From Desulforamulus ferrireducens (GTDB taxonomy: Bacteria; Bacillota; Desulfotomaculia; Desulfotomaculales; Desulfotomaculaceae), in contig NZ_CP019698.1 in the NCBI RefSeq assembly GCF_002005145.1, positions 1,984,001-2,048,000 on the forward strand: 64,000 nt of DNA, written 5' to 3'. A program made the position numbers and the translations under genes. Below the pieces are notes generated by a model. That model did not search any database. It was not told where the DNA came from and was given only the letters and a program-made list of their open reading frames with translations. Below, in pieces: positions 1-64,000 of the stretch (position 1 is its first letter; each line of letters starts with the position of its first letter).

Positions 1-411
1 CTCATATATTACTTGTTCAGCTTTTTGCATATCCCTTAGATTACCACTTTTGGACAGTTGGTCCGGATGGGGATGGGAGTAGCCGTGGGAGCCAATTTCA
101 TGACCGGCAGCAAACATTTTCTTTAATAGTTCGGGAAAATCTTCCGCCCAGGTGCCCCCCACAAAGAAAGTTATCTTGATATCATTTTCCTCTAAAACCT
201 CTAACATAGTTGGTATATATTCCTCACCCCAAAAAACATTACAGGTTAAAGCTATTTTCTTTGCTTGGTCGCTGCCTTGATAAATAGGGGCTAAAACCCG
301 TTCATGTCTTTCCTTGGTGGCCAAGATCCCCAGGCCAATGAGGATGGCTGCTATAATGGCATAGAGAATAATCTTATACAGCGGTCCTCTGCGAATGTAC
401 AATATTCGCAT
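1..411 (-). CDS. Polysaccharide deacetylase-like protein (YlxY type), 3' end cut by window edge
   Basis: The first 137 residues are present; the rest lies left of the window. An N-terminal membrane anchor (about residues 10-32) is followed by a NodB-like fold: a segment LTCNVFWGEEY where active deacetylases have TFDDG, then ITFFVGGTW, then HEIGSHGYSHPHP, which carries the H-x3-H metal-binding pattern. ATG at 411 is preceded by AAAGGGGG. In Bacillus ylxY lies just downstream of pnp; here the order pnp, sleB, this gene is similar, which supports the family call. The normal catalytic Asp pair is not visible, so enzymatic activity is doubtful. The membrane anchor suggests the domain faces the outside of the cell. 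Confidence 0.8.
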   Translation of the reverse strand, partial: MRILYIRRGPLYKIILYAIIAAILIGLGILATKERHERVLAPIYQGSDQAKKIALTCNVFWGEEYIPTMLEVLEENDIKITFFVGGTWAEDFPELLKKMFAAGHEIGSHGYSHPHPDQLSKSGNLRDMQKAEQVIYE

Positions 412-481
412 AATCTTTCCCCCTTTAATATTATCTTCTTTTCCCATCTCTATGCCACGGGGGAAAGAATTATTTCTAAAA

Positions 482-516
482 ACAGGAAAAACCCCTCATA
501 TTGAGGAGTTTCCTGT
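482..516 (-). terminator. Intrinsic terminator after sleB
   Basis: Near-perfect inverted repeat (ACAGGAAACTCCTCA paired with TGAGGGGTTTTTCCTGT on the minus strand) directly after the sleB stop, followed by TTTTTAG. It separates sleB from the next minus-strand gene. Confidence 0.8.
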
Positions 517-522
517 CAAATA

Positions 523-1242
523 TTAGTAAGCAAAAACGTGCTGTCCAATTTGCTTGATGATGGGCCGGCTCCAGATCCATTTACTGGTGGCAGTGCGTGG
601 GTTCCAGTAATATAAAGCTCCGTCAGAGGGATCTGCACCACTAAGGGCAGCTTGTACAGCTTGATAAGAAGTGGCATCAGGTTCCAGATAAAATTGTTTG
701 TCATGTACAGCCGTAAAGGCCCAGGGCTGAAAAATTACATCTTGTATAGTATTACCAAACTGCCCGGATTGCAGGCGGTTTAGTACCACGGCAGCTACCG
801 CGACCTGCCCTAAAAAGGATTCTCCTCTGGCTTCACCGTGCACCACCCTGGCTAAATCGTAAATATCCTGTCGGGAAAGGGTTAAATTACCTCTGGAAGT
901 TGTTACAGCCCGGGGACGTACTGCCTGTCCACCGCTGACCTGCTGTATGATCAGTGAGGCAGTTTGCCGACCAACTATGCCATCTACCTTCTGGCCATTG
1001 TTCCATTGAAAATTCTTTACAGCCTGTTGGGTTTGCCAGCCAAACTTACCATCGGCTTTTCCCACCTGATAACCAAGATAACTTAAATTCTTTTGCAGTT
1101 GTATTACATCATAACCGGATGCACCATATTTAAGGGTGCGATCCCCTAAATATGCCTCAGCATGTAAGGCAGGGACTGTCAATATTGTTAGCACTGAAAA
1201 TATCACAAGTAACCCAAGGAACCTTTTACTACTAATAGCCAT
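523..1242 (-). CDS. sleB: Spore cortex-lytic enzyme SleB
   Basis: About 240 residues. An N-terminal signal peptide (hydrophobic stretch residues 6-25) ends near HAEA, then comes a PG_binding_1 domain (about 30-90: LKYGASGYDVIQLQKNL, DGKFGWQTQQAVKNFQ) and a C-terminal Hydrolase_2 / SleB-CwlJ domain (about 125-240: ARVVHGEARGESFLGQVAVA, with the catalytic Glu in HGEARGE). SleB is a lytic transglycosylase that degrades muramic-delta-lactam cortex during germination. No ypeB follows it here. The start is uncertain: ATG at 1242 sits immediately after GAGGTG, which is too close; TTG at 1254 lacks a clear ribosome site. A terminator follows. Confidence 0.88.
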   Translation of the reverse strand: MAISSKRFLGLLVIFSVLTILTVPALHAEAYLGDRTLKYGASGYDVIQLQKNLSYLGYQVGKADGKFGWQTQQAVKNFQWNNGQKVDGIVGRQTASLIIQQVSGGQAVRPRAVTTSRGNLTLSRQDIYDLARVVHGEARGESFLGQVAVAAVVLNRLQSGQFGNTIQDVIFQPWAFTAVHDKQFYLEPDATSYQAVQAALSGADPSDGALYYWNPRTATSKWIWSRPIIKQIGQHVFAY

Positions 1243-1360
1243 CACCTCATTCAAAAGTCATCTTATAGAAATACAGTATATATTTTAACTATTTTCTGAG
1301 GTTGCTGGCAAAGTGTGTCTGGCCATCTAATTATAGATAATGTAAACTGACTTTTACTAA

Positions 1361-1417
1361 TAAAAACATAGCCGGTAAATGAGATTGAAAGCTAGCGCTC
1401 ACTCCCATTTACCGGCT
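1361..1417 (-). terminator. Intrinsic terminator after pnp
   Basis: A perfect 12-bp inverted repeat (AGCCGGTAAATG at 1370-1381, CATTTACCGGCT at 1406-1417) lies just after the pnp stop. On the minus strand it is followed by ATGTTTTTA, giving a U-run. Confidence 0.82.
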
Positions 1418-1426
1418 AATGTGATT

Positions 1427-3643
1427 TTATTCCTTGGTAACCCTTGGTCTAAAAGGTCTTCTTTCCTTGTTTTCCTTTTCATTTGTGGCTTCCGGCGGTG
1501 CCATGCCTAAATCCCGCATAGCTTCCTTTTTGGAAAGTTTTAGGCGACCCTGGGGATCATAGCCAATGGCTTTAACCGTAATGCTGTCTCCCTCTTTAAC
1601 AACATCCTCGGTCTTTTCAACCCTATTGAAGTCCAATTGAGAAATATGAACCAGGCCCTCCTTACCCTGTAAGCCCATAACGCCAGGGATTACCTCCACA
1701 AAGCAGCCAAAATCGGTCACTCTGGTTACCTTACCATTATATAGTTTACCAACTTCCACCTCGGCTGTAATGTTTTGGATAATTTCCAGTGCTCTCTTAC
1801 CCTTTTCACGATCAACGGCAGCAATAAAGACCCTGCCATCGTCTTCAATATCAATGTCAGCACCGGTTTCCTCCACCAGCTTCTTAATAATTTTGCCACC
1901 AGGTCCAATAACATCCCTAATTTTATCCGGATGAATATTGGTACGGAGAATACTGGGCGCATAGGGAGAAATCTCCTCTCTGGGTGCAGGCAGAACTTCC
2001 AGCATTTTCTCCAGAATATACATCCGGCCCCGATGCGCCTGAGCCAGTGCCTGTTCAAAAACTTCCCTGGTAATGCCAGGTATTTTTATATCCATCTGTA
2101 AAGCTGTCACGCCCTTGGCAGTACCGGCCACTTTAAAGTCCATGTCTCCCAGATGGTCTTCTAAACCTTGAATGTCTGTGAGAACAGTGAATTGATCCTC
2201 TTCCATAATCAGACCCATGGCTACACCGGCCACCGGGGCCTTTAAGGGTACCCCTGCGTCCATCAGTGCCAGGGTGCTGCCACAGACACTACCCATGGAG
2301 GTGGAGCCATTGGATTCGATGGCTTCAGAAACCACACGGATGGTATAGGGGAATACTTCCTCCGGTGGTATCATAGGTTCTAAAGCTCGTTCTGCCAAGG
2401 CCCCGTGACCTATTTCGCGACGTCCCGGGGACCGCATGGGTTTGGTTTCTCCGGTGCTAAAGGGAGGGAAATTATAATGGTGCATATACCGTTTGGTTTC
2501 TTCAATGCCAAGGCCGTCAAGAATCTGTTCTTCACTGATGGAGCCCAGGGTGGCTACGGATAAAATCTGAGTTTGTCCTCTGGTGAATAATCCGGTACCA
2601 TGAGTTCTTGGCAATACCCCGACTTCTACGGAAATGGGACGAATCTCATCGATGGCCCTACCGTCAATTCTTAGTTTGTCATGGGTAATTATTCTGCGTA
2701 CAACTTTCTTTTCCGCTTGCTCAATTAAGAGTAATACTTCTTTTTGATTCTCAGGGAATTGCTCCAAATAAGTATTTTTGAGGTTGGTCATAACCTCTTC
2801 CATGTAGGCTTCTCTTTCCTTTTTGGTCAGTTTTTCTCTGGAGCAATGCAGTACTGCCTCACGAATGGTTTCCTCAGCATGGGGGGTAATGGTATCGATC
2901 AGGGTTTGATCAATTTCCGGCTCAGGAATTTCCATCTTTTCAAAGGCTAAGCCCATGGCCAGGGCTTCTTCTCTAAACTTCTCAATAAAACGGACAATTT
3001 CTTTAACTGTTTCGTGGCCAAACATAATGGCTTCCAGCATTTCATTTTCCGGAACCTCTTTAGCTCCTGCCTCAACCATCATAATGGCATCATCTGTGCC
3101 TGCCACCACCAGATGCATATCACTGACTTCAGCTTGACGAACCACAGGGTTAATTACAAATTGTCCATCAACCCGCCCTACAATAACACCGCCAATGGGT
3201 TTCTTTAAGGGGATTTTGGAAATATGTAAAGCAGCCGAAGCGCCAATCATAGCAGCAATTTCCGGTGCATTATCTTGATCCACCGAAAGTACTGTGGCAA
3301 CCACTTGTACTTCGTTTCTCATATGTTTTGGGAAGAGGGGACGTATGGGTCGGTCGATTAAACGGCCGGATAGAATAGCCTTCTCACTGGGCCGCCCTTC
3401 CCGTTTTATAAATCCACCGGGGATTTTTCCCACTGCATAAAGTCTTTCTTCATAATCAACAGTAAGAGGGAAAAAGTCTATATCCCTGGTATTTTTGGCT
3501 ACGGTAGCGGTTACTAATACCACTGTTCCACCATAGGTTACCAGTACCGCTCCACTGGCTTGCTTGGCCATTCTGCCTGTTTCCAGGGTTATAGTTCTCC
3601 CTCCCAGGGACATCTCCCTAACCAATATCGCATTCTCTGACAC
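1427..3643 (-). CDS. pnp: Polynucleotide phosphorylase (PNPase)
   Basis: 738 residues, full family length. Two RNase PH-like domains flank a helical linker; the second carries [17 protein letters not shown] and the [10 protein letters not shown] block typical of the catalytic core. A KH domain (about 555-615, [18 protein letters not shown]) and an S1 domain (about 620-690, [14 protein letters not shown]) close the protein. It performs phosphorolytic 3'-5' RNA decay with release of nucleoside diphosphates in the cytoplasm. GTG start with GGAGGT nine bases upstream. rpsO lies just upstream, the usual rpsO-pnp pair, but each has its own terminator, and a promoter-like sequence precedes pnp. Confidence 0.97.
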
Positions 3644-3741
3644 TCTTTTCCTACCTCCATAATCTCCAGCGTATTTACAAATCTTAGCAATTCGACATTT
3701 TTTATAGTATTTCCTTCTTAGCGAAAGAAAAATACCAATTA

Positions 3742-3769
3742 TTTATAGTAGATTGCAATTTGCAAGCAA
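3742..3769 (-). promoter_or_regulatory. Candidate vegetative promoter of pnp
   Basis: On the minus strand TTGCTT, 16 bases, TATAAA, about 100 bp before the pnp start. The 357-bp rpsO-pnp gap otherwise holds only small hairpins (for example GCTGC-TTAC-GCAGC near 3908-3921 and TTGGT-GTAA-ACCAA near 3848-3863), whose role cannot be told. Confidence 0.42.
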
Positions 3770-3971
3770 TAGTTTAGGCAAAGCTTAACTTTTATTATTC
3801 ATTCAACAATGGAATTTCTATACATTAAGGTAGGGGTTAGAAAAACTTGGTTTACACCAAATCCTTGAGATTGAACTTTCTCAATAAGTATTATTCATCC
3901 GATGTGCTGCGTAAGCAGCCTAACTTATATTTTCATACTTGTAAATATTTTATTTTTGGAAAGGTATAAAA

Positions 3972-3998
3972 TAAAAAGTGGGCATTTTTGCCCACTTT
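3972..3998 (-). terminator. Intrinsic terminator after rpsO
   Basis: AAAGTGGGC / GCCCACTTT perfect 9-bp stem with a six-base loop, two bases after the rpsO stop, followed on the minus strand by TTATTTTATA. Confidence 0.82.
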
Positions 3999-4000
3999 CA

Positions 4001-4270
4001 CTACTTACGCAGGTTAAGTCTGTCTAAAATATTGCGATAACGGTCGAAGTCACGATCACGCAGGTAGTTCAATAAAGCACGGCGTTGACCAACCATTTTT
4101 AACAGGCCGCGGCGAGAGTGATGATCCTTCTTAAAGTTCTTCAGGTGCAGAGTTAACTGATTGATACGCTCAGTTAGCAGAGCAATTTGCACCTCGGGGG
4201 AACCGGTATCGTTTTCATGGGTTTTGAAATTCTGAATGATCTCATTCTTCTTTTCTACAGACAGTGCCAC
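4001..4270 (-). CDS. rpsO: 30S ribosomal protein S15
   Basis: 89 residues with the S15 signature ([38 protein letters not shown]). S15 binds 16S rRNA helices 20-22 and nucleates the platform of the small subunit. The start is GTG at 4270, seven bases after GGAGGTG; this gives exactly the family length of 89. A longer reading upstream would run through the ribosome site and is wrong. The leader upstream can form a three-way-junction-like structure (separate entry). It lies upstream of pnp. Confidence 0.97.
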
Positions 4271-4298
4271 GTAATTCACCTCCTTGTTTTAGTGATCC

Positions 4299-4346
4299 CT
4301 GTTATCCAAGACAACCGTCGGAGTGCACGAATTCCCTAGATAACAG
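4299..4346 (-). promoter_or_regulatory. Candidate autoregulatory leader of rpsO
   Basis: On the minus strand an 8-bp outer stem (CTGTTATC from 4346-4339, GATAACAG from 4306-4299) encloses two possible short hairpins (GGGA...TCC and GAC-GGTT-GTC), a three-way junction layout, ending about 20 bases before the ribosome binding site. Known S15 leaders of several phyla mimic the 16S three-way junction. The pairing is seen; the regulatory role is inference. Confidence 0.4.
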
Positions 4347-4358
4347 TTCTGGGAAATA

Positions 4359-4580
4359 TTATTTCCCTATTATGGTTATTACCAATCGGCCGTTTTCAAT
4401 ATCTTTAGCAACGATATCAAACATGCGGCCTGATTTGGCAAAGAAACCTCGAAATCTGGTAGCGGTGGGTATACGACCAGGAATCCCTCTAGCGGCAGTT
4501 ATGATATCATTTGTACTAATCTTATCCTGACGCAGATCCTTAAGTCTTTTGCGGGCATGCTCCGTGATAATGATCCGCAT
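4359..4580 (-). CDS. Small DUF4258-like protein
   Basis: 73 residues. The start MRIIITEHARKRLKDLRQDK, then ISTNDIITAARG, then a C-terminal beta-rich part (IVAKDIENGRLVITIIGK) resemble DUF4258 / RelE-fold small proteins, which often begin with a T/S-x-H-A-x-x-R-M/L motif. ATG follows GGGGTGCGGT. It sits twelve bases after the next unknown small gene, and both are inserted between ribF and rpsO. The RelE-like fold could mean a toxin-like or RNA-binding role, but nothing here proves it. Family call moderate, function unknown. Confidence 0.55.
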   Translation of the reverse strand: MRIIITEHARKRLKDLRQDKISTNDIITAARGIPGRIPTATRFRGFFAKSGRMFDIVAKDIENGRLVITIIGK

Positions 4581-4592
4581 ACCGCACCCCGA

Positions 4593-4823
4593 TTAACAAC
4601 TTTGGCAGCGGTACGTCTGTTCATTGTCCTCTTCCTGAGCCAGGAAAGCATAGAGGGCGTCCTGAAATGCAGTGATTCTTACATTGTCCATATTAGCTTG
4701 CACATAAAGAGATTCCAGTTCCCGTTTAAGGTGCTGAAAGTCCTCACTAAGGCAAATTAAAGCAATATGATTAAGCCAGCGTTTAACCTCCTCTTCAGGA
4801 GTATCATATTTTGGATACCCCAC
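4593..4823 (-). CDS. Small hypothetical protein
   Basis: 76 residues from GTG at 4823, eight bases after AAGGAGA; a TTG six bases earlier is too close to that site. The sequence is mostly helical (PEEEVKRWLNHIALICLSED, then FQHLKRELESLYVQ) and ends in YRCQSC, a C-x2-C tail that could bind a metal or form a disulfide. I do not recognise the family. It is paired with the DUF4258-like gene (twelve-base gap), so the two are probably cotranscribed and may be partners. No antitoxin-like DNA-binding motif is visible. Confidence 0.6.
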   Translation of the reverse strand: MGYPKYDTPEEEVKRWLNHIALICLSEDFQHLKRELESLYVQANMDNVRITAFQDALYAFLAQEEDNEQTYRCQSC

Positions 4824-4942
4824 GGACAACGTCTCCTTTCTTTATGGTCTCGGGACGTATGCCGGATTTATTGTAGCATAACCAGTACAAGATGTAAATG
4901 TAGACAGTATAAATATATTTGGGGTACCCATAATTTATGCCT

Positions 4943-5872
4943 TTACTCCGGGTGGTCAATTCTGGCACTATGAACATCTATTTGTATTTGGTTAACCAAA
5001 TCTGTAATGGAGGAAAATTTCCTCTCATCCCTTAAGCGGCGTAAATAATTAACTTTGATTGTTTTGCCATAGATATCCCCGCAAAAGTCCAGCAGGTGAA
5101 CCTCTATATTGGTCCGATTATTTTGATGGAAGGTTGGCTTAGTACCCACATTGGCCACCCCCAGGAAAGTATCCCCATCAAGCTCTACTTTCACACTGTA
5201 GACACCATTGGCAGGTACCATGAGACCTTCGGGGCAGTCTATGTTGGCCGTGGGAAAGCCCAAAGTGTTCCCTCGACGATCCCCCAGCACCACAGTTCCC
5301 TCGGTAAAAGGATAATATCCTAAAAATTTTCTAGCAGCGGTCACATTCCCTTCAGCTAATAGGCTGCGAATTAAGGTACTGCTGACCACTTGGTTACCCA
5401 GCTTCACAGGTGGTATCACATGTAAGTCGTAGCCATACTCAGCGGCATATTTCCAGAGAGTCTCCGGTGTACCCTGACCTTTATGGCCAAAGGTATAGTT
5501 ATAGCCAACCACAATTCCTGTGATGTTTAGTTGTTTTACTAATATTTCCTTAATAAAATCTTCGGGGCTTAATCTGGCAAACTCCCTGGTAAAGGGACAA
5601 AGGAGCAAAACATCCACTCCCAATTGTGCCATTTTTTGTCTTTTGGCTTCCCGATCTAAGAGCATAGGTGGAGCCAGCTCAGGTTTTAATACCTGCATGG
5701 GATGAGGGTCAAAGGTTAAGACCGCTGCTATCCCGTTGTTGCCACGGGCAATTTCCACTGCCTCCCCTATGAGCCTTTGGTGACCTAAATGAATACCATC
5801 AAAATTCCCCAAAGCTAAGGTGATACTGGCATATCTGTCTTTTAGCCCGGACAGATTTTCATATACTCGCAA
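4943..5872 (-). CDS. ribF: Bifunctional riboflavin kinase / FAD synthetase
   Basis: 309 residues. The N-terminal FAD synthetase domain has GNFDGIHLGHQRLI (nucleotidyltransferase HxGH type), FDPHPMQVLKP and VGYNYTFGHKGQGT; the C-terminal flavokinase domain has GDRRGNTLGFPTANI, GVYSVKV and EVHLLDF. It converts riboflavin to FMN and FMN to FAD in the cytoplasm. TTG start behind a GGGGGT site. It follows truB by 28 bases, the standard truB-ribF order, and ends the nusA-infB operon before the two small unknown genes. Confidence 0.95.
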   Translation of the reverse strand: MRVYENLSGLKDRYASITLALGNFDGIHLGHQRLIGEAVEIARGNNGIAAVLTFDPHPMQVLKPELAPPMLLDREAKRQKMAQLGVDVLLLCPFTREFARLSPEDFIKEILVKQLNITGIVVGYNYTFGHKGQGTPETLWKYAAEYGYDLHVIPPVKLGNQVVSSTLIRSLLAEGNVTAARKFLGYYPFTEGTVVLGDRRGNTLGFPTANIDCPEGLMVPANGVYSVKVELDGDTFLGVANVGTKPTFHQNNRTNIEVHLLDFCGDIYGKTIKVNYLRRLRDERKFSSITDLVNQIQIDVHSARIDHPE

Positions 5873-5900
5873 TTTATATTACCCCCTGCCAGAGAACTAT

Positions 5901-6833
5901 CTAAGTAGAAAAAACCACTTCGGGCCGGAAAATCATTCTTGCTGTTGCTTCCTGATTTTCCTGTTTGGCCCTAAATATCCCCAGTAACTGATTGTTATAT
6001 TGAATTCTCACTAGTTCTTCCGGTGTTATCTGTTGCGCCATCCTATGGATACCGGAGGGGTACAGGGTACCGCCGGAGGAAATTGACTTTACCGCAGTAG
6101 AATATATTTCTACCGCCGGTAAATGGGCAACAGCTTGAACCATGGGTATTAGAGCCTGGGTCAGTTGGTTCTTCTCCACCAGTTCGGTTAATTGCTCCAG
6201 GGTAATGGCTTGCTGCAGATCAAAATTAGCCACCCGGGAACGCAGCAAAAAGGACATATAAGCGCCACAACCCAATGCCTTACCTATATCTGAGCACAGG
6301 GTACGCACATATGTCCCCTTTGAACAGGTCACATCAAACAAAACTCTTGGCTGTGGTGTTGCCCAGTCCCAACTATTTATTACCTTGAGATCAATAATGG
6401 TCACTTTACGACTCGGCACATCTATGGTTTTGCCTGCCCTCTCTAATTCGTACAATTTTTTGCCGTCTACTTTAATGGCTGAGGACATAGGTGGAATTTG
6501 TTCAATCTCACCCCGCATAGAATAAAAAACCTCTAAAAACTGTGCCAAGGTAACGGAAGAAGCATCCACTTGCCTAACAATTTCGCCAAACCCATCCTGA
6601 GTACTGGTGGCAATACCTAAGGTCAACTCTGCCCGGTAGGTTTTATCTCCTGCCGTAACAAAGCTTGCTAGTTTAGTGGCTCTGCCCAGGCAAACAGGTA
6701 GTACACCGGCAGCCCCGGGATCAAGGGTGCCTGTGTGTCCGCACTTCTTAACCTTGGTCAACCTTCGCACATAGGCCACTACATCATGGGAAGTCATACC
6801 GGGGGGTTTAAGGATGGTGATAATACCGTCCAC
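5901..6833 (-). CDS. truB: tRNA pseudouridine(55) synthase
   Basis: 310 residues. Hallmarks: ILKPPGMTSHDVV, GHTGTLDPGAAGVLPVCLGRATK with the catalytic Asp in TLDP, YRAELTLGIATST, CSKGTYVRTL, and a small C-terminal PUA-like part. It makes pseudouridine 55 in the T-loop of tRNAs. GTG start; the coding region overlaps the end of nrnA by 26 bases, which points to translational coupling in the operon. Confidence 0.95.
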   Translation of the reverse strand: MDGIITILKPPGMTSHDVVAYVRRLTKVKKCGHTGTLDPGAAGVLPVCLGRATKLASFVTAGDKTYRAELTLGIATSTQDGFGEIVRQVDASSVTLAQFLEVFYSMRGEIEQIPPMSSAIKVDGKKLYELERAGKTIDVPSRKVTIIDLKVINSWDWATPQPRVLFDVTCSKGTYVRTLCSDIGKALGCGAYMSFLLRSRVANFDLQQAITLEQLTELVEKNQLTQALIPMVQAVAHLPAVEIYSTAVKSISSGGTLYPSGIHRMAQQITPEELVRIQYNNQLLGIFRAKQENQEATARMIFRPEVVFST

Positions 6834-7809
6834 AATTTAACACCCCCCCTAGCAGTTTTTCTGCTTCTTTTACTACCATTGCCTTAACTTCCATAAGGGT
6901 CCCCTCCACAGTACAGCCTGATGCTCTGACATGCCCCCCACCGCCAAATTTCTTGGCTAAGAGGTTAACGTCGATGAAATACTTGGAGCGAAAGCTAACC
7001 TTAACCCGCTGCCCCTCTAACTCACGGAAAAAAATAGCGACTTCCACATTTTTGATGTTGCGGGCATAATTGATCATACCTTCAATATGTTCATCATGGG
7101 CACCAATGCTTAGCTGTGTTTGTCTGGACAGACATATGGTAGCTAGCTGACCGCTTTCACTGACTTCTAAGGTAGCCAAAACTTCTTTTAAAAGCTGGAT
7201 TTGGGATAAAGGTTGTTCACTATAAATTAGGTTGGATAACCGAGCCACAGGAATATTATATTCCAGCAGTCTGGCCACCCGCCGATGGGTTTCTGAGGTA
7301 GTGTTCTCATAGCGGAAGGACCCGGTATCTGTAACAATAGCGGTATAAAGGTTGACAGCCAAGTCGGTGTTGAAAGTTACCCCCAGGACATCCAACAAAT
7401 CCATAATAATCTCACCGGTTGCCGCTGCAGTGGAGCGTACATAGTTGACATGTCCAAAGGGTTGATCATTAACATGGTGATCCAACACCACAGTGGTTAA
7501 ACCTTTTTCATAGAAAGGTAACAAGGCCGCACCTAAACGTTCCGGCACCGAACAGTCCACAACAATAAGTAGGTCATAATCCCCTGGATTTACTTCCCCC
7601 ACCAGCATCTCCTGAATACCTGGGAGAAAACTATAAAGCTCCGGTACCGGATCAGAACTGGCCATGGTCACCTGTTTACCTAACAGGCGTAAACCCAGGC
7701 CCAATGCTAACACTGAGCCTAGGCTATCCCCGTCGGGCATAACGTGTCCACCAATGAGCGGACGCTGGCACTTTTTAATGGTTTCAGCTACTACATTTAA
7801 ATCATTCAT
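6808..7809 (-). CDS. nrnA: DHH/DHHA1 oligoribonuclease / pAp phosphatase NrnA
   Basis: 333 residues. The DHH domain shows HVMPDGDSLGSVLALGLGL, IVVDCS and VVLDHHVND; the DHHA1 domain ends with KKFGGGGHVRASGCTVEG, the substrate-binding glycine loop. The enzyme degrades nano-RNAs and dephosphorylates 3'-phosphoadenosine 5'-phosphate, a by-product of sulfur assimilation. Its ATG overlaps the rbfA stop by one base (TGATG), and its end overlaps truB. The order rbfA-nrnA-truB-ribF is common in Clostridia. Confidence 0.92.
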   Translation of the reverse strand: MNDLNVVAETIKKCQRPLIGGHVMPDGDSLGSVLALGLGLRLLGKQVTMASSDPVPELYSFLPGIQEMLVGEVNPGDYDLLIVVDCSVPERLGAALLPFYEKGLTTVVLDHHVNDQPFGHVNYVRSTAAATGEIIMDLLDVLGVTFNTDLAVNLYTAIVTDTGSFRYENTTSETHRRVARLLEYNIPVARLSNLIYSEQPLSQIQLLKEVLATLEVSESGQLATICLSRQTQLSIGAHDEHIEGMINYARNIKNVEVAIFFRELEGQRVKVSFRSKYFIDVNLLAKKFGGGGHVRASGCTVEGTLMEVKAMVVKEAEKLLGGVLNCGRYYHHP

Positions 7810-8165
7810 CAGGGGGTCTTATCCTCCGGATTGTTGATTTCATGCAGCAGTTCCATAATACGAGTGCCATGATCCAAGGACACATCTAATTTGAAAATCA
7901 ACTCAGGGGCATGGCGCACCTTAATCCGTCGTCCAATTTCCGAACGAAAATATCCAGCAGCCTTTTGCAGAATTTCGATGCTTTCCTTGCGCTGGTCTTC
8001 CTTGCCCATGACACTGACAAATACCTTGGCATAGGATAAATCCCTGGTTACTTCTACACCGGTAATGGTAACAAAGCCCAGCCTGGGATCTTTAATATCA
8101 TTTCTCAGTAAATCGGCAATTTCTTTTTTGATTGCTTCCGCCATACGTTCCGGTCGGTGTGACAT
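7809..8165 (-). CDS. rbfA: Ribosome-binding factor A
   Basis: 118 residues, KH-type fold: MAEAIKKEIADLLRNDIKDPRLG, VTITGVEVTRDLSYAKVFVSV, then IRVRHAPELIFKLD-like IKVRHAPELIFKLDVSLDHG. It assists late maturation of the 30S subunit, acting on helix 1 of 16S rRNA. ATG start after GAGGAGGTG. It follows infB by 26 bases and its stop overlaps the nrnA start. Confidence 0.95.
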   Translation of the reverse strand: MSHRPERMAEAIKKEIADLLRNDIKDPRLGFVTITGVEVTRDLSYAKVFVSVMGKEDQRKESIEILQKAAGYFRSEIGRRIKVRHAPELIFKLDVSLDHGTRIMELLHEINNPEDKTP

Positions 8166-8191
8166 CTAACACACCTCCTCAAAGGATTATG

Positions 8192-10960
8192 TTATTTTAG
8201 TTCTCTCTTAACGGTCTCAATGATGAAAGCTTCAATAATATCGCCCTCTTGAATATCATTGTACCTTTCCAGTGCAATACCACATTCGTAACCTTGGGCG
8301 ACTTCCTTGGCATCGTCCTTAAAGCGTTTCAAGGAATCCAATTTACCTTCATGAATAACAATACCGTCACGGATGACCCTGACACCAGCGTCCCTGGTAA
8401 TTTTACCCTCGGTCACATAGCATCCGGCAATGGTACCAATCTTAGAAGCCTTAAAGGTTTTACGCACCTCTACGTGACCAATAACTACTTCTTTAAATTC
8501 TGGATCTAACAGACCACTCATGGCCTTTTTCACATCATCAATTACTTCATAGATAACCCGGTACAGGTTAATATCAATTTTCTCGGTTTCGGCAAGTTTA
8601 CGAGCATTCACATCAGGGCGAACGTTAAAACCGATCACAATGGCATTGGAAGCCGAAGCTAACATGATATCCGTTTCATTAATAGCCCCTACACCACTGT
8701 GTATAAGGTTAACCTTAACTTCATCAGTGGACAGTTTTTCCAGTGCTTGAGCAAGGGCTTCAATGGAGCCCTGTACATCCGCCTTGACAATAATGGGTAG
8801 TTCTTTAATCTGCCCTTCTTGAATGTGTTTAAATAAATCATCCAGGGAAATCTTAGCGCTGGCCTTGAGTGCTTCTTCCTTCTTACGTTGTTTCCTTTTC
8901 TCCGCAACTTCTCTGGCCAGTTTTTCATCTTCCACTGCCACCATGATATCCCCTGCTTCGGGAACATCGGAAAGACCAAGGATTTCTACCGGGGTAGAGG
9001 GTAGTGCTTTTTTCACCCGGCGCCCTTTATCGTCAATCATGGCCCTCACCCGACCCATGACATGACCGGCAACAATAGTATCCCCTACATGCAGGGTTCC
9101 ATTCTGCACTAAAACAGTGGCCACTGGGCCTCTTCCTTTGTCCAGTTCTGCCTCTATCACAGTACCTCTGGCCGGGCGGTTAGGATTGGCCTTTAATTCA
9201 TGAACTTCTGCCACCAGCAGAATCATCTCTAACAGATTTTCTAAACCAATACGTGCTTTGGCGGATACAGGCACGGCGATGACGTCGCCACCCCAATCTT
9301 CCACCACTAAGTCGTGATGGGTTAGCTCCTGTTTTACCTTTTCGGGGTTGGCAGTGGGTTTATCAATTTTATTAATAGCTACAATGATCGGTACATCAGC
9401 CGCTTTGGCGTGGTTGATAGCTTCTACCGTCTGAGGCATAACACCATCATCGGCGGCAACCACTAAAATGGCAATATCAGTAATCTTTGCTCCCCGCGCC
9501 CGCATAGCGGTAAAGGCTGCGTGGCCTGGGGTATCCACAAAGGTAATCTTCTTGCCGTTGTGCTCCACTTGATAAGCACCAATGTGCTGGGTAATACCTC
9601 CAGCCTCACCGGCTGTGACATTGGTTTCCCGAATGGCATCCAATAAGGAGGTTTTCCCGTGGTCAACGTGACCCATAATAGTTACTACCGGAGGCCGAAT
9701 AACCATCTGAGCGGGATCATCCTCAGGTTCTGCCATAATCATTGCTTCTTTATCTACGGCTACCTTGAGCTCAGTTTCTATACCAAATTCACTGGCAATT
9801 AAAGTAGCGGTATCAAAATCAACTTCCTGGTTGATGGTGGCTAAAATACCCAGACCCAGCAGTTTTTTAATAACTTCCGCTGCCGTCTTCTTTAATTTTT
9901 CAGCTAATTCTTGAACCGTAATGGTTTCTCCCACTTGAATGGGTCTTTTATCCACGATCACCGGTGCCGGTGCCGGTGTTTCTGCTTTTTTCTTATTCTT
10001 TCCTTGCCGATGTTTATTTAACTTACTTTTCTCAATTTGACCGTCTGCCCATTTACCATCTTTTTCGTAATTTTTCCGACGATCACCTTTGGTTTTATCC
10101 GGTGCCTTGGTTGGTTTAGGTTGAGCTATTTGCTCCGGCGGCTTAGGAATGACAGGTGCGGTTGACCTTGTACCGCCGCGACCACCTTGAGCGGCTCTGC
10201 CCTGGCCGCCCTGACGATCACCGTAGGGAGCTCTGCCCTGGCCACTCTGACGGTCACCATAGGCAGGTTTACCCTGCTGACCAACCTGGCCGCCCTGACG
10301 GTCACCGGGTCTGTTTTGACCACCTTGACGTTCTCCATAGGGGGGTTTACCTTGACCCTGGCCGCTCTGACGGTCCCCGGGTCTGCCTTGTGCGGCCCCC
10401 TGACGATTAACGTTGGCAGGTTTGCCCTGACCACCTTGACGATCTCCATAGGGTCTACCATGAGCATTATTTCTCGGAGGACGAGCCCCTCCTTGATTGT
10501 TCTGAACACTGGTTTGGGCTGTTCCTACATTATTGCTGGCAGCAGCATTTTCTTTATGCACGGGAGCAGGTTTAGGACCTCTAGCCTCCTGATGGGGCCG
10601 TTGGGATGACTTTGGTTTATCCTCATATCTTCTGTCCGGGGGACGATTGGGCACTCTGTCCACTAATCCTGGGCCCTTAGAATTATCCGGTTTAAAAAAT
10701 TGATCCTTTTCTTTTTTCCCTTCCATTACTTGCCCCCTATTTTGCTCATTCGGTTTGCCTATATTGGTTGTATCTCCTTTATCAACTTTCGGTTGATTTA
10801 TCTTTTTTCCGTATTCCTTCATTATTTTTTGGACATCATTATCCTCTAGAGCACTCATATGTGATTTAACGTTGATACCCATAGATGTTAGTTTATTGAT
10901 AAGTTCTTTATTATCTATGTTAAGCTCTTTAGCCAACTCATGAACCCTTTTTTTTGCCAT
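8192..10960 (-). CDS. infB: Translation initiation factor IF-2
   Basis: 922 residues. It opens with an IF2_N motif ([20 protein letters not shown]), continues with a long low-complexity linker rich in Gly, Gln, Arg, Asp and Pro (residues 168-265), a second IF2_N motif ([20 protein letters not shown], near 345-395), then the GTPase domain ([14 protein letters not shown] near 430, [13 protein letters not shown]) and domains II-IV ending in [12 protein letters not shown]. It delivers fMet-tRNA to the 30S subunit and drives subunit joining. ATG after GGAGGTGAACAA. Its neighbours ylxQ and rbfA are the standard ones. Confidence 0.97.
10166..10459 (-). repeat. Degenerate tandem repeat inside infB coding for GDRQ/GGQG units
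   Basis: Residues 168-265 of IF-2 are built from recurring units such as [29 protein letters not shown] and [10 protein letters not shown]. The DNA shows matching repeats (CTGACGGTC and CCTGGCC words on the plus strand). The linker is expected to be disordered. Confidence 0.75.
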
Positions 10961-10998
10961 TTGTTCACCTCCATAGAATCAAAAATCCGCGTCAAAAG

Positions 10999-11310
10999 CT
11001 ACATCTCCCCTTTCTCCAATAAACCTGCCATACCCCGGGCAAAGTTGTCATCCAATATTGCCACTGCTGCACGGGGAGATTTACCCATTGCTTGGCCTAA
11101 TTCTTCTTTAGTAAAGGCTAAGGATACTGGAATTTTCTTTTGTTCGGCCATACGTAGATAATCTTTTTTTATTCTTTCCGAAGTATTCGTGGCTACCAAA
11201 AGTAGTTTCACTTTACCCTTATGCAGATTATCGCGCACCGCTTGGTCGCCGGAAGCCACTTTACCTGCTCGTTGACACAAACCTAACAAATGAAAAAAAG
11301 AACCTTGCAC
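10999..11310 (-). CDS. ylxQ: Ribosomal L7Ae-family RNA-binding protein YlxQ
   Basis: 103 residues with the L7Ae/L30e fold: LLGLCQRAGKVASGDQAV, KVKLLLVATNTSERIKKD, IPVSLAFTKEELGQAMGKSP. YlxQ-type proteins are predicted K-turn RNA binders associated with ribosomes. GTG start one base after the ylxR stop. It sits between ylxR and infB, as in Bacillus. Confidence 0.9.
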   Translation of the reverse strand: MQGSFFHLLGLCQRAGKVASGDQAVRDNLHKGKVKLLLVATNTSERIKKDYLRMAEQKKIPVSLAFTKEELGQAMGKSPRAAVAILDDNFARGMAGLLEKGEM

Positions 11311-11311
11311 C

Positions 11312-11578
11312 TTATTTCATCATTCCTTGTTTTAGTGCTTCCACTAATTCCGGTGAGATTTTACAATCCAATGACTTCTCTAATCTCTTACCTTTAATGG
11401 CTTTTTGCAGGCACTCATCGTTAGGGCAAATGTACGCCCCCCTACCGGATTTTTTCCCAGTAGGATCTATTTCAACAGTCTCCTGGGGGGTTCGTACTAC
11501 CCTTGTCAGCTCACGCTTGGGCTTCATTTCCTGACATCCGATGCACATCCTGAGCGGAACTTTTTTGACTTTGGGCAT
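11312..11578 (-). CDS. ylxR: YlxR / RnpM family RNA-binding protein
   Basis: 88 residues with the YlxR signature: RMCIGCQEMKPKRELTRVVR, then GRGAYICPNDECLQKAIKGK. The family is described as an RNase P modulator (RnpM) and nucleoid or RNA binder. ATG after GGGGGAGGAG. It follows nusA by twelve bases and precedes ylxQ, the classic nusA operon order. Confidence 0.93.
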   Translation of the reverse strand: MPKVKKVPLRMCIGCQEMKPKRELTRVVRTPQETVEIDPTGKKSGRGAYICPNDECLQKAIKGKRLEKSLDCKISPELVEALKQGMMK

Positions 11579-11590
11579 GTCTCCTCCCCC

Positions 11591-12760
11591 TTACTTATTA
11601 TCTTCGTAGGATAAATCGTCAGGTAGAATTGGGCTTGCATCCTCTTCATAGGAATATTCATCGGTATACTCATCGGCATAATCATCGAAATCTGTCTGGC
11701 CTTCCTCTGAATATTCCGGGTATAGATCAGCCATTTGCGACTCGCTCTTAATGTCAATTTTCCAGCCTGTTAGCTTAGCAGCTAAGCGGGCATTTTGACC
11801 TTCTTTACCAATGGCTAAAGACAACTGATAATCAGGCACAATAACTCTGGCTACTTTCTCATCCTCCCAAACTTCCACCGCCACCACCTTAGCCGGGCTG
11901 AGGGAGGAAGCCACGTATTTGGAAGGATCTGGATTCCATTTGATGATATCTATTTTTTCACCGTTTAGTTCGTTTACTATGTTTTGTACCCTCATACCCT
12001 TAGGCCCGACACAGGCACCCACCGGGTCGACATTTTCGTCCTTGGAATAGACGGCAATTTTGGAACGATAACCAGCTTCCCGGGCAATGGATTTAAGCTC
12101 CACCACACCTTCTTGTAATTCCGGTACTTCCATCTCAAAGAGACGTTTTAGTAACCCGGGATGGGTACGGGATACTAAAATTTGCGGGCCTTTGGTTGTT
12201 TTCTTAACTTCCACAATGTAGGTTTTCAGACGTTCACCATGCTGGTAATTCTCCCCTGGCATTTGCTCGGAAGGTGTTAAGATAGCCTCTGTTTTTCCCA
12301 GTTCAATATAGACATTCTTATTTTCTATCCGCTGCACAACGCCCGTTAAGATATCCCCTTCACGGTTGGCAAACTCTTCAAAGATAATATTGCGTTCCGC
12401 TTCCCGAATACGTTGTACCACAACTTGCTTGGCAGTTTGGGCAGCAATACGTCCGAAGTTACGCGGTGTTACCTCATCCTCCACCACATCGCCCAGATTG
12501 AAACGGGGATCAATCCTGCGCGCGTCTTCCAGGGAAATTTCTAAACGCTCATCCTCGACATCTTCAACCACCGTACGCTGACTATACACTTTAAAGTCGC
12601 CGGTTTCCCTGTCAATGTGAACCCTGGCATTTTGTAAAGAGCCAAAATTACGTTTATAGGCAGATAACAGCGCTGCCTCAATAGCCTCTAGCAGTACATC
12701 AACGGCTATTCCCTTTTCTTTTTCTAAATCTCTTAAGGCTTCTAAAAACTCCGTATTCAC
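11591..12760 (-). CDS. nusA: Transcription termination/antitermination protein NusA
   Basis: 389 residues. The N-terminal RNA polymerase-binding domain (MNTEFLEALRDLEKEKGIAV...) is followed by S1 (about 135-200), KH1 (SIAREAGYRSKIAVYSKD, GACVGPKGMRVQNIVNELN) and KH2 (VPDYQLSLAIGKEGQNARLA). The tail after residue 350 is very acidic and Tyr/Asp-rich. It promotes pausing and modulates termination. GTG start after GGGAGGAG. It follows rimP by 25 bases. Confidence 0.96.
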   Translation of the reverse strand: MNTEFLEALRDLEKEKGIAVDVLLEAIEAALLSAYKRNFGSLQNARVHIDRETGDFKVYSQRTVVEDVEDERLEISLEDARRIDPRFNLGDVVEDEVTPRNFGRIAAQTAKQVVVQRIREAERNIIFEEFANREGDILTGVVQRIENKNVYIELGKTEAILTPSEQMPGENYQHGERLKTYIVEVKKTTKGPQILVSRTHPGLLKRLFEMEVPELQEGVVELKSIAREAGYRSKIAVYSKDENVDPVGACVGPKGMRVQNIVNELNGEKIDIIKWNPDPSKYVASSLSPAKVVAVEVWEDEKVARVIVPDYQLSLAIGKEGQNARLAAKLTGWKIDIKSESQMADLYPEYSEEGQTDFDDYADEYTDEYSYEEDASPILPDDLSYEDNK

Positions 12761-12785
12761 TTTTTGCTCCTCCCATTGATTTAAA

Positions 12786-13247
12786 TCAAAATTCCACTGC
12801 CAATCTTGAACTGGCCACCTGCTGGTGTGGTAGCAATATAGTATTGCCCTTTACTTCTAATTGGATGCCCTCTGGGGTATAATCCATAAGCTTACCCGTA
12901 AAAGATTTGGTACCATTAATCGGTGCATAGGTGGTTATGTTTACCAGATGACCTTTAAACCGCTCAAAATCTGCAGGTTTTTTAAGCGGTCTTTCCAGGC
13001 CTGGTGAGGAAACCTCTAAAAAATAGGCCTGGGGAATGGGATCCAGTTCGTCAAGCAGGGTGTCTATTTTTTCAGACACTGCCTGACAGTCGTCCAGATC
13101 AACCCCCCCAAGCTTATCAATGAAAATCCGCAAATACCAGTTACCGCCCTCTTTGACATATTCTACATCAACCAATTCTAAACCCTCAGCCTCGATGATC
13201 GGCTTAACTGCTGCTGCAATTTTATCTACCACGTTATTTTTAGCCAA
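12786..13247 (-). CDS. rimP: Ribosome maturation factor RimP
   Basis: 153 residues. Typical segments are LELVDVEYVKEGGNWYLRIF, DDCQAVSEKIDTLLD and YFLEVSSPGLERPLKKP. It is needed for 30S maturation. Start is TTG at 13247, seven bases after AAGGAGG. It is the first gene of the rimP-nusA-infB operon; a strong promoter and a leader hairpin lie upstream. Confidence 0.95.
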   Translation of the reverse strand: MAKNNVVDKIAAAVKPIIEAEGLELVDVEYVKEGGNWYLRIFIDKLGGVDLDDCQAVSEKIDTLLDELDPIPQAYFLEVSSPGLERPLKKPADFERFKGHLVNITTYAPINGTKSFTGKLMDYTPEGIQLEVKGNTILLPHQQVASSRLAVEF

Positions 13248-13294
13248 AGAATGTCCTCCTTACTTTTGCTAAAACTAATCAAACTAATAGGAAA

Positions 13295-13313
13295 GAGTGG
13301 GAATTACCCACTC
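13295..13313 (-). promoter_or_regulatory. Leader hairpin before rimP
   Basis: Perfect 7-bp stem GAGTGGG-TAATT-CCCACTC on the minus strand, 48 bases before the rimP start and about 45 bases after the predicted transcription start. It is followed by TTTCCTATT, a weak U-run, so it could be an attenuator or only a stabilising stem. Confidence 0.45.
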
Positions 13314-13361
13314 CTTTACGGCAAAAAGTTTAAAGGCGAAAAAATCACTTAAAGCATAAAT

Positions 13362-13390
13362 AGTATACCATGTAACCCATTTCTTGACAA
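13362..13390 (-). promoter_or_regulatory. Promoter of the rimP-nusA-infB operon
   Basis: On the minus strand TTGTCA, 17 bases, TATACT: close to the vegetative consensus with ideal spacing. It lies about 115 bp before rimP, giving a leader of about 105 nt. Confidence 0.68.
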
Positions 13391-13480
13391 GGGTTCCTCA
13401 AGCAAAGCTCTTTTTAGCAATAGCTTTTCTCCAGACGCCTGAATTATACACCTGGAAATATTTTTAAAATACAGGATGGA

Positions 13481-13762
13481 TTATTTTACTTTGTCTTGAC
13501 CCCGGTATTTTAATAACTCTTCTTCCAGGGAACGGGCATAACTTTTAAGCTCTGCATATTGCTTGGTCTTTTTAAAAAACCCGGTGACACTAAACAACCA
13601 GGCTACTAACATACCGCTGAAAGCAGCCCCTAGAATAACTAAAGCCAAAGGAAAACTCATTTCCCATGCTAAAAATTCAATGCTCACCGACTCAGCATTT
13701 TGTAGAGCAAAAATCGCCACTAGTATGGAAACGATAATAGCCATGACAATATATAGCCGCAT
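13481..13762 (-). CDS. LapA-domain small membrane protein
   Basis: 93 residues from ATG at 13762 (seven bases after GGGGG; a GTG six bases earlier is too close). Two membrane segments (about 2-20 and 40-62) separated by a short NAESVSIEFLAWEMSFPLAL loop, then a charged, probably coiled-coil tail (YAELKSYARSLEEELLKYRG). This matches the LapA / DUF1049 family, whose E. coli members work in lipopolysaccharide assembly; in a Gram-positive the role is unknown. It sits between the PHP gene and rimP. Confidence 0.75.
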   Translation of the reverse strand: MRLYIVMAIIVSILVAIFALQNAESVSIEFLAWEMSFPLALVILGAAFSGMLVAWLFSVTGFFKKTKQYAELKSYARSLEEELLKYRGQDKVK

Positions 13763-13843
13763 AGGCACACCCCCTGTTTATATTCGGGGTCATTAAGGAA
13801 AAACCTTCTAGTTTTAGCTTTTGCCCTAGCCAGCGGCCAATTT

Positions 13844-14884
13844 TTATTTTACTGCTTCTCTTAGATAGATATGGTTGGAAAAGATCCAAGGGCGTGGCCA
13901 AAATCTCCCCTTATAGACCTCAACCCGATAAACACCTGGCTGAGGATTGGGCAGGCGCAGACTCTTGGCCTTGCTTTGTGTAAATATCTTACCGTCTTTA
14001 ATAATTTTGATATGGGCTTTCACCGGCAGCTTCACCCGAAGGACCAGGCCTGGCTTGTGAGTTACCTCATCACCCATTTGCCAGCATTGTTCTGCATCCT
14101 GCAAATAAAAGGAAAAGTGCTCCACTTGATCGGCTAAATGATTAACCAGATAACAACAGCCCTTTTTTAAGGCGCAGAGAATATTGCTTCTGTCAGCGGC
14201 TAAATCTCCCCGTAGGGGGTTTTGACAAACCACATGGGTACGTAGGGTTTTAAACTGATAGAGATAGCTGGATAAAATGTTAGGTATCCAGCCAAACTGC
14301 CGACCCCCGTGAGCATCCACCCCGGCAATGGCTGGTACTATGCGAGTTTTCCCCAGTTGATCCCAACGCCACAGGGTTTGTGGTTGAGGGGGTGCTAGGC
14401 ATAGCTTGGGAAAAAGGAAGCTCTTTAAGAGGCCTCTTTTGGTTTTAAAACTACTCATCCATTGAGAAAAGTAATTCCACACCTCTATACCGTAGGGCAT
14501 ATCTAAATCCCAATTTTCCCAGTGCATCTTAGCAGGAAATAAAGGATTTGACTTTTGATCCGGGTGGGCTAGGAAACCAAAGCCACCTTGGCGATAAACC
14601 TCCTGGACATACTCCCGGGGTTGTAATTTATTATCTGGCACGGAATTTATATCATAGCAGAGAAAATGATTCCGTTCAGGGGTTACTTCTGAACCAACCA
14701 ACACCAAAATACCGTTGAGGTATTGTTCGCCCTCCTGATATAATCCCTGCAAAGTATCATGATCGTTGATAACAATGAACCTGGCTCCTGATTTGTGAGC
14801 TGCCTTGGCAATTCTTCTAAAGTCAGCGGAGCCATCGGAATACTTTGTATGAATATGTAATACTCCTGAGTAATTGTATAGCAT
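13844..14884 (-). CDS. PHP-domain metal-dependent phosphoesterase
   Basis: 346 residues from ATG at 14884, which has GAGGTACTT just upstream; an upstream in-frame start lacks a site. The N-terminal PHP domain shows VLHIHTKYSDGSADFRRIAK, VINDHDTLQG, and later FLAHPDQK and VDAHGG, all likely metal ligands of the trinuclear site. The C-terminal part (about 250-346) is beta-rich and may be a separate sandwich domain. PHP proteins hydrolyse phosphate esters; this subfamily's substrate is not evident. It lies next to the LapA-like gene and follows pdaA, so an envelope role is possible but unproven. Confidence 0.78.
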   Translation of the reverse strand: MLYNYSGVLHIHTKYSDGSADFRRIAKAAHKSGARFIVINDHDTLQGLYQEGEQYLNGILVLVGSEVTPERNHFLCYDINSVPDNKLQPREYVQEVYRQGGFGFLAHPDQKSNPLFPAKMHWENWDLDMPYGIEVWNYFSQWMSSFKTKRGLLKSFLFPKLCLAPPQPQTLWRWDQLGKTRIVPAIAGVDAHGGRQFGWIPNILSSYLYQFKTLRTHVVCQNPLRGDLAADRSNILCALKKGCCYLVNHLADQVEHFSFYLQDAEQCWQMGDEVTHKPGLVLRVKLPVKAHIKIIKDGKIFTQSKAKSLRLPNPQPGVYRVEVYKGRFWPRPWIFSNHIYLREAVK

Positions 14885-14970
14885 AAGTACCTCGATGAAT
14901 GTTGGCTTTGGGTAACACAATTTTAATTTTAAAACAAGCTGCTGCCGATGTATAAGGGAAATATTTAGAA

Positions 14971-15013
14971 AAAAATTAACCCCTGTAAGTATGTAATACT
15001 TGCAAAGGGTTAA
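14971..15013 (-). terminator. Intrinsic terminator after pdaA
   Basis: Imperfect but long inverted repeat (TTAACCC...GCAAGTAT paired with ATACTTaC...GGGGTTAA) 37 bases after the pdaA stop, followed on the minus strand by TTTTTTTCT. Confidence 0.82.
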
Positions 15014-15050
15014 TTTTGGGGGTTCAACTTCTTTTCACTTTTGAGGTAAC

Positions 15051-16025
15051 TTAATTAATCTCATCTAATGTTCTAAATTGATAGCCCTGCTCCCTGCATT
15101 CCCTAATAAAATCCCCTAACATTTCAGCGTTGGCCTTGTTAACCGCGTGCAGTAAAATAACCGCGCCGTTGTGCAGACGGGACATCACTAGGCTTTTGTT
15201 TTCCTCAGGGCTTCCCGCTTCCGGCTGCCAATCGGTAATGGCTACGGACCAAAAAACATTACGATAACCCATCTCGCTGGTTACCTTGAGAGAGTTTTCG
15301 CTATATTCTCCCATGGGGGGTCTGAGATACTTCATGCTCCCCCCGGTGACACTTTGATAGGCTTCAGTTAGGCTGTTAATTTCTTTATGAATTTTCTCTT
15401 CGCTGAGCTGTGCCAAACTGGGGTGATTATCCGTATGGTTACCCACGATATGCCCTTCATTAACCATCCGTTTGACCAATTCCGGATTCCTCCGCAGGTA
15501 ATCTCCGGTGATAAAGAAGGCAACCTTAACATTATGCTCCTTTAAGGTATCCAGTATCTGAGCCGTATAGCCGTTCTCATACCCTTCATCGAAGGTCAAA
15601 TAGAGGTTCTTGCCAGTTACATCCCCGTGATAAATACCCCGATATTTTTCTAATAGTGCCTTACCCCTGGCATTTACTTCCGGAAGTGTGTGTTGTTTAT
15701 TGGGCATAAAATACCAGCTTAACTTCTCGCCACTGGGTGCCGTGGTGGTTGTTTCAGTGTTAGGGACAGCAGCTTCCTGAGGCTTGGCAGGATTCTCCTC
15801 TGCCTGACTATTCACCTCTTTGTTGCTCTCCTTTATACTATCCTCTGGTTCTTCATTTTTCTCTGGTTCCTTGGCTCCTTCAACTTCCTTGGGCGCCTCA
15901 ACCACCTGGGGAGGGGTTTGCGCTGTCTGTTCCTGTCCGCTTTTATTTTTTGCCATTAATACCCCGGCACCGGTTACAAACACTACCGCAACAATTAATA
16001 TACTAACCATTAGCTTTTTGTTCAT
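15051..16025 (-). CDS. pdaA: Peptidoglycan deacetylase, PdaA type
   Basis: 324 residues. A signal peptide or anchor (residues 5-25), a 70-residue acidic and Pro/Glu-rich linker, then a NodB domain: LSWYFMPNKQHTLPEVNA, NLYLTFDEGYENGYT, KVAFFITGDYLRRNPELVKR, HIVGNHTDNHPSL, LRPPMGEYSE and ILLHAV. The WYFMPNKxH lead-in and TFDxGYENG are typical of PdaA, which removes acetyl groups from muramic acid for delta-lactam formation in spore cortex. This is the modification recognised by SleB, also in this window. ATG preceded by GGGAGGCAGCTGAAGCT. The divergent gene starts 152 bp away. Confidence 0.88.
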   Translation of the reverse strand: MNKKLMVSILIVAVVFVTGAGVLMAKNKSGQEQTAQTPPQVVEAPKEVEGAKEPEKNEEPEDSIKESNKEVNSQAEENPAKPQEAAVPNTETTTTAPSGEKLSWYFMPNKQHTLPEVNARGKALLEKYRGIYHGDVTGKNLYLTFDEGYENGYTAQILDTLKEHNVKVAFFITGDYLRRNPELVKRMVNEGHIVGNHTDNHPSLAQLSEEKIHKEINSLTEAYQSVTGGSMKYLRPPMGEYSENSLKVTSEMGYRNVFWSVAITDWQPEAGSPEENKSLVMSRLHNGAVILLHAVNKANAEMLGDFIRECREQGYQFRTLDEIN

Positions 16026-16176
16026 AGCTTCAGCTGCCTCCCATCTCTTATTACTCTTAGTATTATTGCCTTACCGTTGAAAGGTAGTCATATACCTCCA
16101 GTTTTAGCAATATATAACATACGAAACCACTTTGTTGCTCCGCCATGCCTATTCTTTTTAACGGAGGAAGGAATCA

Positions 16177-17445
16177 ATGATTCTACAAATAAGCCGTGCC
16201 CGTCTCCTCTTGTACGGTGTCATCCTGGCAACTTTACTGATACTCTGGCTTACCATCGCTTGTCTGGTCATGGAACGGGTGGAAAACAGTCCGGAAGGAC
16301 TGGTGGTAGTTACCTTAAAATTTTTGGCGCCCATGAAGCCAACAGCCATAGAGGATCTGGTAATTACCCGAAACGGGCATCCGGGCAAGGTACCCTTTAC
16401 CTACACTTGGCAAACTGCTAACACCTTACAGATTAAGATATCTGAGCAGGATTATCCCCGGGGCCATAGATATCATTACAAGTTTAAAGGCGCGCCATCC
16501 ATGTTCTGGCCCTTTTTTGTCTGGGCGGGGGGAGATTTTCAAGCCAAGGTTCCGGTTAGATTTTTAGGCATTGAGGCTAGCGACACAGTGCCCTCCCGAG
16601 GGCCGGCGGTGCTAAAATTTAATACCAACCTCAAGGCCGATGAAATAAAAAACTACATTAAATTACCGGTACCAGGCAGGTTGGAACCAGCCAACGTGAC
16701 AGCTCAGCCGGATTATAGCCGCTGGCTGTACTGGCCCAGTACAAAACTGCAAAACCTGAGCACCTATGAGATAGAAATATTAAAAGGTTTACCCAACCAA
16801 CAGGGTGAGAAACTAACCAAATCCATCATAGCCCGGTTTAAGACCACGCCGGAATTCTTAATTGAAGCAGCTTATCCCCGCCCTGGTTCCGGCAGTATCT
16901 GGTTATCCAGGGAGATCGCCATCGAGGCAAATCAACCCCTTAAGGAGGGTTCCTTGATCATAGAGGGTTTACCTGGACGGTCCGTTATTAAGGACAACAG
17001 GATTTACTACCTGCCGGAGCGAATACTTCTCCCCAGTAAAACCTACCGGGTCAAGGCACATCTGGTCTCAGTCAGTAACGAAACCCTGGACTACGAATAT
17101 TCCTTCTCCACCACTAATTTAGGCCAACATCGCTGGTTAGAGTTTAAACATGCCCCTTCGCCAACCCTTTGGTTGATGCAGGGCAACAAAACTCTGCGAG
17201 AGATGCCGGTAGCCGTTAAACCAGGGCGGCCACTGCCCGTAGGAACACTCTACGAACAAAATCGTACTGACCACTGGTTCCGGCTTAATGCCGATATACT
17301 ACTGCATGTCCTGCCCAAGGGTAGGACAGACCGCCATGAAAACCTGGGCTTACCCACCACCTATAGTTGCATCTACCTGGAAGAAAAGGACTTAAAAGAG
17401 CTTCTCCAAGCCCTGCCACCAAATTTCATGTTTATTTCTCATTAA
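16177..17445 (+). CDS. Membrane-anchored protein with Ig-like (Big_5-type) domains, function unknown
   Basis: 422 residues. One N-terminal membrane segment (about 11-31) suggests an extracellular protein. The rest is beta-rich; segments such as PSRGPAVLKFNTNLKADEIKNY and STYEIEILKGLPNQQGEKL...RFKTTPEF look like bacterial Ig-like Big_5 domains, in two or three copies. The C-terminal part (LPVGTLYEQNRTDHWFRLNADILLHVLPKG) may be an SH3-like domain. ATG seven bases after GGAGGAAGGA. It is divergent from pdaA and convergent with polC, so it stands alone as a transcription unit. I cannot name a function. Confidence 0.7.
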   Translation: MILQISRARLLLYGVILATLLILWLTIACLVMERVENSPEGLVVVTLKFLAPMKPTAIEDLVITRNGHPGKVPFTYTWQTANTLQIKISEQDYPRGHRYHYKFKGAPSMFWPFFVWAGGDFQAKVPVRFLGIEASDTVPSRGPAVLKFNTNLKADEIKNYIKLPVPGRLEPANVTAQPDYSRWLYWPSTKLQNLSTYEIEILKGLPNQQGEKLTKSIIARFKTTPEFLIEAAYPRPGSGSIWLSREIAIEANQPLKEGSLIIEGLPGRSVIKDNRIYYLPERILLPSKTYRVKAHLVSVSNETLDYEYSFSTTNLGQHRWLEFKHAPSPTLWLMQGNKTLREMPVAVKPGRPLPVGTLYEQNRTDHWFRLNADILLHVLPKGRTDRHENLGLPTTYSCIYLEEKDLKELLQALPPNFMFISH

Positions 17446-17539
17446 TCAATTTCGACACATTGTTACAGTTCCAGTATACAGGAAAATCGCTACTTAAGTA
17501 ACTGGTAATAGACACATTTCTGGCAAACTGGCAGAAGCC

Positions 17540-17574
17540 AAAAGGGGAGTGCGCCTTGGCGACACTCCCCTTTT
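17540..17574. terminator. Bidirectional terminator between the 16.2-kb gene and polC
   Basis: Perfect 12-bp stem AAAAGGGGAGTG / CACTCCCCTTTT with an inner CGCC/GGCG pair, placed between two convergent genes. Each direction ends the stem with TTTT. Confidence 0.8.
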
Positions 17575-17579
17575 ACTCA

Positions 17580-20500
17580 CTAAAACAACGCCATCTGATC
17601 CGATTCCTGTAAATTTCTCAGGGCACCGTGGTTTTGTAATACTTCAATCACCGTTTTAGACACTTTGGCTCTGGTTCTTAGATCATCAATGGAAGTAAAG
17701 GGAGCTTCCTCCCTGGCTGCAACAATACTTTGCGCAGCGGCACTACCCACTCCCTGCAAACCACCAAAGGGAGATAATAATCCTTCCGGAGTAATGAGAA
17801 ACTTGGTGGCATCGGATTTTTCTAAGTTAACCGGCAATAGCTTGATGCCACGTCGATTCATTTCCAGGGCAACTTCCAATATAGTTAACAGGTTTTTTTC
17901 CTTGGTGGAAGCACCATTTCCCTTCTCCTCTATCTCCTCAATGGTCTGCAATATTTTATTTACCCCTTGCACCATTAGATCCGCATCAAAATCATCGGCT
18001 CTCACCGTAAAATAAGCGGCATAAAAGGCTTCCGGGCGGTACACCTTGAACCAGGCAATGCGAAAGGCCATCATGACATAGGCGGTGGCATGGGCCTTGG
18101 GGAACATGTATTTAATCTTCCGGCAAGACTCGATATACCATTCAGGTACGCCATGGGCTCGCATGGCCTCGGCATCTTCTTCCTTAACCCCTTTGCCTTT
18201 ACGCACGCCCTCCATTATTTTAAAGGCCTGCTTAGGCGGTAGCCCTTGGTAAATAAGGTAGACCATAATATCATCCCGGGCCGAGATAGCTTCTGATAGC
18301 TTACAGGTGCCTTCTCTAATTAAATCCTGAGCGTTATTCAACCAAACGTCCGTCCCGTGGGAAAAACCTGAAATACGCACCAGTTCAGAAAAGGATTTGG
18401 GCTTTGTATCCACCAACATCTGACGTACAAACTTAGTACCAAACTCAGGTATGGCATAGGTGCCCACCTGGGAACGAATTTCCTCTGGCGTTACCCCCAG
18501 GGCCTCGGTGGAGGAAAATAAACTCATGGTTTTGGGATCATCCAGGGGTATTTCCCGGGCATTTACTCCCGTTAAATCCTCCAGCATGCGAATTACCGTC
18601 GGATCATCATGACCCAGAATATCCAGCTTAACCAGGCTGTCGTGAATGGAGTGGTAATCAAAGTGGGTGGTGCGGGTGTCGGATTTCACATCATCCGCCG
18701 GCCTCTGCACCGGGGTAAACATATGCACATCCAGATGGTTTGGTACAACCATTAATCCGCCCGGGTGTTGACCGGTGGTTCGCTTGACGCCGGCACACCC
18801 CTGGACTAATCTCTTAAGCTCCGCATTTCTTTTTTTGATGTTGCGTTCATCAAAATAGTTTTTCACAAAACCAAAGGCGGTTTTATCCGCAATGGTACCA
18901 ATGGTACCTGCTCGATAAACAAAATCCTTACCAAACAATTCCTCGGTGTATTTATGGGCCCGAGGCTGATATTCCCCGGAGAAGTTAAGATCAATATCAG
19001 GAACTTTGTCGCCGTCAAAGCCCAAAAACACCTCGAAGGGAATGTCATGACCATCCTTAATGTATTTGGTGCCGCAGTTAGGACAATTTTTGTCCGGCAT
19101 ATCTGCCCCACAGCCGGCCGAACCATCGGTGATAAACTCACTGTGCCGACAGTTGGGACAGCGATAATGGGGCGGCAAAGGATTTACTTCGGTAATACCG
19201 GTAAAGGTAGCCACCAGAGAAGAACCAACCGAACCCCGGGAACCTACCAGATAGCCATCATCATTAGATTTTTTCACCAGTTTCTGAGCAATTAAATAAA
19301 GTACCGCAAAGCCATTACCAATAATTGATTTTAATTCTTTGTCTACCCGTTGTTGTACTATCTCGGGTAAAGGCTCCCCATATAATTCCTGAGCTCGCTG
19401 CAAAGTCATCTCGGTTATCTGCTGTTCTGCCCCTTCGATGGTGGGGGGATGCAATGTATCAGGAATGGGTTTAAAGGAACTCACTGTCTCAGCTATTTGC
19501 CGGGGATTTTTGATGACCACCTGGTAGGCTGTATCCTCACCCAGATACGAGAATTCAGCCAGCATCTCCTCGGTGGTTTTAAAATAAAGGGGTGCCTGCT
19601 GATCAGCGTCCTCAAAGCCCTTGCCAGCCATAAGTATTCTCCGATAAATTTCATCCTCAGGGTTGATGAAATGCACGTCACCCGTTGCCACTACGGGAAT
19701 ACCAAGTTTATCTCCTAAGGACACCACTTTGCGATTTAACTCTTTAAGGTCTTCCATGCTGTTTACTTGACCGCTACGTACTAAAAACTCATTGTTCCCC
19801 AGGGGCTGAATCTCCAGGTAATCGTAGAAGGAAGCAATGTTCTCTAATTCTTCCTGGGAGGCTCCGGCCAGCAAAGCCTGGTACAACTCACCAGCCTCAC
19901 AGGCAGAGCCGAGGAGCAAACCTTCCCGGTGCTTAATCAATTCCTGTCTGGGAATCCTCGGTTTGCGGTGAAAGTACTCTAAATGGGATAAAGTAATCAA
20001 TCGATACAGGTTTTTCAGACCAATCTCATCTTTTACCAAGATGGTGATATGCCGGGACCTCAGTTTATCCTGCTGTACTCCTCTGCCCATCTCGCTGAGG
20101 GCTTTAAGGTCCTCAATGCCCTGCTCCCCAAGCTTTTTAAGTAACAGCAACCAGAGCTTGCCGGTGGCTGCTGCGTCGTCCACCGCCCGGTGATGATTAG
20201 CCAGTTCAATTTTAAACTCCTTCGCCAGGGTATCCAGTTTATGATTTTTTAAATTGGGCAAGAGAACCCTGGCCACACCCAAGGTATCAATGACTGTGTT
20301 CTTGATTTCCACCTGCAGGTGTTTTCTAAAGCCCACCTTGAGGAAACTCAGATCAAAGGCAGCATTATGGGCTACCAGTACCGCGTCACCGAGAAAATCC
20401 TGTAAGGTCTTCAGAGCCTCCGGCGCTGCCGGTGCCTCCTTAACCATTTCCGGTGAAATGCCCGTCAATTTAGTAACTTCATAGGGAATTTCCTTGTACG

Positions 20501-21860
20501 GCTTGACCAGGGTGGCAAATCGCTCCACTTCCTGGCCGTCACGGTATTTTACTGCACCAATTTCAATGATATCATCCGTCTGGGGCGAAAAGCCGGTGGT
20601 TTCAAAGTCCAAAACAACGTAGGTCAAAGCGGTTAACTGGTTATTCTGGGTTAGATGCCACAGGGTGGGTATGCCATCATCAATGAGATAGCCCTCCACA
20701 CCATAAATCAGCTTGATACCTGACTTTTTAGCAGCGGCATAGGCTTCGGGAAAAGCTTGCACCACCCCGTGGTCAGTAACAGCCACCGCCGGATGTCCCC
20801 AGGCGGCGGCCAATTTTACCACTTCCGCAGCACCACACACACTATCCATGGAACTCATTTTGGTATGCAGGTGCAGTTCTACCCTTTTTTCCGGGGCGTT
20901 ATCCTGCCGGGCCGGAGGAGCTTCCCCCAGATTAATATCATAGGCCATAACAGTTAATTCTTGGGAGAACTTATCATATTGAGCCGGACCCCGTACCACT
21001 ACCCAGAGACCATTCTTGATCCGCTCAGCGGTTTCTGTATCGTCTTCGTCTAAGAATTTCTTCACTTCAATGGAATCACTATAATCAGTGAGACAAAAGG
21101 TTAAAATTTGACGACCAGATTTTAACTGCTTACATTCCACATCAAAGACCTTACCCTGAATAACAACGCTGCGTTCTTCCTCTTGAATTTCCGCAATGGG
21201 TGTGATTTGTCCCTTGATCACTTTACCTAAAATAACGTTAGGATCTTCGTTAGCCTGGGCCGGGGCTGCCTTTTCCTTATCGACGGGTGCCGTGGCTTGT
21301 TCAGCAGCAATTCTCTCTCTGATTTCCTGTTCTATTTGCTCCTGCAAATGGCACCAGGATTCATCCTCTTCAGGTTGCTGATTAATGATCAGCTGCACAT
21401 CTGTTTCCAGACCAAATTTTTCCTTAAGCCAATTTTTTATATATAAATCGCAGTCTCTACCTTTAAACAACTCCTGGGTAACCTCATCCGGCAGTTGTAA
21501 GATGAGTAAATGCCCCTGCCATTGCCCTGTAACATTGGGCAAGCAGCCACGGAGAACCGGGTATCGCTGGGCCAACTCCGCTCTAATTAAGGTCATATCC
21601 GGTAACTGATTGACTGACAACGGCTGTTGGATATCTAAGGCCAACAAAACCGGCCCTGGTGTTAATGCTTCCAGGGCCGATTGAAGCTGTCTCAGTTCTT
21701 GGCTAGTAAGTTGTTGTTCAAGTTTAATCGATAATTTCCACTGCTTCTTGCCGGTATTAACAACCACCCTGACAATTTTCGCCTGTTTTAAAATTTCTGG
21801 CAGGTTGTTTTTGCTTTGTTGCTGATGTTTTTCTAATATATCTAGCAGTGATACCGCCAA
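17580..21860 (-). CDS. polC: DNA polymerase III alpha subunit, PolC type
   Basis: About 1426 residues (Bacillus PolC is 1437). In order: N-terminal domains, OB fold (VIQGKVFDVECKQLKSGRQI), PHP domain (ELHLHTKMSSMDSV, VAVTDHGVVQAF), inserted DnaQ-like 3'-5' exonuclease (VVLDFETTGFSPQTDDIIEI, VLVAHNAAFDLSF, HRAVDDAAAT), the zinc finger (CPNC...C...CPNCGTKY), palm/fingers (DIDLNFSGEYQPRAH) and C-terminal domains ending DQMALF. It is the main replicative polymerase of low-GC Firmicutes. TTG at 21860 has GGAGGG six bases upstream; an in-frame ATG at 21905 has no site, so I prefer the TTG. Confidence 0.95.
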   Translation of the reverse strand: MAVSLLDILEKHQQQSKNNLPEILKQAKIVRVVVNTGKKQWKLSIKLEQQLTSQELRQLQSALEALTPGPVLLALDIQQPLSVNQLPDMTLIRAELAQRYPVLRGCLPNVTGQWQGHLLILQLPDEVTQELFKGRDCDLYIKNWLKEKFGLETDVQLIINQQPEEDESWCHLQEQIEQEIRERIAAEQATAPVDKEKAAPAQANEDPNVILGKVIKGQITPIAEIQEEERSVVIQGKVFDVECKQLKSGRQILTFCLTDYSDSIEVKKFLDEDDTETAERIKNGLWVVVRGPAQYDKFSQELTVMAYDINLGEAPPARQDNAPEKRVELHLHTKMSSMDSVCGAAEVVKLAAAWGHPAVAVTDHGVVQAFPEAYAAAKKSGIKLIYGVEGYLIDDGIPTLWHLTQNNQLTALTYVVLDFETTGFSPQTDDIIEIGAVKYRDGQEVERFATLVKPYKEIPYEVTKLTGISPEMVKEAPAAPEALKTLQDFLGDAVLVAHNAAFDLSFLKVGFRKHLQVEIKNTVIDTLGVARVLLPNLKNHKLDTLAKEFKIELANHHRAVDDAAATGKLWLLLLKKLGEQGIEDLKALSEMGRGVQQDKLRSRHITILVKDEIGLKNLYRLITLSHLEYFHRKPRIPRQELIKHREGLLLGSACEAGELYQALLAGASQEELENIASFYDYLEIQPLGNNEFLVRSGQVNSMEDLKELNRKVVSLGDKLGIPVVATGDVHFINPEDEIYRRILMAGKGFEDADQQAPLYFKTTEEMLAEFSYLGEDTAYQVVIKNPRQIAETVSSFKPIPDTLHPPTIEGAEQQITEMTLQRAQELYGEPLPEIVQQRVDKELKSIIGNGFAVLYLIAQKLVKKSNDDGYLVGSRGSVGSSLVATFTGITEVNPLPPHYRCPNCRHSEFITDGSAGCGADMPDKNCPNCGTKYIKDGHDIPFEVFLGFDGDKVPDIDLNFSGEYQPRAHKYTEELFGKDFVYRAGTIGTIADKTAFGFVKNYFDERNIKKRNAELKRLVQGCAGVKRTTGQHPGGLMVVPNHLDVHMFTPVQRPADDVKSDTRTTHFDYHSIHDSLVKLDILGHDDPTVIRMLEDLTGVNAREIPLDDPKTMSLFSSTEALGVTPEEIRSQVGTYAIPEFGTKFVRQMLVDTKPKSFSELVRISGFSHGTDVWLNNAQDLIREGTCKLSEAISARDDIMVYLIYQGLPPKQAFKIMEGVRKGKGVKEEDAEAMRAHGVPEWYIESCRKIKYMFPKAHATAYVMMAFRIAWFKVYRPEAFYAAYFTVRADDFDADLMVQGVNKILQTIEEIEEKGNGASTKEKNLLTILEVALEMNRRGIKLLPVNLEKSDATKFLITPEGLLSPFGGLQGVGSAAAQSIVAAREEAPFTSIDDLRTRAKVSKTVIEVLQNHGALRNLQESDQMALF

Positions 21861-21926
21861 TATTAACCCTCCATATAAATCCTGGTTCCCTATTAAAGCT
21901 GCCATATCTTTGGCCTAACCGGTTAA

Positions 21927-23090
21927 CTACTTATTTATCGCTTGAGCCCGCCCAGTGTGTTGCTCTACTAAATTTTCCATAATCTCAACCGCCATGGCCG
22001 CAGACATAGGACGACCAATCTTTCTGGCAGCTTCACACATGGCTGCTTGCCAAGCCGGTCTAGCCAAATATTTTCTTATCTGTGTTACCAGGTCTTTGGG
22101 ATCCTTCACCAGTTTAGCGGCTCCGGCGCTTTCCAGGAACTCGGCGTTCCGTTCCTCCTGCCCAGGTATGGGAGCCGTAATAAACATAGGTAAGCCACTG
22201 GCCATGGCTTCCGAGGAAGTTAGACCCCCGGCCTTACCAACCATCACATCGCAAGCTGCCATTAGCTCATGGATGTTCTGGAGATAGCCTAAAACATGGA
22301 CGGTGGCAGGCAAATTAGCCTTGCTCAATTTATTTCTCAGCTGCTCATTACGCCCACATACCACCATCAATTGACAGGGCAAGCGGGCGGCAGCTAATTC
22401 TTTAACCACATCGGCCAAAGGCCCCATGCCTAAGCCGCCACCCATGACCAGTATAGCCGGCAGTTCCGGGTCCATTTGCCATTGCTGCCGCAAAGCTGAC
22501 CGATTATGAGGCAAATTAAAGGCCGGATCAATGGGTATACCTGTGGCTGCTATCCTCTGCCGGTCAATGCCATAATCGGCAAAGGCCTGCACCAATGAAT
22601 CCGCTGCCACCAGATAGCAATCCACATCCTCAAAGAGCCAAAAGGGATGGACTGTAAAGTCTGTAATGGCAGCAACAATGGGCACATCACATTTTCCTTG
22701 ACGGCGCAAATCTGCCAGTATGCCCAGGGGAAAGGGATGGGTACAAACAATGACCTGTGGTGCCATCTCTTCAATAAAGGATATCAGTTTAGGTGCTGCC
22801 AGCTTATTAATAATACGGTTAAACTCTTGCTTGGCAAAACCGGACAGGGGTTTTTCCTTTTCCGCCTGACGATATAAATAACCATAGATCAACGGGGTCA
22901 TTTTGATAATTTCCATATAGGCCCCCAACACTATCTTCTCAATTAAGGGACTGGCATAGCGGAAAGTATCCAGTATGGTTACCACAGCATTGGCGTTTCG
23001 CTGTACTATTTCCTGCTTGATGGCAGCCGCAGCCCTCATATGTCCTTCTCCAGCGGAAACGGACAATATCAGAACCTTATTTAAGATCAT
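21927..23090 (-). CDS. MGDG-synthase / UgtP-like glycosyltransferase
   Basis: 387 residues. It starts KVLILSVSAGEGHMRAAAAI, the N-terminal motif of monogalactosyldiacylglycerol synthase-like GT28 enzymes; FWLFEDVDCYLVAADSLVQ and GIPIDPAFN follow. The C-terminal nucleotide-sugar domain has ILVMGGGLGMGPLADVV and VGKAGGLTSSEAMASGLPM. Such enzymes transfer sugars from UDP-sugars to diacylglycerol at the membrane. ATG after AGGTGTTAAT. It lies between proS and polC. The sugar used and the product cannot be told from sequence. Confidence 0.83.
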   Translation of the reverse strand: MILNKVLILSVSAGEGHMRAAAAIKQEIVQRNANAVVTILDTFRYASPLIEKIVLGAYMEIIKMTPLIYGYLYRQAEKEKPLSGFAKQEFNRIINKLAAPKLISFIEEMAPQVIVCTHPFPLGILADLRRQGKCDVPIVAAITDFTVHPFWLFEDVDCYLVAADSLVQAFADYGIDRQRIAATGIPIDPAFNLPHNRSALRQQWQMDPELPAILVMGGGLGMGPLADVVKELAAARLPCQLMVVCGRNEQLRNKLSKANLPATVHVLGYLQNIHELMAACDVMVGKAGGLTSSEAMASGLPMFITAPIPGQEERNAEFLESAGAAKLVKDPKDLVTQIRKYLARPAWQAAMCEAARKIGRPMSAAMAVEIMENLVEQHTGRAQAINK

Positions 23091-23098
23091 ATTAACAC

Positions 23099-24808
23099 CT
23101 ACAAAGTTGTTAATAGCTTTTTAACCTGTTCCTTCACCTCGGTGACAGGTATTAGCTCGGTTGCAGCAGAACGGCGCTGACGCACCTCTACCACACCTTC
23201 TTCTACGGCTTTACCACCCACAACAATTCTCAGGGGATAACCCACCAGATCGGCATCCTTAAATTTCACACCAGGACGTTCGGCCCGGTCATCAATGATA
23301 GTTTCAACCCCCGCTTGATTTAACTCTTGATAAAGCTGTTCGGCTATTTGCACTTGACCGGCGTCCTTAGTGCTGACGGGAATAACCACCGCCTGGAAGG
23401 GGGCAATGGCTGCCGGCCAAATGATACCGTTTTCATCATTATTTTGCTCAATGGCTGCTGCCATGGTGCGGCTGATACCTATACCATAGCAACCCATCAC
23501 GATGGGTTTTTCCTTACCGTTTTCGTCCAGGAAGTTGGCACCCAGGGCCTCACTGTATTTGGTACCAAGTTTAAAAATTTGTCCTACCTCGATACCCCTT
23601 GCTTCAAGCAACTCTGCCTGGCATTTGGGGCAGGGCTCCCCTGCTTTGACCAGACGAATATCTGCCACCAGCTCGGGTTTAAAATCACGGTTTGGGTTCA
23701 CATTAATGAAGTGTGCTTCGGTCTTGTTGGCACCTGCCACTGCATTGACCATAGCCATCACCTCAGGGTCAGCCACAATGCGAATATTTTGCAGTCCCAC
23801 CGGACCCACATAACCAGCGGCTGCCCCGGTCACCCGGTTAATGTCAGCATCCTCTGCCAGTTCCAGGTTCAGTGCCCCCAGAGTATTTAACAGCTTAACC
23901 TCATTAACATCCCGATCACCCCGTACCAGGGCTGCTACAAATTCCTTATCTGTTTTATAAATCATGGTTTTAATAATCTGGCTGGTAGCAACACCAAAGA
24001 AGGCTGCCACTTGCTCAGCAGTTTTTTGACCAGGAGTAGATACTTCCTCAAGAGCCAGTTGCTCCTTGGTTGGATCCAAACCTGCGGCAGGCTGAGAAGT
24101 AGCTTTTTCTACGTTAGCCGCATAGTCACACTGGGAACAGTAAAGAATGGCCGCTTCGCCAGACTCTGCCAAAACCATAAACTCATGGGTAGTGCTGCCG
24201 CCAATGGCTCCGGAATCGGCCTCCACGGGACGGAATTTCAGGCCACAACGGTTAAAGACATTGGTGTAGGCCTCATACATCTTTTGATAGCTCACATCCA
24301 GGGCTGCCTCATCACGATCAAAGGAATATAAATCCTTCATGATAAACTCCCTGCCGCGCATTAAACCAAAGCGGGGCCGCCGTTCATCCCTAAATTTATT
24401 TTGGATTTGGTACAACAGTTGGGGCATTTGTTTATAGGAGCGAATCTCCCCACGCATTAGCAGGGTAATCACTTCCTCATGGGTGGGCCCCAGGCAAAAA
24501 TCACGGTTGTGCCGATCCTTAAGCCGGAACAGTTCCGGGCCATAAACATGCCAGCGACCGGATTCCAGCCACATTTCAGCGGGCTGAATAATGGGCATCA
24601 ACAGTTCTTGTCCACCCTGTTTGTCCATTTCTTCTCTGACGATGTTTTTAATCTTCCTGAGTACACGTTGGGCTAAGGGTAAATAGGTATAGACACCGGA
24701 AGCTGCTTTACGAATAAAACCGGCCCGCAGTAACAGCTTGTGGCTGACTACTTCAGCTTCTGCCGGAACCTCGCGCAGGGTAGGGATTAACATTTCACTG
24801 GTACGCAT
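23099..24808 (-). CDS. proS: Prolyl-tRNA synthetase (bacterial type with editing domain)
   Basis: 569 residues. Class II motifs are clear: [32 protein letters not shown] (motif 2) and [16 protein letters not shown] (motif 3). The INS editing (YbaK-like) domain sits between about residues 225 and 400 ([33 protein letters not shown]). The C-terminal anticodon domain has [19 protein letters not shown]. It charges tRNA-Pro. ATG after AAGGAGGATCTCCGATC. It follows ispG across a 350-bp gap that holds a large inverted repeat. Confidence 0.96.
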
Positions 24809-24878
24809 GATCGGAGATCCTCCTTGGTTATGTATGATTATGCTACGGATTATAAAAACTCCTAAGGGAGGCTAGTTC

Positions 24879-25106
24879 GGGTATTGTATTATTCACACTC
24901 ACTCCATGCTCCGCGTCTATAACACTAAGGTTCACTCCAGGCGAAATGGGGGGCGCCTCAATTCAACCTCCTGTTTCAGTTCGGCTAGCGCGTACGTCCT
25001 GTGCGCGCTCCCCCCATTTCGCCTTACGTTCACCAAGTGTTATGAACGACGCTGCGCAAGTCGTTCGCTATGAATAACTTGTGCCCCTCTCGGGTATACA
25101 ATACCC
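24879..25106. repeat. Large imperfect inverted-repeat element between proS and ispG
   Basis: Outer arms GGGTATTGTAT (24879-24889) and ATACAATACCC (25096-25106) match perfectly. Inner arms AGGCGAAATGGGGGG (24939-24953) and CCCCCCATTTCGCCT (25010-25024) match over 15 bp. Flanking words (AACACTAAGGTTCAC against GTTCACCAAGTGTT) also pair, and a local stem GAACGAC/GTCGTTC lies in the right half. GC content is higher than in the surroundings. No open frame of note. It fills most of the 368-bp gene-free gap. It resembles a MITE-like or REP-like mobile repeat. Confidence 0.7.
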
Positions 25107-25176
25107 TGTGCAATGATAGTTTCCACTTGTATTCGTTAACACACAATTCTTTGGCTGAAAGCTGTGGATTGTCTTC

Positions 25177-26226
25177 TTACAGCTTCTCAACTTCCTTGAG
25201 AAGTTCCTCCAACAATTTGTCCTCCGGCACCTGGCGGATGATTTCTCCCTTACGGAAGATCAGGCCTACTCCCTTACCGCCGGCAATGCCTACGTCGGCT
25301 TCTCTGGCTTCGCCAGGCCCGTTGACAGCACAACCCATCACCGCCACTTTAATGGGCTTGGCTACTTTGGCCAGTCTTTCTTCTACCTCTTCGGCAATTT
25401 TAATGAGGTTAATTTGGGTTCTGCCACAGGTAGGGCAGGAGATAAGTTCAACACCACGTTGACGCAGGTTGAGGGCTTTAAGTATTTCCCAGGCCACCAT
25501 AACCTCATGCCGGGGATGACCGGTCAGTGAAACCCTCACGGTATCTCCTATACCCTCGGCCAACAGAGCACCAATTCCCACCGCCGACTTGATGGTACCT
25601 CCTTTAACAGTACCAGCCTCGGTAACCCCCACATGCATGGGGTAGTCAACCACATCTGTAAGTTTACGGTAAGCCTCCAGCATTAAAGGTATGTTAGAAG
25701 CTTTCAGGGAAACCTTAATCTCAGGGTAATTAAGTTCTTCTAGAATATGTATGTGATTAAGGGCACTTTCTACCAGGGCCTCTGCCGTTACACCACCATA
25801 TTTCCTTAACAGGTCTTTTTCTAAGGACCCGGCATTGACACCTATGCGAATGGGGACACGACGTTCCCGGGCGGCCGCCACCACTTCCCGTACCTTGGCG
25901 GTGCCGCCGATATTTCCCGGATTAATCCTTAAACCATCAACCCCGGCTGCTAAAGCGGCCAGAGCTAAGCGATAATCAAAGTGGATATCGGCAATTAAAG
26001 GGACGGTAATACCCCTTTTTATTTCGGTTAATGCCTCGGCAGCTTCCCGGTCAGGAACTGCCACTCTTACTACTTCACAACCGACCTGGGTTAATTCTTC
26101 AATCTGAGCTATGGTTGCAGCTGCGTTTCTGGTATCGGTATTGGTCATGGATTGGACAATCACAGGGGCATCCCCGCCAATCTTTACCGTACCAACCATC
26201 ACGGGGCGTGTTTGCTTTTTTCTCAT
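25177..26226 (-). CDS. ispG: (E)-4-hydroxy-3-methylbut-2-enyl-diphosphate synthase
   Basis: 349 residues from ATG at 26226, four bases after GGAGG (an upstream in-frame start would overlap that site). Hallmarks: [54 protein letters not shown], and the iron-sulfur cysteines in SCPTCGRTQ and GCAVNGPGE. It reduces MEcPP to HMBPP in the MEP isoprenoid pathway. dxr of the same pathway is two genes upstream, with rseP between. Its start lies ten bases after the rseP stop. Confidence 0.96.
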
Positions 26227-26236
26227 GGTACCTCCG

Positions 26237-27271
26237 CTAGCGATCGCCAAACATTAACGAAACAATATCATTATAGGTAATCACAATCATCAGTAACAGT
26301 AGCAAGCCAAAACCTATCAGGTGAATAAAACTCTCTTTGGAAGGTTCCACCGGTCGCCCGGAAATCTTTTCCCACAGTAAAAACAGCACCCTGCTGCCAT
26401 CCAGTGCAGGAATGGGGAAAAGGTTAAACAGTCCCAGGTTAATACTGAGAAAGGCTGCTAACTGCATAACTTGAAAAACACCAAACTCCGCGGCTTTGCC
26501 AATCTCGCTGACCACCCTCACCGGTCCACCCAAATCAGCTGGCACCTGTTGAGTAAACATCTGACCAATGAAGGCAATAATCAAACCGGTAATCTGTACA
26601 GTGTAAGTTACACCTTCGGCTAAAGCACTGAAGGGATTTTGTCTCACCATGGTTGGGCGAATACCCATTTTATATTGGCCTGTTTCATCCTTTACGGTAT
26701 TAACCTCGAGAGATATTTCCTTGTTATCACGCAGTACAATAAGATGCAGAGGTTGCCCGGCATTTTTGTTGGTTTCGGCAACCAGTTGCTCCCAGTTTTC
26801 CACCGTGGTATTGTTGACAGCTTTAATTTGGTCCCCAATCTGTAAACCGGCCTTTTCGGCGGGAGAGCCGGCAATAACTTCTCCCACTACCGTGGTGGTA
26901 CTGGGTACTCCTTGCAGCATTAAAATAGCTGCAAAAAGAACCGCAGCTAAAATAAAATTCATTAATGGTCCTGCAATAATTACCGCTGCCCTTTGCATGG
27001 CCGTTTTATGATTAAAGGTCTTTTCTATGGGAATACCTTCATCCTCTTGCTCATTGGGGTCCATACCGGCCATACGAACAAAGCCACCCAGGGGTAGTAG
27101 GCGAAGATTGTATCTGGTTTCGCCCCGGTGGAAACCAAAAACCTTAGGTCCGAATCCTAAGCTAAATTCGTGTACCATAATACCCACTCTTTTAGCTACC
27201 AGGAAATGACCTAATTCGTGGAAAAAAATCAGCATTCCAAAAACAACCACCGATGCGATAAATGTCTGCAT
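26237..27271 (-). CDS. rseP: RIP metalloprotease RseP (site-2 protease family)
   Basis: 344 residues. HELGH at about 18-22 supplies zinc ligands and the catalytic Glu; a single PDZ domain (about 125-190: [22 protein letters not shown]); [12 protein letters not shown] near 290 is the second metal motif. About four membrane segments. It cleaves anti-sigma factors and signal peptides inside the membrane. ATG after GAGGTGAAGAT. It lies between dxr and ispG as in most Firmicutes. Confidence 0.94.
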
Positions 27272-27281
27272 ATCTTCACCT

Positions 27282-28442
27282 CTAACAGTTACTTATAATT
27301 CTTGCAGCCTCATTCCTGGCCCATTGATCTATGGCCAGAATCTCCTCTAAGTTATTTATTCCAGTGGGCTTATGGTTCTCCAGGACTTTTTCGACAATTT
27401 CAGGTATTTGCATAAAGCCAATGCGACCTGCTAAAAAGGCATGTACAGCAATTTCATTGGCTGCATTTAGCACCGCCGGCGCAGCCCCACCTTGTTTACC
27501 GGCCTGATAAGCTAAAGCCAAAGCCGGAAAACGTTCCAGATCAGGTTCCTCAAAGGTAAGACCCTTTAGTTCCGTTAAGTTTAAGCGGGGTAAGTCATTA
27601 AACCAACGTTTGGGGTAACTTAAGGCATACTGTATGGGTATCCGCATATCTGGCATCCCTAAATGAGCTAGCATTGAACCATCCCCATACTCCACCAAGG
27701 AATGAATAATGCTCTGGGGATGAACCACCACATCAATATCGCTATAGTCTAAATTAAATAGCCACCTAGCTTCTATCACTTCCAGTCCTTTATTCATTAA
27801 GGTGGCAGAGTCAATGGTAATTTTCTGACCCATAGTCCAGTTAGGGTGTTTTAGTGCCATTTGCGGCGTCACCTTTGCTAAATCCGCCCTGGCCATTTGT
27901 CGGAAAGGGCCACCGGAGGCTGTGAGGATAATTCTTCTAACTGATGTTTTTTCTTCACCGTGTAAACATTGCCAGATGGCAGAGTGTTCACTGTCCACCG
28001 GCAATATCTGTATTTGATGTTCAGACGCCAATTTGGTCACATATTCACCGGCTGCCACCAGAGTTTCTTTGTTAGCCAGAGCTATTTGCTTGTTGGCTTT
28101 GATGGCTGCACAGGTAGGCCTTAAGCCAATGGCTCCACTAAGGGCGGTTACTACCACTGTTGCTTCTTCACAGGTAGCCACCCTGACCAAACCATCCAGT
28201 CCGAAATGAACCTCTGGATAATAGTTTTGTTCAGCCAATGCCGCCTTGAGCCACTTGGCATCTTCCTCTGTTGCCAGGGACACTATTAATGGCCTGTACT
28301 GCAGGCATTGTTCCAAAAAAGGCTGGCGGTTTTTGCCCGCTGCCAATGCCACAACCCTCAGTTCCTCTGGAAACCGGTCAACAACTTCAAGGGTTTGTCT
28401 ACCAATAGAACCAGTGCTGCCTAAAATCGCAATCTTTATCAT
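27282..28442 (-). CDS. dxr: 1-deoxy-D-xylulose 5-phosphate reductoisomerase
   Basis: 386 residues. NADPH-binding GSTGSIGRQTLEVV at the start; metal and substrate residues in LPVDSEHSAIWQC; the flexible loop TASGGPFR; NWTMGQKITIDSATLMNKG; and AANEIAVHAFL. It makes MEP, the first committed step of the non-mevalonate pathway. ATG after GAGGTGCCAAG. Eleven bases separate it from rseP. Confidence 0.97.
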   Translation of the reverse strand: MIKIAILGSTGSIGRQTLEVVDRFPEELRVVALAAGKNRQPFLEQCLQYRPLIVSLATEEDAKWLKAALAEQNYYPEVHFGLDGLVRVATCEEATVVVTALSGAIGLRPTCAAIKANKQIALANKETLVAAGEYVTKLASEHQIQILPVDSEHSAIWQCLHGEEKTSVRRIILTASGGPFRQMARADLAKVTPQMALKHPNWTMGQKITIDSATLMNKGLEVIEARWLFNLDYSDIDVVVHPQSIIHSLVEYGDGSMLAHLGMPDMRIPIQYALSYPKRWFNDLPRLNLTELKGLTFEEPDLERFPALALAYQAGKQGGAAPAVLNAANEIAVHAFLAGRIGFMQIPEIVEKVLENHKPTGINNLEEILAIDQWARNEAARIISNC

Positions 28443-28460
28443 CTTGGCACCTCAGATATT

Positions 28461-29549
28461 TTATTTCACCCTCGGGGTTAGAATTCCTGCTTTCACCACC
28501 GCTTGTACAGCAATTAATAGGATGGGGCCTGCCACCATACCGATAAAACCTAACAACTTAAAGCCTACAAACAAGGCTACTAAAGTAGCCAGTGGATGCA
28601 AGCCTAAATTATCGGCCACCACCTTGGTCTCTAATAGCTGTCTGGCCACCAGTATTACCACATATAAGCCCAAAAGCTTGAGGCCAAACACAACTTTACC
28701 GGAAACCAAAGACCAAATAACCCAGGGTATAATAACAGTACCCGGTCCTAACACCGGTATAATATCAAAGAAACCAATCAAGAGACCCATGGTTAGGGCA
28801 TAGTCCGCCCCAATCAGATAAAGACCGATAATGCTGATGATGGTGCTAATACTAACCAAAATCCCCTGGGCTCTAAGATACGAAATAAAAGCGCCGGTAA
28901 CTTCTTTAAGTACCTGAATACTCTTTTCGCCGTAGGGAGCGGGCATAATTTTTACCCATTTGACCCCTAAGGCCCGGCGATCCTTGGTAACAAAATAGGT
29001 TGCCAGAAAACTGACCACCACCAATGTAATAATCCCTGGTACAGCGGAAAAGGTACTTAAAAAGTAATCTAAAGTAATACTTAGATAATTTTGTAAAGTA
29101 TTGGCAATATTACCAAAGGTGTTTTGGATGGCACCTGTTACACTGGGAGGTAATTCCCCATAATATTTTTGCAGCTTTGGCAAGGATACTTCCACCCAGG
29201 TCTGCACATCCAGCAAGATAAAAGGTATGCTTTTGGATAGATTGATTAATTCAGTAATCAACCTCAATAACACTAAGGTAATGATGGCACCCAAAAAGGA
29301 AAAAACCAAAAGCATGGATAAAGCCACGGCAGCTCCCCGGGACAAATGAGCCTTCTGCTGCAGTACCTCCACCATAGGTTCCAGCAAAAAGCTAAGAAAA
29401 ATGGCCAAGAGAAAGGGAATTAACAGGGGCAAAGCAAAGGATAGCCCTTTAATTAGATAGCCCGATAGGTGTTCAATAATATAAAAACTCACTAAAAGAA
29501 GTAGACCGGCCAACACATAGTTTAGGGCGGTCCGCATCCAAGCAGGCAT
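28461..29549 (-). CDS. AI-2E family / sporulation membrane protein YtvI-like
   Basis: 362 residues, seven to eight membrane segments in the AI-2E exporter pattern: a long N-terminal hydrophobic pair, a soluble middle with heptad-like leucines (SLPKLQKYYGELPPSVTGAIQ), then GFFDIIPVLGPGTVIIPWVIW and VARQLLETKVVADNLGLHPL. Similar to the forespore-linked YtvI of Bacillus and to transporter-like proteins of unknown substrate. ATG after GAGGTGACCAATA. Its place between cdsA and dxr inserts it into the isoprenoid and lipid operon. Confidence 0.8.
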   Translation of the reverse strand: MPAWMRTALNYVLAGLLLLVSFYIIEHLSGYLIKGLSFALPLLIPFLLAIFLSFLLEPMVEVLQQKAHLSRGAAVALSMLLVFSFLGAIITLVLLRLITELINLSKSIPFILLDVQTWVEVSLPKLQKYYGELPPSVTGAIQNTFGNIANTLQNYLSITLDYFLSTFSAVPGIITLVVVSFLATYFVTKDRRALGVKWVKIMPAPYGEKSIQVLKEVTGAFISYLRAQGILVSISTIISIIGLYLIGADYALTMGLLIGFFDIIPVLGPGTVIIPWVIWSLVSGKVVFGLKLLGLYVVILVARQLLETKVVADNLGLHPLATLVALFVGFKLLGFIGMVAGPILLIAVQAVVKAGILTPRVK

Positions 29550-29575
29550 TATTGGTCACCTCAATGCCAATATAT

Positions 29576-30373
29576 TCAAATTATAAACAGATTCACCAGG
29601 TAGTATACCAGAGGGGCAGTAAATAACAAACTATCAAAACGATCTAACATTCCCCCATGCCCCGGAATAATATTCCCCGAATCTTTAACCCCAGCCTGCC
29701 TCTTCAGGGCAGATTCCACCAAATCTCCCAGTAAGGCGGCCAGACCGATCAGTGCGCCCAGCAACACAACAGGCCAGAGTGGTAACCCCGGCACCAGTTG
29801 AACAAAAACCAGGGCAGTTAACGCGGCGCCCAAAACCCCACCTATAGCCCCTTCCACCGTTTTCTTAGGGCTTAACAAGGGTGCCAGTTTATGCTTACCA
29901 AAGGCACGACCCACAAAATAGGCAAAGGTATCACTGGCCCAGGTGGCTGTAAGTAACAGCAACAACCACACAAAACCATTTTCCAAACCACGGGTAAGAT
30001 AAAAGAAGATAAAGTTTCCTAAATAAAGTAGCGCAGTTAAATTGCCAAAGGTATCAAGGGGCCCTCTGTCGGGATATTGAAAGGCCATCATTAAAAGATT
30101 GGCTATCAGCAATAATATAATGGTAGGGCCTATGTATTCATCTTTATATAGGTATGCACTGGTAAAAATAATTAATCCACCAACTTGAATGAGCCAGACG
30201 CTGGGATTAAGGTTTAAGCCTTTGAGAATCACTGCCATCTCTCGAGCAGATAACAGAAAAAGGCCGAAAACCAATAGCCATAAAACCCAGCTGCCATACC
30301 AAGCAGACAGAACAATTACTGGGATACCCACCAGAGCACTTAGCACCCGCAAGTGCAGCAATATGTCCACCAA
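29576..30373 (-). CDS. cdsA: Phosphatidate cytidylyltransferase
   Basis: 265 residues, about seven or eight membrane segments. The C-terminal signature is KRQAGVKDSGNIIPGHGGML plus DRFDSL, and the middle has ATWASDTFAYFVGRAFGKHK and SPKKTVEGAIGG. It makes CDP-diacylglycerol from phosphatidate and CTP. TTG or GTG start just after the uppS stop; the ribosome site is weak, suggesting coupling to uppS. Confidence 0.95.
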   Translation of the reverse strand: MVDILLHLRVLSALVGIPVIVLSAWYGSWVLWLLVFGLFLLSAREMAVILKGLNLNPSVWLIQVGGLIIFTSAYLYKDEYIGPTIILLLIANLLMMAFQYPDRGPLDTFGNLTALLYLGNFIFFYLTRGLENGFVWLLLLLTATWASDTFAYFVGRAFGKHKLAPLLSPKKTVEGAIGGVLGAALTALVFVQLVPGLPLWPVVLLGALIGLAALLGDLVESALKRQAGVKDSGNIIPGHGGMLDRFDSLLFTAPLVYYLVNLFII

Positions 30374-30374
30374 C

Positions 30375-31163
30375 CTATTTTTTAATTATTCCGCCAAAAC
30401 GTCGTTCCCGTCGTTGATAATCAAGAATAGCTTGTAATAAATGTATTCTCTTAAAGTCAGGCCACATGACATGGGTTAACCAGAATTCTGTGTAAGCTAG
30501 CTGCCATAACAAAAAGTTACTTATGCGAAAATCTCCGGAAGGCCTGATCAACAGTTCCGGGTCGGGCATACCGGAGGTATAGAGGTATTGAGCAATAACT
30601 TTCTCATTGATTTCTTCTATCTTTAGTTGTTTATTATTCAACGAGTGGGCAATTTTTATTACCGCATCGGTAATTTCCGCACGTCCGCCATAATTGAGAG
30701 CCAAATTCAACAGCAGGCCTGTATTACCCGCCGTTTTTTCCATGGCAGCCTTTAAGGCCTCCTGGGGTTGGTTAGGGAGTTCGCCAATTCTCCCAATGGC
30801 ATTTACTCTGACACCCTCACTGTGTAGTTCATCCAGTTCCTTTTGCAGGTATTCTACCAATAAATCCATTAAATAGGACACTTCATCCTGCGGTCTTTTC
30901 CAATTCTCCGTGGAAAAGGCATAGCAGGTCAGTACCTTCACGCCCAATTCCGAGCAAAGTTTAACAATATTTCGCAGCGATTCAACACCAGCCCGATGTC
31001 CTAAGGACCTGGGCATACCCCTGCGCTGCGCCCAGCGACCGTTACCATCCATAATAATGGCAATATGTTGCGGAAGCCTGCTCCGGTCTATGGATTGAAG
31101 AAGTGTTTTTTCATCATCAGTTCCCTTTTGTTTATTAAACATACCGGTTAATTTTTCAAACAT
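30375..31163 (-). CDS. uppS: Undecaprenyl diphosphate synthase (cis-prenyltransferase)
   Basis: 262 residues from ATG at 31163, six bases after GGAGG. Motifs: IAIIMDGNGRWAQRRGMPRS with the catalytic Asp, GHRAGVESLRNIV, CYAFSTENWKRP, LLLNLALNYGGRAEI, and DPELLIRPSGDFRISNFLLW. It builds the C55 carrier lipid of cell wall synthesis. The first ~30 residues, with a lysine-rich start, are longer than minimal. cdsA follows immediately. Confidence 0.95.
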   Translation of the reverse strand: MFEKLTGMFNKQKGTDDEKTLLQSIDRSRLPQHIAIIMDGNGRWAQRRGMPRSLGHRAGVESLRNIVKLCSELGVKVLTCYAFSTENWKRPQDEVSYLMDLLVEYLQKELDELHSEGVRVNAIGRIGELPNQPQEALKAAMEKTAGNTGLLLNLALNYGGRAEITDAVIKIAHSLNNKQLKIEEINEKVIAQYLYTSGMPDPELLIRPSGDFRISNFLLWQLAYTEFWLTHVMWPDFKRIHLLQAILDYQRRERRFGGIIKK

Positions 31164-31182
31164 GGCATGCCTCCAATATAAC

Positions 31183-31208
31183 AACCCCCTCCGGATATGA
31201 AGGGGGTT
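31183..31208 (-). terminator. Hairpin between the ferredoxin gene and uppS
   Basis: Perfect 8-bp stem AACCCCCT / AGGGGGTT with a ten-base loop, seven bases after the ferredoxin stop; the following U-run is poor (GTTATATT), so termination may be partial. Confidence 0.5.
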
Positions 31209-31214
31209 ACATCA

Positions 31215-31379
31215 TTACTCTTCAATAATGGCTCCGGTAGGGCAAATGTCCAGGCATGTACCGCAATTTTCGCATGCCATGGTTATTTTATAAATGTCGC
31301 CCTCCTCAATGGCATTGTTTGGACAGGAATCCAAGCAGGTACCACAGGCCAAACACTCATCAGTGATTTTAAAGGCCAT
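31215..31379 (-). CDS. 2[4Fe-4S] ferredoxin
   Basis: 54 residues from ATG at 31379, behind GGGAGGTGCACAAT. Two C-x2-C-x2-C-x3-C clusters are visible (CLACGTCLDSCP and CENCGTCLDICP), the clostridial ferredoxin layout. It should carry low-potential electrons. Its start overlaps the end of the PASTA gene by eleven bases. A ferredoxin between frr and uppS is unusual, and the partner enzyme is not evident; isoprenoid enzymes such as IspG, encoded further along the operon, need such electrons, but this link is speculation. Confidence 0.92.
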   Translation of the reverse strand: MAFKITDECLACGTCLDSCPNNAIEEGDIYKITMACENCGTCLDICPTGAIIEE

Positions 31380-31584
31380 ATTGTGCACCTCCCTTCCCTT
31401 TCTCCTCACATACCACTGTTAGAAGTAACTGCCGCGACCCCTTGGGTTCTACCTTAACAACCCTGGGGCGGCCTGTGGGCTTCAATCTAGGCGGTTTGGT
31501 CTGCACCACTTCAATTTGGAAGCCTTCGTTTTCCAGAAGGGAGACTGCAATATCAGCAGGATAACCTAATACGTCAGGTATCAT
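31369..31584 (-). CDS. Stand-alone PASTA-domain protein
   Basis: 71 residues. MIPDVLGYPADIAVSLLENE plus GFQIEVVQT and a closing beta strand (QLLLTVVCEE) match one PASTA domain, normally found as extracellular repeats of penicillin-binding proteins and Ser/Thr kinases. Here it has no membrane segment, kinase or signal peptide, so it is predicted cytoplasmic. ATG follows the frr stop directly, and the ribosome site is weak, so coupling to frr translation is likely. Function unknown. Confidence 0.7.
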   Translation of the reverse strand: MIPDVLGYPADIAVSLLENEGFQIEVVQTKPPRLKPTGRPRVVKVEPKGSRQLLLTVVCEEKGKGGAQYGL

Positions 31585-32920
<1,336 letters not shown>

Positions 32921-32932
32921 CTAACAACAAGC

Positions 32933-33586
32933 TTAATTTTTAATTTGGGCAGCCACTTCGGCAGCAAAATCGTCCTGACGTTTTTGTAAGCCTTCGCCCA
33001 TTTCGTAACGGGTAAAACGGCGAACGTCAATCTTCTCACCAATCTTGGCAATAATTTCATTAATCACATGCTGAACGGTTTTATCAGGGTCCTTAACAAA
33101 GGGTTGCTCCAGCAGACATACTTCTTTAAAGTACTTTTCAATACGGCCTTCCACCATTTTATCAACAATTTTTTCAGGTTTGCCTTCGTTAAGAGCCTGA
33201 GCGCGTAAAATTTCCCGTTCCTTTTCAATGGCCTCAGCCGGTACTTCCTCACGACGAACATATTCCGGCTTGGTGGCAGCAATCTGCATGGCAATATCCT
33301 TGGCTAAGGCACGGAAATCAGCGTTTTTAGCCACAAAGTCAGTCTCACAGTTTATTTCTACGAGAACGCCAATACGTCCGCCACCGTGTATGTAAGCTTC
33401 CACAATACCCTCAGCTGCAATACGACCTGCTTTTTTAGCAGCGGCAGCCAAGCCCTTTTCACGCAGGAATTCAATGGCTTTCTCCATGTCGCCGCCCACT
33501 TCAGCCAAAGCCTTTTTGCAGTCCATCATACCTGCACCTGTACGTTCTCTTAATTCTTTAACCATGCTTGCAGAGATTTCTGCCAT
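32933..33586 (-). CDS. tsf: Elongation factor Ts
   Basis: 217 residues, the short Firmicutes-like form. [19 protein letters not shown] at the UBA domain and [16 protein letters not shown] in the core are diagnostic; the dimerisation region is reduced compared with the E. coli protein. It recycles EF-Tu by GDP exchange. ATG after AGGAGGAACTGATC. A terminator lies between it and rpsB, so readthrough or an own promoter must drive it. Confidence 0.96.
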
Positions 33587-33744
33587 GATCAGTTCCTCCT
33601 TTATTAATCCATCCCATTAATCTTGTGCTATTATAACCATATTATTCCCAGCACAAACCTAATTAAAGAATACCAGTCACTTAGAAACTGCCTAATCTGG
33701 CATTTTCTATGGAAAGTACCATAATTATGCTTTGTTTTAAGGTA

Positions 33745-33790
33745 CAAAAAAAGGTAGGGGCCTCCCGTATTAGCAAGACGCCCACTACCT
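33745..33790 (-). terminator. Intrinsic terminator between rpsB and tsf
   Basis: AGGTAG(T)GGGC paired with GGCC(CC)TACCT just after the rpsB stop, followed on the minus strand by TTTTTTTGTACC. It may attenuate tsf expression relative to rpsB. Confidence 0.75.
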
Positions 33791-33797
33791 AACATTC

Positions 33798-34496
33798 CTA
33801 CTCTGCGACTTGTTCACCCTGTTTACCTTCCAATACGGCATCAGCCATCTTGTTGGTAAGCAGTTTTACTGCCCGAATAGCGTCATCGTTACCGGGAATT
33901 ACATAATCAACCTCGTCAGGATCGCAGTTAGTATCTACAATGGCTACAATGGGAATGCCAAGTTTACGAGCTTCTGCCACTGCAATGCGTTCCTTGCGGG
34001 GATCAATCACGAACAGTGCCGAGGGCAGGCGACGCATATTTTTAATGCCACCCAGGAACTTGTCCAGCTTTTCTTTTTCATGCATCAGCTGAGCAACTTC
34101 TTTTTTGGGTAAAACTTCAAAAGTGCCGTCCTGTTCCATGCGTTCCAGTTCATGTAATCTATCAATACGACGACGGATGGTTTGGAAGTTGGTTAACATT
34201 CCACCCAACCAGCGTTGATTTACATAGTACATACCGCAACGCTCGGCTTCTTCCTTAACAGCTTCCTGTGCCTGCTTTTTGGTACCTACGAACAGGATGG
34301 TACCACCTTCAGCAGCGGTTTGCTTGACAAACTCGTAGCATTCTTCAACCTTCTTCACGGTCTTCTGTAAATCAATAATATAGATACCGTTACGATCGGT
34401 GAAGATATAGGGAGCCATTTTAGGGTTCCACCGACGGGTTTGGTGCCCAAAATGCACACCGGCTTCCAGTAACTGCTTCATGGAGATAACTGCCAT
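33798..34496 (-). CDS. rpsB: 30S ribosomal protein S2
   Basis: 232 residues from ATG at 34496, nine bases after AGGAGGTG. Signatures: [49 protein letters not shown], and [20 protein letters not shown]. It joins the 30S subunit late. codY lies upstream with its own terminator and an rpsB promoter follows it. Confidence 0.97.
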
Positions 34497-34616
34497 AGCT
34501 AGTTGCACCTCCTCCCACTTGTTTTTAGTCCTCCGTTCTCCTCATCTTTGGCAAGACCTGAAAAATCAGGCAACCTTACACAAATCAGAGAGCGTGTGTA
34601 ATTAACACCACAAAGA

Positions 34617-34645
34617 ATTTTAGCATAATCAGGCGATTGATGCAA
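34617..34645 (-). promoter_or_regulatory. Candidate rpsB promoter
   Basis: Minus-strand TTGCAT, 17 bases, TAAAAT, immediately after the codY terminator and about 120 bp before rpsB. Leaves a leader of about 110 nt. Confidence 0.5.
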
Positions 34646-34654
34646 GGGGTTAAC

Positions 34655-34683
34655 AAAAAAGACCACAGCAAATAACTGTGGTC
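34655..34683 (-). terminator. Intrinsic terminator after codY
   Basis: GACCACAG / CTGTGGTC perfect 8-bp stem, then TTTTTTG on the minus strand, eleven bases after the codY stop. Confidence 0.88.
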
Positions 34684-34694
34684 CTGTATACTCC

Positions 34695-35480
34695 TTAACT
34701 ATGCTTCAATCTCTGCAATTCTTCAATTAACCTATCGTTCAGCACCCGAATATAAGTGCCTTTCATGCCTAGGGATTTAGATTCAATGACGCCGGCACTT
34801 TCAAACTTCCGCAAGGCGTTGACAATTACAGAACGGGTAATACCAACACGGTCGGCAATCTTGCTGGCTACCAGAACACCTTCATCCCCTTCTAACTGTT
34901 CAAAAATATGCTGCACAGCATCCAGTTCTGAATAGGATAGGGTTCCCAGTGCTATTTGCACCGCCGCTTTCTTGCGAGCCTCCTCTTCCATTCTGCCAGC
35001 CCTGGCCCGCAGAATTTCCATGGCTACCACGGTGGCACCATATTCAGCCATGACTAAATCCTCATCGGTAAATTCCTGACCAAACTTAGCTAACACTAAG
35101 GTGCCTAAACGTGAGCCAGCACCCATAATGGGCACCACAGTGGTTACCTTGTGCTCACCTTTGCATTTTTCTTCATTAAAAAATACACAAGAGTCATAGG
35201 TTTGACAGAAATTGGCATGTGTTTCGTTAATACTTAATAAACTTTCATTGTACTCTTCCGGGAAACGCTTAGAGCCTTCAACGATGTCCTTCATGATATC
35301 ACAGGCGAATTTCGGCATAAATCTGTAGCCCAGGGCTCTGCCCCGTCTGTCAATGATGTAGCAATTGCATTCGATGTTTTGGGATAAAACCTCGGCTATC
35401 TCGCCAAAATCCACCGGGTATCCCGCAGATTTTTGTAATAGTTTATTAATTGTACGAGTTTTTTCCAATAGAGTACTCAT
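34695..35480 (-). CDS. codY: GTP-sensing global transcriptional repressor CodY
   Basis: 261 residues. The N-terminal GAF domain that binds branched-chain amino acids ([36 protein letters not shown]) is followed by the C-terminal winged helix ([40 protein letters not shown]). It represses nutrient-limitation genes when GTP and branched-chain amino acids are high. ATG after GGGGAGTGACAGC. It ends the xerC-hslV-hslU-codY operon, the same order as in Bacillus. Confidence 0.97.
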
Positions 35481-35500
35481 GCTGTCACTCCCCCTGATTA

Positions 35501-36901
35501 TTAAAGAATATAACGACTTAGATCGCGGTTTGCTACGACGTCTTTTAGCTTTTCCCGAACATATTCACTGTCTATCGTGAGTGACTGTCCTTTAAGTTCC
35601 GGGGCCTCAAAGGAAACATCTTCCAGCAACTTTTCTAAAATGGTGTGTAGACGTCTTGCGCCAATATTTTCGTTTTGTTCATTTACAGTATAAGCAATAT
35701 CGGCAATTTCTACAAGAGAATTTTTTGAAAATTCAATATTAACTCCTTCGGTGCGCAACAATTCGGTATACTGTTTGATTAGAGAATTTTGTGGTTCAAT
35801 AAGAATTTGTTCAAAATTACTGCGACTTAGGCTCTCCAGTTCCACTCTGATGGGGAAACGTCCCTGTAATTCTGGTATTAAATCGGATGGTTTAGCGATG
35901 TGGAAGGCCCCGGCAGCAATGAATAAAATATGGTCGGTTTTTACCGCTCCATATTTTGTCATCACGGTAGAACCTTCAACAATGGGTAAAATATCCCTTT
36001 GTACACCACCCCGTGAGACATCTGCTCCGGCATTTACTCCTTCGCGGGTGGCAATTTTATCTATTTCATCCAAGAAAATGATACCATGATCCTCAGCTCT
36101 TTTCACTGCCTGGGCGGTCAGCTCATCCATATCGATTAATTTCTGAGCTTCTTGCTGGGTTAATATCTTCCTGGCTTCACTGACAGTAACCTTACGCTTA
36201 CGCTTCTTTTTCGGGAAGATATTCCCCAACATATCCTGTACATTTACCCCTAGTTCTTCTATCCCATTACCGGTAAACACTTCTAACATAGGGGTATTAT
36301 TACCTTCTACCTCAATTTCTAAATACTCGTTTTCCAGTTCCCCACGCTGTAATTTTTCTCTGAGGGTCTCCCTTTCAAACTTAATGCGGCTATTATACTG
36401 CTCCCATTGTTTTTCATCCTCTTGATTATTTTGCACGCCGCCAAACAACATTTCAAAGGGATTTTTGGTTTGCGCCGGCTTACCGGGCAAGGGAGCCAAC
36501 AATTCAATAATTCTTTCCTCGGCTAATCGTTTAGCTCTTTCTTCTACTTCCTCAAGTTTCTCCTGCCTAACCATGCGGATGGATGTCTCCACCAAGTCCC
36601 GCACCATGGACTCCACATCTCGTCCTACATAGCCTACTTCTGTAAATTTGGTGGCTTCCACCTTGACAAAGGGTGCTTTGACAAGCTTCGCTAATCTACG
36701 GGCTATTTCAGTTTTACCTACACCGGTAGGACCAATCATCAATATGTTTTTAGGTACCACTTCATCTCTCAGGTCTTCGGGTAGTCTACTGCGACGGTAG
36801 CGATTACGTAAGGCTATAGCCACCGCCCTTTTGGCTTTTTCCTGCCCCACTATATATTTATCCAGTTCATTTACAATCTGTCGAGGTGTTAGGGCCTCCA
36901 T
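35501..36901 (-). CDS. hslU: ATP-dependent protease ATPase subunit HslU (ClpY)
   Basis: 466 residues from ATG at 36901, eight bases after AAGGAG; an upstream GTG touches that site. Motifs: [20 protein letters not shown], Walker [17 protein letters not shown], Walker [14 protein letters not shown], sensor [11 protein letters not shown]. An extended I domain lies between about 115 and 240. It unfolds substrates for HslV. hslV is 20 bases upstream and codY follows. Confidence 0.97.
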
Positions 36902-36921
36902 AGGCTCCACTCCTTTGACCT

Positions 36922-37452
36922 TTATATTTCTTCCACCACGATATTGTTATTAGTATAAACACATATATCTGCTGCCAGACTTAAGGCTTCCCGGGCAATT
37001 TCACCAGGGGTAAGGGTAGTGTGCTTGGCTAAAGCTCTCGCAGCAGCTAAAGCGTAAGGGCCTCCTGAGCCAATGGCAGTAACTCCCTCATCAGGCTCGA
37101 TAACCTCGCCATTTCCCGATAAGACCAAAAGATTCTCTTGATTAGCAACAATTAGCATAGCTTCCAGGGCTCGCAAATATTTATCTGTTCGCCACTCCTT
37201 AGCCAACTCAACTGCTGCCCGCAGCAGGTTGCCGTGATATTCTTCCAACTTTCCTTCAAACTTTTCAAATAAAGTAAAGGCATCTGCCACCGAACCGGCA
37301 AACCCGGCAATTACTTTCCCCTGATGGAGGCGTCTGACCTTACGGGCAGTATGCTTCATGATCGTATTTTGACCAAAGGTTACTTGCCCGTCCCCGGCTA
37401 CAGCTACCTTCGACCCTTTTTTTACTGCGACAATGGTAGTGGCGTGCATCAT
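36922..37452 (-). CDS. hslV: ATP-dependent protease subunit HslV (ClpQ)
   Basis: 176 residues of the proteasome beta fold: [20 protein letters not shown] near the start, [20 protein letters not shown], and [20 protein letters not shown]. The mature enzyme should begin at the first Thr of TTIVAV, the catalytic nucleophile. Two adjacent ATGs (37452 and 37449) are possible starts behind AAGGGATACCG. It works with HslU as a two-tier peptidase. Confidence 0.96.
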
Positions 37453-37506
37453 CGGTATCCCTTCCCTCTTCGGATAAGTAAAAGTTTTTCAGATCCATAC
37501 CTGGTT

Positions 37507-38403
37507 TTACGCCCTCGGGTGGCTGATTTTGTAAACCTTTTTCAGCTTTTGCTTGGTCACATGGGTATAAAGCTGGGTGGTTGACAAAGAAACGTGCCCT
37601 AATAACTCCTGAACACTACGCAAATCAGCACCGTTATCCAATAGGTGAGTGGCAAAGGAATGACGAATAGTGTGGGGGCTAATACCATCCTTAAACCCTA
37701 ATTGCTGACAATATTTAGCCAGAATTTTACGGACACCTCTGTCACTTAACCTGTTACCCTGGTAATTCACAAAAACTGCCTGACATTCCTGTGCAGCGAG
37801 CAAAGGTCGTACAGATTGTAAATAAAGCTGCAGTGTTGCCACCGCCTGTTGGTGAATTGGTACAATTCTCTCTTTGGAACCCTTACCCATAACCCTGATA
37901 TAACCCCTGGCCAAATCAAGGTGGCTGAGATTTAAAGAGACCAACTCGGAAACCCGCATACCACTGGCGTACAATAGCTCAAACAGAGCCCTGTCCCTAA
38001 TGCCAAGTGGACTGTGATCCGGTGCCTCAATTAAGTCCTTGGTCTCCTCCGGAAAAAGAAACTGTGGTAATCTTTTTTCTTGTTTCGGATTACTCACCCT
38101 TTGCAGCGGGTTATTTTTCACCAGGCCTTCGTTGTACAAAAACCTAAAAAAAGTACGCCATGCCGCCAAACGCCTGGCCACAGTGGCACGGCTCAGATTT
38201 CTCTGATAAAGATGGGCCAAATATTGTCTTAACAACTTTCCATCAATATCTGTGGGCAGTAACTTCTCCTCGGATGTGTTAAGAGCCTGGGCAAAAAACT
38301 CCAAGCCATCAAACAGATCCTTCTGATATGCCTCAATGGTATGACTTGAAAAATTTTTTCGGATACTCAAAAAATCAACGTAATGGTCTATTAAAGTGTA
38401 CAC
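37507..38403 (-). CDS. xerC: Tyrosine recombinase XerC/CodV
   Basis: 298 residues. N-terminal SAM-like DNA-binding domain (DFLSIRKNFSSHTIEAYQKD) and catalytic domain with ASGMRVSELVSL (catalytic Arg), KGSKERIVPI (Lys), SPHTIRHSFATHLLDNGADL (HxxR), LGHVSLSTTQLYTHV (His and the Tyr nucleophile). It resolves chromosome dimers at dif. The location before hslV-hslU-codY matches codV of Bacillus. GTG start with a weak ribosome site. Confidence 0.93.
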   Translation of the reverse strand: MYTLIDHYVDFLSIRKNFSSHTIEAYQKDLFDGLEFFAQALNTSEEKLLPTDIDGKLLRQYLAHLYQRNLSRATVARRLAAWRTFFRFLYNEGLVKNNPLQRVSNPKQEKRLPQFLFPEETKDLIEAPDHSPLGIRDRALFELLYASGMRVSELVSLNLSHLDLARGYIRVMGKGSKERIVPIHQQAVATLQLYLQSVRPLLAAQECQAVFVNYQGNRLSDRGVRKILAKYCQQLGFKDGISPHTIRHSFATHLLDNGADLRSVQELLGHVSLSTTQLYTHVTKQKLKKVYKISHPRA

Positions 38404-38439
38404 AGCTTAAACACCATGTCGAAATTTGAAATATAATAA

Positions 38440-38469
38440 AATATATCACAAGCAAACTTAAAATTGCAA
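38440..38469 (-). promoter_or_regulatory. Candidate promoter of xerC-hslVU-codY
   Basis: Minus-strand TTGCAA, 18 bases, TATATT, about 40 bp before the xerC start, in an AT-rich gap. Confidence 0.4.
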
Positions 38470-38532
38470 CTACCTTTTGACAATTCAAGAGTTATGTTGT
38501 CTTATTAAAAAGCATTTATGCTCTTGCTTGTT

Positions 38533-39834
38533 TTATCGAATGTCGGGTAGTTTTGCCAATGCCCTTTTGGCATGAGCTTGCCCCCGCTCCCTTTTCCCCT
38601 TCAAGCGAACAGGAAGTTCCGGGAATAAACCAAAGGTAACATTCATAGGTTGGAAACCTTTTTGCGGGGCAGTGGTAATGTAATGAATAAGTGCCCCGTG
38701 GGCTGTTTCCGGCGGGAAAGTAATTAATTCCTTCCCTTGGATCAATCTGGCCGCATTTACACCTGCTAAAAGTCCCGCGGCTGCCGACTCAACATATCCC
38801 TCTACCCCTGTGATCTGACCGGCAAAAAAGATGGATTCTCTCTTTTTTAGTTGCAAAGTGGGTTTTAATAATGCCGGTGAGTTAATAAAAGTATTACGAT
38901 GCATAACTCCGTAGCGGACAAACTCAGCGTTCTCCAAACCCGGTATCAGGCTAAATACTCTTTTTTGTTCTCCCCATTTAAGGTTTGTTTGAAAACCCAC
39001 CAGGTTATAGAGTGTGCCCTCGGCATTATCCTGTCTAAGTTGGACAACTGCGTAGGGTCTCTTACCTGTGCGGGGGTCCGTTAATCCCACTGGCTTGAGG
39101 GGGCCGTAAACCAAGGTATCCTTTCCGCGGGAAGCCAGTACCTCCACAGGCATACAGCCTTCGAAGTGCACTTGTTTTTCAAACTCTTTCACAGGTGCCC
39201 TTTCAGCATTGACCAACGCTTCATAAAATACCTCATATTCCTCACGGTTCATGGGGCAATTGAGATAAGCCTCTTCACCCTTGCCATAGCGGGAAGCCCG
39301 GAATACCTTGGTCATATCCAGGGACTCCAACGTCACAATGGGAGCCGCTGCGTCATAAAAATAGAGGTATTGTTCTCCGGTCAGCTTGCCAATCTCCTGG
39401 GACAACTTCTCGGACGTCAGCGGACCAGAGGCAATGATCACAATTCGGTCTTCCGGGATACTGGTTACTTCCTCCCGATGAACCCGCACCAAAGGATGTT
39501 CTTCCAGGACATTGGTAATATACTGGGAAAAACCCTGACGGTCCACAGCCAGGGCACCACCGGCAGGTACTTTGTACTTATCGGCCGCTGCCATAATTAA
39601 AGAGCCCAGCCGCCGCATTTCTTCTTTAAGTAATCCTACGGCATTCTCTATAGCTGCGGCTCTTAATGAGTTACTACACACTAATTCTGCAAAAAAAGGG
39701 GTGTGGTGGGCGGGGGTATAATTTTGTGGGCGCATTTCATACAAATCCACCCCAATACCTTGCTGACTAATTTGCCAGGCCGCCTCCGAGCCTGCTAAAC
39801 CCGCTCCAATTACCATTACCCTTGCTTCTGACAT
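38533..39834 (-). CDS. trmFO: Methylenetetrahydrofolate-dependent tRNA (uracil-5-)-methyltransferase
   Basis: 433 residues. FAD-binding [20 protein letters not shown], then [54 protein letters not shown] and [20 protein letters not shown]. It makes m5U54 in tRNA with folate as methyl donor. ATG after AGGAGGCACAAAAGGC. It lies between topA and xerC, as in Bacillus (gid). Confidence 0.96.
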
Positions 39835-39916
39835 GCCTTTTGTGCCTCCTATATTGCGAGGTGAGATGTGAGAGGTCGGAAGTAGAAATTAACCCCTCAC
39901 ATCAGCTACTCCTAAA

Positions 39917-42154
39917 TTATTCCTCTTGCCTGTTTGCTGCTTTTGCTACGATCGTAGTTGGTGGTGTCTCCTTGCTATGAGCCCCTTTGGCAGCAGTTTT
40001 CGTTGTTTTCTTGGCCGCGGTTTTAGTTGCCGCCTTGGTAGTGGACTTTCCTTGCTTGGTGTCTGTGTCATCGGCCCCGGCCATTCCTTTGCTAGGGCAC
40101 TCCTCGTTGGCACATAGCAGTTGTTTTTCCTTACCCCGGCTATTTTTCTCCACCATCATAAAACCGCAATGGGGGCACTTCTCATTAGTAGGTGCATCCC
40201 AGGTAACAAATTGACATTCAGGATATTTACTACAGCCATAAAACTTACGACCCTTTTTACTTCTTCTGATGACCATTTCCCCATCACACTTGGGACAAGC
40301 TACTCCGGTGGGCTCCAGCAAAGGCTTGGTGTTGCGGCACTCGGGAAAACCAGGGCAAGCCAAAAACTTACCAAAGCGTCCTAGTTTAATAACCATATTT
40401 TTGCCGCATTGTTCACAGATTTCCTCAGATACTTCATCTGCCACCTTAACTTTACCAATAACCTCTTCTGCTTTTTCTAAGGTTTCTTTAAAGGGCAGAT
40501 AAAACTCCCTTAAAACCTCCGACCACTCCTGATCCCCTTCGGCTATTTGATCTAATTTCTCTTCCATATCGGCGGTAAATTCAACATTAATAATGTCGGG
40601 AAAGTGATTTTTGAGCATTTCCACAACTATCATACCCAACTCAGTTGGATAAAATTGTTTATTCTCCCTTACCACATATCCCCTTTTTTGGATGGTTTCC
40701 ACAATGGGCGCATAGGTACTGGGGCGTCCAATCCCCTTTTCCTCAAGGGTCTTGACCAAGGTGGCATCAGTATAGCGTGGCGGGGGCTGAGTAAAGTGCT
40801 GCTTGGGAGTAAGCGACTTAGCCTCTAACTTATCCCCCTCGTTCATTTCCGGTAGTAGCTTTTCTTCATCCTTGCTGCCATCGTCATTTCCCTCAATATA
40901 GACTTGCATAAAGCCGGGAAACTTAACAATAGAGCCACTGGCTCGGAAACTATAATCACCGGCTGCGATATCTATACTGGTGGTATCAATAATGGCCGAG
41001 GCCATTTGACTGGCCACAAATCTGGCCCAGATTAGTTTGTACAGTTTGTATTGATCATTGGTGAGATATTGCTTAACACTTTCCGGTTCTAAACTAACCG
41101 AAGTGGGTCGGATAGCTTCGTGAGCATCCTGCACCTTACCTTTTGCCACTGTTTGTCTTGGTTCCTTGGGTAGATAGGCTGGCCCAAAACGCTCCAAAAT
41201 GAAGCCTCTGGCTTCCTCCACAGCCGTTTCCGAAACCCTGGTTGAGTCGGTACGAATATAGGTCACTAAACCCATGGGACCTTGCTTGCCTAATTCAATA
41301 CCTTCATAAAGCTGTTGCGCAACCACCATGGTCTTACGTGAAGTAAAATTGAGTTTTCTGGATGCTTCTTGCTGCAGCGAACTGGTGGTAAAGGGTGCTG
41401 CCGGGTTACGCAGTTTTTCTTTTCTGGTAATATTAGTTACCTGATAAGAGGCACCCTGTAAATCAGCCAGAATCCGCTCCATGGACTCTTTGTTGGCAAT
41501 CTCAATTTTCTTGTTTTGATATTTATTTAACTTAGCCTCAAAGGGAGATTTGCCAGCTTTAACAAATTTGGCCGTCAGGGTCCAGTATTCTTCGGGAATG
41601 AAGGCTTGAATCTCTTCTTCTCGGTCACAAATTAGCCTGACAGCAACAGACTGTACCCTACCTGCAGATAAACCCTTTTTTATTTTACGCCAAAGCAAAG
41701 GACTTAAATTATAGCCTACCAGTCTGTCCAAAATCCTTCTGGCCTGTTGCGCGTTAACTCTATCTATGTCAATGGGACGGGGGTGTTTAACGGCCTGCTG
41801 GATAGCGTTTTTGGTAATTTCATTAAATTCAATACGGCAAGGGGTATGCTCATCTATATCCAGCAATTTGGTTAAATGCCAGGCAATGGCTTCCCCTTCC
41901 CGGTCCGGGTCAGAGGCCAGTAAAACACGATCAACCTTCTTTACTGAGGACCTCAGATCCTTAATGATATCCCCCTTACCTCTAATGGCAATGTATTTAG
42001 GAGTAAAATTATTCTCTACATCTACGGCAAACTGGCTCTTAGGTAAATCCCGCAGATGACCCATGGATGCTTTAACTGTGAAATTTCTTCCTAAATACTT
42101 GCTAATACTCTTTGCTTTAGCAGGAGATTCCACAATAACTAATGTTTTACTCAA
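39917..42154 (-). CDS. topA: DNA topoisomerase I
   Basis: 745 residues from TTG at 42154, seven bases after GAGGTG. TOPRIM LVIVESPAKAKSISKYLG and DPDREGEAIAWHL; the active-site Tyr in GLVTYIRTDSTRVS; C-terminal zinc ribbons with three C-x2-C...C pairs (CEQCGKNM, CPKCDGEM, CPHCGFMM). The last 50 residues are a Lys/Ala/Thr-rich tail, which may bind DNA. It relaxes negative supercoils. dprA lies upstream and trmFO downstream. Confidence 0.96.
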   Translation of the reverse strand: MSKTLVIVESPAKAKSISKYLGRNFTVKASMGHLRDLPKSQFAVDVENNFTPKYIAIRGKGDIIKDLRSSVKKVDRVLLASDPDREGEAIAWHLTKLLDIDEHTPCRIEFNEITKNAIQQAVKHPRPIDIDRVNAQQARRILDRLVGYNLSPLLWRKIKKGLSAGRVQSVAVRLICDREEEIQAFIPEEYWTLTAKFVKAGKSPFEAKLNKYQNKKIEIANKESMERILADLQGASYQVTNITRKEKLRNPAAPFTTSSLQQEASRKLNFTSRKTMVVAQQLYEGIELGKQGPMGLVTYIRTDSTRVSETAVEEARGFILERFGPAYLPKEPRQTVAKGKVQDAHEAIRPTSVSLEPESVKQYLTNDQYKLYKLIWARFVASQMASAIIDTTSIDIAAGDYSFRASGSIVKFPGFMQVYIEGNDDGSKDEEKLLPEMNEGDKLEAKSLTPKQHFTQPPPRYTDATLVKTLEEKGIGRPSTYAPIVETIQKRGYVVRENKQFYPTELGMIVVEMLKNHFPDIINVEFTADMEEKLDQIAEGDQEWSEVLREFYLPFKETLEKAEEVIGKVKVADEVSEEICEQCGKNMVIKLGRFGKFLACPGFPECRNTKPLLEPTGVACPKCDGEMVIRRSKKGRKFYGCSKYPECQFVTWDAPTNEKCPHCGFMMVEKNSRGKEKQLLCANEECPSKGMAGADDTDTKQGKSTTKAATKTAAKKTTKTAAKGAHSKETPPTTIVAKAANRQEE

Positions 42155-42285
42155 TACGGTACACCTCATTTAATGAACGCTAAGAGACTTTAAGCTACTT
42201 CAAGGTCTTCCGGGTAAAAATATTATTATCCCTTACTTCCTTCTACAATGTATCTAGAGGCTATGCTTTTTAGAACAAGAATGGT

Positions 42286-43380
42286 TTATAGTCCTGCCGT
42301 TACGTACATTTTTCCAGGTAACACACGAATTAAACCTTTAATTTCCAACATAGTTAAAGCTACAGCCACTTCACCGGCCGGTAACTGACATTCATGAATA
42401 ATTTGTTCCTGGGTACTTGGTAAATGAGAGAGTGTGGCCAAGACTTTCATTTCACTATCGGTCAAGGCAATCTGACTTTCTTTTTGCTCCCGTTGTTTTA
42501 AACTAATATCTCCTAAACCTAACTCTTCCCATACCTCTGCCGGACTTGTAACCAAAATCGCTCCCTGTCTAATTAGCTTATTAGTACCTGCGCTTTTTAG
42601 ATTATTAATATTACCAGGAATGGCCATTACTTCTCTGCCTTGTTCTAAGGCAAAATCGGCCGTTATTAAGGCACCACTTTTTTCAGCTGCTTCTATTACC
42701 AACACTCCTTGACTTAGGCCGCTAATAATTCTGTTTCTGCTGGGAAAGTGCCAAGCCGTGGGCGCAGTCCCAGGGGGAAACTCTGTTATGACGGCACCTT
42801 GTTCCATAATTTGCTTCATTAACTTATGATTTTCTTTCGGGTATACCACATCCGGGCCACAGCCCAAAACTGCTATGGTGGTTCCACCAGCCAGCAGAGC
42901 TCCCCGGTGTGCGGCACTGTCTATGCCCCGGGCCATACCGCTGACAATGACAACTCCTGAGGCGGCCAATTCACTGGCAAAGGATTCAGCAACCGCAAGT
43001 CCGTAAGGACTGGCCTGTCGCGAACCAACCAGAGCTAAGTGAATCTTGTCTTGGCTTGGTAAAGCACCCCGCACGAAAAGCGCCAAGGGTGGGTCATAGA
43101 TATTCTTTAATTGCGCAGGGTAATTTTCATCCTCCAGGGTGATAACCTGACAGTCAATATTTTTGAGGTACTGCTCCAATTTATCATATTCTAAAGTATC
43201 CCGACCCCGCACCAATTTTTTCGCCCGCTGTGGTCCTATAAAGTAGACTTGGGCTAATTCTGCTTCTGAAGCTTCCCAAGCTTCCCGGGGGGAGCCAAAA
43301 TAATCAAAGAGCTCCCATAAACGGCGACCACTACCAGGCATCAGCAGTTGCCAGTATATCAAATATTGCCGACTGGTCAA
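42286..43380 (-). CDS. dprA: DNA-processing protein DprA
   Basis: 364 residues. An N-terminal SAM/HhH-like part, then the Rossmann-like DprA core (LALVGSRQASPYGLAVAESF, VIVSGMARGIDSAAHRGAL, TIAVLGCGPDVVYPKENHKL, FPPGTAPTAWHFPSRNRIIS, VIEAAEKSGALITADFALEQ) and a C-terminal winged-helix domain (LATLSHLPSTQEQIIHECQL). It loads RecA on incoming single-stranded DNA. TTG start. It is upstream of topA, as in many Firmicutes. Confidence 0.94.
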   Translation of the reverse strand: MTSRQYLIYWQLLMPGSGRRLWELFDYFGSPREAWEASEAELAQVYFIGPQRAKKLVRGRDTLEYDKLEQYLKNIDCQVITLEDENYPAQLKNIYDPPLALFVRGALPSQDKIHLALVGSRQASPYGLAVAESFASELAASGVVIVSGMARGIDSAAHRGALLAGGTTIAVLGCGPDVVYPKENHKLMKQIMEQGAVITEFPPGTAPTAWHFPSRNRIISGLSQGVLVIEAAEKSGALITADFALEQGREVMAIPGNINNLKSAGTNKLIRQGAILVTSPAEVWEELGLGDISLKQREQKESQIALTDSEMKVLATLSHLPSTQEQIIHECQLPAGEVAVALTMLEIKGLIRVLPGKMYVTAGL

Positions 43381-43457
43381 ACTACCACCCCAAAAACATT
43401 AATAGTCTATCAACACTTTCGGGGCTAAAATGGATTATCCTTCCAAAAGGTGAAAAA

Positions 43458-44366
43458 TTATTCCAAATCTAAAATATGAGAGATGCTTTGGGGGTTCTTT
43501 AACATGCTTTGGTGCAGGTCACCAAATACCTTCAGTCGTTGGAAAATGGTTGATATATTAAAATGACCAGGTAGAACTCTCTGCTCCTCAATTTCTTCCC
43601 ATAGGAGGGGTGTGGACACCGGCGCACCGGGTAAAGGCCTTAAACTATAAGTCCAGGCCATACTTTTGCCCCTGGTATTTTGTAGATAATCCACATATAC
43701 TTTGTCAGCCTCTCGCTTATCCAAAGACCTTTCAATGGTTGCCTTGTGGGGCAGGGCATTGGTTACCAGGCGGGCTATTAAACCCATAGCCTTAGTCACC
43801 TCCCGAAAGGTGTAAACGGCTTTAATGGGAATAAAGATATGAATGCCACTGGCGCCGGAAGTTTTGGGATAACCCTTAATATTTAGTTGATCCAAGGCCT
43901 TTTTAACCACCATCGCCACTTCCATGACATCAGAAAAACTGGCTGCTTCCCCAGGATCCAAATCAATAATGGCCAGATCGGGATTTTCTATACTATGCTT
44001 TTGCGAGAGCCAAGCATGCATTTCAATACAACCCTGGTTGGCCAGCCAAACTAAAGTGGCAGTATCTTCACACATTATGTAATTAACTATTTTACCCCCA
44101 TGGGGAATGCTCACGGTCTGTAACCATGCCGGAGCATAAGTGGGACATTCCTTCTGGTAAAAGTACTCCCCTTGGATACCATTGGGATACCTTTTCATAA
44201 CCAGAGGACGACCTTTCATATAGGGCAAGAGATAGGGCGCAATGTCCGTATAATACTTTACTAAATGGGCTTTGGTCAAGCCTTCTGGCCACATTAATTT
44301 GTTAAGATTGGTAAGCTTAATATTTTTCCCCTCTATTAGTACCTCTGTGGCAGTAGCTGTTGGCAT
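43458..44366 (-). CDS. LigD-type NHEJ primase/polymerase domain protein
   Basis: 302 residues from ATG at 44366, six bases after GGGGGG. It corresponds to the polymerase domain of LigD alone: TNLNKLMWPEGLTKAHLVKY, KRYPNGIQGEYFYQKECP, LAIIDLDPGEAASFSDVMEV (metal-binding DxD), and TSGASGIHIFIPI. No ligase or phosphoesterase domain is attached. With the Ku gene twelve kilobases away it should form a two-gene NHEJ system for double-strand breaks in spores. The ligase partner is not in this window. Confidence 0.88.
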   Translation of the reverse strand: MPTATATEVLIEGKNIKLTNLNKLMWPEGLTKAHLVKYYTDIAPYLLPYMKGRPLVMKRYPNGIQGEYFYQKECPTYAPAWLQTVSIPHGGKIVNYIMCEDTATLVWLANQGCIEMHAWLSQKHSIENPDLAIIDLDPGEAASFSDVMEVAMVVKKALDQLNIKGYPKTSGASGIHIFIPIKAVYTFREVTKAMGLIARLVTNALPHKATIERSLDKREADKVYVDYLQNTRGKSMAWTYSLRPLPGAPVSTPLLWEEIEEQRVLPGHFNISTIFQRLKVFGDLHQSMLKNPQSISHILDLE

Positions 44367-44467
44367 ATTCATCCCCCCCAGGTTTAATAACCTTATTTGT
44401 CCCCAGGGAGCAGAAAAATATAATAGCCCGGCAACAATATGCTGCCGAGCCAGTACTGCTAAATAAA

Positions 44468-45751
44468 TTAGATAAAATAGAAGAAATACAAATAAACAGA
44501 GGAAATAATAATGGAAACTATCATTAGCGGGAAGGCCACTTTCATAAAACCTAGGAAGGTGAACTTAATCCCTTGTTTTTCAGCCATACCTGCCACCACT
44601 ACGTTAGCAGAGGCTCCAATGATGGTACCATTGCCACCCAGACAGGCACCCAGGGAGAGGGCCCACCAAAGCGGTTCCAGATTTGTCATACCACCTAAAC
44701 GTCCCATATCTTGAATTAGGGGAATCATGGTTGCCACAAAGGGAATGTTATCCACAAAGGCAGAGGCAATGGCAGATAACCAGAGAATTAGCATACCGGT
44801 GGTTAGCAATTCCCCGCCGGTTATTTCCAGCGCTTTGGCGGCAATCCACTCAATCACACCCACTTCAACTAGTCCACCAACTAAGATGAATAGACCAGCA
44901 AAGAAGAAAATAACCGGCCATTCCACCGCTTCCAGGGCGTGTTCTGGTTCTTCACGGGTTACCAAAAGCAATAGCGCTGCACCGGCCAGAGCAATGGTTG
45001 CAGATTCCAGATGTAAGTACTGGTGCAACAGGAAACCACCAATAGTTAAGGCTAGAACAAACAAAGACTGCTTGAGGAGCTTTGGATCTTTAATTTCGTC
45101 ATTCTCATTCAGGGCCATGATATTTTGCTTTAACTCTTCACGCACATTAAAGGACTTGCGATAAATTAGCTTTAACAGAAAAATTGTCACAACCATAATG
45201 ACAATAACAACTGGCAGTAAATTCACCACAAAGTCCATAAAACCAAGACCTACAGCAGAACCAATCATGATATTGGGCGGGTCACCAATTAGCGTTGAGG
45301 TACCACCGATGTTGGAGGATAATACCTCTGCAATCAAAATTGGCATGGGGTTTATCTCTAAAGACCTGGCAATAGAGAAGGTTACTGGTACAATTAACAA
45401 CACTGTGGTTACGTTATCCAACAAAGCGGATAATACTGCGGTGATCACCGACAGAGCCACCATAATGGCCACCGGCTCACCTTTACTTAGCTTAGCAGAT
45501 TTTACAGCTAAATACTCAAAAACTCCGGAGCGCCTGGTTATACCCACAATAATCATCATACCAACCAGCAAACCAATGGTATTAAAGTCGATATGATGGA
45601 TAGCCTCTTCTTGGTGCAAAATACCGGTTATTATCAACACCATGGCACCGAATAAAGCTACCACTGTCCTATGGATCTTTTCAGAAATAATGATGGCATA
45701 GGAAAGCAAAAAGACTACGGAAGCGAGAATGACCTGACTGTTTCCCTCCAT
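44468..45751 (-). CDS. ArsB/NhaD-type ion transporter
   Basis: 427 residues, about eleven or twelve membrane segments. NVTTVLLIVPVTFSIARSLE and SNIGGTSTLIGDPPNIMIGS are typical of the ArsB/NhaD (IT superfamily) fold, with a second half AFVDNIPFVATMIPLIQDMG and CLGGNGTIIGASANVVVAGM. Family members move sodium/protons, arsenite or anions; the substrate cannot be told. ATG after GAGGTGACGTAAC. It is downstream of the SLC13 gene, with a hairpin between them. Confidence 0.8.
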   Translation of the reverse strand: MEGNSQVILASVVFLLSYAIIISEKIHRTVVALFGAMVLIITGILHQEEAIHHIDFNTIGLLVGMMIIVGITRRSGVFEYLAVKSAKLSKGEPVAIMVALSVITAVLSALLDNVTTVLLIVPVTFSIARSLEINPMPILIAEVLSSNIGGTSTLIGDPPNIMIGSAVGLGFMDFVVNLLPVVIVIMVVTIFLLKLIYRKSFNVREELKQNIMALNENDEIKDPKLLKQSLFVLALTIGGFLLHQYLHLESATIALAGAALLLLVTREEPEHALEAVEWPVIFFFAGLFILVGGLVEVGVIEWIAAKALEITGGELLTTGMLILWLSAIASAFVDNIPFVATMIPLIQDMGRLGGMTNLEPLWWALSLGACLGGNGTIIGASANVVVAGMAEKQGIKFTFLGFMKVAFPLMIVSIIISSVYLYFFYFI

Positions 45752-45875
45752 GTTACGTCACCTCTAATATAGTTTGACTAAGGCTGGATTACTCCAACAG
45801 AAGTAATTATAAACCTGGTGTTTAGCAAAAACAACAGGTAGTGACATCATCATTTGTCAGTATTTTATTTTTTTT

Positions 45876-45903
45876 AAAGACCCTGGCTAAAGCCAGGGTC
45901 TTT
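45876..45903 (-). terminator. Hairpin after the SLC13-type transporter gene
   Basis: Perfect 12-bp stem AAAGACCCTGGC / GCCAGGGTCTTT with a four-base loop, eight bases after the stop at 45911. The minus-strand U-run is only the TTT of the stem, then A-rich, so this is a non-canonical terminator. Confidence 0.6.
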
Positions 45904-45910
45904 GTGTAAA

Positions 45911-47359
45911 CTAGTTTATTAAAGCCGGAATGCCAATGATTGGCCAGAATGTTAAGGAGAAAATTGCCACCATGGCCAAGATAGCCAGACTGGCAGGCAC
46001 ACCGGTAGCAAAGAACTCACCAGTGGTAAACTGTTTTGATTGATAAGCTATGGCATTGGGTGCGGCACCAATCAACAGTAGGAAGGGCATACCGGCCATG
46101 GCTACGGAGGAATAGAGAATAATCTCAGGGTTTACTCCCAAGTATTTGGCTATAACCAATGCCACAGGTAAGCAAATGGAAATGGCAGCCACGTTCATAA
46201 TAAAGTTGGTTAATATCAGTACCAGGAAGGATATGCCAAGTACAAAGACCAACCAGGGAGCATCCTGAATCATGGAGAGCCAGCTGACAGCCATCCACTC
46301 AGCAGCCCCGGTTTGCCATAAAGCAAAACCTATACTCATAGCACCGGAGAATAACAAAACGATATTCCAGGAAATGGATCTTTCCAATTCTTTAACAGTT
46401 AGAATTTTGGTAATAAAGAAGATTAAACCGGCAGTAAGCAAGGGAATAGAACGATCCATGCCTTTCAAGGCGGGAATGTAGGCCTGGAAAACTAAAGAAG
46501 CCAAGGCCAGACCAACCACTACCAGAACAAAAATCTCCTGTTTGGTGATGGGACCTAATTTATCTAACTCTTCCTGGGCACGGCTACGCAGACCAGGTAC
46601 TTTAAGTTTTTCAGGCTTAAAAATAGTTATCATTAAAAAGAAAATAAAGATCACGGTAAGCCAACCAAAGGGAGCCAGAGCAGCGGAGAATTCCAAGAAA
46701 GTAACATCTTGACCGGTAAATTCTTTATAGAAACCAACGGCAGCAGGGTTGCGGGCCCCACCCATTAAAGTACAGATACTACCGGCTCCAGCGGCAAAGG
46801 CCATGCCCATAAACATCGCTTTACCAAACTTGCTGGGCTTATCCATGTCGCCACCGTACAGGGCAAGAATTGACATCATAATGGGAAACATAGCTCCGGC
46901 CACTGCGGTATGGGCCATGACGTGGGTCAATAAGGCGGTAAGAACAAATACGCCCAACAGAATTTTCCGCGTATCCTCTCCCACAATTACCAGCATCTTA
47001 TAGGCAATTCTTTTGGTAATACCACATTGGGTAAAGGCAACACCAACTAATAAAGAACCTAAGATAAATAACACTGTGGGATCCATAAAATCACGGAAAG
47101 CCTCTTTAGCAGTGCGAATACCAAATACCGGTTGTAAAACACCAATGGCAATACTGGTAACACCAATGGGAACCACTTCAAAAACCCACCAAATACCGGC
47201 TAACAGGAAAAGTCCGATACCTGCTTTACCAGCTTGAGTTAATTCAAAGGATTTTCCCATGGGGTCCACAGCAGGTGCAAGGGGCGGCATAAAATAAAAC
47301 AGCAGTAACACCGCGATGCCAAGAAAAACAAAGAAATACCTTTTCAAATCACTACTCAC
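45911..47359 (-). CDS. SLC13/DASS-family anion transporter
   Basis: 482 residues, about twelve membrane segments. IWWVFEVVPIGVTSIAIGVL, LTHVMAHTAVAGAMFPIMMS, FAAGAGSICTLMGGARNPAA and the second-half motif MNVAAISICLPVALVIAK match the divalent anion/sodium symporter family (dicarboxylates, sulfate). In a sulfate reducer sulfate uptake would fit, but this is inference. GTG start seven bases after GAGGTG. About 127 bp upstream lies a strong terminator preceded by a sigma-54-like promoter (separate entries), so expression may need readthrough. Confidence 0.85.
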   Translation of the reverse strand: MSSDLKRYFFVFLGIAVLLLFYFMPPLAPAVDPMGKSFELTQAGKAGIGLFLLAGIWWVFEVVPIGVTSIAIGVLQPVFGIRTAKEAFRDFMDPTVLFILGSLLVGVAFTQCGITKRIAYKMLVIVGEDTRKILLGVFVLTALLTHVMAHTAVAGAMFPIMMSILALYGGDMDKPSKFGKAMFMGMAFAAGAGSICTLMGGARNPAAVGFYKEFTGQDVTFLEFSAALAPFGWLTVIFIFFLMITIFKPEKLKVPGLRSRAQEELDKLGPITKQEIFVLVVVGLALASLVFQAYIPALKGMDRSIPLLTAGLIFFITKILTVKELERSISWNIVLLFSGAMSIGFALWQTGAAEWMAVSWLSMIQDAPWLVFVLGISFLVLILTNFIMNVAAISICLPVALVIAKYLGVNPEIILYSSVAMAGMPFLLLIGAAPNAIAYQSKQFTTGEFFATGVPASLAILAMVAIFSLTFWPIIGIPALIN

Positions 47360-47485
47360 GCCAAATCACCTCTTCATGTTTAATAAACTTAATAATGCCG
47401 AAAGACATATTTTATGTAAGATGCTGCTTAGAAAACTATTTCTCGTGCTGCGGCTTACGAGGTTAACCAACACCCCCTTTAAAAC

Positions 47486-47536
47486 AAAAAACCAACGCAT
47501 CTTGAAACACAGGCAAATAATCAAGATAACGTTGGT
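47486..47536 (-). terminator. Intrinsic terminator in the leader of the SLC13 gene
   Basis: ACCAACG...ATCTTGA paired with TCAAGAT...GCGTTGGT, then TTTTTTG on the minus strand. It ends a predicted RNA of about 68 nt that starts near 47553, with the transporter gene 127 bp further. It can also serve as a terminator of the preceding DUF2294 gene, whose stop is at 47631. Confidence 0.78.
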
Positions 47537-47563
47537 TTACTTAAATACCAAGCCAAACGACTC

Positions 47564-47580
47564 TGCATTCCGTCTACCAA
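47564..47580 (-). promoter_or_regulatory. Sigma-54 (-24/-12) promoter before the SLC13 leader
   Basis: Minus strand TTGGTAGACGGAATGCA: GG and GC separated by exactly ten bases, as in the sigma-54 consensus TGGCACG-N4-TTGC. The predicted start is near 47553. It has close kin at 49148-49164. Confidence 0.6.
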
Positions 47581-47630
47581 CATTCCACTAGCATTAACTC
47601 GCTCTAAACCCCCACAGAAGTTAGAGCCAG

Positions 47631-47999
47631 TTAGATTATTTTTAATTTTTTCTCCAAGTCAGTATCCATGATAAAGACTTCAATTTGTTCTCCTGTGCGG
47701 ATACTGATATCTCCATGGCTACTAATAACCTTGCTTTTTGTTATGTCTGTAATAATTTTCTCAATCTGTTCCAGATAAGACTCCCTTAGTTCCATTCTTA
47801 GTTGCTTAACTAAAGCTCGACCTTTCTTGGTAAAACTTACATGTTTTTCTTCTTTTGTTAGCACCCCTTTAGAGCGAAGAATTACCATATCCCTGCAAAT
47901 CAATGCCTTGGTGCTCTCAGGTCCACGCCCAACCAATTCCCGTTGAAACTTGATGAATGACTCACACAATTGCTTTTCTAAAAGCTGCTGCTGACTCAC
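47631..47999 (-). CDS. DUF2294 family protein
   Basis: 122 residues from GTG at 47999, six bases after GGGGGGAGA; a longer upstream reading runs into that site. The segments ELVGRGPESTKALICRDMVI and LRSKGVLTKEEKHVSF are the DUF2294 signature (this family is also annotated as MpsC-like, linked to sodium/bicarbonate uptake systems). The C-terminus is helical then beta (ISSHGDISIRTGEQIEVFIM). It is likely cytoplasmic. A palindrome cluster and a sigma-54-like element lie upstream. Function unknown. Confidence 0.72.
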   Translation of the reverse strand: MSQQQLLEKQLCESFIKFQRELVGRGPESTKALICRDMVILRSKGVLTKEEKHVSFTKKGRALVKQLRMELRESYLEQIEKIITDITKSKVISSHGDISIRTGEQIEVFIMDTDLEKKLKII

Positions 48000-48072
48000 C
48001 TCTAATCTCCCCCCATTCGTCAACATAAAGAAATATAAGGTACTTGCTCCGACAGAGGTGTTTGTTCAAATT

Positions 48073-48088
48073 CGCACAAAGGATACCA
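48073..48088 (-). promoter_or_regulatory. Possible sigma-54 promoter of the DUF2294 gene
   Basis: Minus strand TGGTATCCTTTGTGCG, with GG-N10-GC spacing; the -24 half has TGG-T-A and the -12 half TGC. The predicted start is near 48062, about 63 bp before the gene. Weaker than the other copies. Confidence 0.38.
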
Positions 48089-48153
48089 TTAGAGTATTAT
48101 TGTCACTAAAGCAGATGGCATGAAAACCATTATTTATTATTACAATTGTTATT

Positions 48154-48239
48154 ATGTCAGCAGTATTATGACAAATTCCAATGTCATGTAATGACAAAAC
48201 TTTGTGTCTTAAAGGTACAGATTATAAATAATTCTGTAC
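48154..48239. promoter_or_regulatory. Palindromic operator-like sites upstream of the DUF2294 gene
   Basis: Three palindromes in 86 bp: ATGTCA-N8-ATGACA (48154-48173), TGTCAT-GTA-ATGACA (48182-48196) and GTACAGA-N11-TCTGTAC (48215-48239). They lie 65-150 bp before the sigma-54-like element, the distance usual for activator sites. The stretch 48240-48560 beyond them, within the 757-bp gene-free gap, holds nothing recognisable. Confidence 0.45.
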
Positions 48240-48564
48240 AGTTTTATATCAGCCCATTTATTTAAACTATAACCGGATTCCTCGCTATATTTATTATTTG
48301 TGCCGCATATTGCAGGTTTTAAATTATTTTTATGAATTGGATAAAGAATAGACAGATTCCTATTTTTGTATTTCTTTGTACTTAGCCCGATAAACTCGAT
48401 GCAAAAGGTTTATGACAACCCAAGGCCAGTCAAATAGTCTTGTTAGTGACAACTATTCTTTGACAAGAGCTAGCTGACCATACCCGCCCAGCATTGGCCA
48501 ATACACCAATGATGGTAAGTCAGGATTTGGCAAAGGCTAAAATACTAAGTAATGCCTTATAAAA

Positions 48565-48608
48565 ATAAGAAAACCAGCGTTAGAAAAACAGCCGTTTTCT
48601 AACGCTGG
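48565..48608 (-). terminator. Intrinsic terminator about 150 bp after the cysteine-rich protein gene
   Basis: Perfect 14-bp stem CCAGCGTTAGAAAA / TTTTCTAACGCTGG, then TTTTCTTATTTTT on the minus strand. Upstream, TTGGTAGAATTAAACA (48631-48646) resembles the -24 half of the sigma-54 elements, but its -12 half lacks GC. Confidence 0.75.
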
Positions 48609-48756
48609 CAAACTTACGGTAAGTATTCTTTGTTTAATTCTACCAATTTTATCAATTGAACTAACAACAAGCAAAAGTTTACGCTGTGGGAAAACCATAT
48701 TAGGCTTTACTCATTATTTCACCCTTTTTTGTCAGGGATGTGTTTTGTTGTTTTAT

Positions 48757-49032
48757 TTATATTGCTGAAGGGGCTAATCCTCTATCAAGAAAAAACAGAC
48801 GTTCTTGTTCCTTTAACGGTTCACCGTTTTCACTTTGGCAAATGTAGTTTTGGCAACGGGTGGGAATTAAAGCAATATCAGTAACAATCATGTAATCTAT
48901 TCCCTCAGGCGTTAACCTTCTCACCTCGGATTCTGCATTTTGGATAACTGTTTTAACTATATCAGCAAGTTGCAGCCTAATCTGACAGTTTTCCTTATGC
49001 ACACACTGACCGCATTTTGAGGTACCATTCAT
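48757..49032 (-). CDS. Small cysteine-rich hypothetical protein
   Basis: 91 residues. Cysteines form SKCGQCVHKENC near the start and RCQNYIC in the second half, a likely metal-binding (zinc or iron-sulfur) set of five or so; the middle is helical (LADIVKTVIQNAESEVRRL). ATG nine bases after GAAGGGGG. I do not recognise the family. Its leader is a 62-nt predicted RNA with a terminator 43 bp before the ATG, so there is no room for another promoter between them and expression should depend on readthrough or on release of the terminator. Confidence 0.65.
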   Translation of the reverse strand: MNGTSKCGQCVHKENCQIRLQLADIVKTVIQNAESEVRRLTPEGIDYMIVTDIALIPTRCQNYICQSENGEPLKEQERLFFLDRGLAPSAI

Positions 49033-49075
49033 CCTACGACCCCCTTCATCAATTAAGCTTGACTAAAACGAGACT

Positions 49076-49121
49076 AAAAAACCAGCACGTAAAAACGGCT
49101 CATTTCCTACCGTTGTGCTGG
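49076..49121 (-). terminator. Intrinsic terminator in the leader of the cysteine-rich protein gene
   Basis: CCAGCAC / GTGCTGG perfect outer stem, with an inner AACGG/CCGTT pair, then TTTTTT on the minus strand. It ends a predicted 62-nt RNA that starts near 49137. Confidence 0.78.
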
Positions 49122-49147
49122 CCTACCCAATACCAAGGAAATTCCTT

Positions 49148-49164
49148 CGCATTTAGTCTGCCAA
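49148..49164 (-). promoter_or_regulatory. Sigma-54 (-24/-12) promoter before the cysteine-rich gene leader
   Basis: Minus strand TTGGCAGACTAAATGCG: TTGGCA at -24 and TGC at -12, with the exact ten-base spacing between GG and GC. Shares the core TTGG-AGAC--AATGC with the element at 47564-47580. Confidence 0.62.
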
Positions 49165-49307
49165 TAGCCTAGGTAAAGAGTGACATATGGCTTTGTCTTA
49201 AAATATAGGTTTAGTGAAATTTTGTACAGGTTGAAATTTGCTGTTATTTTAAACTTTATTAAGATTTTCTCGGATATTTAGAAGATTGCTTTTATTTTCT
49301 TAACCAA

Positions 49308-49346
49308 AAACAAAAATTGTGGTCAATATGACCACAATTTTTGTTT
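49308..49346. terminator. Strong terminator after the SulP gene
   Basis: Perfect 18-bp inverted repeat around GACCACAATTTTTGTTT with a three-base loop, ending in U-runs in both directions. It closes the SulP gene, whose stop is at 49441. The rest of the 408-bp gap to 49033 holds the sigma-54 leader described separately. Confidence 0.85.
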
Positions 49347-49440
49347 AGCACTATAAGGTGTTTTTCACGTGTTTATCTGGATTTAATTGTTTTAATTATT
49401 TAAATTTAATATAATAAAGTTTTATGTTTAATTATTATCC

Positions 49441-51162
49441 TTAGGCTTGGACAACCCGTTCATTGCTACTGTAACTTACGCCTCTGACGAAGGAACTGGC
49501 TTCGTCAAGAGCTTTACCAGAGGTAGCGAATACTTCATCATCCTCCATGAAGACATTCTCTGCGCCTACATGTTCAATCATGTGCATCTTATCCATCATT
49601 TGATAAATTTTAGGCGTAACTCCGGACAAGATAACCCTTTTCCCATCTCCAAGGGCCCGAGCAACAAAGGCCTCAACCACTTCCAGAGCAGTAATGTCAA
49701 TAACCGAAATTCCTTTAAAACGAATGAGAAATACTTTAGCATCGGAATAACCTTCGCTCAATTTCTTTTCCAAGTCTGCGGAAGAACCAAAATAGAGGTT
49801 ACCTTCCAACTGGAAAATGGCTATGGATGGACTGTCACCTTTAACTGCTTGCTCCACAAAGCGACCATCGGAGACTCGCACCGGGGCCAAGGTCTTAACG
49901 CTGGCTGAACCGGATTCTTTTAGATACAGTAATAGGGACAGAGCCACCCCGGCATAAATGGCCTGCTCAAGTTCCGGAGCAAAAATAGTGGTCAGCATGG
50001 TTACCAGTAAAACTAAAGCATCATTACGATTGGTTTTTATTACTTTTACCAGGGCCTTTTTATCAATCATGGAATAGGCCACCACCATAATGACACCGGC
50101 TAGGCTGGCATTAGGAATGTACCTGGCAAAGGGCGCGAAGAAAATAAGCACCAGCAAGATAATAATACCTACCAAAACACCGGCCAGTCTCGTTCTCCCA
50201 CCATTTTGGAAGGTAATGGCCGAACGGGTAAAGGAACCGGAACCAGGAATGCTGCTAAAGAAGGCCCCGCCCATGTTTGCTACACCCTGACCAATAAACT
50301 CCTGGTTGGGATCAATTTTTTGCAAAGTTTTCGAGGCAATTGCTTTCGAGATGGAAACAGCTTCCACCAAACCGATAATGGCAATAACAAACGCGCCGGC
50401 CCCCAGTTCTTTGACTGCCTCCAGACTAAAGTTAGGCATACTGAGTGGTGGTATGGCTTGAGGTATTTCTCCCACTACCTTAAGGCCATATTTTTCTAAA
50501 CCCATGGTCATTACTAAAATTACCGACAAGATAACACCCAGCAAAGCACCGGGTAAGTTTTTGTTGATTTTTTTACAGATCAAAATTACCGCAATGGTAA
50601 ACATACCAATACCAAAGGCCACGTAGTTCATCTGATCAAGATTGGTAAAACAAGCCACTACTTTATCTATACTGGACAAGTGACCTTTAGGCAATGAAAC
50701 GCCGATTAAGTTGTTTAACTGGCCCATAGCAATGATAATACCTGCCCCGGCAGTAAAGCCAACGATAACGGCATGGGAGACATAATTAACTAAGGAGCCA
50801 AGGCGAAATACCCCCATAGCGAACTGAATAGCCCCCACCAAGAAAGTTAGCAGAAAGAGGTTGCCAAAGAAGTTTTCCTGGCCAACAAAGGCAGCCATGT
50901 AGGCAGCAATCAATAGCGAGATGGCGTTGGTCGGGCCGGTGGCTAACTGATGTGAACTGCCGAAAGATGATGCTAAAATGGTTAAGACTATACCAGCATA
51001 CAAGCCATATGCCGGGTGAACTCCAGCAATCATGGCATAGGCCATGGTTTGCGGCAAAGCCACCACCGCAACGGTCAGTGCCGCAGTTAGGTCAAATTTA
51101 AAGTCCCTTTTGTCATAGTTTCTTAAAGTATCCAAAATTGGCACATATTTAAGTAAGTTCAT
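49441..51162 (-). CDS. SulP-family anion transporter with STAS domain
   Basis: 573 residues from ATG at 51162, seven bases after GGGGG. About ten to twelve membrane segments (AALTVAVVALPQTMAYAMIA, GLYAGIVLTILASSFGSSHQ, SIPGSGSFTRSAITFQNGGR, the SulP signature), then a cytoplasmic STAS domain (about 435-545: IAIFQLEGNLYFGSSADLEK, IRFKGISVIDITALEVVEAF). SulP proteins carry sulfate, bicarbonate or other anions. It follows the WYL-type regulator after 170 bp and has a strong terminator. Substrate unknown. Confidence 0.9.
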   Translation of the reverse strand: MNLLKYVPILDTLRNYDKRDFKFDLTAALTVAVVALPQTMAYAMIAGVHPAYGLYAGIVLTILASSFGSSHQLATGPTNAISLLIAAYMAAFVGQENFFGNLFLLTFLVGAIQFAMGVFRLGSLVNYVSHAVIVGFTAGAGIIIAMGQLNNLIGVSLPKGHLSSIDKVVACFTNLDQMNYVAFGIGMFTIAVILICKKINKNLPGALLGVILSVILVMTMGLEKYGLKVVGEIPQAIPPLSMPNFSLEAVKELGAGAFVIAIIGLVEAVSISKAIASKTLQKIDPNQEFIGQGVANMGGAFFSSIPGSGSFTRSAITFQNGGRTRLAGVLVGIIILLVLIFFAPFARYIPNASLAGVIMVVAYSMIDKKALVKVIKTNRNDALVLLVTMLTTIFAPELEQAIYAGVALSLLLYLKESGSASVKTLAPVRVSDGRFVEQAVKGDSPSIAIFQLEGNLYFGSSADLEKKLSEGYSDAKVFLIRFKGISVIDITALEVVEAFVARALGDGKRVILSGVTPKIYQMMDKMHMIEHVGAENVFMEDDEVFATSGKALDEASSFVRGVSYSSNERVVQA

Positions 51163-51332
51163 AAGAATGCCCCCAAACTTCAAATTTGTCTGCTAAATAA
51201 GGTGCTATGTATAAAATGAAAATTTTACAAGGGTTGTGAAACAAAGTACTACCAAAGACATGCTCTTAAGGTGCTTGCTGGTTAACTAATGAACAATAAC
51301 CCCTATCCCCTCCCTGTAAAAAATTAAAATAA

Positions 51333-52106
51333 TTAAATAATGGCAACAGGCAAACGTAACTTACCATCAACCCTTTTTAACCTGTTGGCATGTAGAATAG
51401 ATTTACAGTTCTCTAATATTTTGTGTTTGAGATACCCCGGCTCCAGTACATCCACTTCACTACCCCACCTGGTTAACAAGCCTGTTAACTCATTAGTCCT
51501 TTTACTTTTCATTTGCAGAATAAAAGAACCATCCCTTTGTCTTTGCCGAGAAACAATTTCCGAGGAGAATGTTTGCGTAACACTGCTAATAACCTTGGCT
51601 GAAACTTTCAGTTTTATATCTTCCCAATGACCCACAGAGGAATCTGAATAAACCATGGTTTGTTTACTTACCGTAATAGCATCTTCCTGGTGATAAGCTA
51701 GAATGGGTATAGAAAAGGGTATGACAATACCTAACTGATTTAGCCAGAGTCTAATAACCAGTTCTTTTAAAAAGAGCTTGGTATAATTAATTTCATTTTT
51801 AATGGTTTCCAAGTCTGCCAGCATATATAAGAAAGGATAATCAGACCTGTTATCTATTTCAGAATTACCTAACAGATATTTACCGGGTGAACCATATCCG
51901 GGATCAGATGTTCTTAAAATTTGATAGCCCAGGTTTTGCAGTTCATTAAGATAACGATATATTTGTCTGATACTAACATTGCACTGACAAGCTAAATGTT
52001 CTAAGGTTGCCCCGCCGTGTTCATTTAATGACCGTAATTCTCGGATAACAATCCCTAAATTACGTTGATGGTTATGCTTAGCTCTCTTCAGTATGCTTCT
52101 TTCCAA
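51333..52106 (-). CDS. HTH / WYL-type transcriptional regulator
   Basis: About 257 residues. An N-terminal helix-turn-helix (LEHLACQCNVSIRQIYRYLN, ELQNLGYQILRTSDPGYGSP), then a WYL-like middle and the WCX C-terminal domain (SSEIVSRQRQRDGSFILQMK, NELTGLLTRWGSEVDVLEPG). The WYL core is degenerate. TTG at 52106, eight bases after GGGG, is the likeliest start; ATG at 52112 is too close to the site. It follows the CBS gene by about 45 bases, so the two are probably one operon under the sigma-54 promoter. It may control SulP downstream. Confidence 0.72.
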   Translation of the reverse strand: MERSILKRAKHNHQRNLGIVIRELRSLNEHGGATLEHLACQCNVSIRQIYRYLNELQNLGYQILRTSDPGYGSPGKYLLGNSEIDNRSDYPFLYMLADLETIKNEINYTKLFLKELVIRLWLNQLGIVIPFSIPILAYHQEDAITVSKQTMVYSDSSVGHWEDIKLKVSAKVISSVTQTFSSEIVSRQRQRDGSFILQMKSKRTNELTGLLTRWGSEVDVLEPGYLKHKILENCKSILHANRLKRVDGKLRLPVAII

Positions 52107-52149
52107 TATCATCACCCCATTTCATACTTGACCCAGCCTGCCACCTCGT

Positions 52150-52644
52150 TTAAGAAAATTTTTCTTTTTCAACCAGTTCGCTAACTTCTTTAAAAATCTC
52201 AACCGTTCTAATCATGCCGACTATATCACCCTTTTCTTCAACCGGTACCATTTCCAAATCCTGGTTCATTAATATATCTATGGCATCTATAATACTGTCC
52301 TGAATTTGTAGCCGTTTGCTTGGTATCGGCCGCATAACTTCTTTTACCTTGCGAGAAGCCTGCTCAAGACATAATTTGGTGAACTTACCATCCCACTGTT
52401 CATCCTTCTCCATTGCCCACAATGAACTGATGATATCTTTAAAACTAAGGGTTCCCACCAGTCTTTTTTGCTTATCGAAAACCAAAATTGAACGGTGCGC
52501 TTGGGAGCCTGCCCTGCAACCTGAATAAAAGGTGTTTTTTAAAACAAACATAGCATCACGCAAGGAGTTTTCCCAAAATACAGTAGCGTAATCCTGGAGG
52601 GGTAACATGATGTCCTTTACTTTTTTATCCTCTTTTCCAGGCAT
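52150..52644 (-). CDS. CBS-domain pair protein
   Basis: 164 residues from ATG at 52644, eight bases after AAGGGG. Two CBS domains, KVKDIMLPLQDYATVFWENS and KVKEVMRPIPSKRLQIQDSI, each with the VMxxP/IMxP entry and the GTLSFKDIISSLW or GMIRTVEIFKEV core. CBS pairs bind adenosine nucleotides or S-adenosylmethionine and sense cell energy state. It lies between the 47-residue small gene and the WYL regulator. The partner it regulates is not evident; the nearby anion transporters are candidates. Confidence 0.82.
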   Translation of the reverse strand: MPGKEDKKVKDIMLPLQDYATVFWENSLRDAMFVLKNTFYSGCRAGSQAHRSILVFDKQKRLVGTLSFKDIISSLWAMEKDEQWDGKFTKLCLEQASRKVKEVMRPIPSKRLQIQDSIIDAIDILMNQDLEMVPVEEKGDIVGMIRTVEIFKEVSELVEKEKFS

Positions 52645-52679
52645 CACCCACACCCCTTACACCAAATCCAAAAACACAC

Positions 52680-52823
52680 TCATTGTTTCTCATCACTTTC
52701 CTTTTCTAAGGCAAAGTATTTCTTCAGAACCTCCACAATTAATTTGCTAGTCTCGATCTCATTGTGAACATTACAGGCATCAAACTTTTCCTGAACCCAA
52801 GCAGCAAATTGAGCCCCCGTCAT
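52680..52823 (-). CDS. Small hypothetical protein (47 residues)
   Basis: ATG at 52823 follows GGGGGGATTGTT. The product begins MTGAQFAAWVQEKFDACNVH and ends in LEKESDEKQ; it is acidic and probably helical. It sits 35 bases before the CBS gene and is the first gene after the predicted sigma-54 promoter, with an RNA leader of about 160 nt that includes one of the TGT-N10-ACA sites. Ribosome site and position support a real gene; the family is unknown. Confidence 0.6.
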   Translation of the reverse strand: MTGAQFAAWVQEKFDACNVHNEIETSKLIVEVLKKYFALEKESDEKQ

Positions 52824-52835
52824 AACAATCCCCCC

Positions 52836-53206
52836 TGTTTGTTTTCATACAACAGACATAACCCTGTCGGGGCAAAGCGACAGATATTTTGCATAAAATC
52901 AAACAAATTTATTATTTGCATAAAAAACTTGTGTTATAATGTTATTAAATTCTCAAATTTGATTTATTTCTATCCCTTTGATTAAGCATTTAATGCAAAA
53001 TTTATGCCAACTTATAGACTGAGCAAAAATAGTCTGCACACAGGTCGTTTTAGTCTGTTTTTATACATTTTTATTAGATATTAAGAACCGTGACATTATT
53101 AATCGGCAATAAAACTTGAGAAACAAGGGTTTGTGATACTTGTAACAGCCCTTAATTAATTGTTTGTTTTTATACAACTTGATTTAATATCTGTCTGTTT
53201 TTATGC
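52836..53206. repeat. Four TGT-N10-ACA-like sites around the divergent sigma-54 promoter
   Basis: Copies of TGTYTGTTTTTATACA at 52836-52851 (TGTTTGTTTTCATACA), 53052-53067 (AGTCTGTTTTTATACA), 53161-53176 (TGTTTGTTTTTATACA) and 53191-53206 (TGTCTGTTTTTATGCA, starting at 53192). Three lie about 77, 186 and 216 bp upstream of the CBS-operon start, and 20-170 bp before the kinase gene. TGT-N10-ACA is a spacing known for sigma-54 activator sites (for example NifA). Most likely the DNA sites of the neighbouring activator; binding is inference. Within the 400-bp gap no gene was seen. Confidence 0.6.
52992..53010 (-). promoter_or_regulatory. Sigma-54 (-24/-12) promoter of the small-CBS-WYL operon
   Basis: Minus strand TTGGCATAAATTTTGCATT: TTGGCA and TTGCA with exactly ten bases between GG (53008-53007) and GC (52996-52995). 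The best sigma-54 match in the window. Predicted start near 52983; it diverges from the kinase/activator pair on the plus strand. Confidence 0.75.
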
Positions 53207-53223
53207 AGAGGAGGTAGCTAAGC

Positions 53224-54771
53224 GTGCTTAGAATATTGCGTAACAGATCCTTTGCCACTCAAATCATGATTACAGTTTCTGCCATTTTATTAATCCCCAT
53301 TTTAGTCATGGTGTATGATATTTTCTTTTCCGGGGCTAAGGATGAAATGTTATTAAAAACCAAGGAAGAACGTTTAAAAACCATGGTTGAGACAACAGCC
53401 CGTGAACTTAATAAGGTTCTGCTGCAAAATGAGCAGGAGCGGTTATTTGCTTCCAGCAACATCATTAATGTTTTGTCCTCTACCTTTGAGATGACGGCCA
53501 AACCCCTGGCTGATGCCAACCCCGGAGTTCGCTTGGGTCTCTATATACCACAAACGGAAGAACTCTTTGTTTATGGCTTTCTGCACCAGTATCGTCCTTT
53601 GACACCGGAAGAAAAGGAAGAACGTGAAAGACGCATATTAAATGAAGCCTCTTCCGGCATTACGGCAGTAAGCGCCACTAAAGAACCCCTTACTCGCATC
53701 ACTGGTTCTTTGGGAGATCAGGCCTTTGAATCCCTGGTACCTATTATTTATAAAGAAAAGGTCATTGCCATTGTCTGGGCAGACGAACAGGTACACCCTG
53801 TTTTTGCCCAAAGCCGGCAGTTTAGTCTGATTGCCAGGTACCTTACCTTGATAGGTTTATTCCTAGGCCTGGGAGCAGCTCTTTATGTTGTGCACAACCT
53901 GGCCTCAGAGGTACGGGTAATAAAAAATGGACTTCTTAGTATGGAAGAAAACATAGACAATCGGTTACCGGCCATGCCGGGGGAAATCGGCGAGGTGGTA
54001 CAAGCCATTAATAATCTGGCTGATTCCTTAAAGGAAAAAAGAAGACTGCAGGAGGAATTAATGCGTTCCGAGAGACTTATCGCTCTGGGGCGTTTAGTAA
54101 CTGGGATAGCCCATGAATTAAGGAATCCTCTGGGAATTGTGAAAGCTACGGTACAGGTCATGGAGGGGGAATATAAAAACCAGGAAGGGTTTAAGGAATA
54201 TAGGAAGGTTATTTGTGAACAAATCGATCGGGGTAATAAAGTTATCCAAGAACTACTGGATTTTGGCCGCCCCAGTAAACCGGTGGTGAGTCCCACAGAT
54301 ATGAACAAATTACTGGAATCGGTACTTACCTTTACTCATCCCATACTACGGCAAAACAAAATTGAACTGGTCAAAGATTTTACAGAACCACTGCCTCTGG
54401 CTGACGCGGACTCAGATAGAATCAAACAAGTTTTTGTCAACTTAATACTGAATGCCATCCAGGCCATGCCCAACAGTGGCAAGCTTACTATTCATACCAC
54501 GGCGGAAAACAATATGGTTATCGTCAATTTTACAGATACCGGCCAAGGAATTAAGCAATCTGATGTGACTAAAATTTTTGACCCCTTTTATACAACTAAG
54601 GAAGACGGTACCGGTTTAGGCTTATCCATCAGTCACCAAATAGTTCATATGCACAACGGAAAGATCTGGGTTTCCGAGACTTCACCTAAGGGGACAACTA
54701 TTTCAGTTAGTCTACCCCAGTCCAGCCCAAAGGAAGGGAATGATGATAGTGAACAAGATTCTGGTTATTGA
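53224..54771 (+). CDS. Membrane sensor histidine kinase
   Basis: 515 residues. TM1 at about 13-34, an extracellular sensing region (35-205), TM2 at about 206-228 (YLTLIGLFLGLGAALYVVHN), a HAMP-like linker, a HisKA box (GIAHELRNPLGIVKATVQVM with His297), then HATPase_c: NLILNAIQAMPN (N box), DTGQGIKQSDVTKIFDPFYT, GTGLGLSISHQIVHMHNG. NtrB/AtoS/ZraS-like type. GTG start after GAGGAGGTAGCTAAGC. The response regulator overlaps its 3' end by 32 bases, which indicates coupled translation. The extracellular domain is unlike a named sensor domain I can recognise. Confidence 0.9.
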   Translation: MLRILRNRSFATQIMITVSAILLIPILVMVYDIFFSGAKDEMLLKTKEERLKTMVETTARELNKVLLQNEQERLFASSNIINVLSSTFEMTAKPLADANPGVRLGLYIPQTEELFVYGFLHQYRPLTPEEKEERERRILNEASSGITAVSATKEPLTRITGSLGDQAFESLVPIIYKEKVIAIVWADEQVHPVFAQSRQFSLIARYLTLIGLFLGLGAALYVVHNLASEVRVIKNGLLSMEENIDNRLPAMPGEIGEVVQAINNLADSLKEKRRLQEELMRSERLIALGRLVTGIAHELRNPLGIVKATVQVMEGEYKNQEGFKEYRKVICEQIDRGNKVIQELLDFGRPSKPVVSPTDMNKLLESVLTFTHPILRQNKIELVKDFTEPLPLADADSDRIKQVFVNLILNAIQAMPNSGKLTIHTTAENNMVIVNFTDTGQGIKQSDVTKIFDPFYTTKEDGTGLGLSISHQIVHMHNGKIWVSETSPKGTTISVSLPQSSPKEGNDDSEQDSGY

Positions 54772-56104
54772 TGATGAGGAGCATATGTGTTGGGCCCTGG
54801 AGAAGGGACTGCGCCAAGAAGGTTACCAGGTAATTACTGCCACCAGGGGAAAACAAGGTTTAGAATTAATTCGTATTGAAGTTCCCTCCCTGGTGATCCT
54901 TGATTTGAAAATGCCAGATATGGATGGTCTGGAGGTATTGGCAAAGGCCAAGGAATTAATACCTTACCTACCGGTAATCATGATTACTGCCCACGGTACC
55001 ATTGATACCGCCATTGAAGCCATGAAACTGGGTGCCACTGACTATATTACTAAACCCTTCGATTTGGACGAGTTGAAACTTGTTGTTAAGCAGGCCATTA
55101 TGGTTAGCCATTTACAGGAAGAGGTTACCTTTTTAAGAACTGAACTGAACAAGAAATATGGGAGAATTGTCGGTAACAGCCCGGCCATTCAGGAGGTCTG
55201 CGCCCTCATTGAAAAAGTGGCTGATAGCAATGCCACCGTATTAATTACCGGTGAAAGTGGCACCGGCAAAGAGGTTACTGCCCTCTCTATACATCAACTG
55301 AGTTCACGCCGGGAAAAACCCTTTCTGCCTATTAACTGTGCTGCTCTACCGGAAGCCCTTTTGGAAAGTGAACTGTTTGGCCATGAAAAAGGAGCCTTTA
55401 CCGGTGCTGTGGCACGGAAGTTGGGTCGTTTTGAACTGGCTAACCATGGCACCTTGTTCTTGGACGAAATAACAGAGATGCCTTTATCCATGCAGGTTAA
55501 ACTGTTAAGAGTGCTTCAGGAGCGGCAATTCGAACGGGTGGGTGGAACTGATAGTATTAAAGTGGATGTGCGGGTTATCGCTGCCACCAACCGTGACCCC
55601 TTGGAATGTATTCGTAAGGGAACTTTCCGGGAAGATTTATTTTATCGTCTAAATGTCCTTCCCATTCATTTACCCCCGCTACGGGAGCGCAAGGAAGATA
55701 TTCCCATGCTGGTTATGCACTTTCTGGAAAAATTTAGCCCCTCCCAGGGTCAACTCATCTCTCCGGAAGCCATGGGACTTTTGTTAACCTATGAATGGCC
55801 GGGAAATATTCGGGAACTGCAGAATGTTATCGAAAGGGCAGTAATCTTATCCCAGGGCTACGAAATAAAGCCCCATCACCTACCAAAGGAAATTCAAAAA
55901 ACACCGGCAAACCGGTGCGAGAATCAACAGGGATTGATTATTAACTTCCCTGATCAGGGTATTTCTTTAGAAGAAGTGGAAAAGGAACTAATCCTAAAGG
56001 CCATTGAGAAAAGTAACGGTAACCAGACAAAGGCAGCTCAGTTATTAGGTATTACCCGCTCAGCATTAATTTACCGTGCCCAAAAGTATCAGATAAAGCT
56101 ATAG
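54740..56104 (+). CDS. NtrC-family sigma-54 activating response regulator
   Basis: 454 residues. Receiver domain with Asp55 (VILDLKMPDMDGL), AAA+ core with GESGTGKE (Walker A, about 171), GAFTGA (about 218-223, the sigma-54-contact loop), ATNRDPLECI and RLNVLPIHLPPLRER, then a C-terminal Fis-like HTH (LEEVEKELILKAIEKSNGNQ, TKAAQLLGITRSALIYRAQK). GAFTGA is intact, so it should activate sigma-54 promoters such as the one at 52992-53010. Its start is ATG at 54740 (or 54743), with AAGGAAGGG in front, overlapping the kinase gene by 32 bases. Confidence 0.93.
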   Translation: MMIVNKILVIDDEEHMCWALEKGLRQEGYQVITATRGKQGLELIRIEVPSLVILDLKMPDMDGLEVLAKAKELIPYLPVIMITAHGTIDTAIEAMKLGATDYITKPFDLDELKLVVKQAIMVSHLQEEVTFLRTELNKKYGRIVGNSPAIQEVCALIEKVADSNATVLITGESGTGKEVTALSIHQLSSRREKPFLPINCAALPEALLESELFGHEKGAFTGAVARKLGRFELANHGTLFLDEITEMPLSMQVKLLRVLQERQFERVGGTDSIKVDVRVIAATNRDPLECIRKGTFREDLFYRLNVLPIHLPPLRERKEDIPMLVMHFLEKFSPSQGQLISPEAMGLLLTYEWPGNIRELQNVIERAVILSQGYEIKPHHLPKEIQKTPANRCENQQGLIINFPDQGISLEEVEKELILKAIEKSNGNQTKAAQLLGITRSALIYRAQKYQIKL

Positions 56105-56404
56105 CAGGATGGGCTGTTGACCCTTGGCTTATGGCCATTGGCTTTAAAAGGCGGCCTTAGGGCATAAAGCTACCATTATTGACTCCCTGGTGGTGGCAGC
56201 ACAGCCACCAGAGGGAGTAGGGAATGAAAGCAATACTCCCCCAGTCGCTGCGCTACACGACCCCCTACCCCTCAGCGAGGGGGCTGTGTATACGTGCCGG
56301 TTTGACAACCAAGGCCTTTGTCCAAAAGGCTAATAGTCTAAGGTCATAGGTCAAAGAGCCAAAAGCTAACGGACAAAGGCCAACGGCCCAAAATGGGGTT
56401 AGTT
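56105..56404. other. 300-bp gene-free gap with hairpins and degenerate GGCC/CCAAAGG words
   Basis: Between the response regulator and Ku genes, which converge. It holds a hairpin CTCCCTGGTGG-N-CCACCAGAGGGAG (about 56183-56217), a stem CCCCCT...AGGGGG near 56260-56285, and repeated words such as GGCCATTGGC, GACAAAGGCC and AGGTCAAAGAGCC. No gene or clear mobile element is seen. Confidence 0.6.
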
Positions 56405-57244
56405 TTAAGAGGCTGTGGCTTTTCTTGTTCGGGTACTCTTTTTGGTTGCCGTGGTTTTTTTCTGACCCTCCCTCTCTTGCTTGGCCAAATCTATACTGGC
56501 CTTGAGAGCGGACATCAAATCCACAACCTTATCTGTTTGAGCAGTGGGGACTGCCTCCACCTCTTCCCCGGCAATTTTGGCCTGAATTACTTCCATTAAC
56601 TGTTGCCGGTATTCATCGGTGTATTTTTCCGGCCGAAACTCCGAAGAAAGGTTATTTATTAGGTTGACAGCCATTTTTAGTTCGTTATCATGAAGCTCTA
56701 CGTTGTAATCCAACTCCGGGATAGTTTTAGGGTTTCTCACTTCGTCGGGATAATACATGGTACTGATGCTTAACACGCCATCAGCTACGCGCAGGGCAGC
56801 CAGGGATTCTTTGTTGCGTATTACCACTTTCGCCACTGCCACCTTGCCGGTTTCTAACATGGCCCTTTTTAACAGCTCATAAACCTTTTGTCCACCATCA
56901 CCAGGAGCAAGGTAATAACCTTTATCATAAAAGATGGGGTCAATCTCAGCCAAATCTACAAAATCAACGATGTTAATACTCTTACTACCCTCGGAGGGTA
57001 GGTTTTCAAAATCTTCATCCTTCATGACCACATATTTACCCTTTTCATATTCATAACCCCGCACAATTTCTTCATTACTCACTTCGGTATCACAGTAGGG
57101 GCAATAACGTCTATTCTGAATGGGTGTTTTGCATTTATCATGGAGGAAATTAAATTTCACATTTTTCTTTTCGGTAGCAGCGTACATTTTTACCGGTACA
57201 TAAACCAGACCAAAACTAACTGCTCCCTTCCACATAGGCCTCAT
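56405..57244 (-). CDS. ku: NHEJ DNA-end-binding protein Ku
   Basis: 279 residues. The opening MRPMWKGAVSFGLVYVPVKM is the prokaryotic Ku start; the CPYCDTEV pair, VDLAEIDPIFYDKGYYLAPG and LRVADGVLSISTMYYPDEVR complete the core. The C-terminus is a Lys/Thr/Arg tail (KKTTATKKSTRTRKATAS) that probably binds DNA. Ku recruits the LigD polymerase and ligase to broken ends. ATG is ten bases after GGGAG. Confidence 0.95.
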   Translation of the reverse strand: MRPMWKGAVSFGLVYVPVKMYAATEKKNVKFNFLHDKCKTPIQNRRYCPYCDTEVSNEEIVRGYEYEKGKYVVMKDEDFENLPSEGSKSINIVDFVDLAEIDPIFYDKGYYLAPGDGGQKVYELLKRAMLETGKVAVAKVVIRNKESLAALRVADGVLSISTMYYPDEVRNPKTIPELDYNVELHDNELKMAVNLINNLSSEFRPEKYTDEYRQQLMEVIQAKIAGEEVEAVPTAQTDKVVDLMSALKASIDLAKQEREGQKKTTATKKSTRTRKATAS

Positions 57245-57318
57245 CCCGGATCAACTCCCATGCTTTTTCAGTAGTATGCCCGGCTAAGCTGTCAGCCATC
57301 AGCCTTTCCAAAATGATC

Positions 57319-57355
57319 AAAAAAGAAGTGTGCAAAAGAGTATTTTGCGCACTTC
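57319..57355 (-). terminator. Intrinsic terminator after spoVR
   Basis: GAAGTGTGCAAAA paired with TTTTGCGCACTTC (one G-T pair), then TTTTTTGATC on the minus strand, 42 bases after the spoVR stop. Confidence 0.85.
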
Positions 57356-57397
57356 CTTTGAACTAACTATTAAGTATTATATTTCACTACTGGCTAA

Positions 57398-58816
57398 TTA
57401 AGGGAACTTCTTACTGCCTTTCTCACCATCAAAACTAAACAAGGCAGTTTTTTTGTCTATCTTGGTCTCTAAATGTACCGGCCGATTCCATAACCTTTGT
57501 ACATGCACCAGGGTTTTTTCCAAGTATTTAATATCCAATTCTTTATCCTCATAAATATGTCGCAAATAGAGTTCCCCTCGCTTCTGGTAATCACCGTCTT
57601 CCACCACAATTACCGGAAAGCCACAGTTGGTCATACTGTTCACTAAATGATCCCGCACCTTTTCCCAGTTCTTTTCTACAATCTTCCAATCATGACCTAT
57701 TTTACGGTAGAGATATAAATCCAATTCCTCCACCAGTTCCTTCGTTAGGTAGCTACGTAGGAAGGATATATCGTTATCTATCTCCCGTATTTCAAATATT
57801 TTTTCCCGACCGGCACCTTCCCCATATTCCTTATCCCAGCGCTTTTCTATATCCTCAAACATCTTGAGACCCAAGCAATAGGGATTAATACTATTACGGG
57901 AAGGAGTTATCACCCCTGCGTGCATTTTGGCAAACTCTATGGCTTCCGCCTCGGTTAAATCCATCTCCCGCATGATCCGTAAATGCCAATAGGTGGCCCA
58001 CCCCTCATTCATTATTTTGGTCTGCATTTGGGGCCAAAAATATAGCATTTCATCCCGCAGGGTAGAGATAATATCCAATTGCCATTCCTCTAGGTCCCGG
58101 GCATGCTTCATAATAAATAGCAGGAGATCCTTTTCCGGTCGTTCCGGGACTTTGGTCGACTTTTTCTTTTCACAACCTCCACCACAATGACAGCACTGCT
58201 TCTTTTCTAAATCCCAGAGGTCATCATAGGGAGTGACTTTTTTTTCATCACTGCAACAGCCTTCTTTTTTGCCGGTGGTTTTACTACTTTCTTTTTCTTT
58301 AATAAAGCGATGGGGCTCTATATGCTCTTGAATGGACATGACATCATCAATAAATGCTTCTACCTTCTTTTGACCGTGAATCATTTCATACTTACGGAAG
58401 CGTTCAGCGGCCACTGCCATAGACTCAATAATATCCTGGGGATTGGTGTGGCTAAAATACATATTGTTTTTAAAAAAATCACAGTGTGCCAGGACATGGG
58501 CAGCTACCATTTTATTTTGGATTAGCGTATTCCCTTCTAGCAGAAAGGCATAACAGGGATCAGAATTAACCACCATTTCATAAATCCGACTTAGGTTATA
58601 ATCGTATTGAGTTTTCATGCGATGGTAGGATTTGCCAAAGGACCAATGAGTGTAGCGGGTTGGCATGCCATAGGCGCCAAAGGTATAGATAATCTCACTG
58701 GGACAAATCTCAAATCGCATGGGATAAAAATCCAGTTTATATCTGCGGGCTATCTCCATCATTTGGGGAATGGCCTTTTCCAGTTCCCGTAATTCATCAG
58801 TTACGCGCTCAGTCAT
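57398..58816 (-). CDS. spoVR: SpoVR family protein
   Basis: 472 residues. MRFEICPSEIIYTFGAYGMP and THWSFGKSYHRMKTQYDYNL, the SpoVR motif, then VNSDPCYAFLLEGNTLIQNK, HANCDFF-like AHVLAHCDFFKNNMYFS and MNEGWATYWHLRIMREMDLT (a possible metal-binding helix). A cysteine-rich insertion near 185-215 (CCSDEKK, CCHCGGGCEKK) is unusual. Its start overlaps the yhbH stop by four bases (ATGA). In Bacillus SpoVR is linked to cortex; in other bacteria to stress, with the PrkA/YhbH operon. Confidence 0.93.
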   Translation of the reverse strand: MTERVTDELRELEKAIPQMMEIARRYKLDFYPMRFEICPSEIIYTFGAYGMPTRYTHWSFGKSYHRMKTQYDYNLSRIYEMVVNSDPCYAFLLEGNTLIQNKMVAAHVLAHCDFFKNNMYFSHTNPQDIIESMAVAAERFRKYEMIHGQKKVEAFIDDVMSIQEHIEPHRFIKEKESSKTTGKKEGCCSDEKKVTPYDDLWDLEKKQCCHCGGGCEKKKSTKVPERPEKDLLLFIMKHARDLEEWQLDIISTLRDEMLYFWPQMQTKIMNEGWATYWHLRIMREMDLTEAEAIEFAKMHAGVITPSRNSINPYCLGLKMFEDIEKRWDKEYGEGAGREKIFEIREIDNDISFLRSYLTKELVEELDLYLYRKIGHDWKIVEKNWEKVRDHLVNSMTNCGFPVIVVEDGDYQKRGELYLRHIYEDKELDIKYLEKTLVHVQRLWNRPVHLETKIDKKTALFSFDGEKGSKKFP

Positions 58817-59967
58817 CCAGACATCCCTCCCCCTTCGGGCTTCTTAAAGAATGCCTTGAGTGCGTTATACACCCCTGTCTTATCTCTAATGGTTACACTG
58901 GTAAATCGGGAATGGGTTATCCGTTTATAATAGGAGTTGAGGGTGCTGGTGTAGTAATAGGGCCCTTCAATCTCACCATAGCCCACTAAACTACATTTGG
59001 TCAGTAACTCATCTATCAACCGAATACACTTTTCATTATCGCTGGTGAGGTTATCTCCGTCCGAAAAATGAAAGGCATAAACATTGTAATCATCCTTGGG
59101 GTAGCGGCTATCGATAATATCCAGCGCCAATTGGTAAACCGAGGAACAACGGGTCCCCCCACTTTCTCCTTTGGTAAAAAATTCCTCTTCGGTTACTTCC
59201 TTAGCTTCTGTATGATGGGCTAAAAAGACTATTTCCACATTTTGATACTTTGTGCGCAAAAATCTGACCATCCAAAAAAAGAAACTGCGGGCAATATATT
59301 TTTCAAAGGGACCCATGGAACCGCTGGTGTCCATCATGGCCAGCACCACAGCACTGGATTCAAATTTTGGCACTACTTCCCAGGTTTTATAGCGTAAATC
59401 TTCCGGAGTTATACCATGTATACCCGGTTTTCCTCTCAGGGCATTACGCTTGAGTACCTCCAGTATGGTTCTTTTACGATCTATATTGCTTTGGATGCCA
59501 TACTTACGAACATCCCGAAATTCCACCGACTCAGAGGCCAGTTTTTTATTCTTTTTTTCGTCCAAGTTGGGCAGGTAGAGATCCTCAAAGACAATCTGTT
59601 CAATCTCATCTATGGTGACATCTGCTTCATAATAGTCCTGACCGGGTTCTTCCCCAGCACCAGGGCCCTGACCCGGCCCCTGCACAGGATCGCTGCCCAG
59701 GATATCTCCCACTTTGCTTTTTCCGTCCCCTTGGCCGGCATGTTTTTGTTTACGCAGATCATAGCGAAAACGGTATTGTTCCAGGGAGCGAATGGGTATT
59801 TTTACCACCCGCCGTCCATCGGAAAGAATAATACTTTCCTCACTGACGATGTCGGCCAGGTTTTTCTTAATCGCTTCCCGTACTTTTTCCCGGTGACGGT
59901 GTTGGTCAACTTCACCTTTGCGGTGAAGTGACCAATCTTCCCGTGAGATGATAAATTGATAATCCAC
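58813..59967 (-). CDS. yhbH: YhbH / DUF444 sporulation protein
   Basis: 384 residues from GTG at 59967, eight bases after GGAG; ATG at 59973 is too close. Opening DYQFIISREDWSLHRKGEVD, then RRVVKIPIRSLEQYRFRYDL, and the DUF444/VWA core VVLAMMDTSGSMGPFEKYIA (MIDAS-like DTSGS), HHTEAKEVTEEEFFTKGESG. A Gly/Pro/Gln-rich linker spans about 80-120. Known as YeaH in E. coli and YhbH in Bacillus. Eleven bases after prkA and overlapping spoVR. Confidence 0.93.
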   Translation of the reverse strand: MDYQFIISREDWSLHRKGEVDQHRHREKVREAIKKNLADIVSEESIILSDGRRVVKIPIRSLEQYRFRYDLRKQKHAGQGDGKSKVGDILGSDPVQGPGQGPGAGEEPGQDYYEADVTIDEIEQIVFEDLYLPNLDEKKNKKLASESVEFRDVRKYGIQSNIDRKRTILEVLKRNALRGKPGIHGITPEDLRYKTWEVVPKFESSAVVLAMMDTSGSMGPFEKYIARSFFFWMVRFLRTKYQNVEIVFLAHHTEAKEVTEEEFFTKGESGGTRCSSVYQLALDIIDSRYPKDDYNVYAFHFSDGDNLTSDNEKCIRLIDELLTKCSLVGYGEIEGPYYYTSTLNSYYKRITHSRFTSVTIRDKTGVYNALKAFFKKPEGGGMSG

Positions 59968-59978
59968 AGCCATCACTC

Positions 59979-61874
59979 CTAGCGACTTAACAGGCTACCA
60001 ACATATTTCAATAATTCATTGGCACATACCGGGCAATAGCCATGTTCTTCGATTAGGCGAGCACTAACTTCGTTAATGCGCTTTAATTGTTCGGCATCGG
60101 GGGTTTTGCTGGAGGTGGTAATCTTAACAATATCCTTGAGATCGGCAAAGAGTTTTTTCTCAATGGCTTCCCTTAGTCTTTCGTGGCTATTATAGTTAAA
60201 CTGCTTCTGTTTGCGGGCATAACTGGATAAGCGGATGAGAATTTCCTCGCGAAAAGCCTTTTTAGCATTTTCAGAAATACCGATTTGTTCTTCGATGGAC
60301 CGCATGAGTTTTTCATCGGGGTCCATTTCTTCATCGGTAATGGGATCCTTTAACTTCACCCCGTTGCAATAGGCCTCCACATTATCCAGATAGTTATTAA
60401 ACAATACCCGGGCTGACTCTTCAAAGGAATAGACAAAGGCCTTTTGTACTTCCTTCTTAGCCATTTCGTCATATTCTTTTCTGGCCACCGAGATGAAGTT
60501 TAGTAACCGTTCGCGTTCTTCCTGGGTAATGGAGGGATGTTGGTCCAGACCGTCTTTAATGGCACGCAACACATCCAGAGGGTTAATGCATTGGGTGTGG
60601 GTACGGATTAAGGCAGAAGAGAGGCGGTTAATGACATAGCGTGGATCGACTCCGCTCATGCCTTCATCTATGGCTTCGGCCTGCAATTCCTTAAGATCCT
60701 TTTGTTTGAATCCCTCGACATCTTCGCCATCGTATAGTTTCATTTTTTTAACTATGTCCATCCCTTGTTTTTTGGATTCCTTAAGGCGGGACAACACAGA
60801 GAAAATACTCGCCACCCTGAGGGCATGAGGGGCAATGTGAATGGTACTAAGGTCACTTTGTTTAATTAATTTCTCATAAATTTTAACTTCATCGGAAACC
60901 TTTAAATTATAAGGTATTTTCATCACGATAATACGGGATTGTAGGGCTTCGTTTTTCTTATTGCTTATAAAGGCTCTATATTCATTCTCGTTGGTATGGG
61001 CAATGATCATCTCATCAGCGTAAATCAGGGCAAAACGTCCCGCTTTAAAGTTACCTTCCTGGGATAGGGATAACAGATTCCACAGGAATTTCTCATCGCA
61101 CTTGAGCATTTCTTGGAATTCCATCAAACCCCGGTTAGAAATGTTCAGCTCTCCATCAAAACGGTAAGCCCGGGGATCCGATTCAGAACCATACTCGGCG
61201 ATGGTAGAAAAGTCTATACTGCCGGTTAAGTCAGCGATATCCTGGGACTTAGGATCCGAGGGAGTAAAGGTGCCAATACCCACCCGATTATCTTCCGAGA
61301 GGAAAACCCGTTCCACTTTAACATCTTCAATCCTGCCGCCATATTCAGTTTCCAGCATCATGCGGCAGGATGGACAAAGTTCACCCTCAATGTAGACGTT
61401 ATATTCCTTCATAAACTCTTCTCGTAATTCTTTCGGCACCAGGTGTAAAGGCTCTTCATGCATGGGACAGCCTTTAATACCGTATAAGGCGCCTTTTTCC
61501 GTGCGGCTATACTGCTCTAACCCTCGTTTAAGCATGGCCACCAGAGTTGATTTCCCACCGCTGACCGGACCCATTAACAACAAAATACGCTTTCTGACAT
61601 CCAGACGCCGGGCTGCGGGGTGAAAATACTCCTCCACCAATTTTTCCAAAGGTTTATCCAGGCCAAAAATTTCTTTGGAGAAAAACTTGTACGTATTTCC
61701 CCCTTCCTTAACTTCCACTCCCGCATCCTTAATCATGTTGTATATTCTTGCGTGCGCCAATTGAGTAACATAAGGCCTTTCCTTGACAATTTTAAGATAA
61801 TCCTGAAAGGTACCTTCCCAAGCTAAACTCTTTTCTAAAGAGCGGTATTCATCCAGTAGTTTAAAAAAATCCAC
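59979..61874 (-). CDS. prkA: PrkA-type AAA serine protein kinase
   Basis: 631 residues. AAA PrkA domain: GLDKPLEKLVEEYFHPAARR, P-loop MGPVSGGKSTLVAMLKRGLE, CPMHEEPLHL, then DIADLTGSIDFSTIAEYGSE and the NRGLMEFQEMLKC loop; the C-terminal kinase-like domain ends in HGYCPVCANELLKYVGSLLS. Ser/Thr kinase and/or protease in spore-formers and stress response (YeaG in E. coli). GTG start ten bases after AAAGGAG. It heads the prkA-yhbH-spoVR operon; the upstream gap holds a few short hairpins but no promoter I can name. Confidence 0.95.
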   Translation of the reverse strand: MDFFKLLDEYRSLEKSLAWEGTFQDYLKIVKERPYVTQLAHARIYNMIKDAGVEVKEGGNTYKFFSKEIFGLDKPLEKLVEEYFHPAARRLDVRKRILLLMGPVSGGKSTLVAMLKRGLEQYSRTEKGALYGIKGCPMHEEPLHLVPKELREEFMKEYNVYIEGELCPSCRMMLETEYGGRIEDVKVERVFLSEDNRVGIGTFTPSDPKSQDIADLTGSIDFSTIAEYGSESDPRAYRFDGELNISNRGLMEFQEMLKCDEKFLWNLLSLSQEGNFKAGRFALIYADEMIIAHTNENEYRAFISNKKNEALQSRIIVMKIPYNLKVSDEVKIYEKLIKQSDLSTIHIAPHALRVASIFSVLSRLKESKKQGMDIVKKMKLYDGEDVEGFKQKDLKELQAEAIDEGMSGVDPRYVINRLSSALIRTHTQCINPLDVLRAIKDGLDQHPSITQEERERLLNFISVARKEYDEMAKKEVQKAFVYSFEESARVLFNNYLDNVEAYCNGVKLKDPITDEEMDPDEKLMRSIEEQIGISENAKKAFREEILIRLSSYARKQKQFNYNSHERLREAIEKKLFADLKDIVKITTSSKTPDAEQLKRINEVSARLIEEHGYCPVCANELLKYVGSLLSR

Positions 61875-62085
61875 GCAATTATCACTCCTTTACCGCCAGA
61901 ATCAATGAGGCTAAAACTTCTAAATCATTTATATGCCGACAAGCATATAAAAAGAAGGTTTGTACCTAAAGTAACAACTTGTTACTCCGGCGAAAGCCAG
62001 ACAAGGCTTTCCAAGCCTACTTAGACTCTTTTATTTTATTCGCCGCAGAAGAAAAGGTGTCTATTGTAAATGGATGATTTCCATA

Positions 62086-62118
62086 AAAATAAAAAACACC
62101 GCCGCATCAGGCAGTGTT
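62086..62118 (-). terminator. Intrinsic terminator after the 49-residue gene
   Basis: AACACTGCC / GGCGGTGTT stem (one G-T pair) with a six-base loop, then TTTTTTATTTTT on the minus strand, about 26 bases after the stop at 62145. Confidence 0.85.
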
Positions 62119-62144
62119 ATTAAGGGCTAAATATTCGGGGGTTA

Positions 62145-62294
62145 TTAATGAGGTTTCTGTTCTTCCTCAGTTTCCTCAACCAGCTGGGTAATAATCAAAT
62201 TCTTTTCTTCAAATAGGGAACGGTCAAAATTTAAATTAGGAACCAAGCGGTAAAAAACCTCTTCACCCTCTATCCAAGTTAACAGGTATTGCAT
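62145..62294 (-). CDS. Small hypothetical protein (49 residues)
   Basis: ATG at 62294 follows GGGGGTGGTCTT. The product MQYLLTWIEGEEVFYRLVPN ... EETEEEQKPH has a hydrophobic/aromatic N-terminal half and an acidic tail. Good ribosome site, stop followed by a terminator, and coding-like composition support a gene. Family unknown; it lies between prkA and gatD. Confidence 0.68.
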   Translation of the reverse strand: MQYLLTWIEGEEVFYRLVPNLNFDRSLFEEKNLIITQLVEETEEEQKPH

Positions 62295-62395
62295 AAGACC
62301 ACCCCCAGTATTTTGTATACAGTATTTCTACTTGTGCTCATTGTATCAAACTGTAGGGTGGCTGACAATCCCTTCTCACCAAATTAATAAATTTT

Positions 62396-63118
62396 TTATT
62401 TGCTTAATCTCTCCACAATTACCCCAACAGCCGCTTCTTCCAGGTCATCATTTAACCGGGGCAAGCTAGTGTCTAAACCTCGCCTTCGCAAAGCTAGCTG
62501 AATCAGCAAATCGGTGAGTTTACTGTTTTTGGGCAATAAAGGTCCATGTAAATAGGAGCAAAAGACGTTTTTATATCTTACTCCTTCCAGTTGGTCCTGA
62601 CCATTGTTGCCAAAACCGGCTATTACTTTACCCAATGGCTGTAAATTGCCAATATAGGTTTGCCCTGAATGATTCTCAAAGCCCGCCACCTTAACCGGCT
62701 CACCGTTGATCTCCACTTCTATCACAATATTCCCAATGAGTCTCTTGTCTCCGGCCTTGGTATACACATCCAAGATACCTAAGCCAGGTATTTTCTGACC
62801 ATCGTGGGTTAGATAATACTGCCCCAGCATCTGAAAGCCACCACAAATAGCCAGCACCACTAAACCTTCTTCAATGGCCTGCTGCAGCGAGTCTTTACGC
62901 AGCAATAAATCCTCCGCCATTAAATTTTGTTCACGATCGGAACCTCCGCCTAAAAACAAAAAATCTATATCCGCAAAATTCACTGGTTCTCCCACATTAA
63001 CTTCCAGTAATTCCACAGGAATACCCCGCCAACGGCATCTTTGCATAAAGGCAATGATGTTACCGCGATCACCATAGAGATTTAATAAATCAGGATACAG
63101 ATGACATACCTTCAGCAT
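62396..63118 (-). CDS. gatD: Lipid II isoglutaminyl synthase, glutaminase subunit
   Basis: 240 residues of the GATase1 (CobQ-like) fold: LYPDLLNLYGDRGNIIAFMQ, FLGGGSDREQNLMAEDL, catalytic Cys in VLAICGGFQMLGQYYL, GFENHSGQTYIG, and the catalytic His in SYLHGPLLPKNSKLTDLLIQ. With MurT it amidates the D-Glu of lipid II. ATG after AAGGAGGATACCC. Its start overlaps the murT end by 29 bases. Confidence 0.93.
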   Translation of the reverse strand: MLKVCHLYPDLLNLYGDRGNIIAFMQRCRWRGIPVELLEVNVGEPVNFADIDFLFLGGGSDREQNLMAEDLLLRKDSLQQAIEEGLVVLAICGGFQMLGQYYLTHDGQKIPGLGILDVYTKAGDKRLIGNIVIEVEINGEPVKVAGFENHSGQTYIGNLQPLGKVIAGFGNNGQDQLEGVRYKNVFCSYLHGPLLPKNSKLTDLLIQLALRRRGLDTSLPRLNDDLEEAAVGVIVERLSK

Positions 63119-64000
63119 GGGTATCCTCCTTCTCCGCCAGGGCTAACAAAATTTTTTGGGCAGGCCAGAGGGCTGTATAAGTGGAAAATAAATAGGTTAG
63201 TTGTCCCGGTCCCTCCAAGGCTGTCTTAATGGCGGCCTCTAATTCCCTAATTACCGTAATTTTTTCCCGTGGGATACCTGCATATTTCAACCTGAGGGCC
63301 ATCTCCTCCGCCCTTAGGCCTGAACATACAAATAAATCTGTTTCATGGTCAGCACTGGCTAGATGTTCAAAATCCACATCCCACAACCAGGAGATATCCC
63401 TACCATCTGCATCATTATCGTTCACTGCCATAAAAACAGTTTTACTACCGGGTATGCTTAGCAAGCTGTTTAATCCCTCATTATAACCGGTGGGGTTTTT
63501 AACCAGGTTGAGAATAGCCGGCTTACCTTGATAGGAAAATGTTTCCATGCGCCCAATGGCCGGTCTGTAGGTTAATAATCCCTTGACTATTTGCTCCTCT
63601 TTTATGCCCATTAAATTACCAACGGCAAAGGCGGCCAGGGCATTGTAAACATTATAAAAACCCTGGGTATGCAGGGTGATTTGTGCCTCCCCCTGGGGAT
63701 ATTTAACCCTTGCCCGCAGCCTGGCCCCCACTGTTTCCACAGCGAACCCTTCAACCTCCGGTTCCGGTCTTTGAAAGGAACAGCCGGGACAAATAAAGGA
63801 GCCCAGTTGGCTGTACTGATAACTATGGTATTGCAATTCCTCGCCGCAATGGGGGCAAAATCTGGCTTCTCTGGTTTGCTGAGAGCCTGTCTCGGTACGC
63901 TGTTGGGGAGCCAAACCAAAAAAGGTAGCCCGATGACCGGTGGCCTGTTGCATCTGTGCCACTAATGGATCATCACTGTTTAAGATAAGCTGTACCTCAG
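63090..64000 (-). CDS. murT: Lipid II isoglutaminyl synthase, MurT subunit (5' end cut by window edge)
   Basis: The last 303 residues are present; the frame stays open to the right edge (…LILNSDDPLVAQMQQATGHR), so the start is outside the window. The Mur-ligase-like part holds the characteristic zinc ribbon CPHCGEELQYH…CPGCSF, GFYNVYNALAAFAVGNLM, KNPTGYNEGLNSLL and VFMAVNDNDADGRDISWLWD; it lacks a complete N-terminal ATP loop only because it is cut. It forms the MurT-GatD complex. Confidence 0.92.
   Translation of the reverse strand, partial: EVQLILNSDDPLVAQMQQATGHRATFFGLAPQQRTETGSQQTREARFCPHCGEELQYHSYQYSQLGSFICPGCSFQRPEPEVEGFAVETVGARLRARVKYPQGEAQITLHTQGFYNVYNALAAFAVGNLMGIKEEQIVKGLLTYRPAIGRMETFSYQGKPAILNLVKNPTGYNEGLNSLLSIPGSKTVFMAVNDNDADGRDISWLWDVDFEHLASADHETDLFVCSGLRAEEMALRLKYAGIPREKITVIRELEAAIKTALEGPGQLTYLFSTYTALWPAQKILLALAEKEDTHAEGMSSVS

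Follow-up and report, generated by a model that had tools for sequence, protein, structure and literature searches.

A covarying RNA hairpin overlapping intrinsic terminators beside DUF2294 (MpsC) genes of Desulforamulus: a candidate antitermination switch

Known antitermination systems and the layout of the locus

The closest described systems are the attenuators controlled by the antiterminators LicT, SacY and BglG. As described for them (PMC1489936), the licT regulator gene is followed by the antiterminator (RAT) site and the target genes, an order resembling that of the present locus, where a candidate regulator gene stands beside a short hairpin with internal loops which overlaps the 5' arm of a terminator and precedes transporter or metabolic genes. 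The likeness to the RAT site drawn here is one of layout, namely a hairpin overlapping a terminator beside a regulator gene. The RAT site is about 30 nt long, whereas the hairpin described here has about 50 nt and a different plan of helices and loops, and no sugar PTS genes are present at the loci read. The protein encoded beside it belongs to DUF2294, which we take to be the former name of PF10057, now MpsC in Pfam. In Pfam it matches only this family and none of the BglG-type domains (CAT, PRDs).

The ANTAR proteins also bind RNA and antagonise intrinsic terminators (PMC3369931), which resembles the role proposed below for DUF2294. However, DUF2294 has no ANTAR match in Pfam, and a single hairpin with a non-conserved apical loop is found here. 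The ANTAR RNAs consist of two stem-loops with conserved hexaloops. Terminator-type ON riboswitches share with this locus an aptamer-like hairpin that sequesters the 5' arm of a terminator, but there is no Rfam riboswitch match and the element goes with the DUF2294 gene, not with any single pathway. In Staphylococcus aureus the mpsC gene (of mpsABC) comes behind mpsAB, which encode a bicarbonate transporter, with a weak transcription terminator in between; it is dispensable, with no growth phenotype reported, and elsewhere it is not collocated with mpsAB (PMC6689103). MpsC is of the same Pfam family as DUF2294, and no role involving RNA was proposed for it there (PMC6689103). The open-access literature yielded no report of DUF2294 as a regulator. 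The main text of a 2010 survey of premature terminators does not mention Desulfotomaculum, formate or alcohol dehydrogenase (PMC2965389).

The window, which is the whole 64,000-nucleotide stretch of DNA analysed, comes from a complete genome of 3.24 Mb. Along the minus strand SulP comes first, followed by hairpin B, the Cys-rich gene, mpsC/DUF2294, hairpin A, SLC13 and CitMHS. The features are as follows.

49116-49166, minus strand: putative antiterminator hairpin B, leader of the Cys-rich gene, reading TATTGGCAGACTAAATGCGAAG...CTTGGTATTGGGTAGGCCAGCA (49166-49116) and running into terminator B; from covariance models, covariation and fold
49073-49122, minus strand: intrinsic terminator B, with hairpin 49122-49081 and U-rich tail 49080-49073 TTTTTAGT
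48757-49032, minus strand: gene of a small Cys-rich protein, 3' of hairpin and terminator B, presumed target
47631-48026, minus strand: mpsC/DUF2294 gene (PF10057, Pfam E = 1e-35), candidate RNA-binding antiterminator by its linkage to the hairpin
47530-47582, minus strand: putative antiterminator hairpin A, between mpsC/DUF2294 and SLC13, reading TGTTGGTAGACGGAATGCAGAG...CTTGGTATTTAAGTAAACCAACG (47582-47530) and running into terminator A; parts are P1, purine mismatches, 2 bp, internal loop, P2 and variable apical loop; from the R1/R2 covariance models, covariation and fold
47481-47538, minus strand: intrinsic terminator A, with hairpin 47538-47489 and U-rich tail 47488-47481 TTTGTTTT
45911-47359, minus strand: gene of an SLC13/DASS anion symporter, 3' of hairpin and terminator A, presumed target
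44468-45751, minus strand: gene of a CitMHS-family transporter, next after SLC13, possible target

The 5' arm of terminator A shares 9 nt with the 3' end of hairpin A, and that of terminator B shares 7 nt with hairpin B. The true start of mpsC/DUF2294 may be the GTG at 47999, behind GGGGGGAG. A terminator-like hairpin lies between the SLC13 and CitMHS genes. The Cys-rich protein is restricted to the genus among the relatives searched and has no match in Pfam or NCBIfam. A strong terminator (48573-48609, minus strand) follows its gene; the score of the overlapping hairpin there is unremarkable (z about 1.35, with 2 of 25 shuffles equally strong), and it is therefore likely to be a terminator of the ordinary kind and not a third switch.

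Structure, covariation and distribution of the hairpin

The earlier note had described two matching modules, each made of a sigma-54 promoter, a short RNA and a terminator. The minus-strand words on which it relied, TTGGTAGACGGAATGC (47580-47565) and TTGGCAGACTAAATGC (49164-49149), were confirmed, as were the shared word CTTGGTATT..GTA..CCA(A/G)C at both sites and the intrinsic terminator after each. The 5' TTGG does pair with CCA(A/G) in the arm of the terminator, and this pairing is conserved. The modules themselves stand, and what is strongly supported is the secondary idea of that note, an attenuated leader with the 5' TTGG as antiterminator, and not the sigma-54 promoters making short RNAs.

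From 21 aligned members, 20 of them distinct, the following structure is supported: P1 (UUGGY/RCCAA), then a purine-purine tandem in which G.A occurs, two more pairs, an internal loop, and P2, which contains an R.G mismatch. In general form the hairpin has an outer helix GGN/NCC, a second helix with purine mismatches and a variable apical loop. Double-sided, compensatory changes occur in 6 of the 15 base pairs. The cells changed on both sides number 23, while the shuffles gave 5.8 and none of 500 reached the observed value, in an alignment fitted to the covariance model, which favours the structure somewhat; the pairing is destroyed when the partner strand is slid. In a copy outside the 21, before the second SLC13 gene of genome G007, the lower C-G and R-U pairs are read as U-A and G-C. 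Comparison with Rfam gave no family at gathering score for either hairpin, no credible lower match and no riboswitch family. On the strength of these alignments it is well supported that the modules form a conserved, covarying and previously undescribed RNA hairpin switch.

In all 28 copies examined, including four variants before HTH genes with a different lower stem, the terminator that follows has a 5' arm sharing 7-16 nt with the 3' end of the hairpin. Since the 3' strand of the hairpin is at the same time the base of the terminator, the two structures exclude each other. Two marks of a transcription attenuator, a covarying hairpin and its mutual exclusion with an intrinsic terminator, are found.

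The covariance models, R1 and then R2, detected one to four copies per genome in 9/9 Desulforamulus genomes, with E-values down to 1e-13 per genome; the candidates of the large genome searches were scored in part, so that the counts of the distribution are lower bounds. The homologous leaders sought in related genomes were found: in the sister species, modules stand at the orthologous positions in front of the Cys-rich gene, the first SLC13 gene and, where there is one, the second SLC13 copy. These positions and the E-values show the modules to exceed chance. Outside the genus, the hairpin occurs in two genomes of another family, G038 (39 bits, E = 2e-6) and G013 (24 bits, E = 0.016), in both of which it sits between the DUF2294 gene and the gene of a 108-aa protein. 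In four genomes a weaker variant of the hairpin stands in front of HTH genes at other places; in G000, one of the four, it lies at 598 kb. A pattern scan of contigs matched Desulforamulus, a Desulfotomaculum MAG of the same genus, Peptococcaceae BICA1-7 and four sequences that appear by eye to be chance-like. Most of the phylum-wide covariance-model matches at E 0.02-0.3 were set aside by eye, being inside reading frames or lacking a terminator. One weak match (L120, about 1338-1387, minus strand) is a false positive in a CRISPR-like array with the repeat GTTTCAATCCCTCATAGGTAGGCTGGAAAC. In genome G003, two copies of one transposase-like gene (L073, 7920-8959 and 11170-12216) interrupt the cluster, one of them inside the second SLC13 gene.

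Association of the hairpin with DUF2294 genes

Of 61 genomes, that of the window and those of 60 relatives, the same 11 have both the hairpin and a close DUF2294 ortholog (E below 1e-45 to the window protein), and neither was found in the other 50. The hairpin starts about 50-60 nt past the matched end of the DUF2294 gene in 14 of 15 loci with a close ortholog; in the exception, G005, the Cys-rich and DUF2294 genes are adjacent behind one hairpin. The hairpin variant before an HTH gene is remote from the DUF2294 gene of its genome, a position to be expected if the factor acts in trans. The 11 genomes represent only two clades and their co-occurrence alone is modest evidence, so that distant DUF2294 genes were examined.

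DUF2294 is encoded in 115 of the 398 genomes sampled in the phylum. The downstream flanks of its distant genes contain hairpins that end in the 5' arm of a terminator, for example TTGGCAGACCAAGCAAAGGGCCAATAAATTGGCCAGTTGCAAGGTAGGCCAA in L181. An overlapping hairpin better than 25/25 dinucleotide shuffles was found at 39 of 82 DUF2294 terminators and at 4 of 90 control terminators (p = 2e-11), the latter having been screened for the obvious motif. Outside the genus, the nonredundant set gave 19 of 41 DUF2294 terminators (p = 3e-8). In an unscreened control of 102 terminators there were seven motif matches: four known members, two chance-like sequences and one new member in L153, where it precedes DUF2294. 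When GG-N-[AG]-G ... A-[AG]-N-CC was strictly required together with a terminator, 43 of 112 windows downstream of DUF2294 matched, genus members included, as did 2 of 224 antisense windows. Upstream of DUF2294 this strict scan gave six matches, four of them apparently credible (L153, L156, L219 and L220), with one tRNA and one coding sequence; in L219 the gene is flanked by the strict motif on both sides. No convincing hairpin was found in these tests at roughly half of the DUF2294 genes.

The helix plan P1 - AG|AR - P2 - NN|NN - P3 (about 4 bp) - AG|AG or AA|GG - P4 recurs. It is common to the distant families (GG-N-AG ... AR-N-CC, with purine-rich internal loops), while the paired sequences differ by family. 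In genome G191, a c-di-AMP riboswitch (RF00379, 120 bits; L204 1223-1356, minus strand) lies upstream of a DUF2294 gene. A scan of viral contigs for DUF2294 found none, and a PDB profile search with DUF2294 gave no relative. The AlphaFold model from five sequences had a mean pLDDT of 57.5, too poor for a fold search.

Among the products of genes that follow DUF2294 are Sbt_1 bicarbonate transporters, PEP carboxylase, a PurK-like ATP-grasp protein, AIR carboxylase, a putative carbonic anhydrase, CO dehydrogenase/ACS epsilon, biotin carboxylase, PEPCK, a Proton_antipo_M protein, FdhD, a formate/nitrite transporter, molybdopterin oxidoreductase, KdpA, MFS transporters and many zinc alcohol dehydrogenases. 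The hairpin test was negative at some of these loci (e.g. L165 and L170), so that the list is one of DUF2294 neighbourhoods and not of proven targets. A signal of inorganic carbon or C1 compounds is a lead rather than a result, and the alcohol dehydrogenases and K+ transporters do not simply fit it.

Proposed mechanism and rival explanations

Throughout the phylum the hairpin and DUF2294 genes keep constant company, which suggests that proteins of this family operate the switch. The modules would then be LicT/BglG-like attenuators with DUF2294 as the RNA-binding antiterminator, a reading to which we give a probability of roughly 0.6. The nascent leader RNA would fold either into the terminator or into the mutually exclusive antiterminator hairpin. 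Most likely DUF2294/MpsC would bind the purine-rich internal loops and stabilise the hairpin, in the manner of LicT/BglG at RAT sites, and RNA polymerase would read through into the genes of the SLC13 symporter and the Cys-rich protein; we infer this polarity, in which binding gives readthrough. Against such a role stand the lack of a convincing hairpin at about half of the DUF2294 genes and the absence of a reported growth phenotype for mpsC of S. aureus; moreover, the target genes are diverse, and shared operons alone could produce the association.

In the main rival explanation the module is a riboswitch sensing a metabolite or an ion: the hairpin itself would bind a ligand (e.g. an anion or inorganic carbon) as an ON switch, and DUF2294 would be no more than a frequent operon partner. 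This would agree with a compact conserved hairpin having conserved purines in its internal loops and overlapping a terminator, and with the transporter and carbon genes nearby. However, the element usually stands behind DUF2294 and not in front of it, in operons whose targets are otherwise unrelated, and the helix and loop sequences diverge between families while the link to DUF2294 stays, which is unusual for a ligand pocket. With no match to the riboswitch families of Rfam, we consider this explanation rather improbable. It is less probable still that another trans factor binds the antiterminator, such as the HTH/WCX protein 51333-52115 or a protein of BglG or ANTAR type, with DUF2294 as its partner or sensor. 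HTH genes of the same family do occur in the cluster, and the hairpin variant precedes related HTH genes, but genome G038 has the hairpin and no homolog of 51333 was found in it; this protein was accordingly rejected as the sole trans factor.

The two remaining explanations are both very unlikely. The GG-N10-GC words at both sites and the presence of RpoN (PF04552) in 9/9 genomes of the genus made sigma-54 promoters, followed by short terminated RNAs, a reasonable guess. But the '-12' GC is kept in only 14 of 21 aligned members; in the other seven it is AC with compensated pairing, and one ortholog has GG-N9-GC instead of the N10 spacing, again with the RNA pairing kept. The '-24/-12' bases are the 5' strands of the RNA helices P1 and P2, and as they pair with downstream bases, both must be in the transcript. 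The conserved element being RNA, transcription must start upstream of it, and an RNA of 62-68 nt starting inside the shared word, as the earlier note had supposed, would not contain the 5' strand of either helix, and these strands belong to the parts that covary. Nor does its argument hold that there is no room for another promoter before the gene at 48757-49032, because about 275 nt separate the SulP stop (49441) from the hairpin. A simple scan for sigma-70 promoters gave sites no more frequent than in shuffles. To the same low degree of probability we assign ordinary terminators or DNA operators with chance inverted repeats. It is true that the helices form inverted repeats and that the gene upstream could end at these terminators. 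The widely varying strand distance in the apical helix and the common G-U pairs are nevertheless RNA-like and unlike operators, the control terminators do not have the overlapping hairpin, and SulP already has a separate hairpin-U-tract (about 49343-49303).

With the hairpin, an RNA motif absent from Rfam, a protein family whose role is unknown has for the first time a function that can be tested. If DUF2294 does bind it, this would be an additional antitermination family beside BglG/LicT and ANTAR. Through the recurring neighbours (carbon fixation, bicarbonate, formate and anion transport), a route of signal sensing in these bacteria would become directly testable. A wider proposal, which we regard as doubtful, is that DUF2294 is a large and previously unrecognised family of RNA-binding antiterminators in Firmicutes, sensing inorganic carbon or another C1 or anion signal via a new RNA motif and controlling bicarbonate transporters, carbonic anhydrase, carboxylases, CO dehydrogenase/ACS and formate, anion and alcohol genes.

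Several other features of the window were observed. A stretch after the SulP hairpin-U-tract is conserved in sister species. Upstream of hairpin B (about 49170-49240) and of mpsC (48110-48260), both on the minus strand, there are TGTACA and GACAAA/TTTGTCA-like words, which recur before the same genes in sister species and are possible DNA operators or part of a promoter region. The HTH protein 51333-52115 (minus strand) has a WCX domain and no WYL match in Pfam; short HTH-only relatives occur in the same cluster of several sister species, as well as at other sites in the genome, where they follow the hairpin variant. The protein encoded at 52150-52653 (minus strand) contains a CBS domain and matches CbpB, which binds c-di-AMP, at a score below the cut-off. 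A candidate TwoAYGGAY RNA (RF01731) is located at 24906-25059 (minus strand), with 43.4 bits against a gathering score of 43.
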